Of a DNA stretch of 64,000 nt, positions 1 through 64,000 are shown piece after piece. The DNA is from Mammaliicoccus sciuri (GTDB taxonomy: Bacteria > Bacillota > Bacilli > Staphylococcales > Staphylococcaceae): the NCBI RefSeq assembly GCF_025561425.1, contig NZ_CP094824.1, positions 1,054,001 to 1,118,000 on the forward strand, written 5' to 3'. Positions within the stretch are counted from its first letter, which is position 1, and every line of letters starts with the position of its first letter. The translations under genes and the position numbers were made by a program. The notes beneath the pieces were generated by a model. It saw only the letters and a list, made by a program, of their open reading frames with translations, was not told where the DNA came from and did not search any database.

Positions 1-817
1 TACCAAATCCAAAACCTTCTAACGTACCGTTATAATGTCCGCCTGAAGCGATTGGATTTCGATTGTTATTTTCATAAAGCTGAATGAAGCTCCCAACATA
101 ATATGATTTTGGGGGCATTGTTGTTATATCTAAATGTATATGGTTAATACCTGATGCTTCTAATGTTGCTTTCCAATATTGTAAAGATTTATAAGTTGGA
201 TGGTCAGTATCAGCAAAAGTTGTTAAAAAGTCTAATTGTTGATGAGTAGGTGTTTTAAGTAATTGTACGAGTGAATGATTTTGTGATAGTAGTTTAGAAA
301 TTTTTGAAATATTTCTTTCACTAATAGCCGTAAATAATTCTTCGTTTTGTTCTTCTTTAGAAAGTAAAAGATCAAATAATTGATAATGTCCAATAACAGC
401 AAAATCAACATTTAAATCAAGTTCATTTTGGATAAAGTCATGTATATATTCATAACATTGCAACATGTCAATCCTTTTAGGATTAAATATTTCAACACCT
501 AAATTCGTATATATATGTTCATTAATTGCGATAGGGCCAGCATATGTTACAGAACGTGCATCAAGATTATATTCACGACTATAATGTTGGATTTGATCTG
601 TCCAATCATTTCTTAAACTATAAAATGCATCGCCATTTTTCCAAATGCTTCTAGTATCTAAACTATTCAAATCATCTTGCGTTAACTGTTTCCAATGAAG
701 TTTCTCTATGAAGCTCATATCAATCACTTCGAAATCTCGAGCACTAAAATATTTTAGAAATTTAAGTTCTTTTTCTTTCTTTTGAATAACGTCATCTCTG
801 TATTTTACATAATCCAT
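1..817 (-). CDS. hisZ: ATP phosphoribosyltransferase regulatory subunit HisZ (3' end cut by window)
   Basis: About 272 N-terminal codons read without a stop to the window edge; the C-terminus lies outside. It resembles HisZ, a catalytically inactive relative of histidyl-tRNA synthetase that joins the short HisG to form ATP phosphoribosyltransferase, the first enzyme of histidine synthesis. Family-type stretches are the early YAGPIAINEHIYTNLG and the late ASGGHYNGTLEGFGFG, which sits where class II synthetase-like folds carry their motif. The start is the ATG at 815-817 behind a GAGGT ribosome site. It would be the first gene of a leftward operon, so the other his genes are probably beyond position 1. 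The assignment rests on recalled family sequence. Confidence 0.75.
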   Translation of the reverse strand, partial: MDYVKYRDDVIQKKEKELKFLKYFSARDFEVIDMSFIEKLHWKQLTQDDLNSLDTRSIWKNGDAFYSLRNDWTDQIQHYSREYNLDARSVTYAGPIAINEHIYTNLGVEIFNPKRIDMLQCYEYIHDFIQNELDLNVDFAVIGHYQLFDLLLSKEEQNEELFTAISERNISKISKLLSQNHSLVQLLKTPTHQQLDFLTTFADTDHPTYKSLQYWKATLEASGINHIHLDITTMPPKSYYVGSFIQLYENNNRNPIASGGHYNGTLEGFGFG

Positions 818-952
818 ATTATAAACCTCGCTTTTACTCTCTACCAAGTTAAAGTATTTATTTAATTATAAATGATACTATAACATGCATAACGAAACAT
901 ATCAATTGAAAGTTCTGAATATTTAAAATATCAAAAAAATATATATAAAATA

Positions 953-990
953 AACCCATAGACATTTGAATTGATCAAAGTCTATGGGTT
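953..990 (-). terminator. Intrinsic terminator after the MFS exporter
   Basis: An 11-bp inverted repeat, AACCCATAGAC with GTCTATGGGTT, around a 16-base loop. A T-rich run follows on the minus strand, as expected downstream of the leftward gene that ends at 1039. Confidence 0.8.
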
Positions 991-1038
991 CTCATTATAT
1001 TTTAACGATGCGATTTTAATTTTTATTAATACCTTAAA

Positions 1039-2208
1039 TTACGTTTCAATTTTTGTAGGTGTTCTATGAACAAGTAATAGAATAAACACGATAAATACAA
1101 ACGCAGCAATCATCGTAAAGAATAATGTGCCATTTGATAATTGTATAATCGTTCCACCAAGCATTGGGCCAATGATACTACCGACACTAAATGACATGGC
1201 TATCATTAAATTACCAGCTGGTAGATTATGCTTTGGTGTTAAATCTGTCATAAAGCTTACACCTAATCCATAAAAAGATCCTGTAAATAGTCCTGCGATT
1301 AAGAATAATCCCATCATAATAAATGTACTCGTTGGTAAAAAGTCACCTAACATAAACACGATGCTGCCGATCAATGTTAATCCAGTTAATACTTTCTTTC
1401 TACCATGAATGTCACTAAACATGCCTAATGGTACTTGGAAAAGAATAGCACCAAGACTAAAAGCAGGTAAGATTAACGTAATACTTGTGACATCAAGTCC
1501 ATTTCTTAAACCATAAACAGGGAAGTTACTATGTAATCCTGCTTCAAATAATCCATATAATAGTGGAAACATAAACGCTATCCATGATGTTCTTATAACA
1601 TCTCCAAAGTTTTTTAACGTATTTAATATACTGACTGGTCTAACATTAGATGATGGGAATTCATTGTGTATTAACAGGACTAATGAAATTGTTATTAATG
1701 AAAGTATTGCTGAAAGGATAAATGGTAAAGCTTCCGAAACGTCTACAAGTTTAGCTAAAAGGGGTCCTAACATAAAACCTGCTGAGAAACTGAAACCATA
1801 AACAGAAATCGTTCTTCCTAATTTTTCTTTAGGTGTAATATGTGTTAACCAAGTTTGCGTGCTAAAGTGTAACATATTATCACCAATTCCAATTAATAGT
1901 CTTAAAATAAACCAAATAGATAATGTCTTTAAAGTTGGAAATAACAATAAAGATAAGGCAACTATGGCTCCACCAACTAATATCATATATTTAAACCCAG
2001 ACTTTCTAACAAGCCCTTCGATAAAGAATGATGATAAGAATACACCTATATATAATGAAGTTGCATGTAAACCATTCAATGAACTTGAAATACCATTTCG
2101 TTCAAAGATGACCGATATAAGTGGTAAGAGCATTCCTTGTGAAAAACCAGAGACAGCTACAATAATTGAAAGTATAATAAATAATTTTTTGAATGAAGAA
2201 TTTTTCAT
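1039..2208 (-). CDS. MFS transporter, probable efflux protein
   Basis: A 389-residue protein made almost entirely of hydrophobic segments, consistent with twelve transmembrane helices of the major facilitator superfamily. The motif A relative GMFSDIHGRKKV sits in the mid-protein loop (about residue 265), and a weaker version, EGLVRKSGFKYM, is in the first half. Such proteins export drugs or metabolites using the proton gradient; the substrate cannot be read from sequence. The ATG start has a strong GGAGG site upstream. It is transcribed alone between hisZ and divergent pncB and ends in its own hairpin. In S. aureus I recall nos and pdt at this place, so this may be a lineage-specific gene. 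Confidence 0.8.
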   Translation of the reverse strand: MKNSSFKKLFIILSIIVAVSGFSQGMLLPLISVIFERNGISSSLNGLHATSLYIGVFLSSFFIEGLVRKSGFKYMILVGGAIVALSLLLFPTLKTLSIWFILRLLIGIGDNMLHFSTQTWLTHITPKEKLGRTISVYGFSFSAGFMLGPLLAKLVDVSEALPFILSAILSLITISLVLLIHNEFPSSNVRPVSILNTLKNFGDVIRTSWIAFMFPLLYGLFEAGLHSNFPVYGLRNGLDVTSITLILPAFSLGAILFQVPLGMFSDIHGRKKVLTGLTLIGSIVFMLGDFLPTSTFIMMGLFLIAGLFTGSFYGLGVSFMTDLTPKHNLPAGNLMIAMSFSVGSIIGPMLGGTIIQLSNGTLFFTMIAAFVFIVFILLLVHRTPTKIET

Positions 2209-2352
2209 TTGTATGCCTCCTTCTAAATTTTACATCTTTAGTATTTTATCACAGAGGTAAATGACTTTATATATTTAAGTTACTTTTTAATTTTTAATTT
2301 AAAAAGTATGATAAAATAATATAAAATTAGATAACCTGAGGAGTATTGAATA

Positions 2353-3828
2353 ATGTATAAATATGAAGACGATAGTTTGATGTTACACACGGATTTATAT
2401 CAAATCAATATGGGTGAAACTTATTGGAATGATGGTATTCATGAGCGTACTGCTATTTTTGATTTGTATTTTAGAAGCATGCCATTTAATAGCGGTTATG
2501 CTATTTTTAGTGGGTTAGAAAGAATTGTGCAATTTATTGAGCATTTCAAATTTACAGAGTCAGATATTGAGTATTTAAGAGAAGTTGGATATCAAGATGA
2601 TTATTTAGATTATTTAAAATCATTGCGATTTACAGGGAACATTAGAGCTATGAGAGAAGGGGAACTTTGTTTCAATAATGAACCACTCATTAGAGTAGAA
2701 GCGCCACTTATTCAAGCACAACTTATTGAAACAGCACTTTTAAATATCGTGAATTTCCAAACATTAATTGCGACTAAAGCAAGTAGAATTAAACAAGTTG
2801 TTCGTGATGAAATAGTAATGGAATTTGGTACTAGAAGAGCGCAAGAAATGGATGCTGCAATTTGGGGTGCTAGAGCAGCGATGATTGGTGGATTTGATTC
2901 TACAAGTAATGTTAGAGCAGGTAAATTATTTGGTATTCCGATTTCAGGAACACATGCGCATTCAATGGTTCAAACATACGATGATGAATATACAGCGTTT
3001 AAAAAATATGCTGAAAGACATAAAAATTGTGTGTTTCTTGTAGATACTTTCCATACTTTAAAATCAGGTGTGCCAAATGCGATTAAAGTAGCGAAAGAAT
3101 TAGGAGATAAAATTAATTTTATCGGTATTCGACTAGACTCAGGAGATATCGCTTATTTATCTAAAGAAGCAAGAAGAATGTTAGATGAAGCTGGCTTTAC
3201 AGATGCAAAAATCTTCGCTTCAAATGATTTAGATGAACAAACAATTACAAGTTTAAAAGCACAAGGTGCTAAAGTAACGGCATGGGGTGTCGGTACGAAA
3301 CTGATAACAGCATATGATCAACCAGCATTAGGTGCAGTATATAAACTTGTAGCAATCGAAGAAGAAAATGGTGAATTATCAGATCGCATCAAAATTTCTA
3401 ACAATGCTGAAAAAGTTACAACACCAGGTAAGAAAAATGTTTATAGAATTATCAATACTAAAACGAATAAATCTGAAGGCGATTATATTACTTTAGAAGA
3501 TGAAGAGCCGAATAAAGAAGAACGACTAAAAATGTTCCATCCAGTTCATACTTATAAAATGAAATACATCAAACATTTTAAAGCTGTCGATTTACATCAT
3601 GACATTTTTAAAGACGGTAAACGTGTGTACACACTTCCAGAAATTAAAGAAATTAGGGAATTTGCATTTAATAATTTAGATATACTATGGGAAGAAAATA
3701 AACGTTACTTAAATCCTGAAGAATATCCAGTAGATTTAAGTAAAGCATGTTGGGATAATAAAAATAAAAAGATATTCGAAGTGGCAGAAAGAGTTGCAGA
3801 AGCGATAAAGGATGTGGAAGAGTCATGA
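2353..3828 (+). CDS. pncB: Nicotinate phosphoribosyltransferase
   Basis: Converts nicotinate and PRPP to nicotinate mononucleotide in the Preiss-Handler NAD salvage route. The 491 residues fit the long Gram-positive form. Visible family features are the N-terminal [13 protein letters not shown], the central [13 protein letters not shown], and GTHAHSMV near residue 200, where the family's active-site histidine lies. [15 protein letters not shown] follows further on. The start ATG follows a GAGGAG site. The stop overlaps the start of nadE by four bases (ATGA), so the two successive NAD-synthesis enzymes are translationally coupled. Confidence 0.95.
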
Positions 3829-4646
3829 GAGATTTACAATCAATCATTGTCAAAGAAATGAATGTTAAAAAATCAATTGATCCCAAAAAGGAATATGAAG
3901 AAATAAAGCAGTTCTTAAAATCTTACGTTAAAGCACATAGTTTTGTTAAATCTTTAGTGTTAGGTATTTCTGGCGGGCAAGATTCAACATTATTAGGTAA
4001 AATCGCGCAATTAACAGTAGATGAATTAAATGCTGAAGAGAATCATCAATATGAATTTATCGCAGTAAGGTTACCTTATGGTGAACAATTTGATGAACAA
4101 GATACACAAGATGCATTAGATTTTATCAATCCTAGTAAACGTGTAACAGTCAATATTAAACCGGCAGTGGACGCGAGTATTCAATCTTTGAAAGAAGCGG
4201 GCGTTGAATTAACAGATTTCCAAAAAGGAAATGAAAAAGCGAGAGAACGTATGAAAGTTCAATATTCAATTGCTTCTGCTAATAGCGGACTCGTGCTTGG
4301 TACGGATCATTCTGCTGAAAATATTACAGGTTTCTATACGAAATTTGGAGATGGCGCTTGTGATGTTGCGCCGTTATTTGGACTTAATAAACGCCAAGGC
4401 AAAGCAATTTTAAAATATTTAGGTGGTCCAGATCATTTAATCAATAAAGTACCAACTGCTGATTTAGAAGAAGATAAACCTGCTTTACCAGATGAAGAAG
4501 CGTTAGGTGTGACTTATGATGCAATTGATGACTTCTTAGAAGGTAAAAAAATCAGTGAGAAAGATCAAGAAATTATTCAAAATCACTATGTAAGAAATGC
4601 GCATAAACGAGAAATACCTTATAACCGTTATACATGGCCAAAATAA
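3825..4646 (+). CDS. nadE: NH3-dependent NAD(+) synthetase
   Basis: Adenylates and amidates nicotinate adenine dinucleotide to NAD, the last step of NAD synthesis. The ATP-pyrophosphatase P-loop SGGQDS lies at residues 49-54, followed by [17 protein letters not shown] and the C-terminal [19 protein letters not shown]. At 273 residues with no glutaminase domain it is the ammonia-using type. It overlaps pncB by four bases. No clear terminator hairpin is visible in the 64 bases before the next gene, so read-through is possible. Confidence 0.95.
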
Positions 4647-4710
4647 TTCGTGACTTTCATAAGTTTGCTTGATAAAATGATTCCAGTATTTTGATTTATG
4701 GAGGGTTTAA

Positions 4711-5280
4711 ATGTCAGCTATATTAGATAATCCATGGTTAATGGTGCTATCTATATTTGTCATTAATATAGTATATGTATCTTGTTTAACAATGAGAACA
4801 ATTTTAACATTAAAAGGATATCGATATGTGGCCGCTGCTGTTAGTGTACTTGAAGTAGTTGTTTATGTTATCGGGTTAGGTTTAGTTATCAATAGTCTTG
4901 ACCAAATTCAGAATATATTAGCTTATGCGCTTGGATTTGCTGCAGGCATCATTGTCGGCATGAAAATTGAAGAGAAAATTGCATTAGGATATATTGTTGT
5001 AAATGTTACAACAGCTGAATATGAAACGGATTTACCAAGAACGTTAAGAGATTTAGGTTACGGTGTAACACATTACGTTGCTAAAGGACGAGATGGAGAT
5101 CGCTTAGTGATGCAAATTTTAACACCACGTAGATTCGAATTAAAATTAATGGATACAATTAAGCAATTGGATTCTAAAGCCTTTGTAATCGCTTATGAAC
5201 CTAAGAATATACACGGTGGATTCTGGGTTAAAGGTGTACGAAGCAAAAAATTAAAGGCGTATGATACGGATGAAGTTTAG
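4711..5280 (+). CDS. DUF2179/UPF0316 family membrane protein
   Basis: A 189-residue protein with about three hydrophobic N-terminal segments (roughly residues 8-85) and a soluble C-terminal half beginning near [26 protein letters not shown]. This is the UPF0316 architecture: a membrane anchor plus a small DUF2179 domain. The family has no established function that I can cite. It is conserved at this position next to nadE in staphylococci (recalled). Start ATG follows GGAGG. Its 3' end overlaps the NETI-motif gene, suggesting coupled expression. Confidence 0.85.
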
Positions 5281-5446
5281 AGTAGAAGACAACGAAACGA
5301 TTGAAATGTGTCTCAAAAGAATGAAAGCTCAAGGTTATACACCCGTAAAAAGATTTGAAAAACCTGTATTTATTGAGAAAGAAAATGGTGACATTGAAGT
5401 TCTTAAACAAGAAATACAATTCGTAGGTAAGAAAATCAAAGAATGA
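5270..5446 (+). CDS. NETI motif-containing small protein
   Basis: About 58 residues with the NETI motif ([18 protein letters not shown]) that names this Bacillales family of unknown function. Two in-frame starts exist. ATG at 5261 has its AAAGG only about three bases away, whereas ATG at 5270 gives the more usual N-terminus [11 protein letters not shown] and a workable, slightly long spacing. I chose 5270 with moderate certainty. The gene overlaps the DUF2179 gene upstream and ends just before a terminator. Confidence 0.75.
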
Positions 5447-5450
5447 TTAT

Positions 5451-5486
5451 AAATCTGGGACATGAGAATGTGGCCCAGATTTTTTT
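5451..5486 (+). terminator. Intrinsic terminator after the NETI gene
   Basis: Stem AAATCTGGG / CCCAGATTT followed by a run of T at the end of the pncB-nadE-DUF2179-NETI block. Confidence 0.85.
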
Positions 5487-5550
5487 CTACTTTTAGTTTA
5501 TTCTCCTACTGTTACAATATATAATGAAAGATATTAGGAATAAAAATATA

Positions 5551-5612
5551 AATAACGAACAATTTTGTATTTTTTACAAAAAATGTACGTATTCAACGAA
5601 GTCTGTTATACT
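5551..5612 (+). promoter_or_regulatory. purB promoter with two inverted PurBox-like sites
   Basis: An extended -10 (TG at 5604-5605, TATACT at 5607-5612) lies 35 bases before the purB ATG. Upstream, 5551-5563 (AATAACGAACAAT) matches the Gram-positive PurBox AWWWCCGAACWWT at 12 of 13 positions. The segment 5582-5594 matches its reverse complement at 10 of 13, with an 18-base gap. Paired, oppositely oriented PurBoxes are the known PurR operator arrangement. The match is seen; PurR control of purB here is inference. Confidence 0.6.
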
Positions 5613-5646
5613 ATAAATGACTAAAATATGTTAGGAGAATTTATCA

Positions 5647-6942
5647 ATGATTGAACGTTATTCAAGAGAAGAAATGGCTAATATTTGGACAGAACAAAAT
5701 CGTTTTGAAGCTTGGTTAGAAGTTGAAATACTAGCTTGTGAAGCATGGAGTAAATTAGGACACATTCCTGCAGAAGATGTAAAGCTTATAAGACAAAATG
5801 CTAAGGTCGACGTTGATAGAGCTAAAGAAATTGAACAAGAAACACGTCACGATGTTGTGGCATTCACAAGACAAGTTTCTGAAACTTTAGGAGAAGAACG
5901 TAAATGGGTACATTACGGTTTAACTTCAACAGATGTTGTTGACACAGCTTTAAGTTATGTCATTAAACAAGCAAATGAAATCATTGAAAAAGACTTAGAA
6001 AGATTTTTAGAAGTATTAAAAAATAAAGCAATTGAACATAAAACAACTTTAATGATGGGTAGAACACATGGTGTACATGCTGAACCAACAACATTTGGTA
6101 TTAAAATGGCACTATGGTATACAGAAATGAAACGTAACTTAGAAAGATTTAAACGAGTTCGTGAAGAAATTGAAGTTGGAAAAATGAGTGGTGCTGTTGG
6201 TACATTTGCAAACATTCCACCAGAAATTGAAGAGTATGTATGTACAGAATTAGGATTAGGTTGTACGCCAGTTTCTACGCAAACACTTCAACGTGATCGT
6301 CACGCTTATTACATTGCGACATTAGGATTAATCGCAACATCTATAGAAAAATTTGCAGTAGAAGTTCGTGGTTTACAAAAAACTGAAACACGTGAAGTTG
6401 AAGAAGCATTTGCTAAAGGTCAAAAAGGTTCATCAGCAATGCCTCATAAACGTAATCCAATCGGTTCTGAAAATGTGACAGGTTTAGCACGTGTTATTAG
6501 AGGATATATTACGACCGCTTATGAAAATGTACCATTATGGCACGAAAGAGATATTTCTCATTCATCTGCTGAAAGAATTATGTTACCAGACGTAACAATC
6601 GCATTGGATTATGCATTAAATAGATTTACGAATATCATCGATCGTTTAACAGTATATCCAGAAAATATGAAACGTAATATCGATAAAACATTTGGTTTAA
6701 TTTATTCACAACGTGTTATGTTAACGTTAATTAATAAAGGTATGGTAAGAGAAGAAGCATATGATATCGTTCAACCAAAAGCAATGGAATCATGGGAAAC
6801 TCAAACACCATTTAGAACATTAGTAGAACAAGACGAAAAAATTACAAACTTGTTAAGTGCTGATGAATTAGATGAATGCTTCAATGAGAAACACCATTTA
6901 AATCAAGTCGATACAATATTTAGAAGAGCAGGTATAGAATAA
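5647..6942 (+). CDS. purB: Adenylosuccinate lyase
   Basis: Catalyses two fumarate-releasing steps of purine synthesis, on SAICAR and on adenylosuccinate. It has 431 residues, the usual length. The fumarase/aspartase superfamily signature [11 protein letters not shown] is at residues 261-271. [14 protein letters not shown] carries the catalytic histidine region and [11 protein letters not shown] the early conserved block. Start ATG lies behind TTAGGAGAA. It stands alone rather than in a pur operon, as in staphylococci generally, and has its own PurBox-like promoter. Confidence 0.97.
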
Positions 6943-7020
6943 GACACGTTTTACTGTACTTTAATAGATTAGTGCGTTAAAATGCAATTAATGAACTTAT
7001 ATTAAACAGGGGTTGATTTT

Positions 7021-7323
7021 TTGCAAATTGAAAAATTAAGAGGAAAAGCATTAGATGAACTATTTGATGCAATTCTTACACTAGAAACGCGAGAAGAATG
7101 TTATCAATTTTTTGATGATTTATGTACAGTAAATGAATTACAGTCATTGTCACAAAGATTACAAGTAGCTAAAATGATTAAACAAGGATACACTTATGCT
7201 CATATAGAAAAAGAATCAGGTGCGTCAACTGCAACAATTTCAAGAGTTAAACGTTCATTGCAATGGGGTAATGATGCATATACGATGATTCTTGAAAGAA
7301 TGAATATTGACTTCGAAAAATAA
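7021..7323 (+). CDS. YerC/YecD family TrpR-like DNA-binding protein
   Basis: A 100-residue protein with the TrpR-like helix-turn-helix (LQSLSQRLQVAKMIKQGYTYAHIEKESGASTAT is split over residues 42-75, recognition helix GASTATISRVKRSL). B. subtilis YerC, the family reference, sits near pcrB-pcrA-ligA as it does here. The start codon is TTG at 7021 behind AGGGG. The regulated genes are unknown. It is separated from the next gene by a terminator hairpin. Confidence 0.85.
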   Translation: MQIEKLRGKALDELFDAILTLETREECYQFFDDLCTVNELQSLSQRLQVAKMIKQGYTYAHIEKESGASTATISRVKRSLQWGNDAYTMILERMNIDFEK

Positions 7324-7340
7324 TCATAAATATGTATGAG

Positions 7341-7375
7341 AGGCTGAGACATTAATGGATGTCTCAGCCTTAATT
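7341..7375 (+). terminator. Terminator hairpin after yerC
   Basis: Perfect 11-bp stem AGGCTGAGACA / TGTCTCAGCCT with an 8-base loop and a short TTAATT tail. A hairpin of the same core sequence recurs at 55490-55517. Confidence 0.65.
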
Positions 7376-7426
7376 AGTTAAAATAGTATATAAATAGTAA
7401 ATTTTATGAAATAAGGAGCTTTACGC

Positions 7427-8125
7427 ATGAAGAAATTATTTTTAATAATTGGCATATCTACTTTAGTATTAAGCGCATGTAGTGATGATCAGAATACAGA
7501 TAAGCAATCTACTAAAGAAGAACATACTCAAAAAGATAAAAAAGAGACAGCACAAAAATCTAAAAAGCAAGAAGAGAAGAAACATAAAGTTACAAAGAAA
7601 GATGGCATCACTTATGTTGACGGTCATATTTTTGTAAACAAAAAAGTAGGCTTACCACATGATTATGCCCCAGGTGAAAATAGTACTGCAAGAAATCAAT
7701 TAAATAAACTAATACAAGATGGAACGAATGAAGGTTTAGACTTAGTATTTAGAAGCGGATATCGTTCTTATGAAAATCAAAAACAACTATATAATGATTA
7801 TGTAGCAAGAGATGGAGAAGAAGCAGCTAACCAATATAGTGCTAAACCAGGACAATCAGAACATCAGACAGGATTAGCGTTTGATGTAGGTTCTAACTCA
7901 GCAACTGATGATTTTAGAAAGTCGTTCGGTAATACAAACGAAGGAAAATGGATTAAAACACACGCACATCAATATGGTTTTATCATTAGATATCCATTAG
8001 GCAAAGAAAAAATAACAGGATATCAATATGAACCATGGCATTTAAGATATGTCGGTAAAGAATTAGCAGAAAAAATTTATAAACAAGACACAACATTAGA
8101 AGAATACTTTGATTACGGTAAGTAG
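7427..8125 (+). CDS. VanY/M15-type D-alanyl-D-alanine carboxypeptidase lipoprotein
   Basis: A secreted, lipid-anchored peptidase of 232 residues. The signal peptide MKKLFLIIGISTLVLSAC ends in the lipobox LSAC (Cys18). A lysine- and glutamate-rich linker (about 25-60) follows, then an M15B domain. Zinc-site motifs are visible: SEHQTGLAFDVG (about residue 144) and PWHLRYVG (about 203). The SGYRSYENQKQLY stretch is also typical. Such enzymes trim the terminal D-Ala from cell-wall stem peptides; this specific substrate is inferred. Nothing ties it to vancomycin resistance genes. The insertion-sequence cluster begins just downstream. Confidence 0.85.
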   Translation: MKKLFLIIGISTLVLSACSDDQNTDKQSTKEEHTQKDKKETAQKSKKQEEKKHKVTKKDGITYVDGHIFVNKKVGLPHDYAPGENSTARNQLNKLIQDGTNEGLDLVFRSGYRSYENQKQLYNDYVARDGEEAANQYSAKPGQSEHQTGLAFDVGSNSATDDFRKSFGNTNEGKWIKTHAHQYGFIIRYPLGKEKITGYQYEPWHLRYVGKELAEKIYKQDTTLEEYFDYGK

Positions 8126-8149
8126 AAGTTGTAAGAGATTATATAGTCA

Positions 8150-8235
8150 TGAGATCGTCCGAGTCGTGGCTTAAGTGTTGAATAAAGCCAAGAGATCGCT
8201 GAAGTCGTGGCTTAAGTGTTGAATAAAGCCAAGAG
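8150..8235. repeat. Two 41-bp hairpin repeats (family A), cut by an IS
   Basis: Two near-identical 41-bp units. Each contains the stem TGGCTT / AAGCCA (8167-8172 with 8185-8190, and 8208-8213 with 8226-8231) around the loop AAGTGTTGAATA. After the second unit only the first bases of a possible third copy (AAGAG) remain before the insertion element starts at 8236. Function unknown. Confidence 0.75.
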
Positions 8236-8264
8236 TGTACTGAACCCAAAAATCTAAACCTTAA

Positions 8265-9152
8265 TTAGTATATTATTTCAAAGGTTTGTCTCCTGTAATT
8301 TTTGGGAGATAAGCCTTTTAATTTTGATTTGATTCTTTCGTTATTATAAAAATCGATATATCGATGAATAGCTTGTTCAAGGTCCTGAAAATCTTTAAAT
8401 TCTTGGCCATAATACATTTCTTGTTTAAGTAACCCAAAAAAGTTTTCCATAACTGAATTATCTAGACAATTACCTTTTCTAGACATACTCTGAAATATTT
8501 TATGGTCTTTTAATAATCTAGTGTATTGTGAATGTTGATAATGCCAGCCTTGATCTGAATGAATCGTTAAACGATGATCTAGGTTTGGACGACGCTTTAT
8601 CATTTCTTTTAATGGATTGATGACTATATCTAATGTAGGACGACTTGAGATTTTAAAGCTGATAATCTCTGAACTATATAAGTCCATAAAAGGTGATAAA
8701 TATAATTTCTGACCATTCATTAATTTGAACTCTGTAATATCTGTTACGACTTTTTGAAATGGGAGACTTGTTTTAAATCTACGATTTAATATATTTTGAG
8801 CTACTTTACCAACTTTACCTTTAAAGGAACGATACTTACGACCTCTATGTGTGAACTTTGTACAAGTTAGATTATGTTCTTTCATAATTCTTAGTACTTT
8901 TTTATGATTTACGATAAGACCTCTATTTCTTAGTGCTTGTGTAACACGACGATAACCATAGGTATGGTTTGATTCTTCACATATTTCTTTTATTACTTGA
9001 ATCAATGTTTCATCTTTATCAGCTTTACTAAATTTATTTATCCAATAATAGTATACAGATTTAGCTATTTGAGCGACTTTAAATAAGATACTTAATCGTA
9101 TATTATATGTTTCATTTAGTTCCTTAATGACCTTTACTATTTCTGATTTTTG
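8265..9152 (-). CDS. IS3-family transposase OrfB (expressed by -1 frameshift from orfA)
   Basis: The catalytic half of the transposase. The frame stays open upstream of its first plausible start into the end of orfA, and the A-run at 9147-9151 lets a -1 shift join the two as OrfAB. The DD(35)E triad is intact: D in VVTDITEF, D in TIHSDQGWHY and E in NSVMENFFG, with 35 residues between the second D and the E. The HTH_21-like start HTYGYRRVTQALRNRG is typical. Coordinates give the shifted-frame segment, about 295 codons. It is unlikely to be translated alone. Confidence 0.85.
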   Translation of the reverse strand, partial: QKSEIVKVIKELNETYNIRLSILFKVAQIAKSVYYYWINKFSKADKDETLIQVIKEICEESNHTYGYRRVTQALRNRGLIVNHKKVLRIMKEHNLTCTKFTHRGRKYRSFKGKVGKVAQNILNRRFKTSLPFQKVVTDITEFKLMNGQKLYLSPFMDLYSSEIISFKISSRPTLDIVINPLKEMIKRRPNLDHRLTIHSDQGWHYQHSQYTRLLKDHKIFQSMSRKGNCLDNSVMENFFGLLKQEMYYGQEFKDFQDLEQAIHRYIDFYNNERIKSKLKGLSPKNYRRQTFEIIY

Positions 9153-9673
9153 CTTCCGTAAATGTCGGTCAAGGCTTGTAACTTTTTTTGATAAGCTATA
9201 CCTGCCTTTAATGTCTCATTTTCATTTCTAAGTCTTTCAAGTTCTTCACGTTCATTTTCATTTAAAGGTAAATTTTTATTATCTGATTTAGATCGTTTTT
9301 TAGTCATAGTGTGAGATCGTCCCTTTTGTTTATTATCTATATCAAGACGACACTTTTCATCAAATTGATGTTGCCAATTGGCAATGATAATAGGATTAAT
9401 AATTCTAAAGTGATTCGCAGTATCTTGATAAGACAACATATTTTCTTGTCTAAATTTTAAAACAGATAATTTAAATTCGCTAGTATAAACAGTATTTCTA
9501 CTTTTTATTTCTAAACCTTCTTCTCCAAACTCTTTACATTGATTGACCCAAATCCGAAGGACAGACCAACTTGAAATACCATATTTTAAAGCAATTGTTC
9601 TATAACTTTGATGTCCTTCTAAATATTCTTTTACAAGTTTTAGTTTGAATTTAAATTCATATTTTTTCCTCAT
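9137..9673 (-). CDS. IS3-family OrfA (IS150 group)
   Basis: DNA-binding half of the transposase, with two successive helix-turn-helix units (about residues 5-55 and 60-110) and a C-terminal coiled coil (NENEREELERLRNENETLKA), the IS150-group layout. An upstream TTG at 9688 is possible. I prefer ATG at 9673 because GGGGTG lies seven bases before it and because the frame's family N-terminus MRKKYEFKFKLKLV starts there. It ends in TAG at 9137, just after the shift site. Confidence 0.85.
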   Translation of the reverse strand: MRKKYEFKFKLKLVKEYLEGHQSYRTIALKYGISSWSVLRIWVNQCKEFGEEGLEIKSRNTVYTSEFKLSVLKFRQENMLSYQDTANHFRIINPIIIANWQHQFDEKCRLDIDNKQKGRSHTMTKKRSKSDNKNLPLNENEREELERLRNENETLKAGIAYQKKLQALTDIYGSKNQK

Positions 9674-9725
9674 TAGAATGCACCCCAATATTTTGATTTG
9701 TTTAGTTCAAATATTTGGGTTCACA

Positions 9726-10073
9726 TCATTTCGGCTTTTCGAGTCCTTCCACACCTTCTTTGTCATATATCTTTTTCCATCGCACAATAATAGATGGGGT
9801 ATTTAGGCCAAATTTAATCGCTGTATCTTGGAAGGAATCGCCTGTTCTTTTCATATAGTTTAATACATTTATTTTGAATGTAACAGAATAAACTGTCTTT
9901 TTCTGTTTCTTTTTAATGCCATCTACACCGAATGATTGAAAGGCTTTTACCCATGTTCGTATAATAATTTTATCAGGTATATTATATTTTTTAGCTAATT
10001 TTCGATAACCATAATGGCCATCTAGACAATCTCTTACAACTTTCAACTTAAATTCATCACTATATTTTGTCAT
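9726..10073 (-). pseudogene. Truncated IS3-family OrfA
   Basis: 115 residues with two helix-turn-helix units (EFKLKVVRDCLDGHYGYRKL and TFKINVLNYMKRTGDSFQD), alignable by eye to the intact OrfA next door but clearly diverged. The reading stops at a TGA supplied by the end of the invading element, right after GVEGLEKPK. The coiled coil and all of OrfB are missing, so it cannot encode a transposase. Confidence 0.8.
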
Positions 10074-10125
10074 ATTAAAACACCCCCTAAAGTTAGTTTT
10101 TTTACTCTAACTTTAGGGGTGCAGT
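9729..10125 (-). mobile_element. Remnant of a second IS150-like element
   Basis: Only the left end and most of orfA survive. The end reads GGTACTGCACCCC on the minus strand (about 10116-10128) and resembles the TGTACTGCACCC type I recall for IS150. The element is broken at 9728 by the first IS; its orfB and other end are not present to the left of 8236. It in turn lies inside an IS1182-type transposase gene. Confidence 0.7.
10082..10123 (-). repeat. IS leader inverted repeat covering the orfA ribosome site
   Basis: On the minus strand CACCCCTAAAGTTAG pairs with CTAACTTTAGGGGGTG across a short A-rich loop. The right arm includes the GGGGGTG ribosome site of the truncated orfA, so transcripts entering from outside would fold over the start. 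The intact element has a similar, less perfect arrangement near 9674-9722. Confidence 0.6.
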
Positions 10126-10127
10126 AC

Positions 10128-10421
10128 CTAAGCTACGTTAGTTTCAATTTCTTTAATAGTTTGCCTCATTGATTTTATGCCAAATAATCTTTGAATCAGT
10201 AAGATCTTAACTAAGATAACAGGATCAATAGAAGGACGTCCGTTATCTAAACAGTATTTATCTTCAACAAGTTCATAAACGAAGTTTAAATCTAATACTT
10301 TATCAACTTTTCTCAATAAATGATTTTTAGGTACTAACTCTGAAACAGAAATCATTTCATATTGGTCACGTTTATTCTCGGATTTATTTAACATAGAATC
10401 AACTCCTAAATAAAATTTCAA
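10128..10421 (-). pseudogene. N-terminal fragment of an IS1182-type transposase
   Basis: 97 residues matching the start of IS1182/IS1272-like transposases as I recall them (SVSELVPKNHLLRKVDKVLD, then DNGRPSIDPVILVKILLIQRLFGIKSMRQ). The protein ends at ETNVA, where the second IS150-like element begins and supplies a stop, so the catalytic domain is absent. The start may be a few codons inside the frame; ATG at 10391 (MLNKSENKRDQ) is an alternative. This is the outermost layer of the nested insertions. Confidence 0.75.
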
Positions 10422-10462
10422 CTATATTATAAAATGGATTATTAATTTTTGGTATTTTTTTA

Positions 10463-10533
10463 GCGCTGACTCCTGCGGGAACAGCATGATTCGAAGACTA
10501 CAGGCTGAGAACATGCCCGCGGAAAGCATGCGC
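10463..10533. repeat. GC-rich structured intergenic repeat
   Basis: A 71-bp segment far richer in G and C than its surroundings, bounded by GCGC at both ends. CTGCGGG can pair with CCCGCGG, with GCATG / CATGC inside. I recall similar CTGCGGGA...CCCGCGGAAAGC elements scattered in Bacillales genomes, but this was not searched. It lies next to the IS1182 remnant and may be part of that element's end or an independent repeat. Confidence 0.5.
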
Positions 10534-10576
10534 ATAAAAAAATGCCGGCAAAGTCTAAGACTTTGTCGACACTCTG

Positions 10577-10604
10577 AGAAGCGAAATTTTTCGCTTCTTT
10601 TTTT
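10577..10604 (+). terminator. Terminator-like hairpin
   Basis: AGAAGCGAA / TTCGCTTCT with a four-base loop, followed by seven or more T. It points rightward and insulates pcrB from the insertion-sequence region. Confidence 0.75.
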
Positions 10605-10646
10605 ATGATAATTGTCCTATTTCATTTCGGAATTTAATCTTAAAAA

Positions 10647-10655
10647 TGCTATAAT
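10647..10655 (+). promoter_or_regulatory. Extended -10 promoter of the pcrB operon
   Basis: TGCTATAAT, a perfect extended -10, lies 31 bases before the pcrB start. No good -35 is visible at 17 bases. It probably drives pcrB-pcrA-ligA-camS. Confidence 0.6.
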
Positions 10656-10685
10656 TAATCTTATGATAATTAAAGGAGTTTAAGT

Positions 10686-11369
10686 ATGTACGATATAAAT
10701 TTGTGGAGTCACGTATTTAAATTAGATCCAGCGAAATCAATATCAGATGAGGACTTAATGAAAATATGTGAATCTGGTACGGATGCTATTATAATTGGCG
10801 GTACTGATAATGTTACGGAAGATAATGTACTAAATTTAATGAGCAGAATTAGACGTTATCCGCTACCATGCGCACTTGAAATTTCTAATATTGAAAGTGT
10901 TGTGCCTGGTTTTGATTTTTATTTTGTACCGAGTGTTTTAAATAGTAATAATGTTGACTTCCATAATGGTCTGCTTCAAAAAGCTGTTAAGGAATATGGC
11001 TATATGATGGATTTTGATGAAATTTTCTTAGAAGGCTATGTTGTCATGAATGAAGACAGTAAAGTAGCGCAATTGACTAGTGCGAAAACGGATTTAGATG
11101 AAGAAGATTTAATCAGTTATGCAAGAATGGTAGATAAACTTTATCATTTACCAATTTTTTATTTAGAATACAGTGGTAAGTATGGAAAAGTGGAAGAGGT
11201 TAAAGCTGTTAAAGAACATTTAGAAAACGCCTTACTTATTTATGGTGGCGGTATAGATAATTTAGACAAAGCGAAAGAAATGGCAGAATATGCTGACATA
11301 ATTGTAGTCGGTAATGCCATTTATGAAGATTTGAAAAAAGCTTTACAAACAGTAAAAGTAAAACAATAA
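10686..11369 (+). CDS. pcrB: Heptaprenylglyceryl phosphate synthase
   Basis: A TIM-barrel prenyltransferase that joins heptaprenyl diphosphate to glycerol-1-phosphate, making an archaeal-type ether lipid in Bacillales. It has 227 residues. The phosphate-binding C-terminal segments [17 protein letters not shown] and [13 protein letters not shown] are visible, as is the early [15 protein letters not shown]. Start ATG follows AAAGGAG. It is the first gene of a four-gene run with pcrA 12 bases downstream. Confidence 0.93.
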
Positions 11370-11381
11370 AGGAAGGTTTTT

Positions 11382-13562
11382 ATGAACGCATTGTTAGATA
11401 GAATGAATGACGAACAGAAACAAGCAGTCAAAACAACTCAAGGGCCATTACTGATTATGGCAGGTGCAGGTAGTGGTAAAACGAGAGTATTAACGCATAG
11501 AATTGCGTATTTATTAGATGAGAAAGATGTTTCTCCTTATAATGTTTTGGCGATTACATTTACTAATAAAGCAGCTAAAGAGATGAAAGAAAGAATTAGC
11601 CATTTAGTTGGTCCTGAAGCTGAAAGTATTTGGATATCTACATTCCACTCAATGTGTGTAAGAATCTTAAGAAGAGACATTGACCGAATTGGAATTGAAA
11701 GAAACTTTACAATTATAGATCCGACTGACCAAAAATCAGTTATTAAAGAAATATTGAAAAAACAAAATATAGATAGTAAAAAATATGACCCAAGAACATT
11801 TATTGGTGCGATTTCTAATTTAAAAAATGAATTAAAAACAGCAGAAGATGCTGAAAAAGAAGTTAGTGATTTTCATGCCAATATGGTCGCTAGTGTATAC
11901 AAAGGCTATCAAGAAAAGTTGCTTAGAAATCATGCATTAGACTTTGATGATTTAATCATGATGACAATTCAATTATTTAATAGAGTGCCTGAAGTTTTGG
12001 AATACTACCAAAATAAATTCCAATATGTTCATGTCGACGAGTATCAAGATACTAACAAAGCACAATATACGCTTGTTAATTTATTAGCAAGTAAATTTGA
12101 AAATATATGTGTCGTAGGTGACTCTGACCAATCAATTTATGGTTGGAGAGGTGCAGACATTAAAAATATTTTATCATTTGAAGAAGACTATCCAAATGCA
12201 CAAACAATTTTCTTGGAACGTAACTATAGATCAACAAAGACGATTTTAACTGCAGCAAACGAAGTGATTCGTAATAATGCTGAACGTAAACCTAAAGCAT
12301 TATGGACTGATAATAACTCAGGCGAAAAGATAAAATATTATGAAGCAACAACTGAAAGAGATGAAGCAGAATATGTTATTCGTCAAATATTAAAGAAAAA
12401 ACAAGAAGGTTATAAAAACCAAGACATAGCCGTGTTATATCGAACAAATGCGCAATCACGTGTACTTGAAGAAACGTTCATGAAATCTAATATTCCTTAT
12501 ACAATGGTTGGCGGAACAAAGTTCTATGACAGAAAAGAAATTAAAGATATTTTGAGTTATTTAAGATTAATTTCAAATAGCAATGATGATATCAGTTTTG
12601 AAAGAATCATTAACGTACCTAAAAGAGGTATTGGACCGACATCTGTTCAAAAAATTGCGCAATATGCAGCGATGAATCAATTGAGTTACTTTGATGCGTT
12701 AGGAGAAGTGGATTTTATTGGTTTATCTAAAAAAGTTACTGAAGAAGGCGCAGCATTTTATGAGATGATGAACAACTTTATGCAACAACAAGAGTTCTTA
12801 TCTGTAACTGAAATAGTAGAACAAATATTAGAAAAATCTGGTTATAGACGTATGTTAGAGAACGAACAAACGATTGAATCACAAAGTAGACTTGAGAATA
12901 TTGACGAGTTCTTATCAGTAACAAGAGACTATGAGAAAAACACACCAGTTGAAGAGCAATCATTGATGAACTTCTTAACAGATTTATCACTCGTTGCAGA
13001 TGTTGATGATGCAGATTTAGAAGCGGGTGTAACATTGATGACAATGCACTCAGCGAAAGGTCTAGAGTTCAAAGTTGTATTTATCATTGGTATGGAGGAA
13101 AGTATTTTTCCACACTTTAGAAGTCTTCAATCAGGTGAAGAACATGAAATGGAAGAAGAACGCCGAATTGCGTATGTAGCTATTACGAGAGCTGAAGAAG
13201 AGTTACACTTATCTCATGCGACAACTCGTACATTGTTTGGTAGATCTCAAGCGAACTTAAAATCAAGATTTTTAAAAGAAATTCCAGAAGATTTACTGGA
13301 TGGCGTGAAACCAAAAACATCATTCAAGCAAAAACAAACATCAACACCTAAACGTAGTTTTGCAGGTCGTATGAATACGAAGCAAAAACCAGAAACATCT
13401 TGGAATGTTGGGGATAAAGTAACTCACAAATCATGGGGTGAAGGAATGGTAAGTGCTGTGAATGATAAAAATGGTTCTGTTGAATTAGATATCATTTTCA
13501 AAAAAGAAGGACCAAAACGTCTATTAGCACAATTTGCACCTATTGAGAAGAAAGGGGAGTAA
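11382..13562 (+). CDS. pcrA: ATP-dependent 3'-5' DNA helicase PcrA
   Basis: Superfamily 1A (UvrD/Rep-type) helicase for repair and plasmid rolling-circle replication, essential in Gram-positives. It has 726 residues. Walker A AGAGSGKT is at 27-34. The helicase DEYQDTN motif lies at about 219, followed by [32 protein letters not shown] and [10 protein letters not shown]. The last 60 or so residues ([18 protein letters not shown]) form the C-terminal Tudor-like RNA polymerase-binding domain. It is followed by ligA after three bases. Confidence 0.97.
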
Positions 13563-15569
<2,007 letters not shown>

Positions 15570-15580
15570 AGGTTAAAGAT

Positions 15581-16768
15581 ATGAAAAAAGGATTTCTTAT
15601 TTTAGCGTCTGTAATATTGCTTACAGCATGTTCATCAGATACTACCCAAAAAGATAATCAAGATAATTCAGATAAAGAAAAAGAGCAAACAAAGCAAATT
15701 TCTACAGGTATGCAAATTTCCAGTGATTATTATCGAACATTACTACCATTTAAAGTAAGTGCTGCTAGAGGTTTAACACAAGATAATATGACCTCTAGTT
15801 ATAACAGTGAAGCATTTGAAAGTGGATTGTTAGATATAAGTAAACAAACATTTTCACCTGATGATTACTTATACAGAGATGGCCAATTCTTAGATAAAGA
15901 TACTGTGAGAGCATATTTAGCACCTAAATATACAAAAGCAGAAATCAAAGATATGAGTGATGATGAAAAAGAACAAAATAATGCACGAGAAAACTTAGGT
16001 TTGAATCCAACTCATAAAGGAGAAACAGATCCTGAAAAAATAGCTGAGAATTCACCTACATATTTATCACATATCATCGAACAAGATTACTTCACAGAAA
16101 GTGATGCTAAAAAACAAAAGATTTCTGGTATGACAATTGGTTTAGCGATGAATAGTGAATATGTTTACCAAAAAGAAGAATACGGCGAAACATATACGAA
16201 GAAACTTGATAACAAAGAAGTAGAGAAAAAAGGTAAAGAGATGGCTGAAGAAATCCTTTCACGACTTCGTGTAAGAGATGACCTCAAAAATATTCCAATT
16301 AACTTTGGTATATTCATACAGTCTGGAGAAGGTGACATCAAACCAGGTAAATTCGTTTCTTATGCTTCTAGTGAAGGCGGTAAGCGTAACGTTAAAAGTT
16401 GGGAAAAAATGAACCAAAAATATGTCACAATCCCATCAAACGATGCAGCAGATTTAGATGAAAATTTAAATTCTAATTTTGAACAGTTCAATCAAGACTT
16501 ACAAAAATACTTCCCGAACTTTACACAATCAGTAGGAACAGGTAAATTTGATGACGATAAATTGACAGAACTTGAAATAAAAGTACCACTTGATTATTAT
16601 GGAAAAGCAGAAGTAATTGGTGTGACTCAGTACGTAGCAGACCTATCTCAAAAATACTTTAAAGGTATAGATGATTTAGAAATATCTATCGTAGACGGAG
16701 AAGAACCACAAGCACTAATTACAAAGACTAAAGACGATGACGAACCACAAATTCATATTTATAAATAA
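15581..16768 (+). CDS. camS: CamS family sex-pheromone lipoprotein
   Basis: A 395-residue lipoprotein with signal MKKGFLILASVILLTAC and lipobox LTAC, then an acidic linker. The signal peptide of S. aureus CamS releases the enterococcal pheromone analogue cAM373. The signal here differs in its exact residues, so I make no claim of pheromone activity. The mature part (SSYNSEAFESGLLDISKQTF and later PQALITKTKDDDEPQIHIYK) fits the family. Its function in the cell is unsettled. Last gene of the pcrB-pcrA-ligA-camS operon. Confidence 0.9.
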   Translation: MKKGFLILASVILLTACSSDTTQKDNQDNSDKEKEQTKQISTGMQISSDYYRTLLPFKVSAARGLTQDNMTSSYNSEAFESGLLDISKQTFSPDDYLYRDGQFLDKDTVRAYLAPKYTKAEIKDMSDDEKEQNNARENLGLNPTHKGETDPEKIAENSPTYLSHIIEQDYFTESDAKKQKISGMTIGLAMNSEYVYQKEEYGETYTKKLDNKEVEKKGKEMAEEILSRLRVRDDLKNIPINFGIFIQSGEGDIKPGKFVSYASSEGGKRNVKSWEKMNQKYVTIPSNDAADLDENLNSNFEQFNQDLQKYFPNFTQSVGTGKFDDDKLTELEIKVPLDYYGKAEVIGVTQYVADLSQKYFKGIDDLEISIVDGEEPQALITKTKDDDEPQIHIYK

Positions 16769-16772
16769 TTAA

Positions 16773-16810
16773 AAAGAGAGTCTGGAACAGAAATGTTCTA
16801 GACTCTTTTC
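16773..16810 (+). terminator. Terminator after camS
   Basis: Stem AGAGTCTGGAACA / TGTTCTAGACTCT with one mismatch and a GAAA loop, followed by TTTT. Confidence 0.85.
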
Positions 16811-16829
16811 GTATTTTTAGAAATATGGG

Positions 16830-16990
16830 TCTGAATATTGCAAGTGAGGTGTGACAAGCAATGTTGGAAGTCTGAATATTGCAAGTGAGGCGTGACAAGC
16901 AATGTTCAGGACTTAGTATTTATCAAGACTGCCCAAACAAGATAAATATGAGCCTCATATATTGCAAGACTCCCTAAACAAGCAACATAG
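16830..16990. repeat. Series of four hairpins with constant 16-base loops (family B)
   Basis: Fills most of the gap between the convergent camS and putP genes. Two units repeat with a 41-bp period (stem AATATTGC / GCAATGTT, loop AAGTGAGGYGTGACAA). A third has stem GTATTTATC / GATAAATAT with loop AAGACTGCCCAAACAA. A fourth has stem TATATTGC / GCAACATA with loop AAGACTCCCTAAACAA. Loops keep 16 bases, starting AAG and ending CAA, while stems differ but mostly still pair. Confidence 0.7.
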
Positions 16991-17023
16991 TCCCTAAAGT
17001 TACAGCTATTTTTCCATAAGAAA

Positions 17024-17052
17024 AAGACTGGCACATTATATGTACCAGTCTC
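17024..17052 (-). terminator. Terminator after putP copy 1
   Basis: On the minus strand AGACTGGTACA pairs with TGTGCCAGTCT (one G-T pair) around TATAA and is followed by TTTTTC. Confidence 0.85.
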
Positions 17053-17059
17053 TTCTATA

Positions 17060-18592
17060 TTAATCTTCTTTTAAAATACGTTTCATACGATCTAAGTTAT
17101 CGGTAACTTCTTTATCTGGCTTTTTAGTAAATGAACTTACAATAACTGTAACGACAATGTTTGTGAAGAATCCTGGGATAATTTCGTATAATTCGAAAAT
17201 ACCACCATGACTTTTCATCATAATCCAGAATAGTACGACGATTGAAGAAGTAACCATACCTGCGATTGCACCGTTTTTTGTTAAGCCTTTCCAGTATAAT
17301 GCCAATAATACAAGTGGTCCAAATGCTGCACCGAATCCTGCCCAAGCATTACCTACGAGGTTAAGGATAGTGTCGTTTGGAGTCCAAGCAAGTAATATTG
17401 CCACAACTGCTACAACTAATACAGCAAATCTACCTACCAAAACAAATTCTTTATCTCTATTTGATTCATTACCACGTTTTTTAGTTATGATTTTATAGAA
17501 GTCTTGTGTTAAAGCACTTGATGTAACGAGTAATTGAGATGAAATTGTACTCATAATAGCTGCTAAAATTGCTGCTAAGAAGAACCCGCCAACTAATGGG
17601 TGGAATAACACTTGACTCATTAAGATGAAGATTGTTTCTGGGTTATCAATTGTTTGGCTTGTATCATGAATGTATGCAATACCAGTTAAACCAACTAAAC
17701 ATGCACCTAATAATGAAACTGCCATCCAACTAATACCGAATCTTCTTGCTGTTGGTAATTGTTTATGTGATTTAATAGACATAAATCTTACAATAATATG
17801 TGGTTGTCCAAAATAACCAAGTCCCCATGCAATTAATCCTATGATACTTACAACTGAAGTTCCTTTAAACCAATCTAAGTTTGTTGGTTTAACTTCTGCT
17901 ACAGTGTGGAAAGTATCTAACCCGTTTAAAGTTAATAATGCCGCGATAGGTACCATAATCATCGCTATTAACATGATCACACCTTGGAAGAAGTCTGTTA
18001 GTGAAACAGCTAAATATCCTCCGAAGAATGTATATATTACAACGATACCAGCAGTAAATATAATACCAAGACGATAATCCATACCGAATGCACTTTCGAA
18101 TAAAGTACCGCCTGAAACCATACCAACTGAAGTATATAGTGTAAAGAATACTACAATGATAATACCTGAAATAATTTTTAAAGCATGTGTATTATCTGCA
18201 ACACGTTTCTCGAAGAAATCTGGAATCGTAATAGCATTTCCAGTATGTTCAGTATATACACGTAATTTCGGTGCTACTAATATGTAATTTAACCATGCAC
18301 CTACTGTTAAACCGATAGCAAGCCATGTTGCTGATAATCCAACATTGTAAACTTCACCAGGAAGTCCCATAATCATCCAACCACTCATATCGGATGCACC
18401 AGCGGATAATGCTGTTACATAAGGACCTATACTACGGCCACCTAACATGTACTCATCTAAATTGCTTGTTGATTGTTTATAAGCATAATATCCAATTGCT
18501 AATAGAACAACAAAATAGACTAAAATCATGAAATAAGTTTGCCAGCCTGAAGCTACTCCAGTGCTCGCATCAATTTGTCCTAAAATAAACAT
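17060..18592 (-). CDS. putP: Sodium/proline symporter, copy 1
   Basis: Proline uptake coupled to sodium; a sodium:solute symporter (SSS) family membrane protein of 510 residues with about 12-13 helices. Typical motifs are visible: [35 protein letters not shown] (helix 1-2 sodium and proline site region), [31 protein letters not shown] and [17 protein letters not shown]. Start ATG lies behind AGGAGCGG. A second, highly similar copy lies directly upstream on the same strand. Loss of this copy would leave the other. Confidence 0.93.
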
Positions 18593-18757
18593 ATTCCCGC
18601 TCCTTTATATTTATATTTTAAAGTTGCACGTTGACCATTATACACAAATGAAATAATAATCAAAGGGTAAAAAGTAAATTATCCGTATATTCAGTTTATC
18701 ATTTATATAGAATGATGTCACAATTTGTTCATATTTAATATTGCTCTATGCCTTGCG

Positions 18758-18772
18758 GTGTAAATGTTTACA
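18758..18772 (-). promoter_or_regulatory. Possible CcpA cre site upstream of putP copy 1
   Basis: The plus-strand sequence GTGTAAATGTTTACA matches cre (WTGNAANCGNWNNCW) at 13 of 15 positions and has TGTAAA/TTTACA arms. It lies about 165 bases upstream of the putP start, rather far for direct repression. Confidence 0.4.
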
Positions 18773-18833
18773 AAGGATTTGCCTATGACGTATTTTGCTC
18801 ATAAAATTTCGATGTAAACTTTTTTTAAAATTT

Positions 18834-20363
18834 TTAGCTTTTTAAAATTTGTTCCATGTCGTAAAACTTTTTAAGGTCATATTCAACAGGTGGTTTCGTC
18901 ATTAAGCTCACAATAACTGTTATGATCATACATGAAATAAATCCAGGTATGATTTCATAAAATTCAAAAATACCACCATGATCTTTCATGAGTATCCAGA
19001 AAATAACGACTAATGAACCAGTCAAAATTCCTGCAATTGCGCCGTATTTAGTTAGACGTTTCCAATATAGTGATAATAAAACTATAGGTCCAAATGCTGC
19101 GCCAAATCCAGCCCAAGCATTACCAACTAAATTTAAAATTGTATCATTTGGATTCCACGCGATGTACATCGCAACGATTGATACAAGTAAAACAGATAAG
19201 CGTCCTACAAGAACGAATTCCTTTTCATGACTTTTATCTTGCAAAGTTTTTCTGCGCAATAACATGTAAAAGTCTTGCGTTAATGCACTAGATGTTACAA
19301 GAAGCTGTGAAGAAATTGTACTCATAATCGCAGCTAAAATTGCTGCTAAGAAGAACCCTGCAATGAGTGGATGGAATAAAATTTGACTCATCACGATAAA
19401 GATTGTTTCTGGGTTTTTAACTTCTATATTAGAGTGTTCAACAAAAGCAATACCAATTAATCCTGTCAAACAAGCACCTAATAAAGAGATTGCCATCCAT
19501 GAAATACCAATTCTACGTGCTCTAGGCATTAATTTATGCGTTTTGATAGACATAAAACGTACTATAATATGTGGTTGACCGAAGTATCCTAATCCCCAAG
19601 CAAGTAAACTGATGATACCAACTGTAGTTGTTCCTTTGAACCAATCTAAATTCGTAGGCTTTAAATCACCAACTTCACTAAATGTGTCGAGACCGTTTAA
19701 CTTTAACAGCGCAACGATAGGCACTAATACCAATGCTAAGATCATAATGACACCTTGGAAGAAGTCCGTTAATGATACAGCTAAATAACCGCCGAAAAGT
19801 GTATACAAAATAACAATACTAGCGGCTATAAATAAACCGACATGGTAATCTAGTCCAAATGCACTATTAAATAGTACGCCACCAGCTACCATTCCAGAAT
19901 GTGTGTATAACGTAAAGAATACAACGATAACTATCCCTGAAATGATTTTAACGATTCTTGTATGATCTGATAATCTTTTTTCAAAAAAGTCAGGTAAAGT
20001 AATAGCGTTATCAGTCAGTTCAGTATAAATTCTCAAACGTGAAGCGACGAGTATGTAATTAAGCCAAGCACCAATTGTAAGACCAATCGCAATCCAAGTT
20101 GCTGATAGACCAATACTATATACAGATCCCGGCAAGCCCATAATCATCCAACCACTCATGTCTGAAGCACCTGCTGATAGGGCAGTAACAAGTGCACCTA
20201 AATCTCTGCCGCCTAACATATATTCATCAAGCGTGCTTGTCGAACGTTTGTAAGCATAAAATCCAAATGCTAATAAAATGGCAAAATAAATAGCAATCAT
20301 GACATATGTTTCCCAAGAAGTTTCGACTTTAACATTCTTAAAAGTATTTCCAAGTATAAACAT
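18834..20363 (-). CDS. putP: Sodium/proline symporter, copy 2
   Basis: A 509-residue paralogue of the neighbouring putP with the same motifs: [49 protein letters not shown] and [17 protein letters not shown]. The frame is open to 20606, but that would run into gatC. The true start is ATG at 20363, which has GAGAGGTGG upstream and gives MFILG, the same N-terminus as copy 1. A perfect cre site and a TGTGTATAAT promoter lie upstream. No terminator is seen between the copies, only a 241-base gap. Confidence 0.92.
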
Positions 20364-20421
20364 GAAAAACCACCTCTCACTCATTGACATAAAATTCAGA
20401 AAAAAATTCTGATAATTTATT

Positions 20422-20444
20422 ATACACAATGTATGCGCTTTCAT
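20422..20444 (-). promoter_or_regulatory. putP copy 2 promoter with a perfect CcpA cre site
   Basis: On the minus strand ATGAAAGCGCATACA (20444 to 20430) matches the cre consensus WTGNAANCGNWNNCW at all 15 positions. It is followed by TGTGTATAAT, an extended -10. The cre lies in the -35/spacer area, where CcpA would block RNA polymerase. CcpA control of proline uptake is known in S. aureus; its operation here is inference. Confidence 0.7.
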
Positions 20445-20529
20445 GTAGTTAATTTTTAATAACTTTAGATTTTTATATGAAAATTTGTTAAAATTATATG
20501 ATGTTAGATTAACTAAGGAGGCGTCGCAC

Positions 20530-20829
20530 ATGACGAAGGTAACATCTGAGCAAGTTGAACATGTTGCTAATTTAGCTAGACTTGAAGTTTCACAAGACGA
20601 AGTCAATGAATTAACACAATCTTTAGAAAAGATCTTAAACTTTGCAGGACAATTAGATGAAGTTGATACTGAAAATGTTGAACCAACATTCCACGTATTA
20701 GACTTACAAAATGTTCTAAGAGAAGATAAGAGTGAATCAGGAATTCCTCAAGAACAAGCATTACTTAATGCGAAAGAAAAAGAAGCGGGGCAATTTAAAG
20801 TTCCAGCAATTATGAATGAGGAGGACTAA
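20530..20829 (+). CDS. gatC: Asp-tRNA(Asn)/Glu-tRNA(Gln) amidotransferase subunit C
   Basis: The small stabilising subunit of GatCAB, which amidates Glu-tRNA(Gln) (and in some species Asp-tRNA(Asn)), replacing a glutaminyl-tRNA synthetase. It has 99 residues beginning [20 protein letters not shown]. An upstream in-frame start at 20485 is rejected because AAGGAGG sits just before 20530. The C-terminal [15 protein letters not shown] is typical. GatA follows 3 bases later. Confidence 0.95.
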
Positions 20830-20832
20830 AGC

Positions 20833-22299
20833 ATGACAATTCGTTATGAAACAATTGAACGTTTATCAGAAATGATTAAAAATAATGAAATTAAGCCATC
20901 TGAAATTGTTAGAGATATTTTTGATGCGATAGAAGCAGACGACGCAAATATTAAAGCATTCTTAGCTTTAGATAAAGAACAAGCAATTAAAAAAGCTGAA
21001 GAACAAGATAAATTACAAGCTGAAGGTAAAATGGAAGGTAAGCTATTTGGTATTCCAATGGGTATCAAAGACAATATTATTACTGAAGGTGTAGAAACTA
21101 CATGTGCAAGTAAAATGTTAGAAGGCTTTATTCCTATATATGAATCAACAGTTATGAATAAATTAAATGCTGAAAATGGTATTTTAGTTGGTAAACTTAA
21201 CATGGATGAATTTGCTATGGGTGGTTCAAATGAGAACTCTTATTTCAAGACAACTGTTAATCCATTTGATCATAACGCCGTACCAGGTGGTTCATCAGGT
21301 GGTTCAGCAGCAGCAGTTGCAGCAAGCTTAGTACCGTTTGCATTAGGTTCTGATACTGGTGGTTCAATCCGTCAACCAGCATCATACTGTGGTGTTGTTG
21401 GTATGAAACCTACATATGGACGTGTATCACGTTTTGGTCTAGTAGCATTTGCTTCTTCATTAGATCAAATTGGACCTATTACACGTAGCGTTAAAGATAA
21501 TGCGTTAATCTTAGAAACGATTTCTGGACATGATGCACATGATTCAACAAGTGCACCGATCGAAGATGTAGACTTTACGTCTGAAATTGGTAAAGATATT
21601 AAATGCTTAAAAGTAGCTGTACCAGAAGAATTCATTGGCTCTGGTGTATCTGAAGAAGTTAAGAATTCAGTAAATGAAGCGGTTAAAACTTTAGAATCTT
21701 TAGGTGCAACAGTTGATCGCGTATCATTACCAAATACTAAATATGGTGTAGCAAGTTACTATATTATTGCATCTTCTGAAGCATCAGCTAACTTAGCTAG
21801 ATTTGATGGTATCCGTTATGGTTATCATTCAAAATCAGCAAATACACTAGAAGAACTATACAAAAAATCTCGTGGTGAAGGCTTTGGAGATGAAGTTAAA
21901 CGTCGTATTATGCTTGGAACATTCGCATTAAGTTCTGGTTATTACGATGCTTACTACAAAAAAGCTCAAAAAGTTCGTACATTAATCAAACAAGACTTCG
22001 AAAAAGTATTTGAAGACTATGATGTTATCGTAGGACCAACTGCACCAACGACAGCATTCAATATTGGTGAACAAATTGATGACCCATTAACAATGTACGC
22101 TAATGATATTTTAACGATTCCAGTTAACTTAGCAGGTGTACCATCAATCTCTATTCCTTGTGGTAAATCAAATGGTCGTCCAATTGGTTTACAAATTGTT
22201 GGTAAACCATTTGATGAAAAAACGATATACAAAGTTGCTTATCAATATGAAACACAATATAACTTACATGATGACTATAAAACTTTACAAGGAGTGTGA
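20833..22299 (+). CDS. gatA: Asp-tRNA(Asn)/Glu-tRNA(Gln) amidotransferase subunit A
   Basis: The glutaminase subunit, which releases ammonia from glutamine and passes it to GatB. It has 488 residues and an amidase signature fold. Catalytic Ser-cisSer-Lys elements are visible: Lys in [11 protein letters not shown] (about 79), the [13 protein letters not shown] loop (about 152-164) and the nucleophile in [11 protein letters not shown] at Ser178. Lies between gatC and gatB with short gaps, forming one operon. Confidence 0.97.
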
Positions 22300-22305
22300 A
22301 ACTGA

Positions 22306-23733
22306 ATGCATTTTGAAACAATTATCGGCCTAGAAGTTCACGTCGAATTAAAAACAGAATCAAAAATGTTTTCACCATCACCCGCTCATTTTGGTGCGGA
22401 ACCTAATACAAATACAAACGTTATTGACTTAGCATACCCAGGTGTATTACCAGTTGTAAACAAGACAGCTGTTGATTGGGCTATGCGTGCAGCAATGGCA
22501 TTAAATATGGATATTGCGAAAGAATCTAAATTTGATAGAAAAAACTATTTCTACCCAGATAATCCAAAAGCTTATCAAATTTCTCAATTCGATCAACCAA
22601 TTGGTGAAAATGGTTGGATTGATATTGAAGTAGATGGAGAAACTAAACGTATTGGTATCACACGTTTACACATGGAAGAAGATGCAGGTAAATTAACTCA
22701 TAAAGATGGATATTCTTTAGTTGATTTAAACCGTCAAGGAACACCTTTAATCGAAATCGTTTCTGAACCTGATATTCGTTCTCCTAAAGAAGCATATGCT
22801 TACTTAGAAAAATTACGTGCAATTATTCAATATACAGGCGTATCAGATTGTAAAATGGAAGAAGGTTCATTACGTTGTGATGCCAACATTTCATTACGTC
22901 CGTATGGTCAAGAAGAATTCGGTACAAAAGCTGAGCTTAAAAACTTAAACTCATTTAACTATGTCCGTAAAGGTCTTGAACATGAAGAAAAACGCCAAGC
23001 AGAAGTATTATTAGCTGGTGGAGAAATTTTACAAGAAACACGTCGTTTCAACGAATCAACTGGCGAAACAATTTTAATGCGTGTTAAAGAAGGTTCAGAT
23101 GACTATCGTTACTTCCCAGAGCCAGACTTAGTACCATTATACGTTGATGATGAGTGGAAAGAACGTGTACGTCAAACAATCCCAGATTTACCAGACGTAC
23201 GTAAAGAACGTTATGTTAATGAATTAGGATTACCAGCTTATGATGCACATGTATTAACATTAACTAAAGAAATGTCAGATTTCTTTGAAGCAGCAATTGA
23301 ACATGGTGCAGACGTTAAATTAACATCTAACTGGTTAATGGGTGGCGTTAATGAATACTTAAATAAAAATCATATCGAATTACAAGATACTGCATTAACA
23401 CCAGAAAACTTAGCAGGTATGATTAAACTTATTGAAGATGGTACAATGAGTAGTAAAATTGCTAAGAAAGTATTCCCTGAATTAGCTGAAAATGGTGGAG
23501 ACTCACATCAAATTATGAAAGACAAAGGTCTTGTACAAATATCTGATGAAGCAACACTATTAGGATTCGTAACAGAAGCATTAGATAATAATCCTCAATC
23601 AGTAGAAGACTTCAAAAATGGTAAAGGCAAAGCGATGGGCTTCTTAGTAGGTCAAATTATGAAAATTTCAAAAGGCCAAGCAAACCCACAAATCGTAAAC
23701 CAATTACTAAAATCAGAATTAGAAAAAAGATAA
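22306..23733 (+). CDS. gatB: Asp-tRNA(Asn)/Glu-tRNA(Gln) amidotransferase subunit B
   Basis: The tRNA-binding kinase/transamidase subunit. It has 475 residues. Family blocks are [23 protein letters not shown] in the cradle domain, [30 protein letters not shown] and [10 protein letters not shown]. The C-terminal YqeY-like tail ends [20 protein letters not shown]. Last gene of the gatCAB operon, followed by a strong terminator. Confidence 0.97.
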
Positions 23734-23745
23734 TAAATATTATGA

Positions 23746-23787
23746 AAATCTCGTCACAGAGTGAAGTACTCGTGACGAGATTTTTTT
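23746..23787 (+). terminator. Terminator after gatB
   Basis: Perfect 12-bp stem AAATCTCGTCAC / GTGACGAGATTT followed by TTTT. Confidence 0.9.
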
Positions 23788-23811
23788 GTTGAATGAGATG
23801 GTGGCGTGGCT

Positions 23812-23967
23812 GTTAGGGACATAATTCTGAGAAATGTCCGTAAGAGAGCGTGCATTCTAATTACCAGAATTCGAAATAATGGAAGTTAGCCGACTCTAAT
23901 TACCAGAATTCGAAATAATGGAAGTTAGCCGACTCTAATTACCAGAATTCAGAATAATGGAAGATAC
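23812..23967. repeat. Array of four 33-nt hairpins with 13-base loops (family C)
   Basis: Each unit is a 10-base arm, a 13-base loop and a 10-base arm: 23812-23844 (GTTAGGGACA / TGTCCGTAAG, loop TAATTCTGAGAAA), 23857-23889 and 23896-23928 (CTAATTACCA / TGGAAGTTAG, loop GAATTCGAAATAA), and 23935-23967 (same left arm, decayed right arm, loop GAATTCAGAATAA). The last three are tandem with a 39-bp period. A fifth copy is at 49060-49092. The gene-free stretch 23734-24084 otherwise holds only the gatB terminator and a promoter. Confidence 0.75.
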
Positions 23968-24018
23968 ACCACCATTAATTCTTGATTTTATTAAATTACA
24001 AATTCTATATCTAATTAC

Positions 24019-24046
24019 TTGCATGGTTGGTGTGTTGAAGTACAAT
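24019..24046 (+). promoter_or_regulatory. Probable promoter of the HerA-like pseudogene
   Basis: TTGCAT and TACAAT with a 16-base spacer, 39 bases before the ATG at 24085. Confidence 0.5.
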
Positions 24047-24084
24047 AGTATTAAATCAAAATGATGATGGAGGAGTAACTACAT

Positions 24085-25547
24085 ATGACACAAATTAAAA
24101 TAGCTAAAAATGAAAATGAAATCAATTTAGAATTAGGCCAAGCTAATAGACATGGCTTGATTGCTGGTGCTACTGGTACTGGTAAAACAATTACTTTAAA
24201 AGTATTGGCTGAACAATTTTCTAAAGCTGGTGTTCCAGTCTTTATGTCAGATGTTAAAGGGGACATCTCAAGTATTGCAGAGGCTGGCTCTATCAATGAT
24301 AAGATTCAAGAACGTATTGATATGATGAAAATTGACGATTACAAAAATAATGCTTTTCCTGTAACATTGTTTGATGTATTTCAAAAAACGGGTGTACCTG
24401 TTCGTACAACGATCACAGAAATGGGTCCGCTATTAATCGGTAAATTATTAGATTTAAATAATACTCAATTAGGTGTGTTAGATATTGTATTTAAAGTTGC
24501 TGATGAAAATGGTCTGCTTCTGATTGATATGAAAGATTTAAAGCACTCTTAAAAGAAATTAATGAAAACAGAGCAGAGTATGCTGAAAAGTACGGTAATA
24601 TTTCTTCTGCATCAATTGGTGCAATTCAACGTGCATTATTAAGATTAGAATCTGAAGGTGCTGAAACATTCTTCGGAGAACCTGCTTTACAATTAGAAGA
24701 TTTTATTAAGTTTGATGATTCAGGCTGAGGAATGATCAATGTTCTTGATACACCTGTTTTATATCAAAAGCCTAAATTATATGCAACGTTCTTATTATGG
24801 TTATTATCTGAGCTCTTTGAAAGTCTTCCAGAAGTAGGCGATCCTGAAAAACCAAAAATTGTCTTCTTCTTTGACGAAGCACATCTTTTATTTAATGACA
24901 GTTCAAAAGAGTTAATTGAAAAAGTTGAACAAGTTGTACGTTTAATCCGTTCTAAAGGTGTAGGTATTTATTTCGTAACTCAAAATCCAATTGATATTCC
25001 AGAATCAGTGCTTGGACAACTAGGTAATAGAGTACAACATGCACTTAGAAGTTACACACCTAAAGATCAGAAAGCAATTAAAAGTGCTGCACAAACTTTC
25101 CGTCAAAATGAAAGCTTCGACACTGCTCAAGTAATCGGAGAATTGAAAACAGGGGAAGCGTTGATTTCATTCTTAAATGATGATGGCCAACCGAATGTTG
25201 TTGAACGTGCATTTATTCGTCCACCTGAAAGTAAAATTGGTGTAATCGATGAATCTGTTAAAAAAGATTTAATAGAAAATGCGCCATTAAATGAAACGTA
25301 TAAAGAAACATTTGATCGTGAAAGTGCATATGAAATGTTACAAAATAAAATTGAAAAACAACCTGAAGAAGAACCTGAAGAAGAACCAAAAACTAAGAAA
25401 TCACAGTCAACTAAGAAAGAAACAACATCTAAAAAGAAAGAAAAACCTTCACAATTCCAAAAAGAAGCGACTAAGTTCTTATCAACAGTTGGAAGACAAA
25501 TTGGTAGAGAAATCGTACGTAATATATTTGGAACGAAAAGACGCTAA
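24085..25547 (+). pseudogene. Broken HerA-like/DUF853 ATPase (YjgR family)
   Basis: Two ORFs together cover a nearly whole P-loop ATPase of the HerA-FtsK class: Walker A AGATGTGKT (residues 31-39) in the first, Walker [12 protein letters not shown] in the second, and a Lys/Glu-rich C-terminal tail. Two lesions separate them. An A-tract at 24540-24542 is one base short (DLKAL becomes DLKHS then stop). A sense codon is TGA at 24726-24728 in an otherwise intact stretch (KFDDSG, stop, GMINVLD). The 60 codons between the lesions read well in the restored frame. Function of the family is unclear. Otherwise well-kept sequence suggests recent inactivation or sequencing error. Confidence 0.85.
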
Positions 25548-25618
25548 TTATTTTTTGCTTTCTTATATTTAGTATATGCTTTAATATAAAGATATAAGAA
25601 TATACAAGAGGGATCATA

Positions 25619-26584
25619 ATGAAGAAAAAAGCTAGAATCATTTACAACCCAACATCAGGAAGAGAGTTATTTAAAAGAACATTACCTGATGTACTAATTA
25701 AGTTAGAACAGGCTGGTTATGAGACAAGCGCTCATGCTACAACAAGTGCTGGAGATGCGACACATGCTGCTAGGGAAGCTCTAAAATATGATTATGATGT
25801 TATCATTGCTGCTGGTGGAGATGGTACTTTAAATGAAGTTATCAATGGTATTGCAGAAGCAAAGAAGCGACCTAAACTAGGGTTAATTCCTATGGGGACA
25901 GTTAACGATTTTGGTAGAGCACTTCTTATTCCAAACAATATAATGGAAGCTGTAGATACAATCATTAAAGGTGATCTTGTACCTGTAGATGTTGGTAAAA
26001 TGAACAATCGCTATTTTATTAATATTGCTGGTGGCGGTAAAATAACAGAAGTTTCTTATGAAGCGCCAAGTAAATTGAAAACAATGGTTGGACCACTCGC
26101 TTATTACATTAAAGGCTTAGAGATGTTACCACAAATTAAAGCGACTGATATACGTATCGAATATGATGGTAATGTATTCCAAGGCGAAGCGATGATGTTT
26201 TTAATTGGCTTAACAAATTCAATAGGTGGCTTTGAAAAGCTTGTACCAGATGCTGATATTAATGATGGTAATTTTACTTTGCTTATATTAGAGAAAGTGA
26301 ATATAGCAGAACTTGGACATATTATGACATTGGCTTCTAGAGGTGATCATATCAATCATCCGAAAGTACATTACACAAAAGCTAAAACAATTAATGTCTC
26401 ATCATTTGAGCAAATTCAATTAAATGTTGATGGTGAATTTGGTGGCGTATTACCTGCTAATTTCTTAAACTTAAAACAACATATACAAGTCTTTTCTAAA
26501 CTTGAAAGGGTTAAGAGAGAGCACGGCATTGAAACAGTAGAAAGAGAACGAGAAAGACTACACGAAGAACAAACAGAAGAATAA
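25619..26584 (+). CDS. dgkB: Diacylglycerol kinase
   Basis: Soluble lipid kinase that returns diacylglycerol from lipoteichoic acid synthesis to the phospholipid pool. It has 321 residues. The DAGK catalytic GGDGT is at 66-70, preceded by the nucleotide-binding NPTSGRE (10-16). The later IGGFEKLVPDADINDGNFTLLI block is typical of the DgkB/YerQ family. A charged tail (ERVKREHGIETVERERERLHEE is split over residues 295-316) ends the protein. Start ATG behind GAGGGA. In staphylococci it sits between gatB and the methyltransferase gene, as here. Confidence 0.93.
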   Translation: MKKKARIIYNPTSGRELFKRTLPDVLIKLEQAGYETSAHATTSAGDATHAAREALKYDYDVIIAAGGDGTLNEVINGIAEAKKRPKLGLIPMGTVNDFGRALLIPNNIMEAVDTIIKGDLVPVDVGKMNNRYFINIAGGGKITEVSYEAPSKLKTMVGPLAYYIKGLEMLPQIKATDIRIEYDGNVFQGEAMMFLIGLTNSIGGFEKLVPDADINDGNFTLLILEKVNIAELGHIMTLASRGDHINHPKVHYTKAKTINVSSFEQIQLNVDGEFGGVLPANFLNLKQHIQVFSKLERVKREHGIETVERERERLHEEQTEE

Positions 26585-26590
26585 ATACAT

Positions 26591-26615
26591 AGGGACATTA
26601 TTTTGTCCCTTTTTT
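26591..26615 (+). terminator. Terminator after dgkB
   Basis: AGGGACA / TGTCCCT stem with a six-base loop and TTTTTT tail. Confidence 0.8.
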
Positions 26616-26644
26616 CTATGTTTATCGTGAAAGAGGGAGTTAAT

Positions 26645-28018
26645 ATGGCAGGAGTCGTAAATAAGAATGAAATATATACTGGAGAGGTTATCGATTTTAC
26701 ACATGAAGGGCATGGTGTTGTAAAATTCGATCGTTATCCAATTTTCGTACCAAATGCAATTAAAGATGAAAACATTTCATTTAAAGTCATCAAAGTGAAA
26801 AAGCAATTTGCTATTGGAAAATTAATCTCGATTGAAGAAGCATCAAAGGACAGAATTGAACCACCATGTGAATATTATAAAGTTTGTGGTGGATGTCAAC
26901 TTCAACATTTAAGCTACAATGCACAATTAGAAATGAAAAAAGAACAAGTGATTAATCTATTCAAGAGAAAATCACATTTTGAAGATACAATTATTCACGA
27001 TACAGTTGGTATGGAGAATCCGTGGCATTATCGTAATAAATCTCAAATACCAGTCGGGAAAAATAAATCTGGTGAAATTGAACTAGGATTCTATAGACAA
27101 AGAAGTCACGATATCGTGAATATAGATCATTGTATGATTCAAGATGAAAAGCATGATTTAATTATGAAGAAACTTAAGCAACTTTTAGATGAAACAAACA
27201 TCAGTATTTATAATGAACAAAAACATAAAGGTGAATTAAGACATATCATCTTGAGAACTGGCTATTATACTGGGGAAACTATGGTTATATTCGTGACGAA
27301 TAGTAAACAACTTAGCCATAAAAATAAAGTAATTGATTTTATACAAACAGAATTTGAAAATGTGGTCAGCATTAAACATAATATTAATTTAGAAAAATCA
27401 AATGTTATTATGGGACATACGTCACATACTTTATATGGGAAAGATACAATTACAGATAAACTTTCTGAATATGAATTTAAAATATCCGACACTTCTTTCT
27501 ATCAAATTAATCCAACACAAACAGAAAAGCTTTATCATAAAGCGCTAGAATATGCACAATTAGATGGAGAAGAGACGGTCATTGATGCGTATTGTGGTAT
27601 TGGGACAATCGGTTCATACATGTCACAAAAAGCAAAACATGTTTATGGCGTGGAAGTCGTAGAACAAGCTATAGAAAACGCAAAAGAAAATGCGCAAATC
27701 AACCATATAGACAATGCGACATGGGAAGCAGGAAAAGCAGAAGAAATCATTTTAAAATGGCAACAAGAAGGTATTAAACCAGAAGTTGTAATGGTCGATC
27801 CACCAAGAAAAGGATGCGATCAAACATTTATTGAAACATTAATCGAATTATCACCAAAAAGAATCGTATATATTTCATGTAACCCAGCAACTCAGGTGAG
27901 AGATGTAGAATTGTTGAAAAATAGCGGTTATCAACTTAAAGAAATCACACCAGTGGATATGTTTCCACATACAACACACGTCGAAACAGTAGCTTTAATC
28001 GAAAAAATAACAGAATAG
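26645..28018 (+). CDS. TRAM-domain RNA (uracil-5-)-methyltransferase, copy 1 (RlmCD type)
   Basis: SAM-dependent m5U methyltransferase of the RumA/RlmD group acting on 23S rRNA; exact sites are not readable from sequence. It has 457 residues from ATG 26645. The open frame extends to a TTG at 26603, but the GAGGGAG site favours 26645. Order: TRAM RNA-binding domain (about 5-62), [4Fe-4S] cysteines CEYYKVCGGCQLQH plus a later CMIQD, SAM motif DAYCGIGTIG, VDPPRKGCD, and the catalytic cysteine in YISCNPAT. A paralogue is at 46117-47478. Confidence 0.9.
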   Translation: MAGVVNKNEIYTGEVIDFTHEGHGVVKFDRYPIFVPNAIKDENISFKVIKVKKQFAIGKLISIEEASKDRIEPPCEYYKVCGGCQLQHLSYNAQLEMKKEQVINLFKRKSHFEDTIIHDTVGMENPWHYRNKSQIPVGKNKSGEIELGFYRQRSHDIVNIDHCMIQDEKHDLIMKKLKQLLDETNISIYNEQKHKGELRHIILRTGYYTGETMVIFVTNSKQLSHKNKVIDFIQTEFENVVSIKHNINLEKSNVIMGHTSHTLYGKDTITDKLSEYEFKISDTSFYQINPTQTEKLYHKALEYAQLDGEETVIDAYCGIGTIGSYMSQKAKHVYGVEVVEQAIENAKENAQINHIDNATWEAGKAEEIILKWQQEGIKPEVVMVDPPRKGCDQTFIETLIELSPKRIVYISCNPATQVRDVELLKNSGYQLKEITPVDMFPHTTHVETVALIEKITE

Positions 28019-28026
28019 AATTCACT

Positions 28027-28066
28027 AAACACCCAAGCCAACTTATACGTTGGCTTGGGTGTTTGA
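28027..28066 (+). terminator. Terminator-like hairpin after the methyltransferase
   Basis: Perfect 16-bp stem AAACACCCAAGCCAAC / GTTGGCTTGGGTGTTT with loop TTATAC; the T-tail is short. Confidence 0.65.
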
Positions 28067-28124
28067 GCGTTATGTTTGTGTGAAAGTGTTTACAACTGTA
28101 TAAATAATGTAAGGAGGGTTGTTT

Positions 28125-29249
28125 ATGAAGCGACTAATGATCAGTGCGATTTCGGCTAGTTTTATTTTATCTGCTTGTGGTAATGATTCGCGTGATGAAA
28201 CTGAAGATAAAGGTAAGCAAACTCAGAATGAAATAGAACATGAACAGAGTCAATCAAATGACAACCAAGAACGTAAGGAAACTAAAGGTATTGAAACGGT
28301 AGCTCAAGGTTTAGATACACCGTGGAGTATTGCGAGATTAAATGATGTGTTTTATTTATCAGAACGACCTGGTAAAATTATTAAAATCGATGGCAATAAA
28401 AAGACGGAGCAACAAGTGGATTTAGAGAAGGAAGTTTCTACTGCTGCTGAAGCGGGTTTATTAGGATTCGTTCTTGCACCTGATTTTAAAGATTCTAAAG
28501 AAGCATATGCGTATTACACATATGAAGATAATGGCCAGTTTAATCGTATCGTAAAATTAAAATTAGAAAATGATACGTGGAAAGAGGATGAGGTATTAAT
28601 TGATAAAATACCGAGTGGTCTATATCATCATGGTGGTCGTTTAAAAATTGGACCGGATGATAAATTATACGCGACAACTGGAGATGCTTCAGACGAACAA
28701 AATGCACAAGATAAAGATACTTTGGGTGGTAAAATTTTAAGAATTAATCTTGATGGTAGTAAGCCTAAAGATAATCCGATGTCTAATTCATATATTTATA
28801 GTTATGGTCACAGAAATCCACAAGGAATTGTATGGACCCCTGATGGACAGATGTATGCGAGTGAACATGGTAATCAGGCTAATGATGAAATAAATGAGAT
28901 TAAAGAAGGTCATAATTACGGATGGCCAGTAATTGAAGGTAAAGAAAAAAATAATAATATGGAAACACCGATATTTACTTCTGGGTCAGATGATACATGG
29001 GCACCTTCAGGCATCGCATTTAAAGATGGGATTATTTATTCAGCTGCGTTACGTGGAGAAGGTATTATGAAATTTGATGTAGAAAAAGAAGAAATGAAAA
29101 AAGTAGCGACTAAATTTGGAAGAATTAGAGATATTTACATTGTAAATGATGATTTATATTTTGTAAGTAACAATACAGATGGTAGGGGTAATCCATCTCA
29201 AAATGATGATAAGATGTATAAGGTTTCACTAAGTCAATTAAATTCATAA
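28125..29249 (+). CDS. PQQ-dependent sugar dehydrogenase-like lipoprotein
   Basis: A 374-residue secreted lipoprotein with signal MKRLMISAISASFILSAC (lipobox LSAC), an acidic linker, then a six-bladed beta-propeller of the GSDH/YliI (soluble aldose sugar dehydrogenase) type. Supporting stretches: LDTPWSIARLND, YHHGGRLKIGPDDKLYATTGD, YSYGHRNPQGIVWTPDG and SEHGNQANDEINEI. The active-site histidine is in the HHGG block. Whether it binds PQQ, which staphylococci do not make as far as I know, is open. Start chosen at ATG 28125, seven bases after GGAGGG, rather than the TTG two codons upstream. Confidence 0.85.
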   Translation: MKRLMISAISASFILSACGNDSRDETEDKGKQTQNEIEHEQSQSNDNQERKETKGIETVAQGLDTPWSIARLNDVFYLSERPGKIIKIDGNKKTEQQVDLEKEVSTAAEAGLLGFVLAPDFKDSKEAYAYYTYEDNGQFNRIVKLKLENDTWKEDEVLIDKIPSGLYHHGGRLKIGPDDKLYATTGDASDEQNAQDKDTLGGKILRINLDGSKPKDNPMSNSYIYSYGHRNPQGIVWTPDGQMYASEHGNQANDEINEIKEGHNYGWPVIEGKEKNNNMETPIFTSGSDDTWAPSGIAFKDGIIYSAALRGEGIMKFDVEKEEMKKVATKFGRIRDIYIVNDDLYFVSNNTDGRGNPSQNDDKMYKVSLSQLNS

Positions 29250-29344
29250 TTCAAACCGAGCATAAAATCATTAGTATAAATTGAATTTATATTTTATAAT
29301 CATTATGTAAAGGTTATTAAGAAATGGTTTCACGGGGGTATTGG

Positions 29345-29890
29345 ATGCTTAAAATTGACTTAGTTAACAATATATCTGTATTAAAAAGGTTAGCACTTTT
29401 ACAATTTGTTTTATTTCTTTCATTAATATTAATTAGTTTTAAGTTAATTGCGAATATCATATATATTTATGAAGAAGGCTTTGTAAGAAATATAATAGTC
29501 GGGTTAGTTGGTTTAATTATATTAGTGTTTATCCATGAGTTAATACACGCTATTTGTTTTAAAATATTTAACCCAAAGGGAAAGGTTAAATATGGATATA
29601 TGAAAGGCATGTTTTATGCAACGATGCCAAATGCTATTTTTACAAGAAAACAATTTTATATCATATTATTAGCACCTTTTGTTTTAATTAGTATAGGATT
29701 ATTAATTGTATTATTATGGCTTCAAGTCACTTCTATTATTTATGTGTTTGCTTTTCATGGTGCAGCATGTATCGGTGATTTTTACATGGCGCAAGTGATA
29801 TATAGTAATAAGCAGATGAATTATGTAGAAGATACTGAAGTAGGCATTAATTTATTCACGGATAATAAAGACGTTCAATCAACAAGTTAA
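29345..29890 (+). CDS. DUF3267 family membrane protein (putative zinc metalloprotease)
   Basis: About 181 residues with four hydrophobic segments. It carries HELIHAICF, an HExxH motif at the start of the second half, as in the DUF3267/site-2-protease-like group. No substrate is known. ATG at 29345 is six bases after GGGGG and gives MLKIDLVNN; ATG at 29324 is also possible. A terminator separates it from dinB. Confidence 0.75.
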   Translation: MLKIDLVNNISVLKRLALLQFVLFLSLILISFKLIANIIYIYEEGFVRNIIVGLVGLIILVFIHELIHAICFKIFNPKGKVKYGYMKGMFYATMPNAIFTRKQFYIILLAPFVLISIGLLIVLLWLQVTSIIYVFAFHGAACIGDFYMAQVIYSNKQMNYVEDTEVGINLFTDNKDVQSTS

Positions 29891-29910
29891 AAAGATTTTT
29901 GATATAATAT

Positions 29911-29945
29911 ATAGGAATTTGGGCAACCAACTTCCTATTTTTTTG
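29911..29945 (+). terminator. Terminator before dinB
   Basis: ATAGGAA...TTCCTAT stem with an inner TGG/CCA pair and a following T-run. Confidence 0.75.
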
Positions 29946-29959
29946 TAGAGGTGTATAGA

Positions 29960-31027
29960 ATGGAACGGCGAATCATTCACATTGATATGGATGCTTTCTT
30001 TGCTCAAGTAGAAATAAGAGATAATCCAAAATTAAAAGGAAAACCAGTGATTATAGGTGGACGTGCTTCAGGTAGAGGGGTAGTTTCGACAGCTAGTTAT
30101 GAAGCTCGTAAATTTGGTGTTCATTCAGCTATGCCCATGGCTCAAGCACATCAACTTTGTCCGGATGGTTATTATGTACGCCCAAGAATTAATTATTATC
30201 GAGAAGTGTCGAATGATATAATGGCAATATTTAAAAGTTATACAGATATTGTAGAACCGTTATCGTTAGATGAAGCTTATTTAGACGTAACTGAACTTGT
30301 GAGAAAAGACTTACCTGCGTCAACGATTGCACAATACATTCAACGAGATATTTATGATAAGACGCATCTTACTTCTTCAGCAGGTGTTTCTTATAATAAA
30401 TTTTTAGCAAAGCTTGCTAGTGGTATGAATAAACCGAGTGGGCGTACGGTAATAGATTATGAGAATGTACATGATTTGTTGATGTCGTTGCCTATAGGAG
30501 ATTTCGCGGGTATTGGAAAAGTAACCGAAGAAAAGATGAAATCATTGGGAATTAATAGTGGTAAAGATTTATATGCATATGACCAAATGGAATTGATTCA
30601 AATATTCGGTAAACGTGGTGTAAGCTTTTATAATAAAGTACGCGGTATTGATCATTCTCCAGTGAAACCAACACGTGTTAGAAAATCAATCGGTCGTGAA
30701 ACAACTTTTGAAACAGATCAAAATGATGATGACTTTATACTCAATACAATTAGAAAGTTGAGTACTGAAGTTGCCTATAGAGCTGATAAACATGAACTAG
30801 CAGGGCGAACGATAACAGTTAAACTTAAAACACATAACTTTGAAACATTATCTAAACAAACAAGTAGTCATACACCAGTCTATGACGAAGTTGAAATATA
30901 TAATATAGCATATGATTTATATAATTCATTAAAAGACCCCGAGACTTCTATACGTTTAGTAGGTGTATCAATCGGGAATTTAGTTTCGAGGACTTATCGC
31001 AATTTAACAATATATGATTTTATTTAA
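29960..31027 (+). CDS. dinB: DNA polymerase IV
   Basis: Y-family translesion polymerase, error-prone, acting at stalled forks. It has 355 residues from ATG 29960 (AGAGG eight bases before); the GTG at 29951 is inside the ribosome-site spacing and is rejected. Catalytic carboxylates appear in [12 protein letters not shown] (residues 7-18) and [11 protein letters not shown] (about 103). The helix-hairpin-helix part [20 protein letters not shown] and a little-finger domain follow. No LexA-type box was recognised upstream. Confidence 0.95.
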
Positions 31028-31145
31028 ACCGATTTACTTGATATCATCATGTATCCTTAGTATTCTGAATATTGTTGAATGCGCGTTTCGACTACACGAG
31101 AAGTGGGTATTTATTAATACTTATAATAAGAAAGTAGAGATTGAT

Positions 31146-31361
31146 ATGAAATTTAAATTTTCAATTATTGCAATTACAGTATTATTAATCATTTTATTTA
31201 TTAAAAGTTCTATTGAAACAGGTTCATTCGATATTATCAAATTACTAGGTATTATTGCAATAGCAATATTATTATTCTGGGTTGATAGAAAATTAGAAAG
31301 ACCTGTTAATAAAGCGAGTTTAAAAAGAGACATAAAAAAAGAATTCCAACACAAAGAGTAA
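31146..31361 (+). CDS. Small membrane protein of unknown function
   Basis: 71 residues with two hydrophobic segments (about 4-22 and 32-48) and a basic tail (KASLKRDIKKEFQHKE). The open frame extends upstream into the end of dinB, but ATG at 31146 begins a normal-looking membrane protein. The ribosome site is weak (AGTAGAG). I do not recognise the family. It ends before a bidirectional terminator shared with the exonuclease gene. Confidence 0.55.
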   Translation: MKFKFSIIAITVLLIILFIKSSIETGSFDIIKLLGIIAIAILLFWVDRKLERPVNKASLKRDIKKEFQHKE

Positions 31362-31370
31362 ATAAAAAAT

Positions 31371-31411
31371 AAAAGCTTCTAGGATGCGTCATGATATCCT
31401 GGAAGCTTTTT
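31371..31411. terminator. Bidirectional terminator
   Basis: AAAAGCTTCTAGGAT pairs with ATCCTGGAAGCTTTT around a ten-base loop, with T/A runs on both sides, between convergent genes. Confidence 0.85.
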
Positions 31412-31967
31412 ATTTATACATATTTTTATCGGTTAATGTTTTGCCGTAAATACTCAATACAGAATCTAAGTCTGGGTAATGTTTTAACAATCGATACGTA
31501 ATAATCGCACATGCTTTAGCATCATTTAACGCATGGTGGTGACCTTTAAAATCAATATTATAATAATCCATCATTGGCGTAAGTCCATATCTATGATTGT
31601 TGACTGTTTTTCTAGCTAATATACATGAACAAAAATACGTTAATTCAGGAATTTCGATTTGGTGTTTAATGAGTGATTTAAACAATACAGTCATATCAAA
31701 TTTAGCATTATGTGCTACAACTGGTAGTGTACCGATGAAATCCATCATATATGGAAACACGACATCGAAAGTAGGTGAATTTGTCACATCAGAAGGTTTA
31801 ATTTTATGAATTTTAATATTTATATTTGAAAAATAATCTTCGGGATTCACTAATGTATAAAAAGTTTCTGTAATTTGATGATCAATTACTTTGACCATTC
31901 CAACAGAACAAATACTTTCCGGACTTCCATTTGCTGTTTCAAAATCAAGTGCTACAAATGAAGACAT
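31410..31967 (-). CDS. DnaQ-like 3'-5' exonuclease
   Basis: A 185-residue DEDDh exonuclease related to the epsilon subunit of DNA polymerase III. Exo I is FVALDFETANG (Asp and Glu at residues 8 and 10), Exo II VVAHNAKFDMTVL (about 93-105), and Exo III HHALNDAKACAII with the histidine. It has no polymerase or BRCT part, so it is a stand-alone nuclease. Start ATG at 31967 behind AAAGGAAGTG. Substrate unknown. Confidence 0.88.
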   Translation of the reverse strand: MSSFVALDFETANGSPESICSVGMVKVIDHQITETFYTLVNPEDYFSNINIKIHKIKPSDVTNSPTFDVVFPYMMDFIGTLPVVAHNAKFDMTVLFKSLIKHQIEIPELTYFCSCILARKTVNNHRYGLTPMMDYYNIDFKGHHHALNDAKACAIITYRLLKHYPDLDSVLSIYGKTLTDKNMYK

Positions 31968-32043
31968 GCCATCACTTCCTTTAGAAAGTTATTATAAACA
32001 TTTGTTGGAATAATGTAAATGATGATAGTTTGTGTTCACAATG

Positions 32044-32090
32044 AATAAAGACCATCCACCATGAGTAGCTCACGGAGATGGTCTTCATTT
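32044..32090 (-). terminator. Terminator after ferritin
   Basis: AAGACCATC / GATGGTCTT inverted repeat with a long, partly paired loop; on the minus strand the tail reads TTTATT. Confidence 0.55.
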
Positions 32091-32110
32091 AAGTATTGTA
32101 AATTTATAAA

Positions 32111-32617
32111 TTATTCAGCATCTTCATCGAAGTGACGAGAAGCTAAATCTTTTTCATAGATAAATAATGCGTTATTGTCTTCTTGAATTCTTTCTAAGTA
32201 GTCAATATGTGTTTCAAACATAGACTCTTCTTCAACTTGCTCATCTAAGAACCAGTTTAAGAATGAAATTGTAGCAAAGTCTTTTTCTTCTTTAGCAATT
32301 TCAGATAAATTATAGAATCGACGTGTAACATCTTGTTCTTGAGCTAATCCATCTTTAAATGTCTCTAATAAAGAACTGAATTCAGTCTTAGGTGCATCTA
32401 AAGCTGTGAAAATAGCTTTTTCACCACGATCGTTAATATAGTTATATATTTTCATACCATGGAAACGTTCTTCTTTAGCTTGTTGAATATAGAAGTTTGC
32501 AAATCCATCGTAACTCTTATCTGCACAATAAGCTGCCATTGCCATATATGCATGTGCTGCGTAAAATTCATGATTCAACTGATTGTTTAAAGCATCTAAA
32601 ATATTTTTAGATAACAT
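32111..32617 (-). CDS. ftnA: Non-heme ferritin
   Basis: Iron storage protein that assembles into a 24-mer and oxidises Fe(II). It has 168 residues in a four-helix bundle. Ferroxidase ligands are readable in [15 protein letters not shown] (first helix), [16 protein letters not shown] (EExxH) and the later [16 protein letters not shown]. Start ATG at 32617 follows AGGGAAG. It is monocistronic between the exonuclease and divergent murT. Confidence 0.95.
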
Positions 32618-32657
32618 AGAAATCTTCCCTTCTATAATATTTTTAACTTACATTTTT

Positions 32658-32686
32658 ATTATACAATAACAACAAAATGAAACCAA
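32658..32686 (-). promoter_or_regulatory. Ferritin promoter
   Basis: Minus strand TTGGTT (32681-32686) and TATAAT (32658-32663) with a 17-base spacer. S. aureus ftnA is PerR-controlled, but no convincing PerR box was found here. Confidence 0.55.
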
Positions 32687-32728
32687 CGATTTGATACAGT
32701 TAAACACTTTTTTTAAAGCTTTTGAACG

Positions 32729-32737
32729 TGGTATAAT
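32729..32737 (+). promoter_or_regulatory. Extended -10 promoter of murT-gatD
   Basis: TGGTATAAT, 27 bases before the murT ATG; no good -35. Confidence 0.55.
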
Positions 32738-32763
32738 GATGTGACATAACAAGGAGGTAACGT

Positions 32764-34074
32764 ATGAAGAAGTATGTTGCGAAAAATATAGCAAAGCTAG
32801 CTCGATATGCTAGTAGAAAAGTAGGTAAACAAGGTACGGATCTTCCGGGACAAATAGCTCGAAAAATAGACCCGCTTATTTTAAGAAAGTTAGCAAATGA
32901 AGTAGATGAAATCGTGATGATTAGTGGTACGAACGGTAAAACGACGACATCGAATTTAATAGGTTATACATTAAAGAAGAACAATATTGAAATTATACAT
33001 AATACTGAAGGTGCCAATATGGCAGCAGGGATTACTTCAAGCTTTATTGTTCAATCTAATAAAAATACTAAAATTGCTGTTATAGAAATAGACGAGGGTT
33101 CTATACCAAGAGTGTTAAAAGAAATGACACCTTCTATGATGGTAGTGACAAACTTCTTTAGAGACCAAATGGATAGATTTGGTGAAATCGATACGATGGT
33201 AGATAATATCGCCAACTCAATCAAAGATAAAGGGATCAAACTATTACTGAATGCAGATGATCCTTTCGTAAGTCGATTGAAAATAGAAAGTGATGACATC
33301 GTATATTATGGTATGCAAAAAGGCATACACGACTTTGAACAAAGTACAATGGTTGAAAGTAAATATTGCCCTAATTGTGGTAGATTATTAAATTATAGTC
33401 ATATTCATTACAATCAAATTGGTCATTATACGTGTGAATGTGGATTTAATAGAGCGACTCCACAATATGAAGTGACTGCATTTAAACAAGAACCATTTAT
33501 ACATGTAGGCTTAAATGATGCATATTTTGATATGAAGATTGCTGGTGATTTTAATGTATTTAATGTCATTGCAGCTTATTCAGTATTAAAAGAATTAGGT
33601 TTAAATGATCAATCTATTAAAGCTGGATTTGAAACATATACTTCTGATAATGGGCGTATGCAATACTATAGAAATAGTAAAAAAGAAGCACTTATTAACT
33701 TAGCTAAAAACCCTGCAGGTCTGAATGCAAGTTTATCTGTTGGTGAACAAATTGATGGAGAAAAAGTTTATTTAATCAGTTTGAATGATAACGGCGCAGA
33801 TGGAAGAGATATTTCATGGATTTATGATGCAGACTTTGAAAAATTATCTAGACAGAATATCAAAACCATCATCTGTACAGGACAAAGAGCTGAAGAATTA
33901 GCATTAAGACTGAAATATGCTGAAGTTGAAGCGGAAGTTATTATAGAACATTCAATAGAAAAGGCAACGGTACTATCAATGACATACAGTCAATTTACAG
34001 TTGCAATTCCAAACTATACATCTTTATCACCAATGCATCGAACATTGAATAAAGCCTTCAAGGAGGAAGCATAA
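32764..34074 (+). CDS. murT: Lipid II isoglutaminyl synthase, subunit MurT
   Basis: Mur-ligase-like subunit that, with GatD, amidates the D-glutamate of lipid II to D-isoglutamine. It has 436 residues. ATP site [13 protein letters not shown] is at about residue 57-69. A zinc ribbon CPNCGRLL...CECG (about 202-225) is inserted in the middle domain, as in MurT. The C-terminal DUF1727 domain follows. The stop overlaps the gatD start by one base, fitting a fixed two-subunit complex. Confidence 0.95.
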
Positions 34075-34796
34075 TGTCAGCAATAAAAATATTTCATTTT
34101 ATGCCAGATAAATTAAATTTATACGGCGATATTGGCAATATTATTGCACTGAAACAACGTGCGAAATGGCGTAATATAGAAGTAGAAGTAATAGATATAA
34201 CAGATACTGATCAATTAAGTTTAGATGATTGTGACATTTTCTTTATTGGCGGTGGAAGTGATAGAGAACAAAGTTTAGCAACAGAACAATTAAAGAAAAT
34301 TAAAACACAACTCAAAGATGCAATTGAAGACGGCATGCCAACCTTAACAATATGTGGAGGCTATCAATTTTTAGGATCTGAATATGTAACACCAGATGGA
34401 ACAAGATTAGAAGGTTTAAACATTCTTGATATTTATACAGAATCTAAGAAAGACCGTCTAATAGGAGATATTGTCATTGAATCAGAAACATTTGGACAAA
34501 TCGTCGGTTTTGAGAATCATGGAGGTAGAACATATCACGAATATCCTACATTAGGTAAAGTCGTTGATGGTTATGGTAACAATGATACAGATAAGAAAGA
34601 AGGTATCCATTATAAGAATTTATTAGGTACATATTTACATGGACCAATATTACCTAAAAACCATGAAATCACGGATTACTTATTAAAACAAGCATGTATC
34701 CGAAAAGGTATAACATTCGAACCAGAACAACTAGACAATACAGTTGAAGAAGCGGCAAAACAAGCTATTATAAAACGATTGTTAAAAGCAAAATAA
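34074..34796 (+). CDS. gatD: Lipid II isoglutaminyl synthase, glutaminase subunit GatD
   Basis: Class I glutamine amidotransferase that supplies ammonia to MurT. It has 240 residues. The nucleophile is Cys94 in [11 protein letters not shown] and the histidine is in GTYLHGPIL (about 189). The early [10 protein letters not shown] block is typical of the CobB/CobQ-like group. Overlaps murT; terminator follows. Confidence 0.95.
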
Positions 34797-34797
34797 T

Positions 34798-34838
34798 AAA
34801 AGCGGCTGGGACATATTTTAATGTCCTAGCCGCTTTAC
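34798..34838. terminator. Terminator between gatD and the convergent ArAE gene
   Basis: AAAGCGGCTGGGACAT / ATGTCCTAGCCGCTTT with one mismatch; usable from both sides, with tails of modest T content. Confidence 0.75.
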
Positions 34839-34853
34839 TATGTTTTATCTTAG

Positions 34854-35849
34854 TTATTTTGTTAATCTTGAATATCTATCGTTTAAAATTTTATTAATCA
34901 TGAGTATTTCATAAATAATGTGACTTTTTATTTGGTTTTCATCAAATTCATTCAGTCCTTTAACACTATTTTTTAATGTGGATGCTGCATTTTTTTGTTT
35001 TTTATATTCATTTGCTTTTATTAAATGTTCATAGGATTTAATGAAATTTGAGATTGCTGTGCGTTCTTTCACCGTAAAGACGATGTGCGTATTCTCTGGC
35101 AAATATACTAAGTTTAATAAATGTGCTTTTAGTAGTCGGTTAATGTGATATTTCATTTCGACTTTTCTAATGTGAGATTTAGATTCTTTCTTTGCTCTAT
35201 GGTAATTGTATTCTTCTTTTTGGTATTTTATAAGTTGTTCAATTTTAGTAGCTTGTTGTTCCAATGCTGATACTTTTTTCATGGATAGGGTAGATTCATA
35301 TTCACCTAATAAAAGTTCTTTAAGTCTAGCTATGTATATTTCCAATATACTTTGATCCATCTTATGATTGATGTCTTCTATTTGATTTATATATTTAGGT
35401 GGCAAAATAATGAAGTTGACGATGCCTGCTGTTGCAAGACCAATTGTAGTCGTCGCTAGACGTGACACGAAATTATATACAAATGCTTCATGGATAACAG
35501 GAACCATTGCGACAGCTGTAATGGCAGCTACCAACATACCATCAAATAATTTAAGCTTATAACATACTAAAATTGTTACGGTTGCTGCTAATGAATAACT
35601 TAAAGGTGATTCCCCAAAAAAGTATGTACTAATAACGGCTATAAATGCACCGAGTATAGAAGCAGGGAACCTCACAAATGCTTTCTTTAAGGATGCTTTA
35701 GCTGTAGGTTCAATTGTCACAATAGATGTGATAACCGCAAATATAGGATTTAAATTTAAAGACATACATATTAAACCTGTTAAAAATGTTGCTAATCCAG
35801 TTTTAATAATTCTTGCACCGATAATTCGAGATAACCAATTTTCTTTCAT
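34854..35849 (-). CDS. Aromatic acid exporter (ArAE/FUSC-like) family protein, copy 1
   Basis: About 331 residues. The N-terminal 150 hold five to six membrane helices (ARIIKTGLATFLTGLICMSL, then SIVTIEPTAKASLKKAFVR, typical of DUF939/ArAE). The C-terminal half is a cytoplasmic helical domain rich in Lys and Glu. The substrate is unknown. ATG at 35849 follows GGAG at good distance; the TTG two codons upstream is rejected. A longer paralogue lies at 61775-62869. Confidence 0.82.
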   Translation of the reverse strand: MKENWLSRIIGARIIKTGLATFLTGLICMSLNLNPIFAVITSIVTIEPTAKASLKKAFVRFPASILGAFIAVISTYFFGESPLSYSLAATVTILVCYKLKLFDGMLVAAITAVAMVPVIHEAFVYNFVSRLATTTIGLATAGIVNFIILPPKYINQIEDINHKMDQSILEIYIARLKELLLGEYESTLSMKKVSALEQQATKIEQLIKYQKEEYNYHRAKKESKSHIRKVEMKYHINRLLKAHLLNLVYLPENTHIVFTVKERTAISNFIKSYEHLIKANEYKKQKNAASTLKNSVKGLNEFDENQIKSHIIYEILMINKILNDRYSRLTK

Positions 35850-35945
35850 ATTCAAAACTCCGAAATCATTTTTTTATAGTATAACATGCATTTTCTGATA
35901 TAATGATAAACGACAAAAAAATTTAAAAGAAAGAACGGGATTTAA

Positions 35946-36701
<756 letters not shown>

Positions 36702-36710
36702 AAATATAAG

Positions 36711-36768
36711 AGGAGTGGATAGAATTGATTAAACATACAAGATTCTATACTACTCCTTTTTATTTTTC
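36711..36768 (+). terminator. Terminator after map
   Basis: AGGAGTGGATAGAAT pairs with ATTCTATACTACTCCT, nearly perfect, followed by TTTTTATTTTT. Confidence 0.85.
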
Positions 36769-36771
36769 TAA

Positions 36772-36836
36772 GACTAAGGTCCTATTGAAAATTCAATCCT
36801 AGGTCCATTTTTAGATTTGAAATAACATTTTATAAT
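36772..36836 (+). promoter_or_regulatory. Promoter and possible VraR operator of the vra operon
   Basis: TATAAT at 36831-36836 lies 31 bases before the first gene. Upstream, GACTAAGGTC and the imperfect palindrome CTATTGAA-AA-TTCAATCCTAG (36782-36802) stand out in the place where autoregulated vra promoters bind VraR. Binding is inference. Confidence 0.4.
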
Positions 36837-36867
36837 AGAGTCTAATATGACAGAAGTAGGTGATTCT

Positions 36868-37257
36868 ATGTTTAATGTTGTTTCAGATCAATTAAAGCAA
36901 TTAATTCTTGTTTCGTATTATGAAAGTTTAGATACATGTGCTAAACGCTTAGATGTTAAAATTAAAGCTATGAAACAGTACATCACGTATCTCGAAGAAA
37001 AACGTTGTCAATTAAGTAAATTAATTGATAAATATACTTTAGAATTAGACAATAAGTATATGGACAAGATAGAAGATTTTAAAATTAAATGTGCTAAGAA
37101 ATTAGAAGATCATGATTTACAATGGTTACAAAAGGAAATTAATATGTTAGAAAGTGAATTAGCGAAAATTGACGAAGCTATGAAAAGTACTTTAGATAAA
37201 ATTGCTGATACTATAGCTGAGCGTACGATGCTTACTCAGATGAATTCACTTCTCTAA
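36868..37257 (+). CDS. First gene of the vra operon, coiled-coil protein
   Basis: About 129 residues, mainly helical with heptad-like stretches (EEKRCQLSKLIDKYTLELDN and QKEINMLESELAKIDEAMKS). Neither a signal peptide nor a membrane segment is visible. It corresponds to the small gene (orf1/vraU) I recall before yvqF/vraT in S. aureus; its function is unknown. ATG at 36868 follows AGGTG; ATG at 36847 has no good ribosome site. Twelve bases separate it from vraT. Confidence 0.75.
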   Translation: MFNVVSDQLKQLILVSYYESLDTCAKRLDVKIKAMKQYITYLEEKRCQLSKLIDKYTLELDNKYMDKIEDFKIKCAKKLEDHDLQWLQKEINMLESELAKIDEAMKSTLDKIADTIAERTMLTQMNSLL

Positions 37258-37269
37258 AAAAGGAGTGGT

Positions 37270-37983
37270 ATGTTGAAGAATAAATTTATATCAACTGAAT
37301 TGTTGATCGTATTATCTGTATTGATTTTGTTATCAAACATTTACTATATTTTCTTTGAGAAAATAGGCTTATTACTCGTTGTTGTAATGGGTACGATATT
37401 TATATATATAGGATATTTATATTTTCATAAATTACGGGGATTAATTATATTTTGGATAGGCGCCATTTTAATGATTTATGCATTACTTTCTAATCCATAC
37501 ATGCTTGCCATTTTATTTTTATTCTTAGTATTTTTAGTTATTAGATATCTTCTATATCGTAAGAAACCATTAAGAGTAGAACATGTCGATCAAACATCAA
37601 ATGAAAATATTAACGAATCATTTATAAAACAGCGATGGTTCTCCCCACAAAAGGCACCACACTATATTTATAAATGGGAAGATATACAAATTCAACAAGC
37701 AATTGGAGATATTGAATTAGATTTATCTTTAGCTGCTAATTTATCTGAGCATAATGTTATTGTCGTGAGACAATATATTGGAAAGACACAAGTTATAGTG
37801 CCATATAATTACCATGTACATGTACATATAACTGCTTTATATGGCAGATTATATATGAATGATCAAGTGTACAGAGTGAAAAATGAAACAGTACATTATG
37901 AGGAAAATAGTCATAAAAATTCTTTTAAAGTTAATATATTCTTCTCAACATTTATGGGAGATGTTGAGGTGATTTATCGATGA
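37270..37983 (+). CDS. vraT: VraT/YvqF (LiaF-like) cell-wall stress membrane protein
   Basis: 237 residues: four hydrophobic segments in the first 95, a linker, then the LiaF-like C-terminal domain ([37 protein letters not shown] is spread over about 140-180). In S. aureus VraT is needed for full VraS signalling; the B. subtilis homologue LiaF inhibits LiaS. The start here is TTG or ATG at 37270, within AGGAGTGGTATG. It overlaps vraS by four bases. Confidence 0.88.
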
Positions 37984-39023
37984 ATAACTACACGAGAATT
38001 ATAGGGTCAATGCTTATTCTTGTTTATACAATTGTCGGCATTTTATTTTTCTTAGACCGAATTTTTATTAATATTATATATTTTCAAGGTTTATTTTACA
38101 CTCAAATATTAGGTGTACCAGCATTTCTGTTTATCAATATTGTAGTGATTTTACTATGTATCATAATAGGGACAGCAGTAGCTTACAAAATTAATCAACA
38201 GCATCATTGGATTAAAGAACAAATCGAAAGATCTTTTCAAGGAGAAATGTTAGGTGTGAATCACCATGAAATTGATTTGCACAAAGAAACATTAGAAATT
38301 TATCAAACATTAATTCCTTTGCACGAAGAACTATACACGTTGAGATTAAAGTCTCAACAAATTATTAATGAATCGTATCAAATGCAAGATCCCGTCGTTA
38401 AAAAAATCATAGAAGATGAGCGACAAAGATTAGCAAGAGAATTACATGACTCAGTAAGTCAGCAATTATTTGCGGCAAGTATGATGTTATCTGCAATTAA
38501 ATCATCAGAATTAAAAGAGCCATTAGCTAAACAAGTAGACTTATTAGAAAAAATGATACAAGATTCGCAATTAGAAATGCGTGCTTTATTATTACATTTA
38601 AGACCTTTAGGATTAAAAAATAAATCTCTTGGTGAAGGTATTAAAGATTTAGTAGTCGACTTGAAACAAAAAATACCAATGAAAGTTGTTTATGATATAG
38701 AAGATATAGAAATAGCCAAAGGTACGGAAGACCATCTATTCCGTATAACTCAAGAAGCCATATCTAATACGTTACGTCATTCTAAAGGTACAAAAGTTTC
38801 AATAGAGTTAATAGATACGAATGATTATGTTATATTACGTATACAAGATGACGGTGTAGGTTTTGACACATCTAAAAGAGATCCACAGAGTTATGGGCTA
38901 AATACTATGAACGAACGAGCATTAGAAATTGGAGCCACTCTCAATATTATTTCAATGCCTGAATCGGGAACGCGTATTGAAGTTAAGGTACCAAATAATA
39001 AGGAGGAACAATATGACAATTAG
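37980..39023 (+). CDS. vraS: Sensor histidine kinase VraS
   Basis: Senses cell-wall damage and phosphorylates VraR. It has 347 residues: two membrane helices (about 10-30 and 42-66), then a HisKA_3 domain with the phosphorylated histidine in [11 protein letters not shown] (His156, the same number as in S. aureus). The HATPase region follows with [18 protein letters not shown] (N box) and IQDDGVGFD. Short extracellular loop, as in intramembrane-sensing kinases. Overlaps vraT by four bases and vraR by eleven. Confidence 0.95.
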
Positions 39024-39642
39024 AGTATTATTTGTAGATGATCATGAAATGGTTCGAATCGGAATTTCTAGTTATTTATCTACACAAGAAGATATTTCCG
39101 TCATAGGAGAAGCAGCATCAGGAAGAGAAGGTATTGAAAAAGCTGAAGAATTAGAACCCGATGTCATTTTAATGGATTTAGTGATGGATGATATGAATGG
39201 TATAGAAGCAACACAACATATAAAAAAGCATCAACCAAGTGTTAAAATCGTCATGTTAACAAGTTTCATTGAAGATAATGAAGTCTACCAAGCCTTAGAT
39301 GCAGGTGTTGATAGTTATATATTAAAGACGACTTCTGCAGATGATATCGCAAATGCGATACGTAAGACGTACAACAAAGAGTCTATTTTTGAACCAGAAG
39401 TACTTGTAAAAATGAGAAATAGAATGAACCAGAAAGCTGAATTATTCGAAATGTTGACTGAACGTGAAATGGAAATATTATTATTAATCGCTAAAGGTTA
39501 TTCAAACCAAGAAATAGCAAGTGCTTCACATATTACGATTAAGACAGTTAAAACGCACGTTAGTAATATATTAAGTAAATTAGAAGTACAAGATAGAACA
39601 CAGGCTGTTATATACGCCTTTCAACATAATTTAATATCATAA
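39013..39642 (+). CDS. vraR: Response regulator VraR
   Basis: 209 residues, identical in length to the S. aureus protein as I recall it. Receiver domain with acidic pocket DDHE (9-12), phosphorylated Asp55 ([10 protein letters not shown]), Thr and Lys positions in MLTSF and ILKTTS. A LuxR/NarL-type helix-turn-helix follows ([22 protein letters not shown] then [17 protein letters not shown]). The frame is open upstream into vraS, but AGGAGGAACAATATG fixes the start at 39013. It activates cell-wall genes such as sgtB and pbp2 in S. aureus. Confidence 0.95.
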
Positions 39643-39687
39643 TAAAAGAAGTTGAGCTTCCAGAAAGGAGCTCAACTTCTTTTATTT
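39641..39687. terminator. Bidirectional terminator between vraR and the carbonic anhydrase gene
   Basis: AATAAAAGAAGTTGAGCT pairs with AGCTCAACTTCTTTTATT around a ten-base loop. Confidence 0.9.
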
Positions 39688-40251
39688 AGTAAATTCATAT
39701 CCATTTTGTATAACTTCTAAATCACCATTATGTGGATCAATAACGAGTCCATGTATCGGAACAGATTGATCAAATAATGGATGGTTATATACTTTTTGTA
39801 TATTTGTTTGAACATTTTCAGTTACATCATCAAATCCTCTTAAGAATTGATGAATATTAATACCTGAATGTTCGATTGTGTTAAGTGTATCATCTGTGAT
39901 ACCACGACTTTTCATAGTATCTATTACTGAATCAACATCTAAATTCCCCATTCCACAGTCTTTATGACCCATGATAATGATTTCTTCAGCACCAAGTGCA
40001 TAAATCGCTACTAATAAACTTCGCATTGTAGAACCATATGGATGAGAAATTGTTGCGCCAGCATTTTTAACAACTTTGATATCGCCATTTTTAAAGCCTA
40101 ATGCACGCGTAGAAAGTTCTGTTAATCGTGTATCCATACACGTGAGCAATACTGCTTTAGCGTTAGGTGTCTTTGTTGTTATAAGATTTTCATATTCCTT
40201 ATTTTCTATAAAAGCTGCATTATATTCTAAAATATCATTCAATAGAGGCAT
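39682..40251 (-). CDS. Beta-class carbonic anhydrase
   Basis: Interconverts CO2 and bicarbonate. It has 189 residues. Zinc ligands sit in LTCMDTR (Cys, with the Asp-Arg pair) and GHKDCGMG (His and Cys). The short form resembles B. subtilis YtiB. The start ATG at 40251 lies inside the end of the upstream gene (overlap 17 bases), so the two are co-transcribed leftward. Confidence 0.9.
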   Translation of the reverse strand: MPLLNDILEYNAAFIENKEYENLITTKTPNAKAVLLTCMDTRLTELSTRALGFKNGDIKVVKNAGATISHPYGSTMRSLLVAIYALGAEEIIIMGHKDCGMGNLDVDSVIDTMKSRGITDDTLNTIEHSGINIHQFLRGFDDVTENVQTNIQKVYNHPLFDQSVPIHGLVIDPHNGDLEVIQNGYEFTK

Positions 40252-41302
40252 TAGTCATATCACCGTTTTCTGTTAAGTTATTAAATGCTTGTTCTTCTAG
40301 TGATCCATTTTTAAGCATTTTCTTCTGATGTAGTACTGCGTTTATTTCTGCACCGATGATAATAATTAATCCTGTTAAGAATAACCAAATCATGAGTACG
40401 ATAATACCTCCGATACTACCATATGTTTTAGAGTAGTTAGCGAAATTATTAACATATACACCAAATAATGCACTTGAACCTAACCATGCAATTGTTGTAA
40501 AAGTTGCACCAGGAACAACTGATAATAATTTAATTTTGATGTTTGGTGCAAGTGTATAAAGTGTGATAAATACGATAAATGTCACAATTAATGGTAGTAC
40601 GACTTTAATTAAACTAAATATCCAACGTAATTCAGATTCTAATCCTAAAGGACCAAATAATAAATTGCCGATTTGTTGACCAAATATAGGTAGTGCTATT
40701 GCAATACCGAATACAACAACCATAATAACTGTGAAGAAGACACTCATGATTTTAAGAATGATAGCATTTCTTCCATCTTCAACATCATAAGCGACATTAA
40801 ATGCGTTCATTAAAGCAGTCATACCATTTGATGCAGACCATAATGCTGCGATTAAACCGAATGAGAATAAGCCACCACTAGCATTATTCATAACGTCATC
40901 AATTATGCCAGTAATTAAGTTTGCCGTATCACCAGGTGCATTCTCTGATATCATATTTGTAATTGTATCAGGATTGACTTGGAATAGCGGTATCAACGTT
41001 AACACAAATATTAGAGTAGGGAATAACGCAAGTAAGAAGTAATATGAAAGCTGTGCTGCAAGTCCTGTAGCATTATCCTTACCGATTCTGTAAATTAAAG
41101 TTGATAAAATATTACCGTCTTTCGTAAATTTAGCTGGCTTATTAATCTTTGAAACATAAAATATTTGGTTATCTTTCTTTGGTGTCTTAGATTCAAATTT
41201 TTGTGGTGGAATATAATATTCTTTCTTAATAGACTTTTTTTGTTCGTCTTTAAAGTTTTTAGCTTGTTCTAAAAATTTTGAGCTCGATTTATCATTTCCC
41301 AT
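40235..41302 (-). CDS. YihY/BrkB family membrane protein
   Basis: 355 residues: a charged N-terminal tail (1-70), then six or so membrane helices (GLAAQLSYYFLLALFPTLIF, IAALWSASNGMTALMNAFNVAYDVEDGRN, YGSIGGIIVLMIWLFLTGLIIIIGAEINAVL). These are hallmark BrkB stretches. Early proposals of RNase BN activity are not supported; transport is suspected. Start ATG follows AGGAGAA. Overlaps the carbonic anhydrase gene. Confidence 0.88.
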   Translation of the reverse strand: MGNDKSSSKFLEQAKNFKDEQKKSIKKEYYIPPQKFESKTPKKDNQIFYVSKINKPAKFTKDGNILSTLIYRIGKDNATGLAAQLSYYFLLALFPTLIFVLTLIPLFQVNPDTITNMISENAPGDTANLITGIIDDVMNNASGGLFSFGLIAALWSASNGMTALMNAFNVAYDVEDGRNAIILKIMSVFFTVIMVVVFGIAIALPIFGQQIGNLLFGPLGLESELRWIFSLIKVVLPLIVTFIVFITLYTLAPNIKIKLLSVVPGATFTTIAWLGSSALFGVYVNNFANYSKTYGSIGGIIVLMIWLFLTGLIIIIGAEINAVLHQKKMLKNGSLEEQAFNNLTENGDMTNASIE

Positions 41303-41330
41303 ATAAATTCTCCTAATTTAATATGATGTT

Positions 41331-41366
41331 AAAAAAGACTAGGTTAGATGAATAAGCCTAGTCTTT
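41331..41366 (-). terminator. Terminator after the YtxH-like gene
   Basis: AAAGACTAGG / CCTAGTCTTT with a 13-base loop; on the minus strand TTTTTT follows. Confidence 0.85.
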
Positions 41367-41374
41367 AATATAAA

Positions 41375-41674
41375 TTATGAATGGTTTGAACCTGAGATTT
41401 GTCTTTGATTCTTTTTCTCAATGAATGTATCTTTAGCATCCATAATTGATTGTTCTAATTCTGGATTTTTACGACGAATTTCTTCGATTACATCTTTCCA
41501 GTATAGAACTTCATCTTTAATTTGATCTAATTTAGAAGGTTCTCTTGAAGTGTTGCCTTCTTTAATGTTTTGCACTTGGTTTGATAACGATTGGCGAGTG
41601 TTTTTATCAGCTAATGCAATAATTGCGCCAATTGTACCACCTATTAAAATAGCAGGAACTAATTTGTTTTGCAT
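41375..41674 (-). CDS. YtxH domain-containing protein
   Basis: 99 residues: one N-terminal membrane helix (LVPAILIGGTIGAIIALADK) followed by a charged helical tail, the YtxH plan. These small envelope-linked proteins are often stress-induced; no biochemical role is known. Start ATG follows AAAGGGG. It precedes the BrkB gene on the same strand, with a terminator between. Confidence 0.75.
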   Translation of the reverse strand: MQNKLVPAILIGGTIGAIIALADKNTRQSLSNQVQNIKEGNTSREPSKLDQIKDEVLYWKDVIEEIRRKNPELEQSIMDAKDTFIEKKNQRQISGSNHS

Positions 41675-41836
41675 AATGTTTTTCCCCTTTCAAGAATATA
41701 ACTTTAAATTAACATTGACCTACATATCATATCACATATGGATCTCAAATTAGAGAATATAGGCGTTAATAAATGTTATAAATATCACTAATGTTGTTTA
41801 TTCCCATAAATTTAGAGATATAAACACAATTGTAGT

Positions 41837-42202
41837 TTATAATAGTGCATTAGACAATAGCTTTTCAAAAGGCATAATATCTAAATTTCTGCCTATTTTA
41901 ATTTTAAAATGTCCAGCTCTCGTCCATAATGTGATTTCACCGTTTAAATCAAGTAGTTTACCAGCATTCTCAGTAGACCATATCAGTATAATGTTATAAG
42001 GTATAGAGTAAGTTTCTATTTTCTTACCGGTGATACCTTGCATATCTCGAATGATAATTCGTTTGTTTGTAAATACGGCAGTATCTCTGAACGTCTTAAA
42101 AGCACTATATGCTTCTTCGCCATCAACGAGATATTGCGAAATATTATCTGGAACTGCAACTTGTTCGAAAAGCGTCCATGAAAGTATATCTTGAACAGCC
42201 AC
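41837..42202 (-). CDS. Bacterial PH-domain protein
   Basis: About 121 residues of a bPH domain (YSAFKTFRDTAVFTNKRIIIRDMQGITGKKIETYSIPY, split around residues 35-75, then EITLWTRAGHFKIKIG). Known homologues (YvbH/YyaB-like PF08000) lack a defined role. Start is likely GTG at 42202, eight bases after GAGGAG; the GTG at 42211 overlaps that site. It is a single leftward gene. Confidence 0.75.
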   Translation of the reverse strand: MAVQDILSWTLFEQVAVPDNISQYLVDGEEAYSAFKTFRDTAVFTNKRIIIRDMQGITGKKIETYSIPYNIILIWSTENAGKLLDLNGEITLWTRAGHFKIKIGRNLDIMPFEKLLSNALL

Positions 42203-42339
42203 TAGAATCACTCCTCACCTTATAATTCATGTTTATTGTATAAAATATTTATATAAATTGTAAAGTGAATATATAAGTTTGATAGTTTTAATTATAATTA
42301 CTTTTTGCTAAACTAAATTTTGAAAGGATGATAAAAAAT

Positions 42340-42543
42340 ATGACTGAATCAATAGAACAAATGGTAGATGATTTAAAAGGCAAGCTTCGATTAGTAAATA
42401 CAAGTGTATTGAATAAAGATGCAATACCTGAAGAAAAGAAAGAAGAATTGAAAGAAATACATACTATGGTCATGTCTAGAAAAAACATTTCAGCTAGTGA
42501 AATGACAGCTATTACACAAGCTTTAGGTGACCTTAGAAAATAA
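42340..42543 (+). CDS. DUF1128/UPF0435 family protein
   Basis: 67 residues, helical and charged. The block VMSRKNISASEMTAITQALGDLRK is the family's conserved C-terminal end. No known function. An upstream ATG at 42328 touches the GAAAGG ribosome site, so ATG at 42340 is chosen despite a long spacing of 12. It is 18 bases before the aminopeptidase and probably in one transcript with it. Confidence 0.8.
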   Translation: MTESIEQMVDDLKGKLRLVNTSVLNKDAIPEEKKEELKEIHTMVMSRKNISASEMTAITQALGDLRK

Positions 42544-42561
42544 ACAAAGGTGGTTAAACAA

Positions 42562-43791
42562 ATGGGTTATGAAAAACAGCTTCAAAAATATGCAGAGTTA
42601 TTAGTTAAAGTTGGTTTGAATGTTCAGGAAAAAGAACCTGTATATATTCAAGCTTCAATTGATGCAAGTGAATTTGTACATTTAGTTGTTGAGGAAGCAT
42701 ACAAAATAGGGGCAGAAGACGTAAAAGTTAGTTACAAAGATGATAGAATTGCACAGCTTAAATATCAATATGAACCTGAAGCATTTTTTGAGAATGTTAA
42801 ACAATATGATATTGATGAAAAAATGGATTATTTAGATAGAAAAGCAGCGTTCTTATCAATTGTTTCATCTAGTCCAGATAGTTTGAAAGATGCAGATCCT
42901 AATAAAATTCGCAAAGCTATGGCAGCAAACGGGAAAGCATTTAAAGACTATATGGTTGCTGTTCAAAGTGATCGCATGAGCTGGTGTGTAGCTTCATATC
43001 CATCAGTAGGTTGGGCTAAAATGATGTTCCCTGAATTAAGTGATGATGAAGCGGTCAATAAATTACTTGAAACAATTTTAAAAACAGTACGAGTTGATCA
43101 AGAAGACCCAGTGAAAGCTTGGGAAGAACATGATCACTTATTACATGAAAAAGCGGATTATTTAAATAACAAAAAATATAAAGCATTGCATTACAAATCA
43201 GAAGGTACTGACTTAACAATTGAATTACCAAACGGTCAATATTGGTCTGGTGCTAGTTCTGTAAACTCAAAAGGCAACAGCTTTGTAGCGAATATGCCTA
43301 CTGAAGAAGTATTTACTGCACCACATAAAAATGGTGTTAATGGAACAGTAAGTAATACATTACCTTTAAGTTATTCTGGTAATATTATTGATGACTTTAC
43401 TTTAACATTTAAAGATGGTGAAGTAGTAGACTATAAAGCCGGTGTTGGTGAAGAAATTTTGAAATCGATTCTAGAAACAGATGAAGGTTCAAAACGACTT
43501 GGTGAGGTAGCATTAGTACCTGTTGATTCACCAATTTCTAACATGAACACGTTATTCTATAATACACTATTTGATGAAAATGCTTCTTGTCATATTGCAT
43601 TAGGTTCAGCATATGCATTTTGTATTGAAGGTGGTAAAGATATGTCAGCTGAACAATTAGCTGAAAATGGTTTAAATGATTCAACAACACATGTTGACTT
43701 TATGATTGGTAGCAAAGATTTAGCAATTGATGGCATTTTAGAAAATGGTGAAAAAGAACCAGTATTTAGAGATGGTAATTGGGCATTTTAA
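42562..43791 (+). CDS. ampS: M29 family aminopeptidase (AmpS/PepS type)
   Basis: 409-residue metal-dependent exopeptidase. Family stretches: YKIGAEDVKVSYKDD, AFLSIVSSSPDSLKDADP, GTDLTIELPNGQYWSGASS, NMPTEEVFTAPHKNGVNGTV (Glu and His metal ligands) and HVDFMIGSKDLAIDGI (Asp). ATG 42562 lies nine bases after AAAGGTGG; the GTG at 42550 is inside that site. Confidence 0.92.
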   Translation: MGYEKQLQKYAELLVKVGLNVQEKEPVYIQASIDASEFVHLVVEEAYKIGAEDVKVSYKDDRIAQLKYQYEPEAFFENVKQYDIDEKMDYLDRKAAFLSIVSSSPDSLKDADPNKIRKAMAANGKAFKDYMVAVQSDRMSWCVASYPSVGWAKMMFPELSDDEAVNKLLETILKTVRVDQEDPVKAWEEHDHLLHEKADYLNNKKYKALHYKSEGTDLTIELPNGQYWSGASSVNSKGNSFVANMPTEEVFTAPHKNGVNGTVSNTLPLSYSGNIIDDFTLTFKDGEVVDYKAGVGEEILKSILETDEGSKRLGEVALVPVDSPISNMNTLFYNTLFDENASCHIALGSAYAFCIEGGKDMSAEQLAENGLNDSTTHVDFMIGSKDLAIDGILENGEKEPVFRDGNWAF

Positions 43792-43868
43792 AAGATAGCC
43801 ATTTAAGAATACATCATGTATAATAAAGATAAATAAAGTCTTTATAGCCATTCAAAGGAGGGGATATC

Positions 43869-44048
43869 ATGAGTACACCAATGGAATGGAGTGTAATGAT
43901 CGCATTTGTGTTCGCAATTTTTACATTTGGCGGAGCATTAATGATGTATCTTATTCAAACATTCGATAGTAGAGAGTCTGTACGAATTGATACTGCTGAA
44001 GAAGCACTAGAGAAGAAAGTCTTTGATGATGAGGAACATTATCATTAA
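43869..44048 (+). CDS. Small single-helix membrane protein of unknown function
   Basis: 59 residues read from ATG 43869 to TAA 44048 behind AAAGGAGGGG. It begins MSTPMEWSVMIAF and continues as one membrane helix (VMIAFVFAIFTFGGALMMYL), then an acidic tail (DSRESVRIDTAEEALEKKV). The strong ribosome site, the amphipathic tail and the terminator right after support a real gene. I do not recognise the family. Confidence 0.75.
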   Translation: MSTPMEWSVMIAFVFAIFTFGGALMMYLIQTFDSRESVRIDTAEEALEKKVFDDEEHYH

Positions 44049-44057
44049 TAAGAATGA

Positions 44058-44086
44058 ATAGCCAGGGAAACCTGGCTATTTTTTTC
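44058..44086 (+). terminator. Terminator after the small membrane protein gene
   Basis: AATAGCCAGG / CCTGGCTATT with a GAAA loop and a T-run. Confidence 0.9.
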
Positions 44087-44120
44087 AATAAAAATAAGCA
44101 AAATCGAACGGGGTTATAAT

Positions 44121-44633
44121 ATGAAAACGAAGAAACCAATGAAAGAATCAAGAAGTGTCAAATCCATTCAAATATTTCCAGAGGACACAAATCACCACAA
44201 TACGATGTTCGGTGGTAAATTAATGGCGGAAATTGATGAAATCGCAGCAATCGCAGCGATGAGACATAGTGGGAATTCAGTTGTAACAGCATCTACGGAT
44301 TCAGTAGACTTCTTACAACCAATCGGAACGGGTGAAGTGATATCGTTAGTATCATTTGTCACTTATGCAGGTAAATCATCTATGGAGATTTGTGTAAAAG
44401 TCATTAGTGAAGACAATATTAATCAAAAGAAACATTTAGCAGCGTATAGCTTTTTAACATTTGTTGCTTTAGATAAAGAAGGGAATAAAGCAGAAGTTCC
44501 AGCAATTTATCCTGAAACAGATGATGAAAAATGGTTCTATGAAAGTGCACAAGATAGAGTGAAATTACGCCAAGAAAGAAGAAAAGAAAGCAAGAAAACA
44601 TTAGACTTCATGTCTACAAAACTGTATATCTAA
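44121..44633 (+). CDS. Acyl-CoA thioesterase (hotdog, YkhA type)
   Basis: 170 residues of the 4HBT/BFIT-type hotdog fold. Active-site region NHHNTMFGGKLMAEIDEIAAIAA (about residues 23-45) with Asn and the catalytic Asp, then TASTDSVDFLQPIGTGEVISL. It hydrolyses acyl-CoA thioesters; the chain-length preference cannot be told. Start ATG 44121 follows GGGG. Ends at a bidirectional terminator. Confidence 0.87.
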   Translation: MKTKKPMKESRSVKSIQIFPEDTNHHNTMFGGKLMAEIDEIAAIAAMRHSGNSVVTASTDSVDFLQPIGTGEVISLVSFVTYAGKSSMEICVKVISEDNINQKKHLAAYSFLTFVALDKEGNKAEVPAIYPETDDEKWFYESAQDRVKLRQERRKESKKTLDFMSTKLYI

Positions 44634-44635
44634 TT

Positions 44636-44678
44636 AAAAAAAGGGCTAGGACAACAATCGTTATACTAGCCCTTTATA
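44636..44678. terminator. Bidirectional terminator
   Basis: AAAGGGCTAG / CTAGCCCTTT around a 17-base loop, with A-run upstream and T-rich tail downstream, between convergent genes. Confidence 0.8.
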
Positions 44679-45806
44679 TTATTGATTCATTCTTAATTCG
44701 TTTGCTTTAAAGTCAACATCTTTATAATACATATCTTTTACGAGTAAATTTGGACCTAAACATCTCACTTTAGGGCAGTGACAGTTAAGTGATTTTGCTA
44801 AAGATGAATTCATCCATGTTTGATAAACATCTTCAAGTTTATCTTGTTTAATATTTGCGATAGATCCCGTTTCATCGCCGAAGTCTGTAACGATTACATC
44901 TCCAGAAAATACATTTACGTTTAATCTGCTTCTTCCATCTGGATCATTTCTTAAACTTACATTTTTAGATGATTTTAATCTAGATAATAAGTTCTGGTCT
45001 GATTCATTCATGAAACAAGGGTAAAAAGGTAACGTACCAAATAACATCCATGTATCTTCATCTCTAAAGTCTAAAATTTCATGAATAGTATCTTTCATTT
45101 CATCTAAACTCATAATATTTAACTGACTCGCAAAGTCAGAAGGGTACATAGGATGTATTTCATGACGACTACATTTCATATCATGAACAATTTCATTATG
45201 GATTTTTTGTAAATAAGGTTTAGTACTTTTATTTAACATCGTTTCAGCAGATACAAACATGCCTTGTTCTGATAGTGTGGCAGAGTTTTGAATCATTTGT
45301 TCATATAGTCGATATCTTGCTTTTAAAGGTGGTTTCTTGTCCATTACATGGAAACCAACTTCACTGAACTCATCGATTGTTCCCCAGTTGTGTGAAATGT
45401 GCATAACATCAATATACTCAGCAATTTCCAAATAACGATCAAGTGGTAGAGTTAAATTAGAATTCATTTGCGTATAAATGCCTCTTTTGTGCGCATATTT
45501 TAATAAAGGAACGACAGTTTCTCGAATTGATTTTTTACTGAACATTGGTTCTCCGCCAGTAATTGAGATTGTTTTTAAGTGAGGAACTTCATCAAGTCTC
45601 TTTAAAATTAAATCCATCGGTAACGTGTCAGGGTCTCGTAATTGTAACGTATAACCTACTGCACAATGAGCACAACGCATATTACAGAGTGTAGTCGTTG
45701 TAAATTCTATATTACTCAGTTGTAATGAACCATGTTCATCTATGTCGTTATAGGCTTCCCACGGGTCGTTTTTTATTGAAATAGGACTTTTCAAGTCGTA
45801 TATCAT
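44679..45806 (-). CDS. yfkAB: Radical SAM/CxCxxxxC motif protein YfkAB
   Basis: 375 residues. The radical SAM cluster motif CNMRCAHCAVG (CxxxCxxC) is at about residues 41-48, followed by ISITGGEPMFSKKSI. The C-terminal CHCPKVRC is the CxCxxxxC motif that gives the family its name. The reaction is unknown. Start ATG at 45806 follows AAGGATATATC. It is divergent from the SE1561-type gene; the gap contains a direct repeat of ACTTGTTATCA (45850 and 45895). Confidence 0.9.
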   Translation of the reverse strand: MIYDLKSPISIKNDPWEAYNDIDEHGSLQLSNIEFTTTTLCNMRCAHCAVGYTLQLRDPDTLPMDLILKRLDEVPHLKTISITGGEPMFSKKSIRETVVPLLKYAHKRGIYTQMNSNLTLPLDRYLEIAEYIDVMHISHNWGTIDEFSEVGFHVMDKKPPLKARYRLYEQMIQNSATLSEQGMFVSAETMLNKSTKPYLQKIHNEIVHDMKCSRHEIHPMYPSDFASQLNIMSLDEMKDTIHEILDFRDEDTWMLFGTLPFYPCFMNESDQNLLSRLKSSKNVSLRNDPDGRSRLNVNVFSGDVIVTDFGDETGSIANIKQDKLEDVYQTWMNSSLAKSLNCHCPKVRCLGPNLLVKDMYYKDVDFKANELRMNQ

Positions 45807-45942
45807 GATATATCCTTCTTTCTGAATTTTTTCCTATCTATGAGCGTAACACTTGTTATCAAATTTTCCAATACTGATTTATGATTGTTTTTATACTTGT
45901 TATCATTCATAATAATATTATTAAAAATAAAGGAGTATTAAA

Positions 45943-46104
45943 ATGAGTAAAAAAACATCACTTAATGAAATCAAACAAAGGTTATCAGACTTTTTAGATG
46001 AAATGGAAGCAATGAATCCTGAAGATATGGAAGTATCTGATGTAGATGAATGGATTGCTTTGCTTGATGAACTTGAGAAAAAAGTTCAAGCTATGCATGA
46101 TTAA
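45943..46104 (+). CDS. SE1561 family small protein
   Basis: 53-residue acidic, helical protein beginning MSKKTSLNEIKQRLSDFLDE and ending LEKKVQAMHD, behind AAAGGAGT. It matches the staphylococcal SE1561 family as I recall it; function unknown. The stop is 12 bases before the second methyltransferase gene, so the two are likely one transcript. Confidence 0.75.
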   Translation: MSKKTSLNEIKQRLSDFLDEMEAMNPEDMEVSDVDEWIALLDELEKKVQAMHD

Positions 46105-46116
46105 TGGTGAGCATAG

Positions 46117-47478
46117 ATGAATGTTTCAGTAAAAGTAGGACAGAAGTTTCCTTTAACAATCAAACGATTAGGTATTAATGGTGAAGGTATTGGTTATTAT
46201 AAAAAGAAGATAACATTTGTAGAAGGTTTATTGCCGGGAGAAGTTGGACTTGTCCAAGTCGTAAAAGCGAAACCAAACTTTATCGAAGCGAAAGTAGTCA
46301 AAATACGTGAACGTAGTAAAGAAAGGGTTAAACCTAAATGTAAAGTTTATGATATTTGTGGTGGATGCCAACTGCAACATTTAAATTATGATGCGCAACT
46401 TGTATTTAAATCACAAATTGTAAAAGATGCGTTAACTAAATATGCGAAAAATATCCCAACAAAAATTGTAAAACCTACAATCGGTATGGATAACCCTTGG
46501 GGATACCGTAATAAAAATCAATTTCCTGTTCAGAAGAAAGGAAATCAACTCATTGCAGGCCTTTATGAAAAAGACAGTCATCAATTAATTGATATTAAAA
46601 AATGTCCAGTTCAAGACAAACGTACGATTCAAGTTACGAATGAGCTGAGAAATATTTTGATGAATTTACAAGTTAAAGTATCTAGAAATCCAAATAAAGA
46701 ACAAGGGCTAAGATATATTGTTACGAGAGTAGCAAAGCATAGTCAACAGATACAAGTTACATTAGTTTGTACGGACGATCAATTGAAGTATAATCAGTCT
46801 CTTATTGATCAAATCATGAATTTGTCTTTCGTGGAAAGTTTATCCATCAATATTAATAAAGAGAAGACATCACGAGTACTAGGCAGCCAAACAATTCATG
46901 TAAGTGGTAAAAAACAAATTACAGAAACGCTTGGTCAATACTATTATGATTTATCGCCAGATTCATTTTTCCAATTAAACCCGGAACAAGCTACAAAAAT
47001 GTACGGTGAAATTGAAGCTCAAGCGAATTTAACAGGTAATGAATCAGTTGTAGATGCATTTTGCGGAACAGGTACAATAGGTATTTGGCTTTCTAAAAAT
47101 GCGAAAGAAGTAAGAGGTATGGATATCATTAAAGAAGGTATTGATGACGCTAAGAGAAATGCTGAACTCAATAATCGTCATAATGTACACTATGAAGTTG
47201 GTGATGCATATAAAGTTATGGATAAATGGATTAAAGAAGGCTTTAAACCAGACGTGATAACAGTTGATCCGCCAAGAACTGGATTAGGTATTAAAGCTGT
47301 TGAACTTATTAAATCCGTTCATCCAAAAACATTTGTGTACACAAGTTGTAATCCATCAACTTTAGCGAAAGATTTAGCACACTTATCTAAAAAATACAAA
47401 GTCGTAAGCATGCAACCTATTGATATGTTTCCACAAACAGCACAAGTAGAAGTCGTAGCAAAATTAGTTGCAAAATAA
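46117..47478 (+). CDS. TRAM-domain RNA (uracil-5-)-methyltransferase, copy 2 (RlmCD type)
   Basis: 453 residues, same plan as copy 1: TRAM domain (about 5-62), iron-sulfur cysteines CKVYDICGGCQLQH with a later CPVQD, SAM motif DAFCGTGTIG, VDPPRTGLG and catalytic cysteine in YTSCNPST. The target uridine (23S rRNA or tRNA) cannot be told. Two such paralogues are usual in staphylococci. Start ATG 46117, 12 bases after the SE1561-type gene. Confidence 0.9.
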   Translation: MNVSVKVGQKFPLTIKRLGINGEGIGYYKKKITFVEGLLPGEVGLVQVVKAKPNFIEAKVVKIRERSKERVKPKCKVYDICGGCQLQHLNYDAQLVFKSQIVKDALTKYAKNIPTKIVKPTIGMDNPWGYRNKNQFPVQKKGNQLIAGLYEKDSHQLIDIKKCPVQDKRTIQVTNELRNILMNLQVKVSRNPNKEQGLRYIVTRVAKHSQQIQVTLVCTDDQLKYNQSLIDQIMNLSFVESLSININKEKTSRVLGSQTIHVSGKKQITETLGQYYYDLSPDSFFQLNPEQATKMYGEIEAQANLTGNESVVDAFCGTGTIGIWLSKNAKEVRGMDIIKEGIDDAKRNAELNNRHNVHYEVGDAYKVMDKWIKEGFKPDVITVDPPRTGLGIKAVELIKSVHPKTFVYTSCNPSTLAKDLAHLSKKYKVVSMQPIDMFPQTAQVEVVAKLVAK

Positions 47479-47543
47479 GTTTAAAACCTTTCAAAAGTGG
47501 TATATAGATATTAGATATACTATGAAAGGAAGAGATTGATATT

Positions 47544-48059
47544 ATGAGTAAAAAAGTAGCAGCAGTTGTAACAGATTTATTCGAGGACGTTGAATTAACA
47601 AGTCCACAAAAAGCATTAACTGACGCTGGACATGAAGTTGTGATTATTGGTGAAGAAAAAGGTAAAGAAATCACTGGTAAAAAAGGCGAAAAAGTTACAG
47701 TAGAAGTTGGTATTGATGAAGCAAATGCTGCAGATTATGATGCAGTCTTAATTCCTGGCGGATTTTCACCAGATTTATTACGTGGAGATGAACAAGGACG
47801 TTTTGGCGAATTTGTTAAACATTTCGTACAAAATGAAAAACCTTCATTTGCAATTTGCCACGGACCTCAATTATTAATTGATACAGATTTATTAAATGGC
47901 AGAACTGTTACTAGTTTCTTGTCAGTTAGAAAAGACTTACAAAATGCAGGTGCAAAAGTCGTTGACGAATCTGTAGTCGTTGACAATGGCATCGTCACAA
48001 GTCGAACTCCAGACGACTTAGAAGACTTTAACCGTGAATCACTTGCATTGCTTCAATAG
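47544..48059 (+). CDS. DJ-1/PfpI family protein (general stress protein 18 type)
   Basis: 171 residues of the class I glutamine amidotransferase-like fold. The nucleophile elbow is [10 protein letters not shown] with the conserved cysteine (about residue 110), and [13 protein letters not shown] carries the Glu/Gly region. Resembles B. subtilis YfkM. Deglycase or protease activity has been proposed for relatives; the role here is unknown. Good AAAGGAAGAG site. Confidence 0.88.
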
Positions 48060-48072
48060 ATGCTTTGATGAG

Positions 48073-48102
48073 CCACTCACTTTTATAGTGAGTGGTTTTT
48101 TT
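48073..48102 (+). terminator. Terminator after the PfpI gene
   Basis: CCACTCAC / GTGAGTGG with a seven-base loop and a seven-T tail. Confidence 0.9.
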
Positions 48103-48150
48103 GCGTAGGCTATTATATAATTTTTTTATAATATATAAGGAGCGTGGTTT

Positions 48151-49035
48151 ATGGAAAGTAAGCATGATACAAAGTATTTTCAGTCATTAATAGGGCGCGC
48201 TGAATTAACCGAAAATGTTTTGAAATCAATCCAAAATAAATCAAGTGGAAACGATGGCGAAAATTATTTTAATGCTATTTTAGATTGTGATACGGATATA
48301 ATATATTTGAATGACTTTCAATTTACATACAATAGTCAAGTTCAAATAGATACAATCGTCATCGATGATCAAGCAATATATTTATTCGAGATAAAGAATT
48401 ATAAAGGCATTTATTATTTAGAAGACACGTTGTTAAAAAATAATTTTGGAAGTTCATTTACCTCACCGTTCATACAAATGGAACGAGCTAGAAATGAATT
48501 TAGTAAACTATGTCGCTATATAGAAATTGGTAAACCTGTTATTTCTAAATTAGTCTTTACCAATCCTTACTTTAACTTTAAAAATAGAAACCTCTTAAAA
48601 GATCAAGTTATCTTACCCTCAGAATTAGGCTCCATTACACAACTTTTTAAAAATCAAAATCAATCAGAAAATATAAGAATTAAACAGAAACTATTAACTG
48701 TAAGAAATTCATTTGATTCACAATACAATAAAGGTGTGACAATACCGTTTGAACAAATCAAACCAGGTATCAAATGCCCTAGATGTCATCGCATGTTCAC
48801 AGTGAAAATTGATCAAGACAAACAGAAATGTACATGCCAATATTGTGAGTCTGTCATGGATAAAAAGTATCTTTATGAATATAATTTGCAAGAACTGTAT
48901 TATTTAAAACAAGAGCCATTCACTATCACCGAAGCAGTATGGTGGTTAGGAGGGAATAGTAAAACAATTAGACGAATTTGTGATAAATGTTTCTTAAGTA
49001 AAGGTGCTAGAAATAAAAAATACTATTTAAGCTAA
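48151..49035 (+). CDS. NERD-domain protein with a C-terminal zinc ribbon
   Basis: 294 residues. The nuclease-related domain occupies about 28-140: GENYFNAILD, then QIDTIVIDDQAIYLFEIKNYKG with the Asp and ExK pattern of restriction-like nucleases. A CPRCHRMF...CTCQYC zinc ribbon follows at about 209-234, and the end (TEAVWWLGGNSKTIRRICDKCF) may be a helix-turn-helix. NERD proteins are found in various Gram-positives; the role is unproven. Start ATG follows AAGGAG. Monocistronic. Confidence 0.82.
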   Translation: MESKHDTKYFQSLIGRAELTENVLKSIQNKSSGNDGENYFNAILDCDTDIIYLNDFQFTYNSQVQIDTIVIDDQAIYLFEIKNYKGIYYLEDTLLKNNFGSSFTSPFIQMERARNEFSKLCRYIEIGKPVISKLVFTNPYFNFKNRNLLKDQVILPSELGSITQLFKNQNQSENIRIKQKLLTVRNSFDSQYNKGVTIPFEQIKPGIKCPRCHRMFTVKIDQDKQKCTCQYCESVMDKKYLYEYNLQELYYLKQEPFTITEAVWWLGGNSKTIRRICDKCFLSKGARNKKYYLS

Positions 49036-49059
49036 TGATATGAAGTTTAATGTAAGGTC

Positions 49060-49092
49060 GTTAGGGACAGAATTCCGAGAAATGTCCGTAAC
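49060..49092. repeat. Fifth family C hairpin (33 nt)
   Basis: GTTAGGGACA / TGTCCGTAAC around the 13-base loop GAATTCCGAGAAA. Same stem as the unit at 23812-23844, 25 kb away, with a slightly different loop and a right arm whose last base restores pairing. The rest of the gap 49036-49187 shows nothing else clear. Confidence 0.75.
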
Positions 49093-49187
49093 ACCCCCTA
49101 ACAACTTCCATCACAATCTATACAATTCCACATCTCAGCGCGCTATTTTAAAAATTTTATTGAAAATACTTAAATTTAACCTAATAC

Positions 49188-49224
49188 AAAAAGCAGTGAA
49201 GTTCGGCATAAACTTCACTGCTTC
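49188..49224 (-). terminator. Terminator after pyruvate oxidase
   Basis: Stem AAGCAGTGAAGTT / AACTTCACTGCTT with loop CGGCATA; on the minus strand TTTTTG follows. Confidence 0.85.
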
Positions 49225-49234
49225 TTTATTTTGA

Positions 49235-50968
49235 TTAGAAGAATCTTCTTATTAGTGTTTTGAGTGGTGGCATTTTTTCAAGTCTGTTTTCTTCTAATGC
49301 TGTTCTAATTTCGAATTTTGCATATCCTTTTGCTTCGTCCCATATTATTTTACCTGGTAATGGGGCAGCATCTGGATCTACTTTTACGTTTACAACTACA
49401 GGTTTATTTGCATTTTTAGCTTTTTCAAGGGTAGGGGCGATATCTTCTACATCTACGACATTATAGCCTATACCGCCACAGCTATCTGCAAATTTAGCGA
49501 AGTCGATATCGCCTAAATCAATAGCGTATTCTAACTCACCAGCTGCTTGTTGTTCGTATTTTATGAATGCTAATTCTTGGTTATTCAGTACGACGACGAT
49601 AATAGGTAGTTTATATTGTACCGCTGTAACGAAGTCTTGCATAACCATTGCAAATCCACCGTCACCAGTGATAGCAATCGCTTGTTTATCTGGATTTGCG
49701 ACTTTACTTGCAATCGCTCCTGGTAATGCACAGCCCATCGTACCTAACCAAGATGACGTGATAAATTTGTGATTATGACCGAGTTGTAAATATCGTGTAC
49801 TCCATACTGTTGAAGTACCGACATCAACTGAAAATACTGTGTCATCTGTTGAAATTTTTTCGATTTCAGACATTAATAATTCTGGTCTGATTGGTTTGCT
49901 GTCATTATTTCTATCTTCTTCTAACCATCTGTTCCATGCTTTCATATTTTCTTGACATGCTTTTAAGAATTTACGACCAGTTACTTTTTCAGATGCTTCT
50001 GTTAAAGCAGCTAATACATTTTTTGTATCGCCTATTAAGCCGACATCGACATTAAAACGTTTGCCAATATTTGTTTGATTAATATCAATTTGTATACATG
50101 GTATATCTTTATCAGGTAAATAATCTACATATGGATAATTCGTACCAACTAAAATTAATAAATCAGCATCTTTAGACGCTTCAAATGCTGGTTTAGTACC
50201 AATTTTACCTAAGTTACCCATGAAATTAGGATGTTTATCCGGTATGATACCTTTTGCAGGTAATGTAATTAAACCAGGTGCATCGATATGATCTAAGAAA
50301 TTAAGTAATTCGTCTTTGGCATCTTTAGCACCAACACCAGTAAGGACGACCGGTTTTTCACTTTTATTTATAAGTTCTGCAGCTTTTTTAACATCTTCAT
50401 CTTTAGCGTAAGTTACTGCATTTTCAAATTTATAAGTTTCTCTTGGGACATTGTCTTCAATTTTCTCACCTAGAACATCACTTGGAATCGTTAATACTGC
50501 AACACCTTTTTTAGCATATGCAGTTTTGATAGCTTCATCTACAATTTCATGTACATTTTCAGCTGATTCTAATTGTTTATTATAAACGGCTACATCTTCG
50601 AAAAGGGCTGTTAAATTAACTTCTTGGAAGAATTTCGTACCCAATAATTTCGAATCTGTTTGACCTGCTAAAACGAGCATAGGGACATTATCCATTTTAG
50701 CGTCATACATACCATTTAACATATGTATTGCGCCCGGACCACCAATACTTAATGCCACTGCTATCTTGCCTGTTAATTTGGCATAACTACTAGCAGCTAA
50801 AGTTGCAACTTCTTCATGTCTTACATCATAGAATTTAATGTTATCTTCTTCTGTTTTAAGTGCATCTACGACTTTATCTATTGAATCACCAGGTATGCCA
50901 TATACGTGGTCAATTTGCCAATTCTTTAACATTTGTACGAGTGCTTTGTTTGCTTTAATTTTTGCCAT
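49235..50968 (-). CDS. cidC: Pyruvate oxidase (CidC type)
   Basis: Thiamine diphosphate- and FAD-dependent enzyme that oxidatively decarboxylates pyruvate to acetate in staphylococci. It has 577 residues from ATG 50968, behind AAGGAGG; an upstream in-frame start at 51001 is rejected. The ThDP glutamate lies in FYDVRHEEVATLAASSYAK. The ThDP/Mg motif is GDGGFAMVMQDFVTAVQYKLPIIVVVLNN (GDG to NN, about 430-460). The central FAD/TPP domain is present. No cidAB genes are adjacent, and the C-terminus PLKTLIRRFF may contact membrane. Confidence 0.9.
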   Translation of the reverse strand: MAKIKANKALVQMLKNWQIDHVYGIPGDSIDKVVDALKTEEDNIKFYDVRHEEVATLAASSYAKLTGKIAVALSIGGPGAIHMLNGMYDAKMDNVPMLVLAGQTDSKLLGTKFFQEVNLTALFEDVAVYNKQLESAENVHEIVDEAIKTAYAKKGVAVLTIPSDVLGEKIEDNVPRETYKFENAVTYAKDEDVKKAAELINKSEKPVVLTGVGAKDAKDELLNFLDHIDAPGLITLPAKGIIPDKHPNFMGNLGKIGTKPAFEASKDADLLILVGTNYPYVDYLPDKDIPCIQIDINQTNIGKRFNVDVGLIGDTKNVLAALTEASEKVTGRKFLKACQENMKAWNRWLEEDRNNDSKPIRPELLMSEIEKISTDDTVFSVDVGTSTVWSTRYLQLGHNHKFITSSWLGTMGCALPGAIASKVANPDKQAIAITGDGGFAMVMQDFVTAVQYKLPIIVVVLNNQELAFIKYEQQAAGELEYAIDLGDIDFAKFADSCGGIGYNVVDVEDIAPTLEKAKNANKPVVVNVKVDPDAAPLPGKIIWDEAKGYAKFEIRTALEENRLEKMPPLKTLIRRFF

Positions 50969-51129
50969 ATAAAATTCCTCCTTATCGTTATCTATACCCA
51001 AATACGCTAAAAGTTATACTTATAAATAAGACTCAGGACTGATTTTGTTGTTTTTCAGTAAAAAGAAGTGTTTAAATTCATGATTACAAGCTATAATGAT
51101 GTAAGAAATATGAATAAGGGAGAATACAG

Positions 51130-51945
51130 ATGGGGCTATTTAAGAATAAGAAGAATGAAATACCACAACCTAATTCAGAAGAAGTTCAATATAGAAGATA
51201 TCAACATTATTATCAAGAACCTGTACAGCCGAGAAAGAGGAAAAGAATTTCAAAGCTATTTGGTCTTGTAACAATACTTATTATACTTGCGATTGTTTTT
51301 TATTTAGCAGTTATGTATATGTGGTCAAGAACATCTGATGTTGATGATTTAGTTAAAATTGAAGATAAACAATCTTATGTTCAAGTTGAAGATATGCCTG
51401 ATTATACTAAAAATGCTTTTGTAGCAGTTGAAGATAAACGATTTTATGATCATGATGGAATTGACTTAAGAGGTGTATCACGTGCGCTTGCTGTAAGTTT
51501 GAAAAATGGAGAACTTACGCAAGGTGGTAGTACGATTACACAACAAGTCGTTAAAAACTATTTCTATACGAATGAAACGCAACTGACAAGAAAAGTGAAA
51601 GAGATGTTTGTGGCGAAACGTGTTGAAGATAAGTATAGTAAGAATGATATTTTGAGTTATTATGTCAATAATATCTATTTCGGTCAAAATAATTATACGA
51701 TTGAAGAAGCGGCAAATTACTACTTCGGTGCGACAGTCGATAAAAATAATCCAAACCTTCCTCAAGTAACTGTATTACAAAGTGCAATTTTAGCTAGTGT
51801 CGTAAATGCACCATCCAATTTCGATATTAATAATATTAGTGATAGTTATATGACACGTATCAAAACAACACTTGAAAAAATGAAACAACAGAATTATATT
51901 ACTGAATCAGAGTATACTGAAGCTATAAATGAATTAAATCAATAA
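51130..51945 (+). CDS. sgtB: Monofunctional peptidoglycan glycosyltransferase
   Basis: Polymerises lipid II into glycan strands. It has 271 residues: a cytoplasmic basic tail, one membrane helix (about 45-65), then a GT51 domain. The catalytic Glu is in VAVEDKRFYDHDGIDLRG (about 102), then GGSTITQQVVKNYF, KVKEMFVAKRVEDKYSK and YVNNIYFGQ. No transpeptidase domain. A TATAAT at 51092-51097 lies 32 bases upstream. In S. aureus this gene is in the VraR regulon, fitting the vra operon in this window. Confidence 0.93.
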   Translation: MGLFKNKKNEIPQPNSEEVQYRRYQHYYQEPVQPRKRKRISKLFGLVTILIILAIVFYLAVMYMWSRTSDVDDLVKIEDKQSYVQVEDMPDYTKNAFVAVEDKRFYDHDGIDLRGVSRALAVSLKNGELTQGGSTITQQVVKNYFYTNETQLTRKVKEMFVAKRVEDKYSKNDILSYYVNNIYFGQNNYTIEEAANYYFGATVDKNNPNLPQVTVLQSAILASVVNAPSNFDINNISDSYMTRIKTTLEKMKQQNYITESEYTEAINELNQ

Positions 51946-51946
51946 T

Positions 51947-51993
51947 AAACACACTGAGTTAAGAGATTAAACTTTTAAACTCAGTGTGTTTTA
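51947..51993. terminator. Terminator between sgtB and recX
   Basis: AAACACACTGAGTT pairs with AACTCAGTGTGTTT and is followed by TATT. Confidence 0.8.
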
Positions 51994-52027
51994 TTGTATC
52001 CTATATATATGTGTGGAGGGATGTAAA

Positions 52028-52831
52028 ATGCTTAAAATAACTAAACTTGAAGTACAAAAGAAAAACAAAGAACGTTTAAATTTATTTATTAATAATGAAT
52101 TTGAAATGGGTATTGATCAAGCAACATACATCTACTTTAATTTAAGAAAAGATTTAGAAATTACAAAAAGTAAGTTACAAGAAATTAAGGACTACGATCA
52201 ATATAGACAGGCACTTAATCAAGCGATTGTCTATTTATCACATAAAAAGCGTACGAAATATGAAGTAGAAAAATATTTAACAGACAAAGAATATGGCAGT
52301 GGCTTAATTGATAGAGTGATAGAATATTGTCAATCTAATAAATACATAGACCATAAAGATTATATTGAAAGTTTAAAAAACACCATTTTAAAAACAACGG
52401 ATAAAGGTCCTGATCATTTTGAAAGAGTTGCTAAAGAAAAAGGTATAGAACAAGATTTAGTATACGAATTCAAAGAAAAGTTTGAAATGGAAATGGCGGA
52501 AGATCGCATTCCGAATATCGCCAAAAAGATTATGCAAAAAAAGAAAGAACCTCCTAACCGTTTAAAGCAAACGATTGTCCAAACACTTCAACAAAGAGGC
52601 TATGCTTTTTCATTAATCAATGAACATCTAACAGATTTGAATATTGAACCGACATCTGATGATGTTGAAAATATTTTGATGAAAGATTTGGAAAAGGTAT
52701 ATAATAAATATCAAAAGAAATATAATGGATATGAACTTAAGTCACATGTTATTCAAGCACTCGTAAGAAAAGGGTATACATTTGAAATGATTAATGACAA
52801 ATTAGTAGAAAGTGGTATTGTAGATGAATAA
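52028..52831 (+). CDS. recX: Regulatory protein RecX
   Basis: Modulator of RecA filaments. It has 267 residues from ATG 52028 (GGAGGGATG before it); the frame extends further upstream without support. Several repeats of the RecX three-helix unit are visible, e.g. HKKRTKYEVEKYLTDKEY, then LKQTIVQTLQQRGYAFSLIN and KSHVIQALVRKGYTFEMIND. The long form is typical of staphylococci. Its last codons overlap yfhH by eight bases. Confidence 0.9.
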   Translation: MLKITKLEVQKKNKERLNLFINNEFEMGIDQATYIYFNLRKDLEITKSKLQEIKDYDQYRQALNQAIVYLSHKKRTKYEVEKYLTDKEYGSGLIDRVIEYCQSNKYIDHKDYIESLKNTILKTTDKGPDHFERVAKEKGIEQDLVYEFKEKFEMEMAEDRIPNIAKKIMQKKKEPPNRLKQTIVQTLQQRGYAFSLINEHLTDLNIEPTSDDVENILMKDLEKVYNKYQKKYNGYELKSHVIQALVRKGYTFEMINDKLVESGIVDE

Positions 52832-53141
52832 TGATAAAAAATTTGTTGAAATGACAGAATATGAACTTAAAAACGCAATTGCTGAATATCGCGAAAAGAT
52901 GAGAAAATCAGAAATGAGGGGTATACTAAATGAATATGAAGTATATAAGAGAAAAGCGCTCATAGCAGAAAGTTACCTTGTCGACACTTCAAAAATAGAA
53001 GTAGGTAAAGTATATGGCTTAATAGGTGACACACCTAGTTACTTTAAAGTAGAACGCATTAATGGTGTATTTGCTTGGGGATTTAGATTAAAAGGATCAA
53101 AAATTGAAGAAGGCATTCCTGTAAGTCTTCTACAACTATAA
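52824..53141 (+). CDS. yfhH: YfhH family protein
   Basis: 105 residues: a helical N-terminal half and an SH3-like beta C-terminal half (EVGKVYGLIGDTPSYFKVERINGVFAWGFRL is split over about 61-91). The family accompanies recX in B. subtilis and staphylococci; no function is known. It overlaps recX and precedes the TagH-like gene by 12 bases. Confidence 0.85.
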   Translation: MNNDKKFVEMTEYELKNAIAEYREKMRKSEMRGILNEYEVYKRKALIAESYLVDTSKIEVGKVYGLIGDTPSYFKVERINGVFAWGFRLKGSKIEEGIPVSLLQL

Positions 53142-53153
53142 TGGTGGTGCAGA

Positions 53154-54701
53154 ATGACACAGCAAATATTACTAAGAGTTGTTAACGCAACTAAATATTA
53201 TTATATAAGTAAAGAACAGAATAAATTTAAATCATTATTTAAGTTAAAGCACCTTAATAAAGACATTGTACTTAAAAATGTTACCGTGCATCTTTATAGA
53301 GGCGAAGTGCTAGGCATTATCGGCGATGATCAGTCTGGTAAAGAAATGATCAGTAAATTAATGATTAAAGAAGTTGCACCTAATTTAGGTAAAGTAACAA
53401 ACCATGCCCAAACATTTTTAGCGGATGTTAGACATAAAGCTGATGATCATCAAACATTAAATGAAATGATTATTCGTACTTTGAGTTTATCCGGTGTAGA
53501 AATTAGAGACATTACGACGATTCAAAGACAAATATTAAGCTTTGCTAAATTATCGGATAAAGCTTCAAAGACGTGCCAAGATATTAATGAAGCGGAATAT
53601 GCTCAGTTGTTAGTTAGTATAGCTAAATATATGAGACCGACTGTTGCAATTTTTACTAACATCATTCAATACTTAGACGAATCATTTCAAAAGAAGTTCC
53701 ATGAATTTTTAAATGAACAAAAAGAATATGATCGTGCAGCTGTCGTAATTGATGACCATATACACTCAATTGAGAAGATGAGTAACTATCTTATCTGGTT
53801 AACTTATGGACAAGTTAGAAAAGAAGGCACCGTTAAAGAAGTGCTAAGTCACTACCGAGAATACCATAAGAAATATAATCAAATTCAAGATAAAGACCAA
53901 AAAGAACTTTACGATCTTAAATGGAGGATGGCTCAACAAGAACTTCCTATAGCGCATGGCGAAGGTTATAAAAGAATGCGTAAATATCAATACGGTAGAG
54001 TGCCGAAATCTGTTGAGAAAATGATATTTTATGGCTTTACGTTTATCTTTGGTGCTACATTAGCAGCGCTATTTATGTTTATAGGTGTCGGGAGTTCTCC
54101 TACAGAAAAAGAAGTTACATCAAAACAGGTCATCACAACAAATAGTGAACCTAAATACATAGATAAGTCAGCTTATGTCCTATCGCTGAAACATGATACA
54201 GAACTCACACCTTCGTCCAAAAGCTCAAAGTTGAAATTACCTCAATATAGTTTTGTAGATGTAACAGGTGAAAATCAATCTAATTATAGACTTGAAGTAG
54301 ATGACAAGACTTATATCTCTAAGAAGAATAACTTGTACTTTTTCAATCCGGCAGGACTATATGAAGACGTTGATTGGTCAGATTTAGAAGATTATGTTGA
54401 TGATAGTTATTTAAATTATATTGATTTTTATAACAGTTTTATGCATAAATCACATAAGAAAGTTTCCGAAACGATCACAGCTGATAAAGCAAACCGATTT
54501 AATGAACAAATGGAAGGCCAAAAAGTACATATGGTTTTCGACAGTGATAATCAACTAACTGGTTTTACATTTGATATGAAAAACAAAGCTAAATTAGTTA
54601 AGAAATATAATATTACAAGTGACAATTGGGTTGTTAAATCAAGAGACGGTTTTATGATAACAGACTTAGCAGAAAACAAATGGATTTTTATACAATTATA
54701 G
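53154..54701 (+). CDS. TagH-like ABC ATPase-fold protein with degenerate nucleotide-binding motifs
   Basis: 515 residues: an ABC ATPase-like domain (about 1-230), a membrane helix (about 288-311, IFYGFTFIFGATLAALFMFI) and a 200-residue outer domain, the plan of the teichoic acid exporter subunit TagH. The active site is eroded: Walker A reads GDDQSGKE (57-64; final S/T replaced by E, and Q for G), the LSGGQ signature is not recognisable, and the Walker B place reads TVAIFTNIIQ without Asp-Glu. It probably cannot hydrolyse ATP. It is next to a TagG-like permease. Similar genes exist in other staphylococci, as far as I recall. Confidence 0.75.
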   Translation: MTQQILLRVVNATKYYYISKEQNKFKSLFKLKHLNKDIVLKNVTVHLYRGEVLGIIGDDQSGKEMISKLMIKEVAPNLGKVTNHAQTFLADVRHKADDHQTLNEMIIRTLSLSGVEIRDITTIQRQILSFAKLSDKASKTCQDINEAEYAQLLVSIAKYMRPTVAIFTNIIQYLDESFQKKFHEFLNEQKEYDRAAVVIDDHIHSIEKMSNYLIWLTYGQVRKEGTVKEVLSHYREYHKKYNQIQDKDQKELYDLKWRMAQQELPIAHGEGYKRMRKYQYGRVPKSVEKMIFYGFTFIFGATLAALFMFIGVGSSPTEKEVTSKQVITTNSEPKYIDKSAYVLSLKHDTELTPSSKSSKLKLPQYSFVDVTGENQSNYRLEVDDKTYISKKNNLYFFNPAGLYEDVDWSDLEDYVDDSYLNYIDFYNSFMHKSHKKVSETITADKANRFNEQMEGQKVHMVFDSDNQLTGFTFDMKNKAKLVKKYNITSDNWVVKSRDGFMITDLAENKWIFIQL

Positions 54702-54710
54702 GAGGTCAAT

Positions 54711-55481
54711 ATGAACGAATTATTTGAACAACATATTAAACATTTTCCACATATGCTTAAATATTGCTTCTATGAAGTTAAAACTCATTATAAATATTAT
54801 GTTTCTGCTTTTGCTATCATGTTAGTATTATTGATTTTCACATATTTAAAGTTATGGTTTACTGATGCGATAGATGTACAACAATCAACGTCTTATTATA
54901 AGTTGATTGGCTTTTTCGCTTACATGTGGGTCTTTTTATCACTTTTTAATTCTGAAAAGACAGTCAGAAAACAAGGGGCACTTTATAATAGATTATCAGT
55001 ACCGTACTATGTTGGTGCTTCTTCACAAGTATTTTTAACGATGATCATATTCTTGATTGTTGTAACGCTTACTGGGATTGTTTCAACATTTTCGACATCA
55101 AATTTAATCGAAATTAACCATTTAGGATTTTTCTATTATTTAGTGATGGCATACATATTACTTGTACCAGTAGCATCGATTATTGGCGTGTTTGGTAAAT
55201 ATGTCTATTCAGCTCGGTTTATTGTTTTCGGATTATTGATTGTATTATTATTTGTCGTACCGATATTGTACGTACCTAATAATATGTATGCAGTTTGGGT
55301 CAATGTCCTAAAACTCAATCCATTATTCTATATTATTAATGGGTTCCAACAATCAATGGTGTTAGGTAACGCATCCGTTACGAATTTGCCATATCATATT
55401 CTGTTCTATTTTGAAGTAGCATTTATCTATTTAGCTTGGATTAATATTAATAAAGCTTATAAAACTGAATACTTTAAATAA
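54711..55481 (+). CDS. TagG-like ABC-2 type membrane permease
   Basis: 256 residues with six hydrophobic segments and an N-terminal cytoplasmic stretch (NELFEQHIKHFPHMLKYCFYEVKTHYKYY), the ABC-2 permease plan seen in polysaccharide and teichoic acid exporters. LNPLFYIINGFQQSMVLGN resembles the conserved end of that family. Nine bases after the TagH-like gene, with GGAGG before ATG, so they form a pair. Substrate unknown; the true teichoic acid TagGH is probably elsewhere. Confidence 0.78.
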   Translation: MNELFEQHIKHFPHMLKYCFYEVKTHYKYYVSAFAIMLVLLIFTYLKLWFTDAIDVQQSTSYYKLIGFFAYMWVFLSLFNSEKTVRKQGALYNRLSVPYYVGASSQVFLTMIIFLIVVTLTGIVSTFSTSNLIEINHLGFFYYLVMAYILLVPVASIIGVFGKYVYSARFIVFGLLIVLLFVVPILYVPNNMYAVWVNVLKLNPLFYIINGFQQSMVLGNASVTNLPYHILFYFEVAFIYLAWININKAYKTEYFK

Positions 55482-55525
55482 ACAAATAAGGCTGAGACGA
55501 TTTAATCGTCTCAGCCTTATTTGTT
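55481..55525. terminator. Bidirectional terminator
   Basis: AACAAATAAGGCTGAGACGA pairs perfectly with TCGTCTCAGCCTTATTTGTT around TTTAA, between convergent genes. Confidence 0.92.
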
Positions 55526-55528
55526 TTG

Positions 55529-56503
55529 TTATGCTTCAAGTTTTTTCATTAATTTCTCTTCAGTAAATACCCAGCCGATATATGAGTTTGTCACTTTCAT
55601 ATCATCATCTAAATGTAGTATAGCTACAAATGGGTAATGACCATTCTTCAAATATCTTAAATCAATAAATCTTAGTTCTGTTGTTTTTTTATCTATTCTT
55701 GTAACTTCCCATCGATAAATAGAACTGAAACTTAAGAAAGATCTTAAATTCTCATCATATTTAGCATAAGCCATTATATGGTCATTCGGGAATGCTTGTC
55801 TTTTGAATACATCATTAAATGCTACGTTACGACCATAACTGCGCCCAACATAATCATGTGTTTCAGTTTGAATGGCAATTCGCCATTCCATAAATCGTAT
55901 TGTGGGTGCAACAAATATTTTAACGGGATTATCTTCTTGTTGTATTTGTTTTAAAGCTTGGTCTTTTATCGCTTTTTGTAATATGAATCGAACAATATAA
56001 TAGAATATTAACAAGAAGTATAATGTACCAAAGGCAATGCCAGCATTAACACCGAGTGTCCAGAACAGTATGGCAACTAAGTGTGCTACAAAAATAATGG
56101 GGTCGAACGTATTAATGATACTTAATTGAATCCATTTATTAGATATCGGTCTAAGCGCCTGTGTACCATATGAATTAAAAATATCTACAAAAACATGAAA
56201 GAATACGGCAAATTGCGTCCATAACCAAATATGCAAGACATCAACTCCTGGAAAGATAACGAATATTAGAAACGTTAATATTAAAGGCCATAATAATGTA
56301 AAAGGTATAGAATGTGTTATACCTCTATGGTTTTTTACATATATCGCATTATTTTTTAATTTTAATACTGTATCAATATCAGGTATTTGTGATCCAACCA
56401 TTATACCAGTTGCCACTGCAGCAAATGTAGGTGTAACATGTGGATCTAATGTCGCAAGACCAGTTAACGCAACACCCATAACAACGTGTGTACCAGTATC
56501 CAT
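55529..56503 (-). CDS. YfhP-like membrane-bound metal-dependent hydrolase (DUF457/YdjM type)
   Basis: 324 residues with four to five membrane segments. Histidine/aspartate motifs: GTHVVMGVALTG at the N-terminus, SQIPDIDTVLK, and KNHRGITHSIPF, the YdjM family metal-site pattern. Then FFHVFVDIFNSYGTQALRPIS and a soluble C-terminal part. B. subtilis YfhP lies near mutY and yfhH as here. Start is ATG 56503 after GTGGTG; an upstream GTG is rejected. Substrate unknown. Confidence 0.85.
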   Translation of the reverse strand: MDTGTHVVMGVALTGLATLDPHVTPTFAAVATGIMVGSQIPDIDTVLKLKNNAIYVKNHRGITHSIPFTLLWPLILTFLIFVIFPGVDVLHIWLWTQFAVFFHVFVDIFNSYGTQALRPISNKWIQLSIINTFDPIIFVAHLVAILFWTLGVNAGIAFGTLYFLLIFYYIVRFILQKAIKDQALKQIQQEDNPVKIFVAPTIRFMEWRIAIQTETHDYVGRSYGRNVAFNDVFKRQAFPNDHIMAYAKYDENLRSFLSFSSIYRWEVTRIDKKTTELRFIDLRYLKNGHYPFVAILHLDDDMKVTNSYIGWVFTEEKLMKKLEA

Positions 56504-56595
56504 AAAAATCACCACTTTACTTTAATCTATATGATATATATTATATAGCATATGCATAGTAATCTGAAGCAATTCACAAGAAAGTAGTGTCATAA

Positions 56596-57627
56596 ATGAT
56601 AGAAACGAAACAATTTAAAGACGATTTGCTTAATTGGTTCCATAAAAATAAACGACAAATGCCATGGAGAGAAACATCAAATCCATATTATATTTGGTTA
56701 AGTGAAGTAATGTTGCAACAAACACAGGTTAATACGGTTCGACCATATTACAAAGCATTTATTGAGCGTTTCCCAACTATAGAAAGTTTGAGTGAAGTAA
56801 ACGAAGAAGATGTACTTAAATATTGGGAAGGTTTAGGTTATTATTCTAGGGTTAGAAATTTTCAAGAAGCGGTTAAAGAAGTTCACCGTAGTTATCACGG
56901 AGTAGTACCAGATAACCCTGATGATTTTAAAAAGTTAAAAGGTGTTGGACCATATACAAATGCAGCAGTTATGAGTATCGTGCATAATCATCCGATACCA
57001 GCAGTTGATGGTAATGTGTTAAGAGTGTGGAGTAGATTGACTGGTAATGACAGTGATATAGGTGCCCCGAAGACTAAAAAAATATATGAAGATGAATTAC
57101 AGCCATTTGTAGAAGAACATTCAGGAGATTTTAATCAAGCAATGATGGAATTAGGAGCAACCATTTGTACACCTAAAAAGACTTTGTGTATTATGTGCCC
57201 TGTTCAAAAACATTGTTATGCATTTGCTAATGGTATAGTGGATGAATTACCGGTTAAAAAGAAAAAAATAAAGAAAAAGACAATTGATTTTAACGTATTA
57301 TATATCACGAATCGTTCTGGAGAGATATTAGTACGCCAAAGAGATACGAAATTATTAAATGGCATGTGGGAGTTTCCAATGTTTGAGGCTGATGAAAGTA
57401 TACACAGCATTGAAGAAGCATTAGATGCAGTCATTGATATTAATCAAACGCCTGAATTTACGACTAAGCATGTTTTTACACATATGACATGGAATATGAA
57501 TGTGTACCGAGCGCATACTCAAAAAAGCGCATTTGATTACCCATATAAATGGATTAAAAAAGAAGAAAAAGACCAGTTATCATTTTCAACATCTATGAGC
57601 AAGATTTTTAATCAACTCAATGGATAA
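56596..57627 (+). CDS. mutY: A/G-specific adenine glycosylase
   Basis: Removes adenine mispaired with 8-oxoguanine. It has 343 residues. Catalytic Glu is in WLSEVMLQQTQV (about 37). The helix-hairpin-helix LKGVGPYTNAAVMSI is followed by catalytic Asp in PAVDGNVLRVWSR. The [4Fe-4S] cysteines have spacing C-x6-C-x2-C-x5-C (CTPKKTLCIMCPVQKHC). A C-terminal NUDIX-like domain begins at about 230. The ribosome site is weak (AAAGTAGTG). Confidence 0.96.
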   Translation: MIETKQFKDDLLNWFHKNKRQMPWRETSNPYYIWLSEVMLQQTQVNTVRPYYKAFIERFPTIESLSEVNEEDVLKYWEGLGYYSRVRNFQEAVKEVHRSYHGVVPDNPDDFKKLKGVGPYTNAAVMSIVHNHPIPAVDGNVLRVWSRLTGNDSDIGAPKTKKIYEDELQPFVEEHSGDFNQAMMELGATICTPKKTLCIMCPVQKHCYAFANGIVDELPVKKKKIKKKTIDFNVLYITNRSGEILVRQRDTKLLNGMWEFPMFEADESIHSIEEALDAVIDINQTPEFTTKHVFTHMTWNMNVYRAHTQKSAFDYPYKWIKKEEKDQLSFSTSMSKIFNQLNG

Positions 57628-57706
57628 TGATAAGAAACATAATTTTAGCTTATTTATTTAAATATGATATAATAACTTGGTAAATATTTAAAAGGTGGTG
57701 TGGAAC

Positions 57707-58255
57707 ATGGTCAAAGAATCCATACCAAAAGAAGGCCAAGTAATTAAAATACAAAGTTATAAGCATGATGGTAATATACATCGTGTGTGGTCTGAAACAA
57801 CAATTCTTAAAGGTACGAGTCATGTTATTATCGGTGGGAATAATCGTACACTCGTAACAGAAAGTGATGGTAGAACTTGGGTAACAAGGGAACCAGCGAT
57901 TGTTTATTTCCATTCAGAATATTGGTTTAACGTCATTTGTATGTTCCGCGAAGACGGTGTTTATTATTATTGTAATTTATCATCACCATTTGTTTGTGAT
58001 GAAGAAGCGATTAAATATATCGATTATGATTTAGACATTAAAGTTTATCCAAGCGGCAAGTATCATTTGTTGGATGAAGATGAGTATAAACAACATATGA
58101 AACAAATGAATTATCCTAAAGACATTGATGTAATACTTAGAAGAAATGTTGATATTCTACAACAATGGATTGAACGCAAGAAAGGACCATTTGCGCCAGA
58201 CTTTATTAAAGTTTGGCAAGAAAGATTTCATTCAATTGATAGACGTAATTCTTGA
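57707..58255 (+). CDS. ntdP: Nucleoside tri-/diphosphate phosphatase NtdP (DUF402)
   Basis: 182 residues of the DUF402 family, whose S. aureus member hydrolyses nucleoside di- and triphosphates. Typical stretches: [67 protein letters not shown] (spread over about 85-115) with the metal-binding Asp residues, and [13 protein letters not shown] 57707 is chosen over the GTG at 57695, which is part of the AAAGGTGGTG site. Confidence 0.9.
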
Positions 58256-58269
58256 GAATGAAAATATCA

Positions 58270-58296
58270 CAGCCTAGCTAAAGCTAGGCTGTTTCG
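58270..58296 (+). terminator. Terminator after ntdP
   Basis: CAGCCTAG / CTAGGCTG stem with loop CTAAAG and tail TTTCGTTT. Confidence 0.75.
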
Positions 58297-58322
58297 TTTG
58301 GACTAAGATTGGGGGAACAATA

Positions 58323-60085
58323 ATGATTAAAAGGTATTTACAATTCGTAAAACCATACAAATGGCATATTGTAGGTACGATTATCATTGGAATTTTAAAA
58401 TTTGGTATCCCGTTATTACTTCCATTACTGATTAAATATGTAATCGATGATGTAATTAATAATGGCGCACTATCAATTGGAGAAAAAACAGAAAAATTAA
58501 CATATGCAATGTTAATTATGGGATTCATATTTGTTGTACTAAGACCACCTATAGAATATTTCAGACAATATTTAGCACAATGGACATCTAATAAAATTCT
58601 GTATGATATTCGTAAAAAATTATACACTCACTTACAGGCATTAAGTTCAAGATTTTATGCGAATAATAAAGCAGGGGAAGTTATATCAAGAGTGATTAAT
58701 GACGTTGAACAAACTAAAGACTTTATCCTTACAGGACTTATGAAGGTTTGGTTAGATTTAGTGACAATCGTCATCGCATTAAGTATTATGTTTGTTTTAG
58801 ATATTAAATTAACATTTACGGCAATTGCGATTTTCCCAGTATTTATATTTAGTATTTATTACTTCTTCGGAAAATTACGAAGTTTAACGAGAAGAAGATC
58901 GCAAAGTTTAGCAGAACTTCAAGGATTTCTTCATGAACGTGTTTCAGGGATGTCTGTTATAAAAAGTTTTGCTATAGAAAAAAATGAAGAAAAACGATTT
59001 GATAAAAGGAACCAAAACTTCTTAACTAAAGCAACCAAAACTTCTTAACTAAAGCAACTGATCATACGAAATGGAATGCCAAATCATTTGCAGTTATTAA
59101 TACAGTTACAGATATTGGTCCGTTATTGGTAGTAGGTATCGGTGGTTTTCTTGTTATTCAAGGGAATTTAACTGTTGGGACATTAGCAGCATTTGTAGCA
59201 TATCTTGAACAGTTATACGGACCTTTAAGAAGATTGGTTTCATCATCTACAACTTTAACGCAAAGTATCGCTTCAATGGACAGAGTATTTCATTTGTTTG
59301 ATGAAAAATATGATGTCAAAAATGAAGATGACGCACAAGACATTGTCATTAAAGAAGGGCACATTACGTTTAATGACGTATCATTTAAATATAATGATTA
59401 TGAAGATGAAGTGCTTAAACATATTAACTTAGATATTAATAAAGGTGAAACGGTCGCATTTGTAGGTATGAGTGGTGGCGGTAAATCAACACTTATTAGT
59501 TTACTGCCTAGATTCTATGATGTGACAAAAGGTTGCATTAGTATTGATAATCATAACGTTAAAGATTTCACAACTGAAAGCCTAAGAAATCAAGTTGGTA
59601 TGGTTGAACAAGATAATATTTTATTCTCTGATTCTATTAAAGAAAATATTTTATTAGGTAAACCAGATGCATCTGACGAAGAAGTTATAGAGGCAAGTAA
59701 AAAAGCGAATGCACATGACTTTATTATGTCATTACCAAATGGTTATGATACAGAAGTCGGCGAACGTGGTGTGAAATTATCAGGTGGACAAAAGCAAAGA
59801 GTTTCTATTGCGAGAATATTCTTGAATAACCCTCCTGTATTAGTACTTGGTGAAGCGACGAGTGCACTTGATTTAGAAAGTGAAAAAATCATCCAAGATG
59901 CGCTTGAAATATTAAGTACTGAAAGAACGACTTTAATAGTTGCGCATAGATTATCAACGATTACACATGCAGATAAAATAGTTGTTATTCAAAATGGACA
60001 AATTGAAGAAGTTGGTTCACACAAAGAATTAATGGCAGCACAAGGAAGTTATTACAACTTATATAATATTCAATCGTTCGGGTAA
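58323..60085 (+). pseudogene. Broken Sav1866-type multidrug ABC exporter
   Basis: A half-transporter with membrane and ATPase domains on one chain, split by a frameshift. The first ORF (58323-59048, 241 residues) holds four or five of six helices. The rest (59126-60085) has the last helices and an ATPase domain with GMSGGGKST and LSGGQKQR. The break is a 23-bp exact tandem duplication (59010-59032 and 59033-59055). Removing one copy restores the frame through [12 protein letters not shown]. The Walker B aspartate is also replaced: [12 protein letters not shown] instead of LDEATSALD. Its neighbours are ntdP upstream and the GltS-like gene downstream. Confidence 0.88.
59010..59055 (+). repeat. 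23-bp tandem duplication inside the ABC exporter gene
   Basis: Two identical 23-bp copies beginning AACCAAAACTTC and ending ACTAAAGC, directly adjacent. As 23 is not a multiple of three, it shifts the frame and gives a TAA eight codons into the second reading. Confidence 0.95.
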
Positions 60086-60108
60086 AATTACAACGCCCCC
60101 TCATTCTA

Positions 60109-60117
60109 TGCTATTAT
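60109..60117 (+). promoter_or_regulatory. Extended -10 promoter of the GltS-like gene
   Basis: TGCTATTAT, 35 bases before the ATG at 60152. It is flanked by CCCCCTCA (60096-60103) and its complement TGAGGGGG (60137-60144), the latter overlapping the ribosome site. Confidence 0.45.
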
Positions 60118-60151
60118 TAATTTAATAGAGATAGACTGAGGGGGAATTTTT

Positions 60152-61738
60152 ATGACTTTTTTAAGCATACTACAATTGATTGTGAATATTTTATTCTTTG
60201 TCATCATTATTGGGGGTATTATTGCTTGTATTTCTTTATATGTTATAGATAAAAGGCAAAAGCATCATAGTGTTTTAAGAAATTACCCGGTACTTGGTAG
60301 AGTGAGATACTTTTTAGAAAGTATAGGACCAGAACTTAGACAGTATTTAATATTAAATGATAATGCTGGAAAACCATTTTCAAGAAAGCAATATTTGAAT
60401 ATCGTCATGCCAGGAAAATATAAAAATAGAATCGAAAGTTTTGGATCGTTGAGAAAATTTGAAGAGCCAGGATTTTATTTACAAAATACAATGTTTCCAG
60501 TAGACCATGATGAATTAGAAATTAACCAAGATGAACAAATGTCTACTTTTATTTATGAAATTTCTAATGAAGGACTTTTTGATCGTAAAGAAGAACAAAA
60601 ACAAAAAAATGTTGATCCATATAAATTAACAACAGACAACCAAATTATTATAGGTGGTGACTTAAAACATCCCTTTATTGTTAATAGATTGGTTGGACAA
60701 TCAGGTATGAGTTATGGTGCACTAGGTAAAAATGCGATTACTGCATTGTCAAAAGGATTGGGCAGAAGCGGTTCATGGATGAATACAGGAGAAGGAGGAT
60801 TAAGCAATCATCATTTAAGTGGAGATTGTGATATCATCTTTCAAATAGGATCAGGTTTATTTGGCGTTCGAGATAAAGAAGGGAATTTCGATGAGAAAGA
60901 ATTTATTGAAAAAGCTAACATGAAACAAGTGAAGGCATTTGAATTAAAGTTAGCGCAAGGTGCCAAAACGAGAGGCGGACATATTGAAGGGGCAAAAGTA
61001 ACAGAAGAAATTGCTGAAATTAGAAATGTAACGCCTTTTGAAACAGTTAACTCACCTAATAGATTTGAGTTTCTTCATAATAATAAAGAGTTATTACAAT
61101 TTGTTCAGAAGTTAAGAGAACTATCTGATAAACCAGTTGGCATAAAAATAGTTGTCGGAAACATAAGTGATTTAAAGAAATTAATACATGAAATGGTATC
61201 ATCAAACATTATTCCTGATTTTATTACAGTCGATGGTGGAGAAGGTGGAACAGGTGCGACATATCAAGAACTTGTCGATACTGTTGGTTTGCCATTATTT
61301 TCTGCATTACCAATATTAGATGTTGAACTTAAAAAATTTAAAATAAGAGATAAAGTGAAAGTATTTGCATCTGGAAAGCTTATTACACCTGATCAAATTG
61401 CTATTGCTTTAGCGTTAGGTGCAGATCTCGTTAATGTAGCAAGAAGTTTAATGATTAATGTAGGTTGTATTATGGCTCAACAATGTCATACAAATAATTG
61501 CCCTGTAGGTGTAGCTACTACAGATCCAAAAAAAGAATCTGCTTTAGTTGTATCAGAAAAAGAATACAGAGTTTCAAATTATATTGTGAGTTTACATGAA
61601 GGATTATTTAATTTAGCAGCAGCAGTAGGTGTGAAAAGTCCTAATCAAATAAATGAAAACCATTTATTATATAGAAGTGCTAATGGAAATGTCATGAATG
61701 TAAATCAATATAAAAAATCCATATATAAAGAGAATTAA
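60152..61738 (+). CDS. FMN-binding glutamate synthase family protein
   Basis: 528 residues with an N-terminal membrane helix (about 8-32), then a glutamate synthase central domain (GltS). Visible: SGMSYGALGKNAITALSKG, GGHIEGAKVTEEIAEIR, VDGGEGGTGATYQELVDTVGLPL, and the [3Fe-4S] cysteines C-x5-C-x4-C in CIMAQQCHTNNCPVG. There is no amidotransferase domain, so it is not a full glutamate synthase. Membrane-attached relatives such as B. subtilis YerD have no known reaction. Start ATG follows GAGGGGGAA. Confidence 0.87.
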   Translation: MTFLSILQLIVNILFFVIIIGGIIACISLYVIDKRQKHHSVLRNYPVLGRVRYFLESIGPELRQYLILNDNAGKPFSRKQYLNIVMPGKYKNRIESFGSLRKFEEPGFYLQNTMFPVDHDELEINQDEQMSTFIYEISNEGLFDRKEEQKQKNVDPYKLTTDNQIIIGGDLKHPFIVNRLVGQSGMSYGALGKNAITALSKGLGRSGSWMNTGEGGLSNHHLSGDCDIIFQIGSGLFGVRDKEGNFDEKEFIEKANMKQVKAFELKLAQGAKTRGGHIEGAKVTEEIAEIRNVTPFETVNSPNRFEFLHNNKELLQFVQKLRELSDKPVGIKIVVGNISDLKKLIHEMVSSNIIPDFITVDGGEGGTGATYQELVDTVGLPLFSALPILDVELKKFKIRDKVKVFASGKLITPDQIAIALALGADLVNVARSLMINVGCIMAQQCHTNNCPVGVATTDPKKESALVVSEKEYRVSNYIVSLHEGLFNLAAAVGVKSPNQINENHLLYRSANGNVMNVNQYKKSIYKEN

Positions 61739-61776
61739 AAATAGACCTGAACAGTTATCTGTTCAGGTCTATTTTT
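61737..61776. terminator. Bidirectional terminator
   Basis: AAAAATAGACCTGAACAG pairs perfectly with CTGTTCAGGTCTATTTTT around TTAT. Confidence 0.95.
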
Positions 61777-62869
61777 ATAAATCAAAATCTTCATCTTCAA
61801 TTTGAATGTCGCTATCTTCTGGATGATATTTGAAATAACTAGAAGATAATTTGTCTAAATGTAAAATAGTCGCTTTATAATCTAACATAGCTGAAATAAC
61901 TTGCATGACATTCTCAATATAGTAATCTTCTTGATCAGGATTTTCCATAATATCTTTAATAAATATTTCCATTAAATCTTCTTTATAAGGTTCTACTAAA
62001 TAATCGGGAACTTGATCAATTTCGTGTTTAGCTTTTTGTGATATCCTTACTAATATTTGTTCATGCTGCGCCATCAGTTCATCCAGTTCAAACTTCATTT
62101 GTACTTTGAGATCATCATTTAAATTATGAATATCGTTTTCGTAACGATTCATTTTCCTTAAAACTTCGTATGCTCTTCGTGTTGATGCAATAATCTCTTT
62201 GAAAAGAATCTTCTTACGCATTTGGCTAAAAGCTTGTTTCTTAGTGTAGGCTCTTTCTTCTTTATAATATAAATAAAATTGTTCAAGCTTTACGATACGT
62301 GTTCTGATTGTTTCTAAATCTTGTTTTACGTAGTGAAATTCAGTTGTACCATTTAACACTAATCTAAACCATTTAAATATATCAGTAGAAATATTAAGTG
62401 AGTTATAATACATTTTAGTTTCGAATTTCGGTGGTAGAAACGTAAAGTTAACAAGGAAAGCACTTAACACACCAATCATAACTAAGACAAAACGATAGAA
62501 TGCAGAGATATAGAAATCTCCTTCGTGATGTCCAAGTATGATTAAAGCTGTAACAACTGCTAAGTTAGAAACATGTTGTAGATTAAATTTGTAAAGTATT
62601 GAAATAATGATAATCGCTGTTAAACCGATAAATACAACATTGTTCCCAAAGATAGAGAATATGGTAACAGCCGTAATCGCACCAATAACATTACCTTGAA
62701 ATTGTTCTACAATTGTTTTGAACGAACGATAGACACTTGGTTGCATGGCGACCATTGCAGCAACACCAGCTATTGTTGTTATCATTGCTGGTCCTGGCAG
62801 TAAATTAGCTATAAATATTGCTAGGACAATCGCGATACCAGTTTTAAATATTCTTGCCCCAAATTTCAT
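61775..62869 (-). CDS. Aromatic acid exporter (ArAE/FUSC-like) family protein, copy 2
   Basis: 364 residues with about six N-terminal helices (FGARIFKTGIAIVLAIFIANLLPGP, MQPSVYRSFKTIVEQFQGNVIGA) and a long acidic helical tail ending EDSDIQIEDEDFDL. Same fold and order as the gene at 34854-35849 but clearly diverged. It lies 95 bases downstream of hemL on the same strand. Start ATG follows AAAAGGAATGG. Substrate unknown. Confidence 0.83.
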   Translation of the reverse strand: MKFGARIFKTGIAIVLAIFIANLLPGPAMITTIAGVAAMVAMQPSVYRSFKTIVEQFQGNVIGAITAVTIFSIFGNNVVFIGLTAIIIISILYKFNLQHVSNLAVVTALIILGHHEGDFYISAFYRFVLVMIGVLSAFLVNFTFLPPKFETKMYYNSLNISTDIFKWFRLVLNGTTEFHYVKQDLETIRTRIVKLEQFYLYYKEERAYTKKQAFSQMRKKILFKEIIASTRRAYEVLRKMNRYENDIHNLNDDLKVQMKFELDELMAQHEQILVRISQKAKHEIDQVPDYLVEPYKEDLMEIFIKDIMENPDQEDYYIENVMQVISAMLDYKATILHLDKLSSSYFKYHPEDSDIQIEDEDFDL

Positions 62870-62964
62870 AGAACCATTCCTTTTTATTTTTAAAACAGGG
62901 TTGTAACAAATATCACAAGCCTAGTATATATTGGTTATACAACGTTTTGGCTAACTTTTCAAGT

Positions 62965-64000
62965 TTATAATTGAGAGAAAGCGTAATCAACTGCATTTAA
63001 TGTTTGTTTTATGTCTTCTTCAGTATGCTCAGTCGTTAAGAACCATGCTTCATATTTAGAAGGTGCTAAATTAATACCTTGATTTAACATTAACTTAAAG
63101 AATTTTGCGAACTGTTCGCCGTCAGTATTTTCAGCTTGAACATAGTTTTCAACTTTGTCATCTGTAAAGTAAAGTGTTAAAGCACCTTTGATTCTATTAA
63201 CTGTTGCTTTAACGTTATGCTTTTTAATTAAATCCAATAAACCGTCTTCTAATTGTTGACCTAATTGATCTAATTTATCGTATACACCAGGTTGTTCCAA
63301 TATTTCCAATAATGCAATTCCAGCTCTCATAGAAAGTGGGTTACCTGCCATTGTACCTGCTTGGTATGCTGGACCAAGTGGTGCAACATGTTCCATGATT
63401 TCTTGACGTCCGCCATATGCACCGATTGGTAAACCGCCTCCAATAACTTTACCAAATGCAGTTAAGTCAGGATAAACGCCTAATAAATCTTGTGCAGCGC
63501 CGTAATGGAATCTAAAAGCTGTAATAACTTCATCATAAATAACTAAACCACCGTATTGATGTGTTACTTCATTTACTGCTTCTAAAAAGCCTTCTTTAGG
63601 TTCAACCATACCAAAGTTTCCAACGATTGGCTCCACTAATACACCAGCAACTTGATCGCCCCAATGTTCCATAGCTTCTTTAAATGAATCTATATCATTA
63701 AAAGGAACTGTAATAACTTCTTGTGCTACACTTTTCGGTACTCCAGCAGAATCAGGTGTGCCAAGTTGAGATGGACCACTTCCTGCAGCAACAAGTACTA
63801 AGTCAGAATGTCCATGATAACATCCAGCGAATTTAATGATTTTATCTCGCTTAGTATATGCACGTGCAACTCTAATAGTTGTCATAACAGCTTCAGTACC
63901 AGAGTTTACAAATCTAATTTTTTCTAACGATGGAATAGCGTTACGTAGTTTTTTAGCAAATGTAATTTCATATTCAGTAGGTGTACCGAATAATACACCA
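62965..64000 (-). CDS. hemL: Glutamate-1-semialdehyde 2,1-aminomutase (5' end outside window)
   Basis: PLP enzyme converting glutamate-1-semialdehyde to 5-aminolevulinate for heme. The C-terminal 344 residues are present; the frame stays open to 64000. Features: [18 protein letters not shown] (PLP phosphate site), [21 protein letters not shown] (the PLP-pyridine Asp), and the Schiff-base lysine in [16 protein letters not shown]. aureus has two such genes; the position beside the Sav1866 exporter suggests the hemL2/gsaB copy, by recall. Confidence 0.93.

Follow-up and report, generated by a model that had tools for sequence, protein, structure and literature searches.

The hairpins that follow gatB in Mammaliicoccus sciuri belong to an intergenic repeat family of several Mammaliicoccus species, in which 33-nt units with 10-base arms and a 13-base loop stand in tandem and, in M. 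sciuri, mostly as a block of A units followed by a block of B units that have a different stem.

The hairpin family and its array grammar

The window, a 64-kb stretch (G000:C1:1054001-1118000) of the 2.92 Mb single-contig genome G000, contains all five 10-13-10 units that an earlier note on this DNA had reported (Table 1). Four of them form the 23812-23967 array, flanked by gatB (with its terminator) and by the gene of a HerA-like ATPase. Judged by a protein encoded nearby, the nearest named relative is M. sciuri (95%). The stems of that note needed correction: TGTCCGTAAC belongs to the 49060 unit only, the 23812 unit ends in TGTCCGTAAG, and the fourth unit ends in TGGAAGATAC rather than TGGAAGTTAG. 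Its "one mismatch and at most one G-T" describes three of the five units, but the 23812 unit has two mismatches (positions 1 and 5) and the fourth unit has three together with one G-T. The HerA-like ATPase gene (PF05872; window 24085-25547) is split into two open frames of 155 and 271 aa, while three relatives (L029, L030, L031) have an unbroken frame of 482-488 codons; the split may be a genuine break or a sequencing error. Two further tandem repeats of the window (8162-8244 and 16829-16906), with a 41-bp period and short internal inverted repeats, are by eye unlike the hairpin family in sequence, and at 59005-59058 a 23-bp unit, not a multiple of three, is repeated 2.3 times in a frame that looks coding by eye.

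Table 1. Hairpin units of the window with the neighboring terminator, junction and linkers (window positions)
Feature	Position	Strand	Description	Basis
Intrinsic terminator of gatB, immediately ahead of the array	23745..23784	+	Perfect 13-bp hairpin, then T-run	Inverted repeat I1
A unit	23812..23844	+	10-13-10 hairpin, GTTAGGGACA / TGTCCGTAAG	Sequence reading
A/B junction	23845..23856	+	12 nt; 38 of the 41 junctions in G000 and G003 measure 10-12 nt	
B unit 1	23857..23889	+	CTAATTACCA / TGGAAGTTAG	Sequence reading
B linker	23890..23895	+	6 nt	Repeat parsing
B unit 2	23896..23928	+	Same sequence as B unit 1	
B linker	23929..23934	+	6 nt	Repeat parsing
B unit 3	23935..23967	+	Right arm TGGAAGATAC, three mismatches	
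Lone A unit	49060..49092	+	Between convergent genes	Sequence reading

Further copies were brought in by the covariance-model search that had been suggested, and the family goes beyond chance. A DNA search with the window region gave 34 match rows in G000, the window's own included, and the covariance model of the unit (R1), for which 150 of 2854 candidates were scored, gave at least 131 rows at E ≤ 0.05, although many rows represent the two strands of one near-palindromic unit; on these numbers chance hairpins were rejected as an explanation. From 20 fetched loci and the window, 86 units of G000 were parsed, each assigned to the nearer consensus: 37 A units (GTTAGGGACA-GAATTCCGAGAAA-TGTCCGTAAG) and 49 B units (CTAATTACCA-GAATTCAGAATAA-TGGAAGTTAG). 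The two stems of the window, which might have proved unrelated, are those of one family, and more species bring more pairing stems. Two units at G000:C1:777281-777400 (L059), whose stem (GTTAGTAACA/TGTAACTAAG) and loop both differ, are possibly a far relative; they score too low and stand outside all counts.

Matches of R1 are present in five of eight Mammaliicoccus genomes (G000; G003, taken as M. sciuri; G001, taken as M. fleurettii; G004 and G005), the other three being without any match. At E ≤ 1e-4 five of 108 Staphylococcaceae genomes, all Mammaliicoccus, gave matches, in runs with at most 66 candidates scored per genome and stricter filters at which weak matches are lost; the other genome searches scored at most 150 candidates per genome, and the unit counts are lower bounds. 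A looser model, R2, added four genomes of other genera at one place each (E 1.5e-4 to 0.0066); two of these four weak lone matches lie on both strands, and one of the four, L101, is on reading a lone palindrome. A plasmid or phage origin was rejected, because no match was found among 72,556 plasmid records, among 50,697 phage records, or in IMG/VR with one exact pattern. Rfam gave no match at gathering score in the window. Word searches of the literature retrieved nothing on this repeat, no paper was found with its 16-letter stretches, and a 12-letter stretch occurred in eight papers, which by their titles treat unrelated, non-bacterial subjects.

The grammar of the arrays was read from 67 arrays with 341 units (27 arrays from G000, 20 from G003, 4 from G001, 12 from G004 and 4 from G005), a sample that falls short of all arrays in the genomes, most markedly in G001, G003 and G005; L029 and L063 were excluded as duplicates of L076 and L100, the flanks of L029 and L076 being identical. 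Where single hairpins had been proposed, the set is an array of an A block and a B block, and in uniform arrays the arms pair equally well across the linkers. Among the 47 arrays of G000 and G003, an A block is followed by a B block in 41, only A units are present in 6, and the two types are never interleaved. The linkers in these two genomes are 7 nt between A units in 73 of 75 cases and 6 nt between B units in all 39, and the commoner A/B junctions contain GAGCGCC; all linkers of G004 (74/74) and G005 (14/14) are 6 nt. For L024, L055 and four G001 arrays, the orientation was assigned manually by following the A units. A second profile reads L024 and L055 in the opposite direction, and in L056 the B unit gives a better match when reversed. 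An enclosing stem like that of the window array (ATGGTGGCGT/ACACCACCAT) was rejected as a general feature, since other arrays are not above control. No terminal inverted repeats above control are shared by the 25-nt ends of 59 arrays (G000, G003, G004), and no constant flank was seen by reading.

Pairing and covariation of the stems

The earlier note had argued that the stems change while their pairing is kept. Several paired inner triplets among the 341 units agree with this, namely GGA/TCC (167), TAC/GTA (14), GAG/CTC (14) and GAT/ATC (1), but TAC/GAA, the most frequent triplet of B (44 units), is paired at two of its three positions and the G001 triplet GAG/CCA (15 units) at one. In alignment A4, composed of 58 of 71 representatives (13 odd ones excluded) and three consensus-type units, 77.7% of positions pair compared to 69.1% after shuffling of the 3' letters, and the covariation score is 0.270 compared to 0.140; none of 500 shuffles reached either value, fractions that are not probabilities since the units are related by descent. 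Slid partners gave 29.5-40.3% pairing, and the covariation score is above all slid controls as well. For all 71 representatives, 536 of 710 cells are paired against a shuffle mean of 480, a value reached by none of 2000 shuffles. Two of five measures (pairs changed on both sides, and further pair types) were not above shuffles, and in the first unit set much of the covariation signal was the single A-to-B difference. All four Watson-Crick pairs occur between positions 8 and 26 (in 31, 8, 8 and 4 of the 61 units), and T2, A4, C9, A10, A13, T14, C16, A19, T24, G25, T30 and A32 are conserved in at least 90% of the 61. None of the 341 units has a perfect Watson-Crick stem, and 11 have ten of ten pairs when G-T is allowed. 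Mismatches of a base with itself (G-G and C-C) are frequent at positions 1 and 5. Two arrays, at 1735 kb and 822 kb, look as if both arms had been exchanged. Selection on structure, one of the explanations offered before, and templated copying of an arm look alike here.

Folded as single-stranded DNA, the A unit (z -2.45), the G004 stem (z -3.23) and the G005 stem (z -4.23) are below their shuffles, the complement of A only slightly so (z -0.99), and those of B and G001 show no better folding than their shuffles do (z 0.03 and 0.67). Arms that pair across a linker enclose a loop of 6-7 nt, and such pairing is as good as that within the unit in uniform arrays: among 232 comparisons the own arm was better in 28, the arm of the next unit in 23, and 181 were ties, while at A/B junctions own-unit pairing was favored in 40 of 41. 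On the loop-defined strand G-T exceeds A-C, 182 compared to 100 cells (eight extra G001 loci were used in this count only); by distinct stems the difference is weak, 111 compared to 91, and a strand rule was therefore rejected. The whole window array, folded as RNA, is below shuffles on both strands (z -3.5 and -4.0), with a predicted fold that pairs between units and does not use the B hairpins.

Genomic sites and the composite element of G005

Counterparts among the 20 fetched G003 arrays were found for 19 of the 27 G000 arrays, 14 by both flanks and five by one. The number of units differs at 11 of the 14 sites with both flanks matched, for example 1 versus at least 10, 2 versus 12, or 8 versus 1. 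At the 49060 site the window has one A unit, M. sciuri L071 has at least 10 A units (with a run of N inside), and G004 (L100) has 12 units of another stem type. One site is common to G004 and one to G001, with flank identity of 70-91%. The gatB site holds A-A-B in M. sciuri and one A plus six units of stem CTAAGGAGCA/TGCCAGTTAG in M. fleurettii; in M. stepanovicii no units were found there. At the window site the likeness between units of G000 and G001 is 0.68, compared to 0.87 and 0.86 within species; in a second comparison the units of one site gave 0.78 between species, and those of other sites within species 0.89 and 0.81. Units of one site thus differ more between species than units within a species do, which implies concerted change or replacement. 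Within the M. sciuri clade, we saw no site that is filled in one genome and empty in another.

The arrays of G000 lie between convergent genes in 15 cases, tandem genes in 10 and divergent genes in two. This convergent share exceeds that of the window gaps of at least 40 nt (9 of 46, Fisher p 0.002; the 46 include the gap that holds the 49060 array, and the ORFs are mechanical); a background that includes array flanks (2/34 convergent, with a much smaller p) is biased and the window's 9/46 was used instead. In G004, 7 of 12 arrays are convergent (p 0.009). A terminator-like site is present within 300 nt of 25 of 27 arrays in G000, 20 of 20 in G003 and 12 of 12 in G004, counts that have no background rate beside them. 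For the 15 convergent G000 arrays, such a site would stop transcripts before they reach the array from the left in 8 cases, from the right in 9 and from both sides in only 3, and 11 arrays have one beyond the array, so that many arrays may be transcribed. Arrays often begin shortly past a stop codon, and in tandem-gene contexts they run along the genes in 10 cases and against them in 13 (the duplicate L029 included). The A-to-B direction agrees with that of replication, as judged from dif and dnaA, in 20 of 27 G000 arrays (p 0.019) and in 13 of the 15 convergent ones; as a general rule replication polarity was rejected, since G004 agrees in only 5 of 12.

In G005 the arrays are part of a composite. 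We fetched 36 loci of this genome (16 by units and 20 by module 2; L064-L067, L105-L116, L125-L144), of which 32 contain a 92-nt module, module 2, preceded by the array; a terminator-like module 1 stands ahead in 20 of the 32. The stem types of these arrays are CTAAGGAGCA/TGCTCGTTAG and CTAACGGTCA/TGGTCGTTAG, besides longer units; those with the stem CTAACTAGC/GCTAGTTAG (L128, L138, L141) occupy the same position in the composite as the 33-nt units. Module 2 is a separate repeat family: with 40 of its 103 candidates in G005 scored, it has at least 40 places there, and it matches seven of the eight genus genomes, among them two of the three that lack arrays. Relative to module 2, one array type points one way at seven loci and the other way at one. 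Direct repeats of 18-52 nt are found on both sides of 13 of the 32 composites and score higher than any of the 992 controls with mismatched flanks, whose maximum is 16. Of these 13 repeats, 12 are complete terminator-like hairpins, unique to each site. The other 19 composites have no direct repeats above control, none above the 95% control level flank the arrays of G000 (27), G003 (20), G004 (12) or G001 (4), and no empty site was seen in G005. The repeats could be target duplications, or the terminator could have been duplicated by another route. We consider it possible, and propose only tentatively, that the G005 array is the inside of a mobile element inserting at intrinsic terminators with duplication of the whole target terminator hairpin. 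If this were true, the length of the target duplication would vary with the hairpin that is duplicated (24-52 nt in 12 cases), the enzyme would cut at both feet of a hairpin or cruciform, the 33-nt hairpins would be its recognition or capture substrate, and the arrays of M. sciuri would be settled descendants. A narrow literature search found no precedent in print for insertion with duplication of a whole terminator.

Origin of the family and its likeness to known repeats

The family probably consists of non-autonomous intergenic repeats that work like the pneumococcal BOX elements. Because one A unit with one B unit is the smallest form that is common, we take as the founding element of the M. 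sciuri clade a twin hairpin of about 77 nt, A and B separated by a junction of about 11 nt. A trans-acting enzyme would have dispersed its copies in the past. At each site, either block would grow and shrink by slippage or unequal recombination of the 39-40 bp units, which would underlie the observed differences in copy number, and concerted evolution or replacement may account for the likeness of units within a species. As pairing is kept while stems change, the single-stranded hairpin is most likely what a copying or mobilizing machinery would recognize. The arrays may stand at convergent gene ends near terminators because they are tolerated there, or because terminators are targeted, as the composites of G005 suggest. 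No candidate mobilizing enzyme was found, and no Y1 transposase is common to the carriers: PF01797 occurs in G000 only and in none of the other four carrier genomes. This IS200-type transposase has nine places in G000 and none in the seven other genus genomes.

BOX elements (boxA-boxB(n)-boxC) of S. pneumoniae and S. suis, for which the authors argue a parasitic nature, are composite intergenic repeats with tandem middle modules of variable number, as are the arrays here (11 of 14 sites vary), and both show an excess between convergent genes (here 15/27 compared to 9/46); about half of the BOX insertions are core and BOX moved in trans, if at all, which we list as a likeness, and the S. suis variants that keep boxB with other end modules may be compared with modules 1 and 2 of G005 (PMC3049150). 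The statement of the earlier note that no described element has this form is therefore too strong as to the kind of element. The differences are that 59 arrays of G000, G003 and G004 have no shared end modules, while G005 has its own ends, and that two hairpin blocks are present instead of one, with stems that change between blocks and species. The likeness is one of build, set by description rather than by comparison with BOX sequence, and membership is not claimed.

REP, BIME and REPIN elements likewise consist of short, imperfect hairpins in intergenic DNA; many lie at 3' ends, and paired hairpins form a unit, but REPs alternate in orientation within BIMEs (PMC3733652; PMC2817692), whereas the units here are direct. 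Neither a constant GTAG nor a constant CGTC foot was found by reading the units and linkers; some B variants have GTAG inside the right arm and not at the hairpin foot. A REP mobilized by a Y1 (RAYT-type) transposase was accordingly rejected, as PF01797 is present in only one of five carriers and the GTAG foot is missing. STAR elements share with the family that they are staphylococcal intergenic direct repeats of variable copy number with species-specific locations (PMC3532100). That paper does not use the terms hairpin or secondary structure, and STAR was rejected because the window has no exact copy of the 14-bp consensus and one match with two mismatches, where chance gives 1.3. Sta-1 to Sta-4 and Efa-1 are dispersed, mostly intergenic stem-loops, Efa-1 being an adjacent stem-loop pair; they are set apart by description as elements of S. 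aureus and E. faecalis (PMC2267715). IS1272 uses inverted repeats as targets but is an insertion sequence with a transposase, reported to act without target duplication (PMC5678879), while some G005 composites have whole-hairpin direct repeats. From MITEs the family differs in that 59 arrays of G000, G003 and G004 have no terminal inverted repeats; as to target site duplication, a MITE trait, nothing exceeds control in G000, G003, G004 and G001, and direct repeats are present at 13 of 32 G005 composites.

Of the other explanations, we regard as unlikely that the arrays are DNA structures useful to the host in the manner of BIMEs, where they would buffer supercoils or collisions or bind a chromosome protein able to recognize the imperfect palindrome. 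It would fit the convergent excess, the terminator-like sites near nearly all arrays of G000, G003 and G004 (for which there is no background rate), the sites common to G004 and G001, and the agreement with replication in G000, its convergent arrays included; however, three of eight genus genomes have no match, one site ranges from 1 to at least 10 units, the direction in G004 agrees with replication in only 5 of 12 arrays, and a tolerated parasite predicts the convergent excess too, as has been argued for BOX (PMC3049150).

Template switching at quasi-palindromes is a route of templated arm copying, and neutral tandem repeats whose arms are complementary through such copying and tandem homogenization, with no selection on structure, would explain the G-G and C-C mismatches at positions 1 and 5, the exchanged arms, the equal pairing across linkers, and the two of five stem types that fold no better than shuffles. 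We hold this unlikely as well: perfect arms would be expected, yet none of the 341 units (which are related, not independent) is fully Watson-Crick, and geometry and loop outlast several stem changes. That the hairpins act in RNA, at transcript 3' ends where they would stabilize, cut or terminate mRNA, appears improbable. Array starts close behind stop codons, the few convergent arrays shielded on both sides and the 11 with a terminator beyond, the RNA folding of the window array and the excess of G-T argue for it; terminator-like sites before the array at about half of the convergent ends (left 8/15, right 9/15) and before the window array itself, a predicted fold between units instead of B hairpins, the small G-T excess by distinct stems, and tandem contexts without preference for the gene strand argue against it. 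Double-stranded sites of a dimeric protein, spaced 39-40 bp, would agree with the nearly invariant and roughly symmetric positions (at least 90% of 61 units), but two stems in one genome and the co-changing positions 6-8 are hard to reconcile with one protein, and this explanation we find very improbable.

Read as BOX-like, the family is new as a repeat so far from one genus with an unusually strict grammar. Its most novel point is the whole-terminator direct repeats of G005, and if these were true target duplications, the mechanism of insertion would be one for which the narrow literature search found no precedent. The turnover of the stems can be traced from species to species, so that the family lends itself to asking whether hairpins stay paired through their structure or through templated copying.
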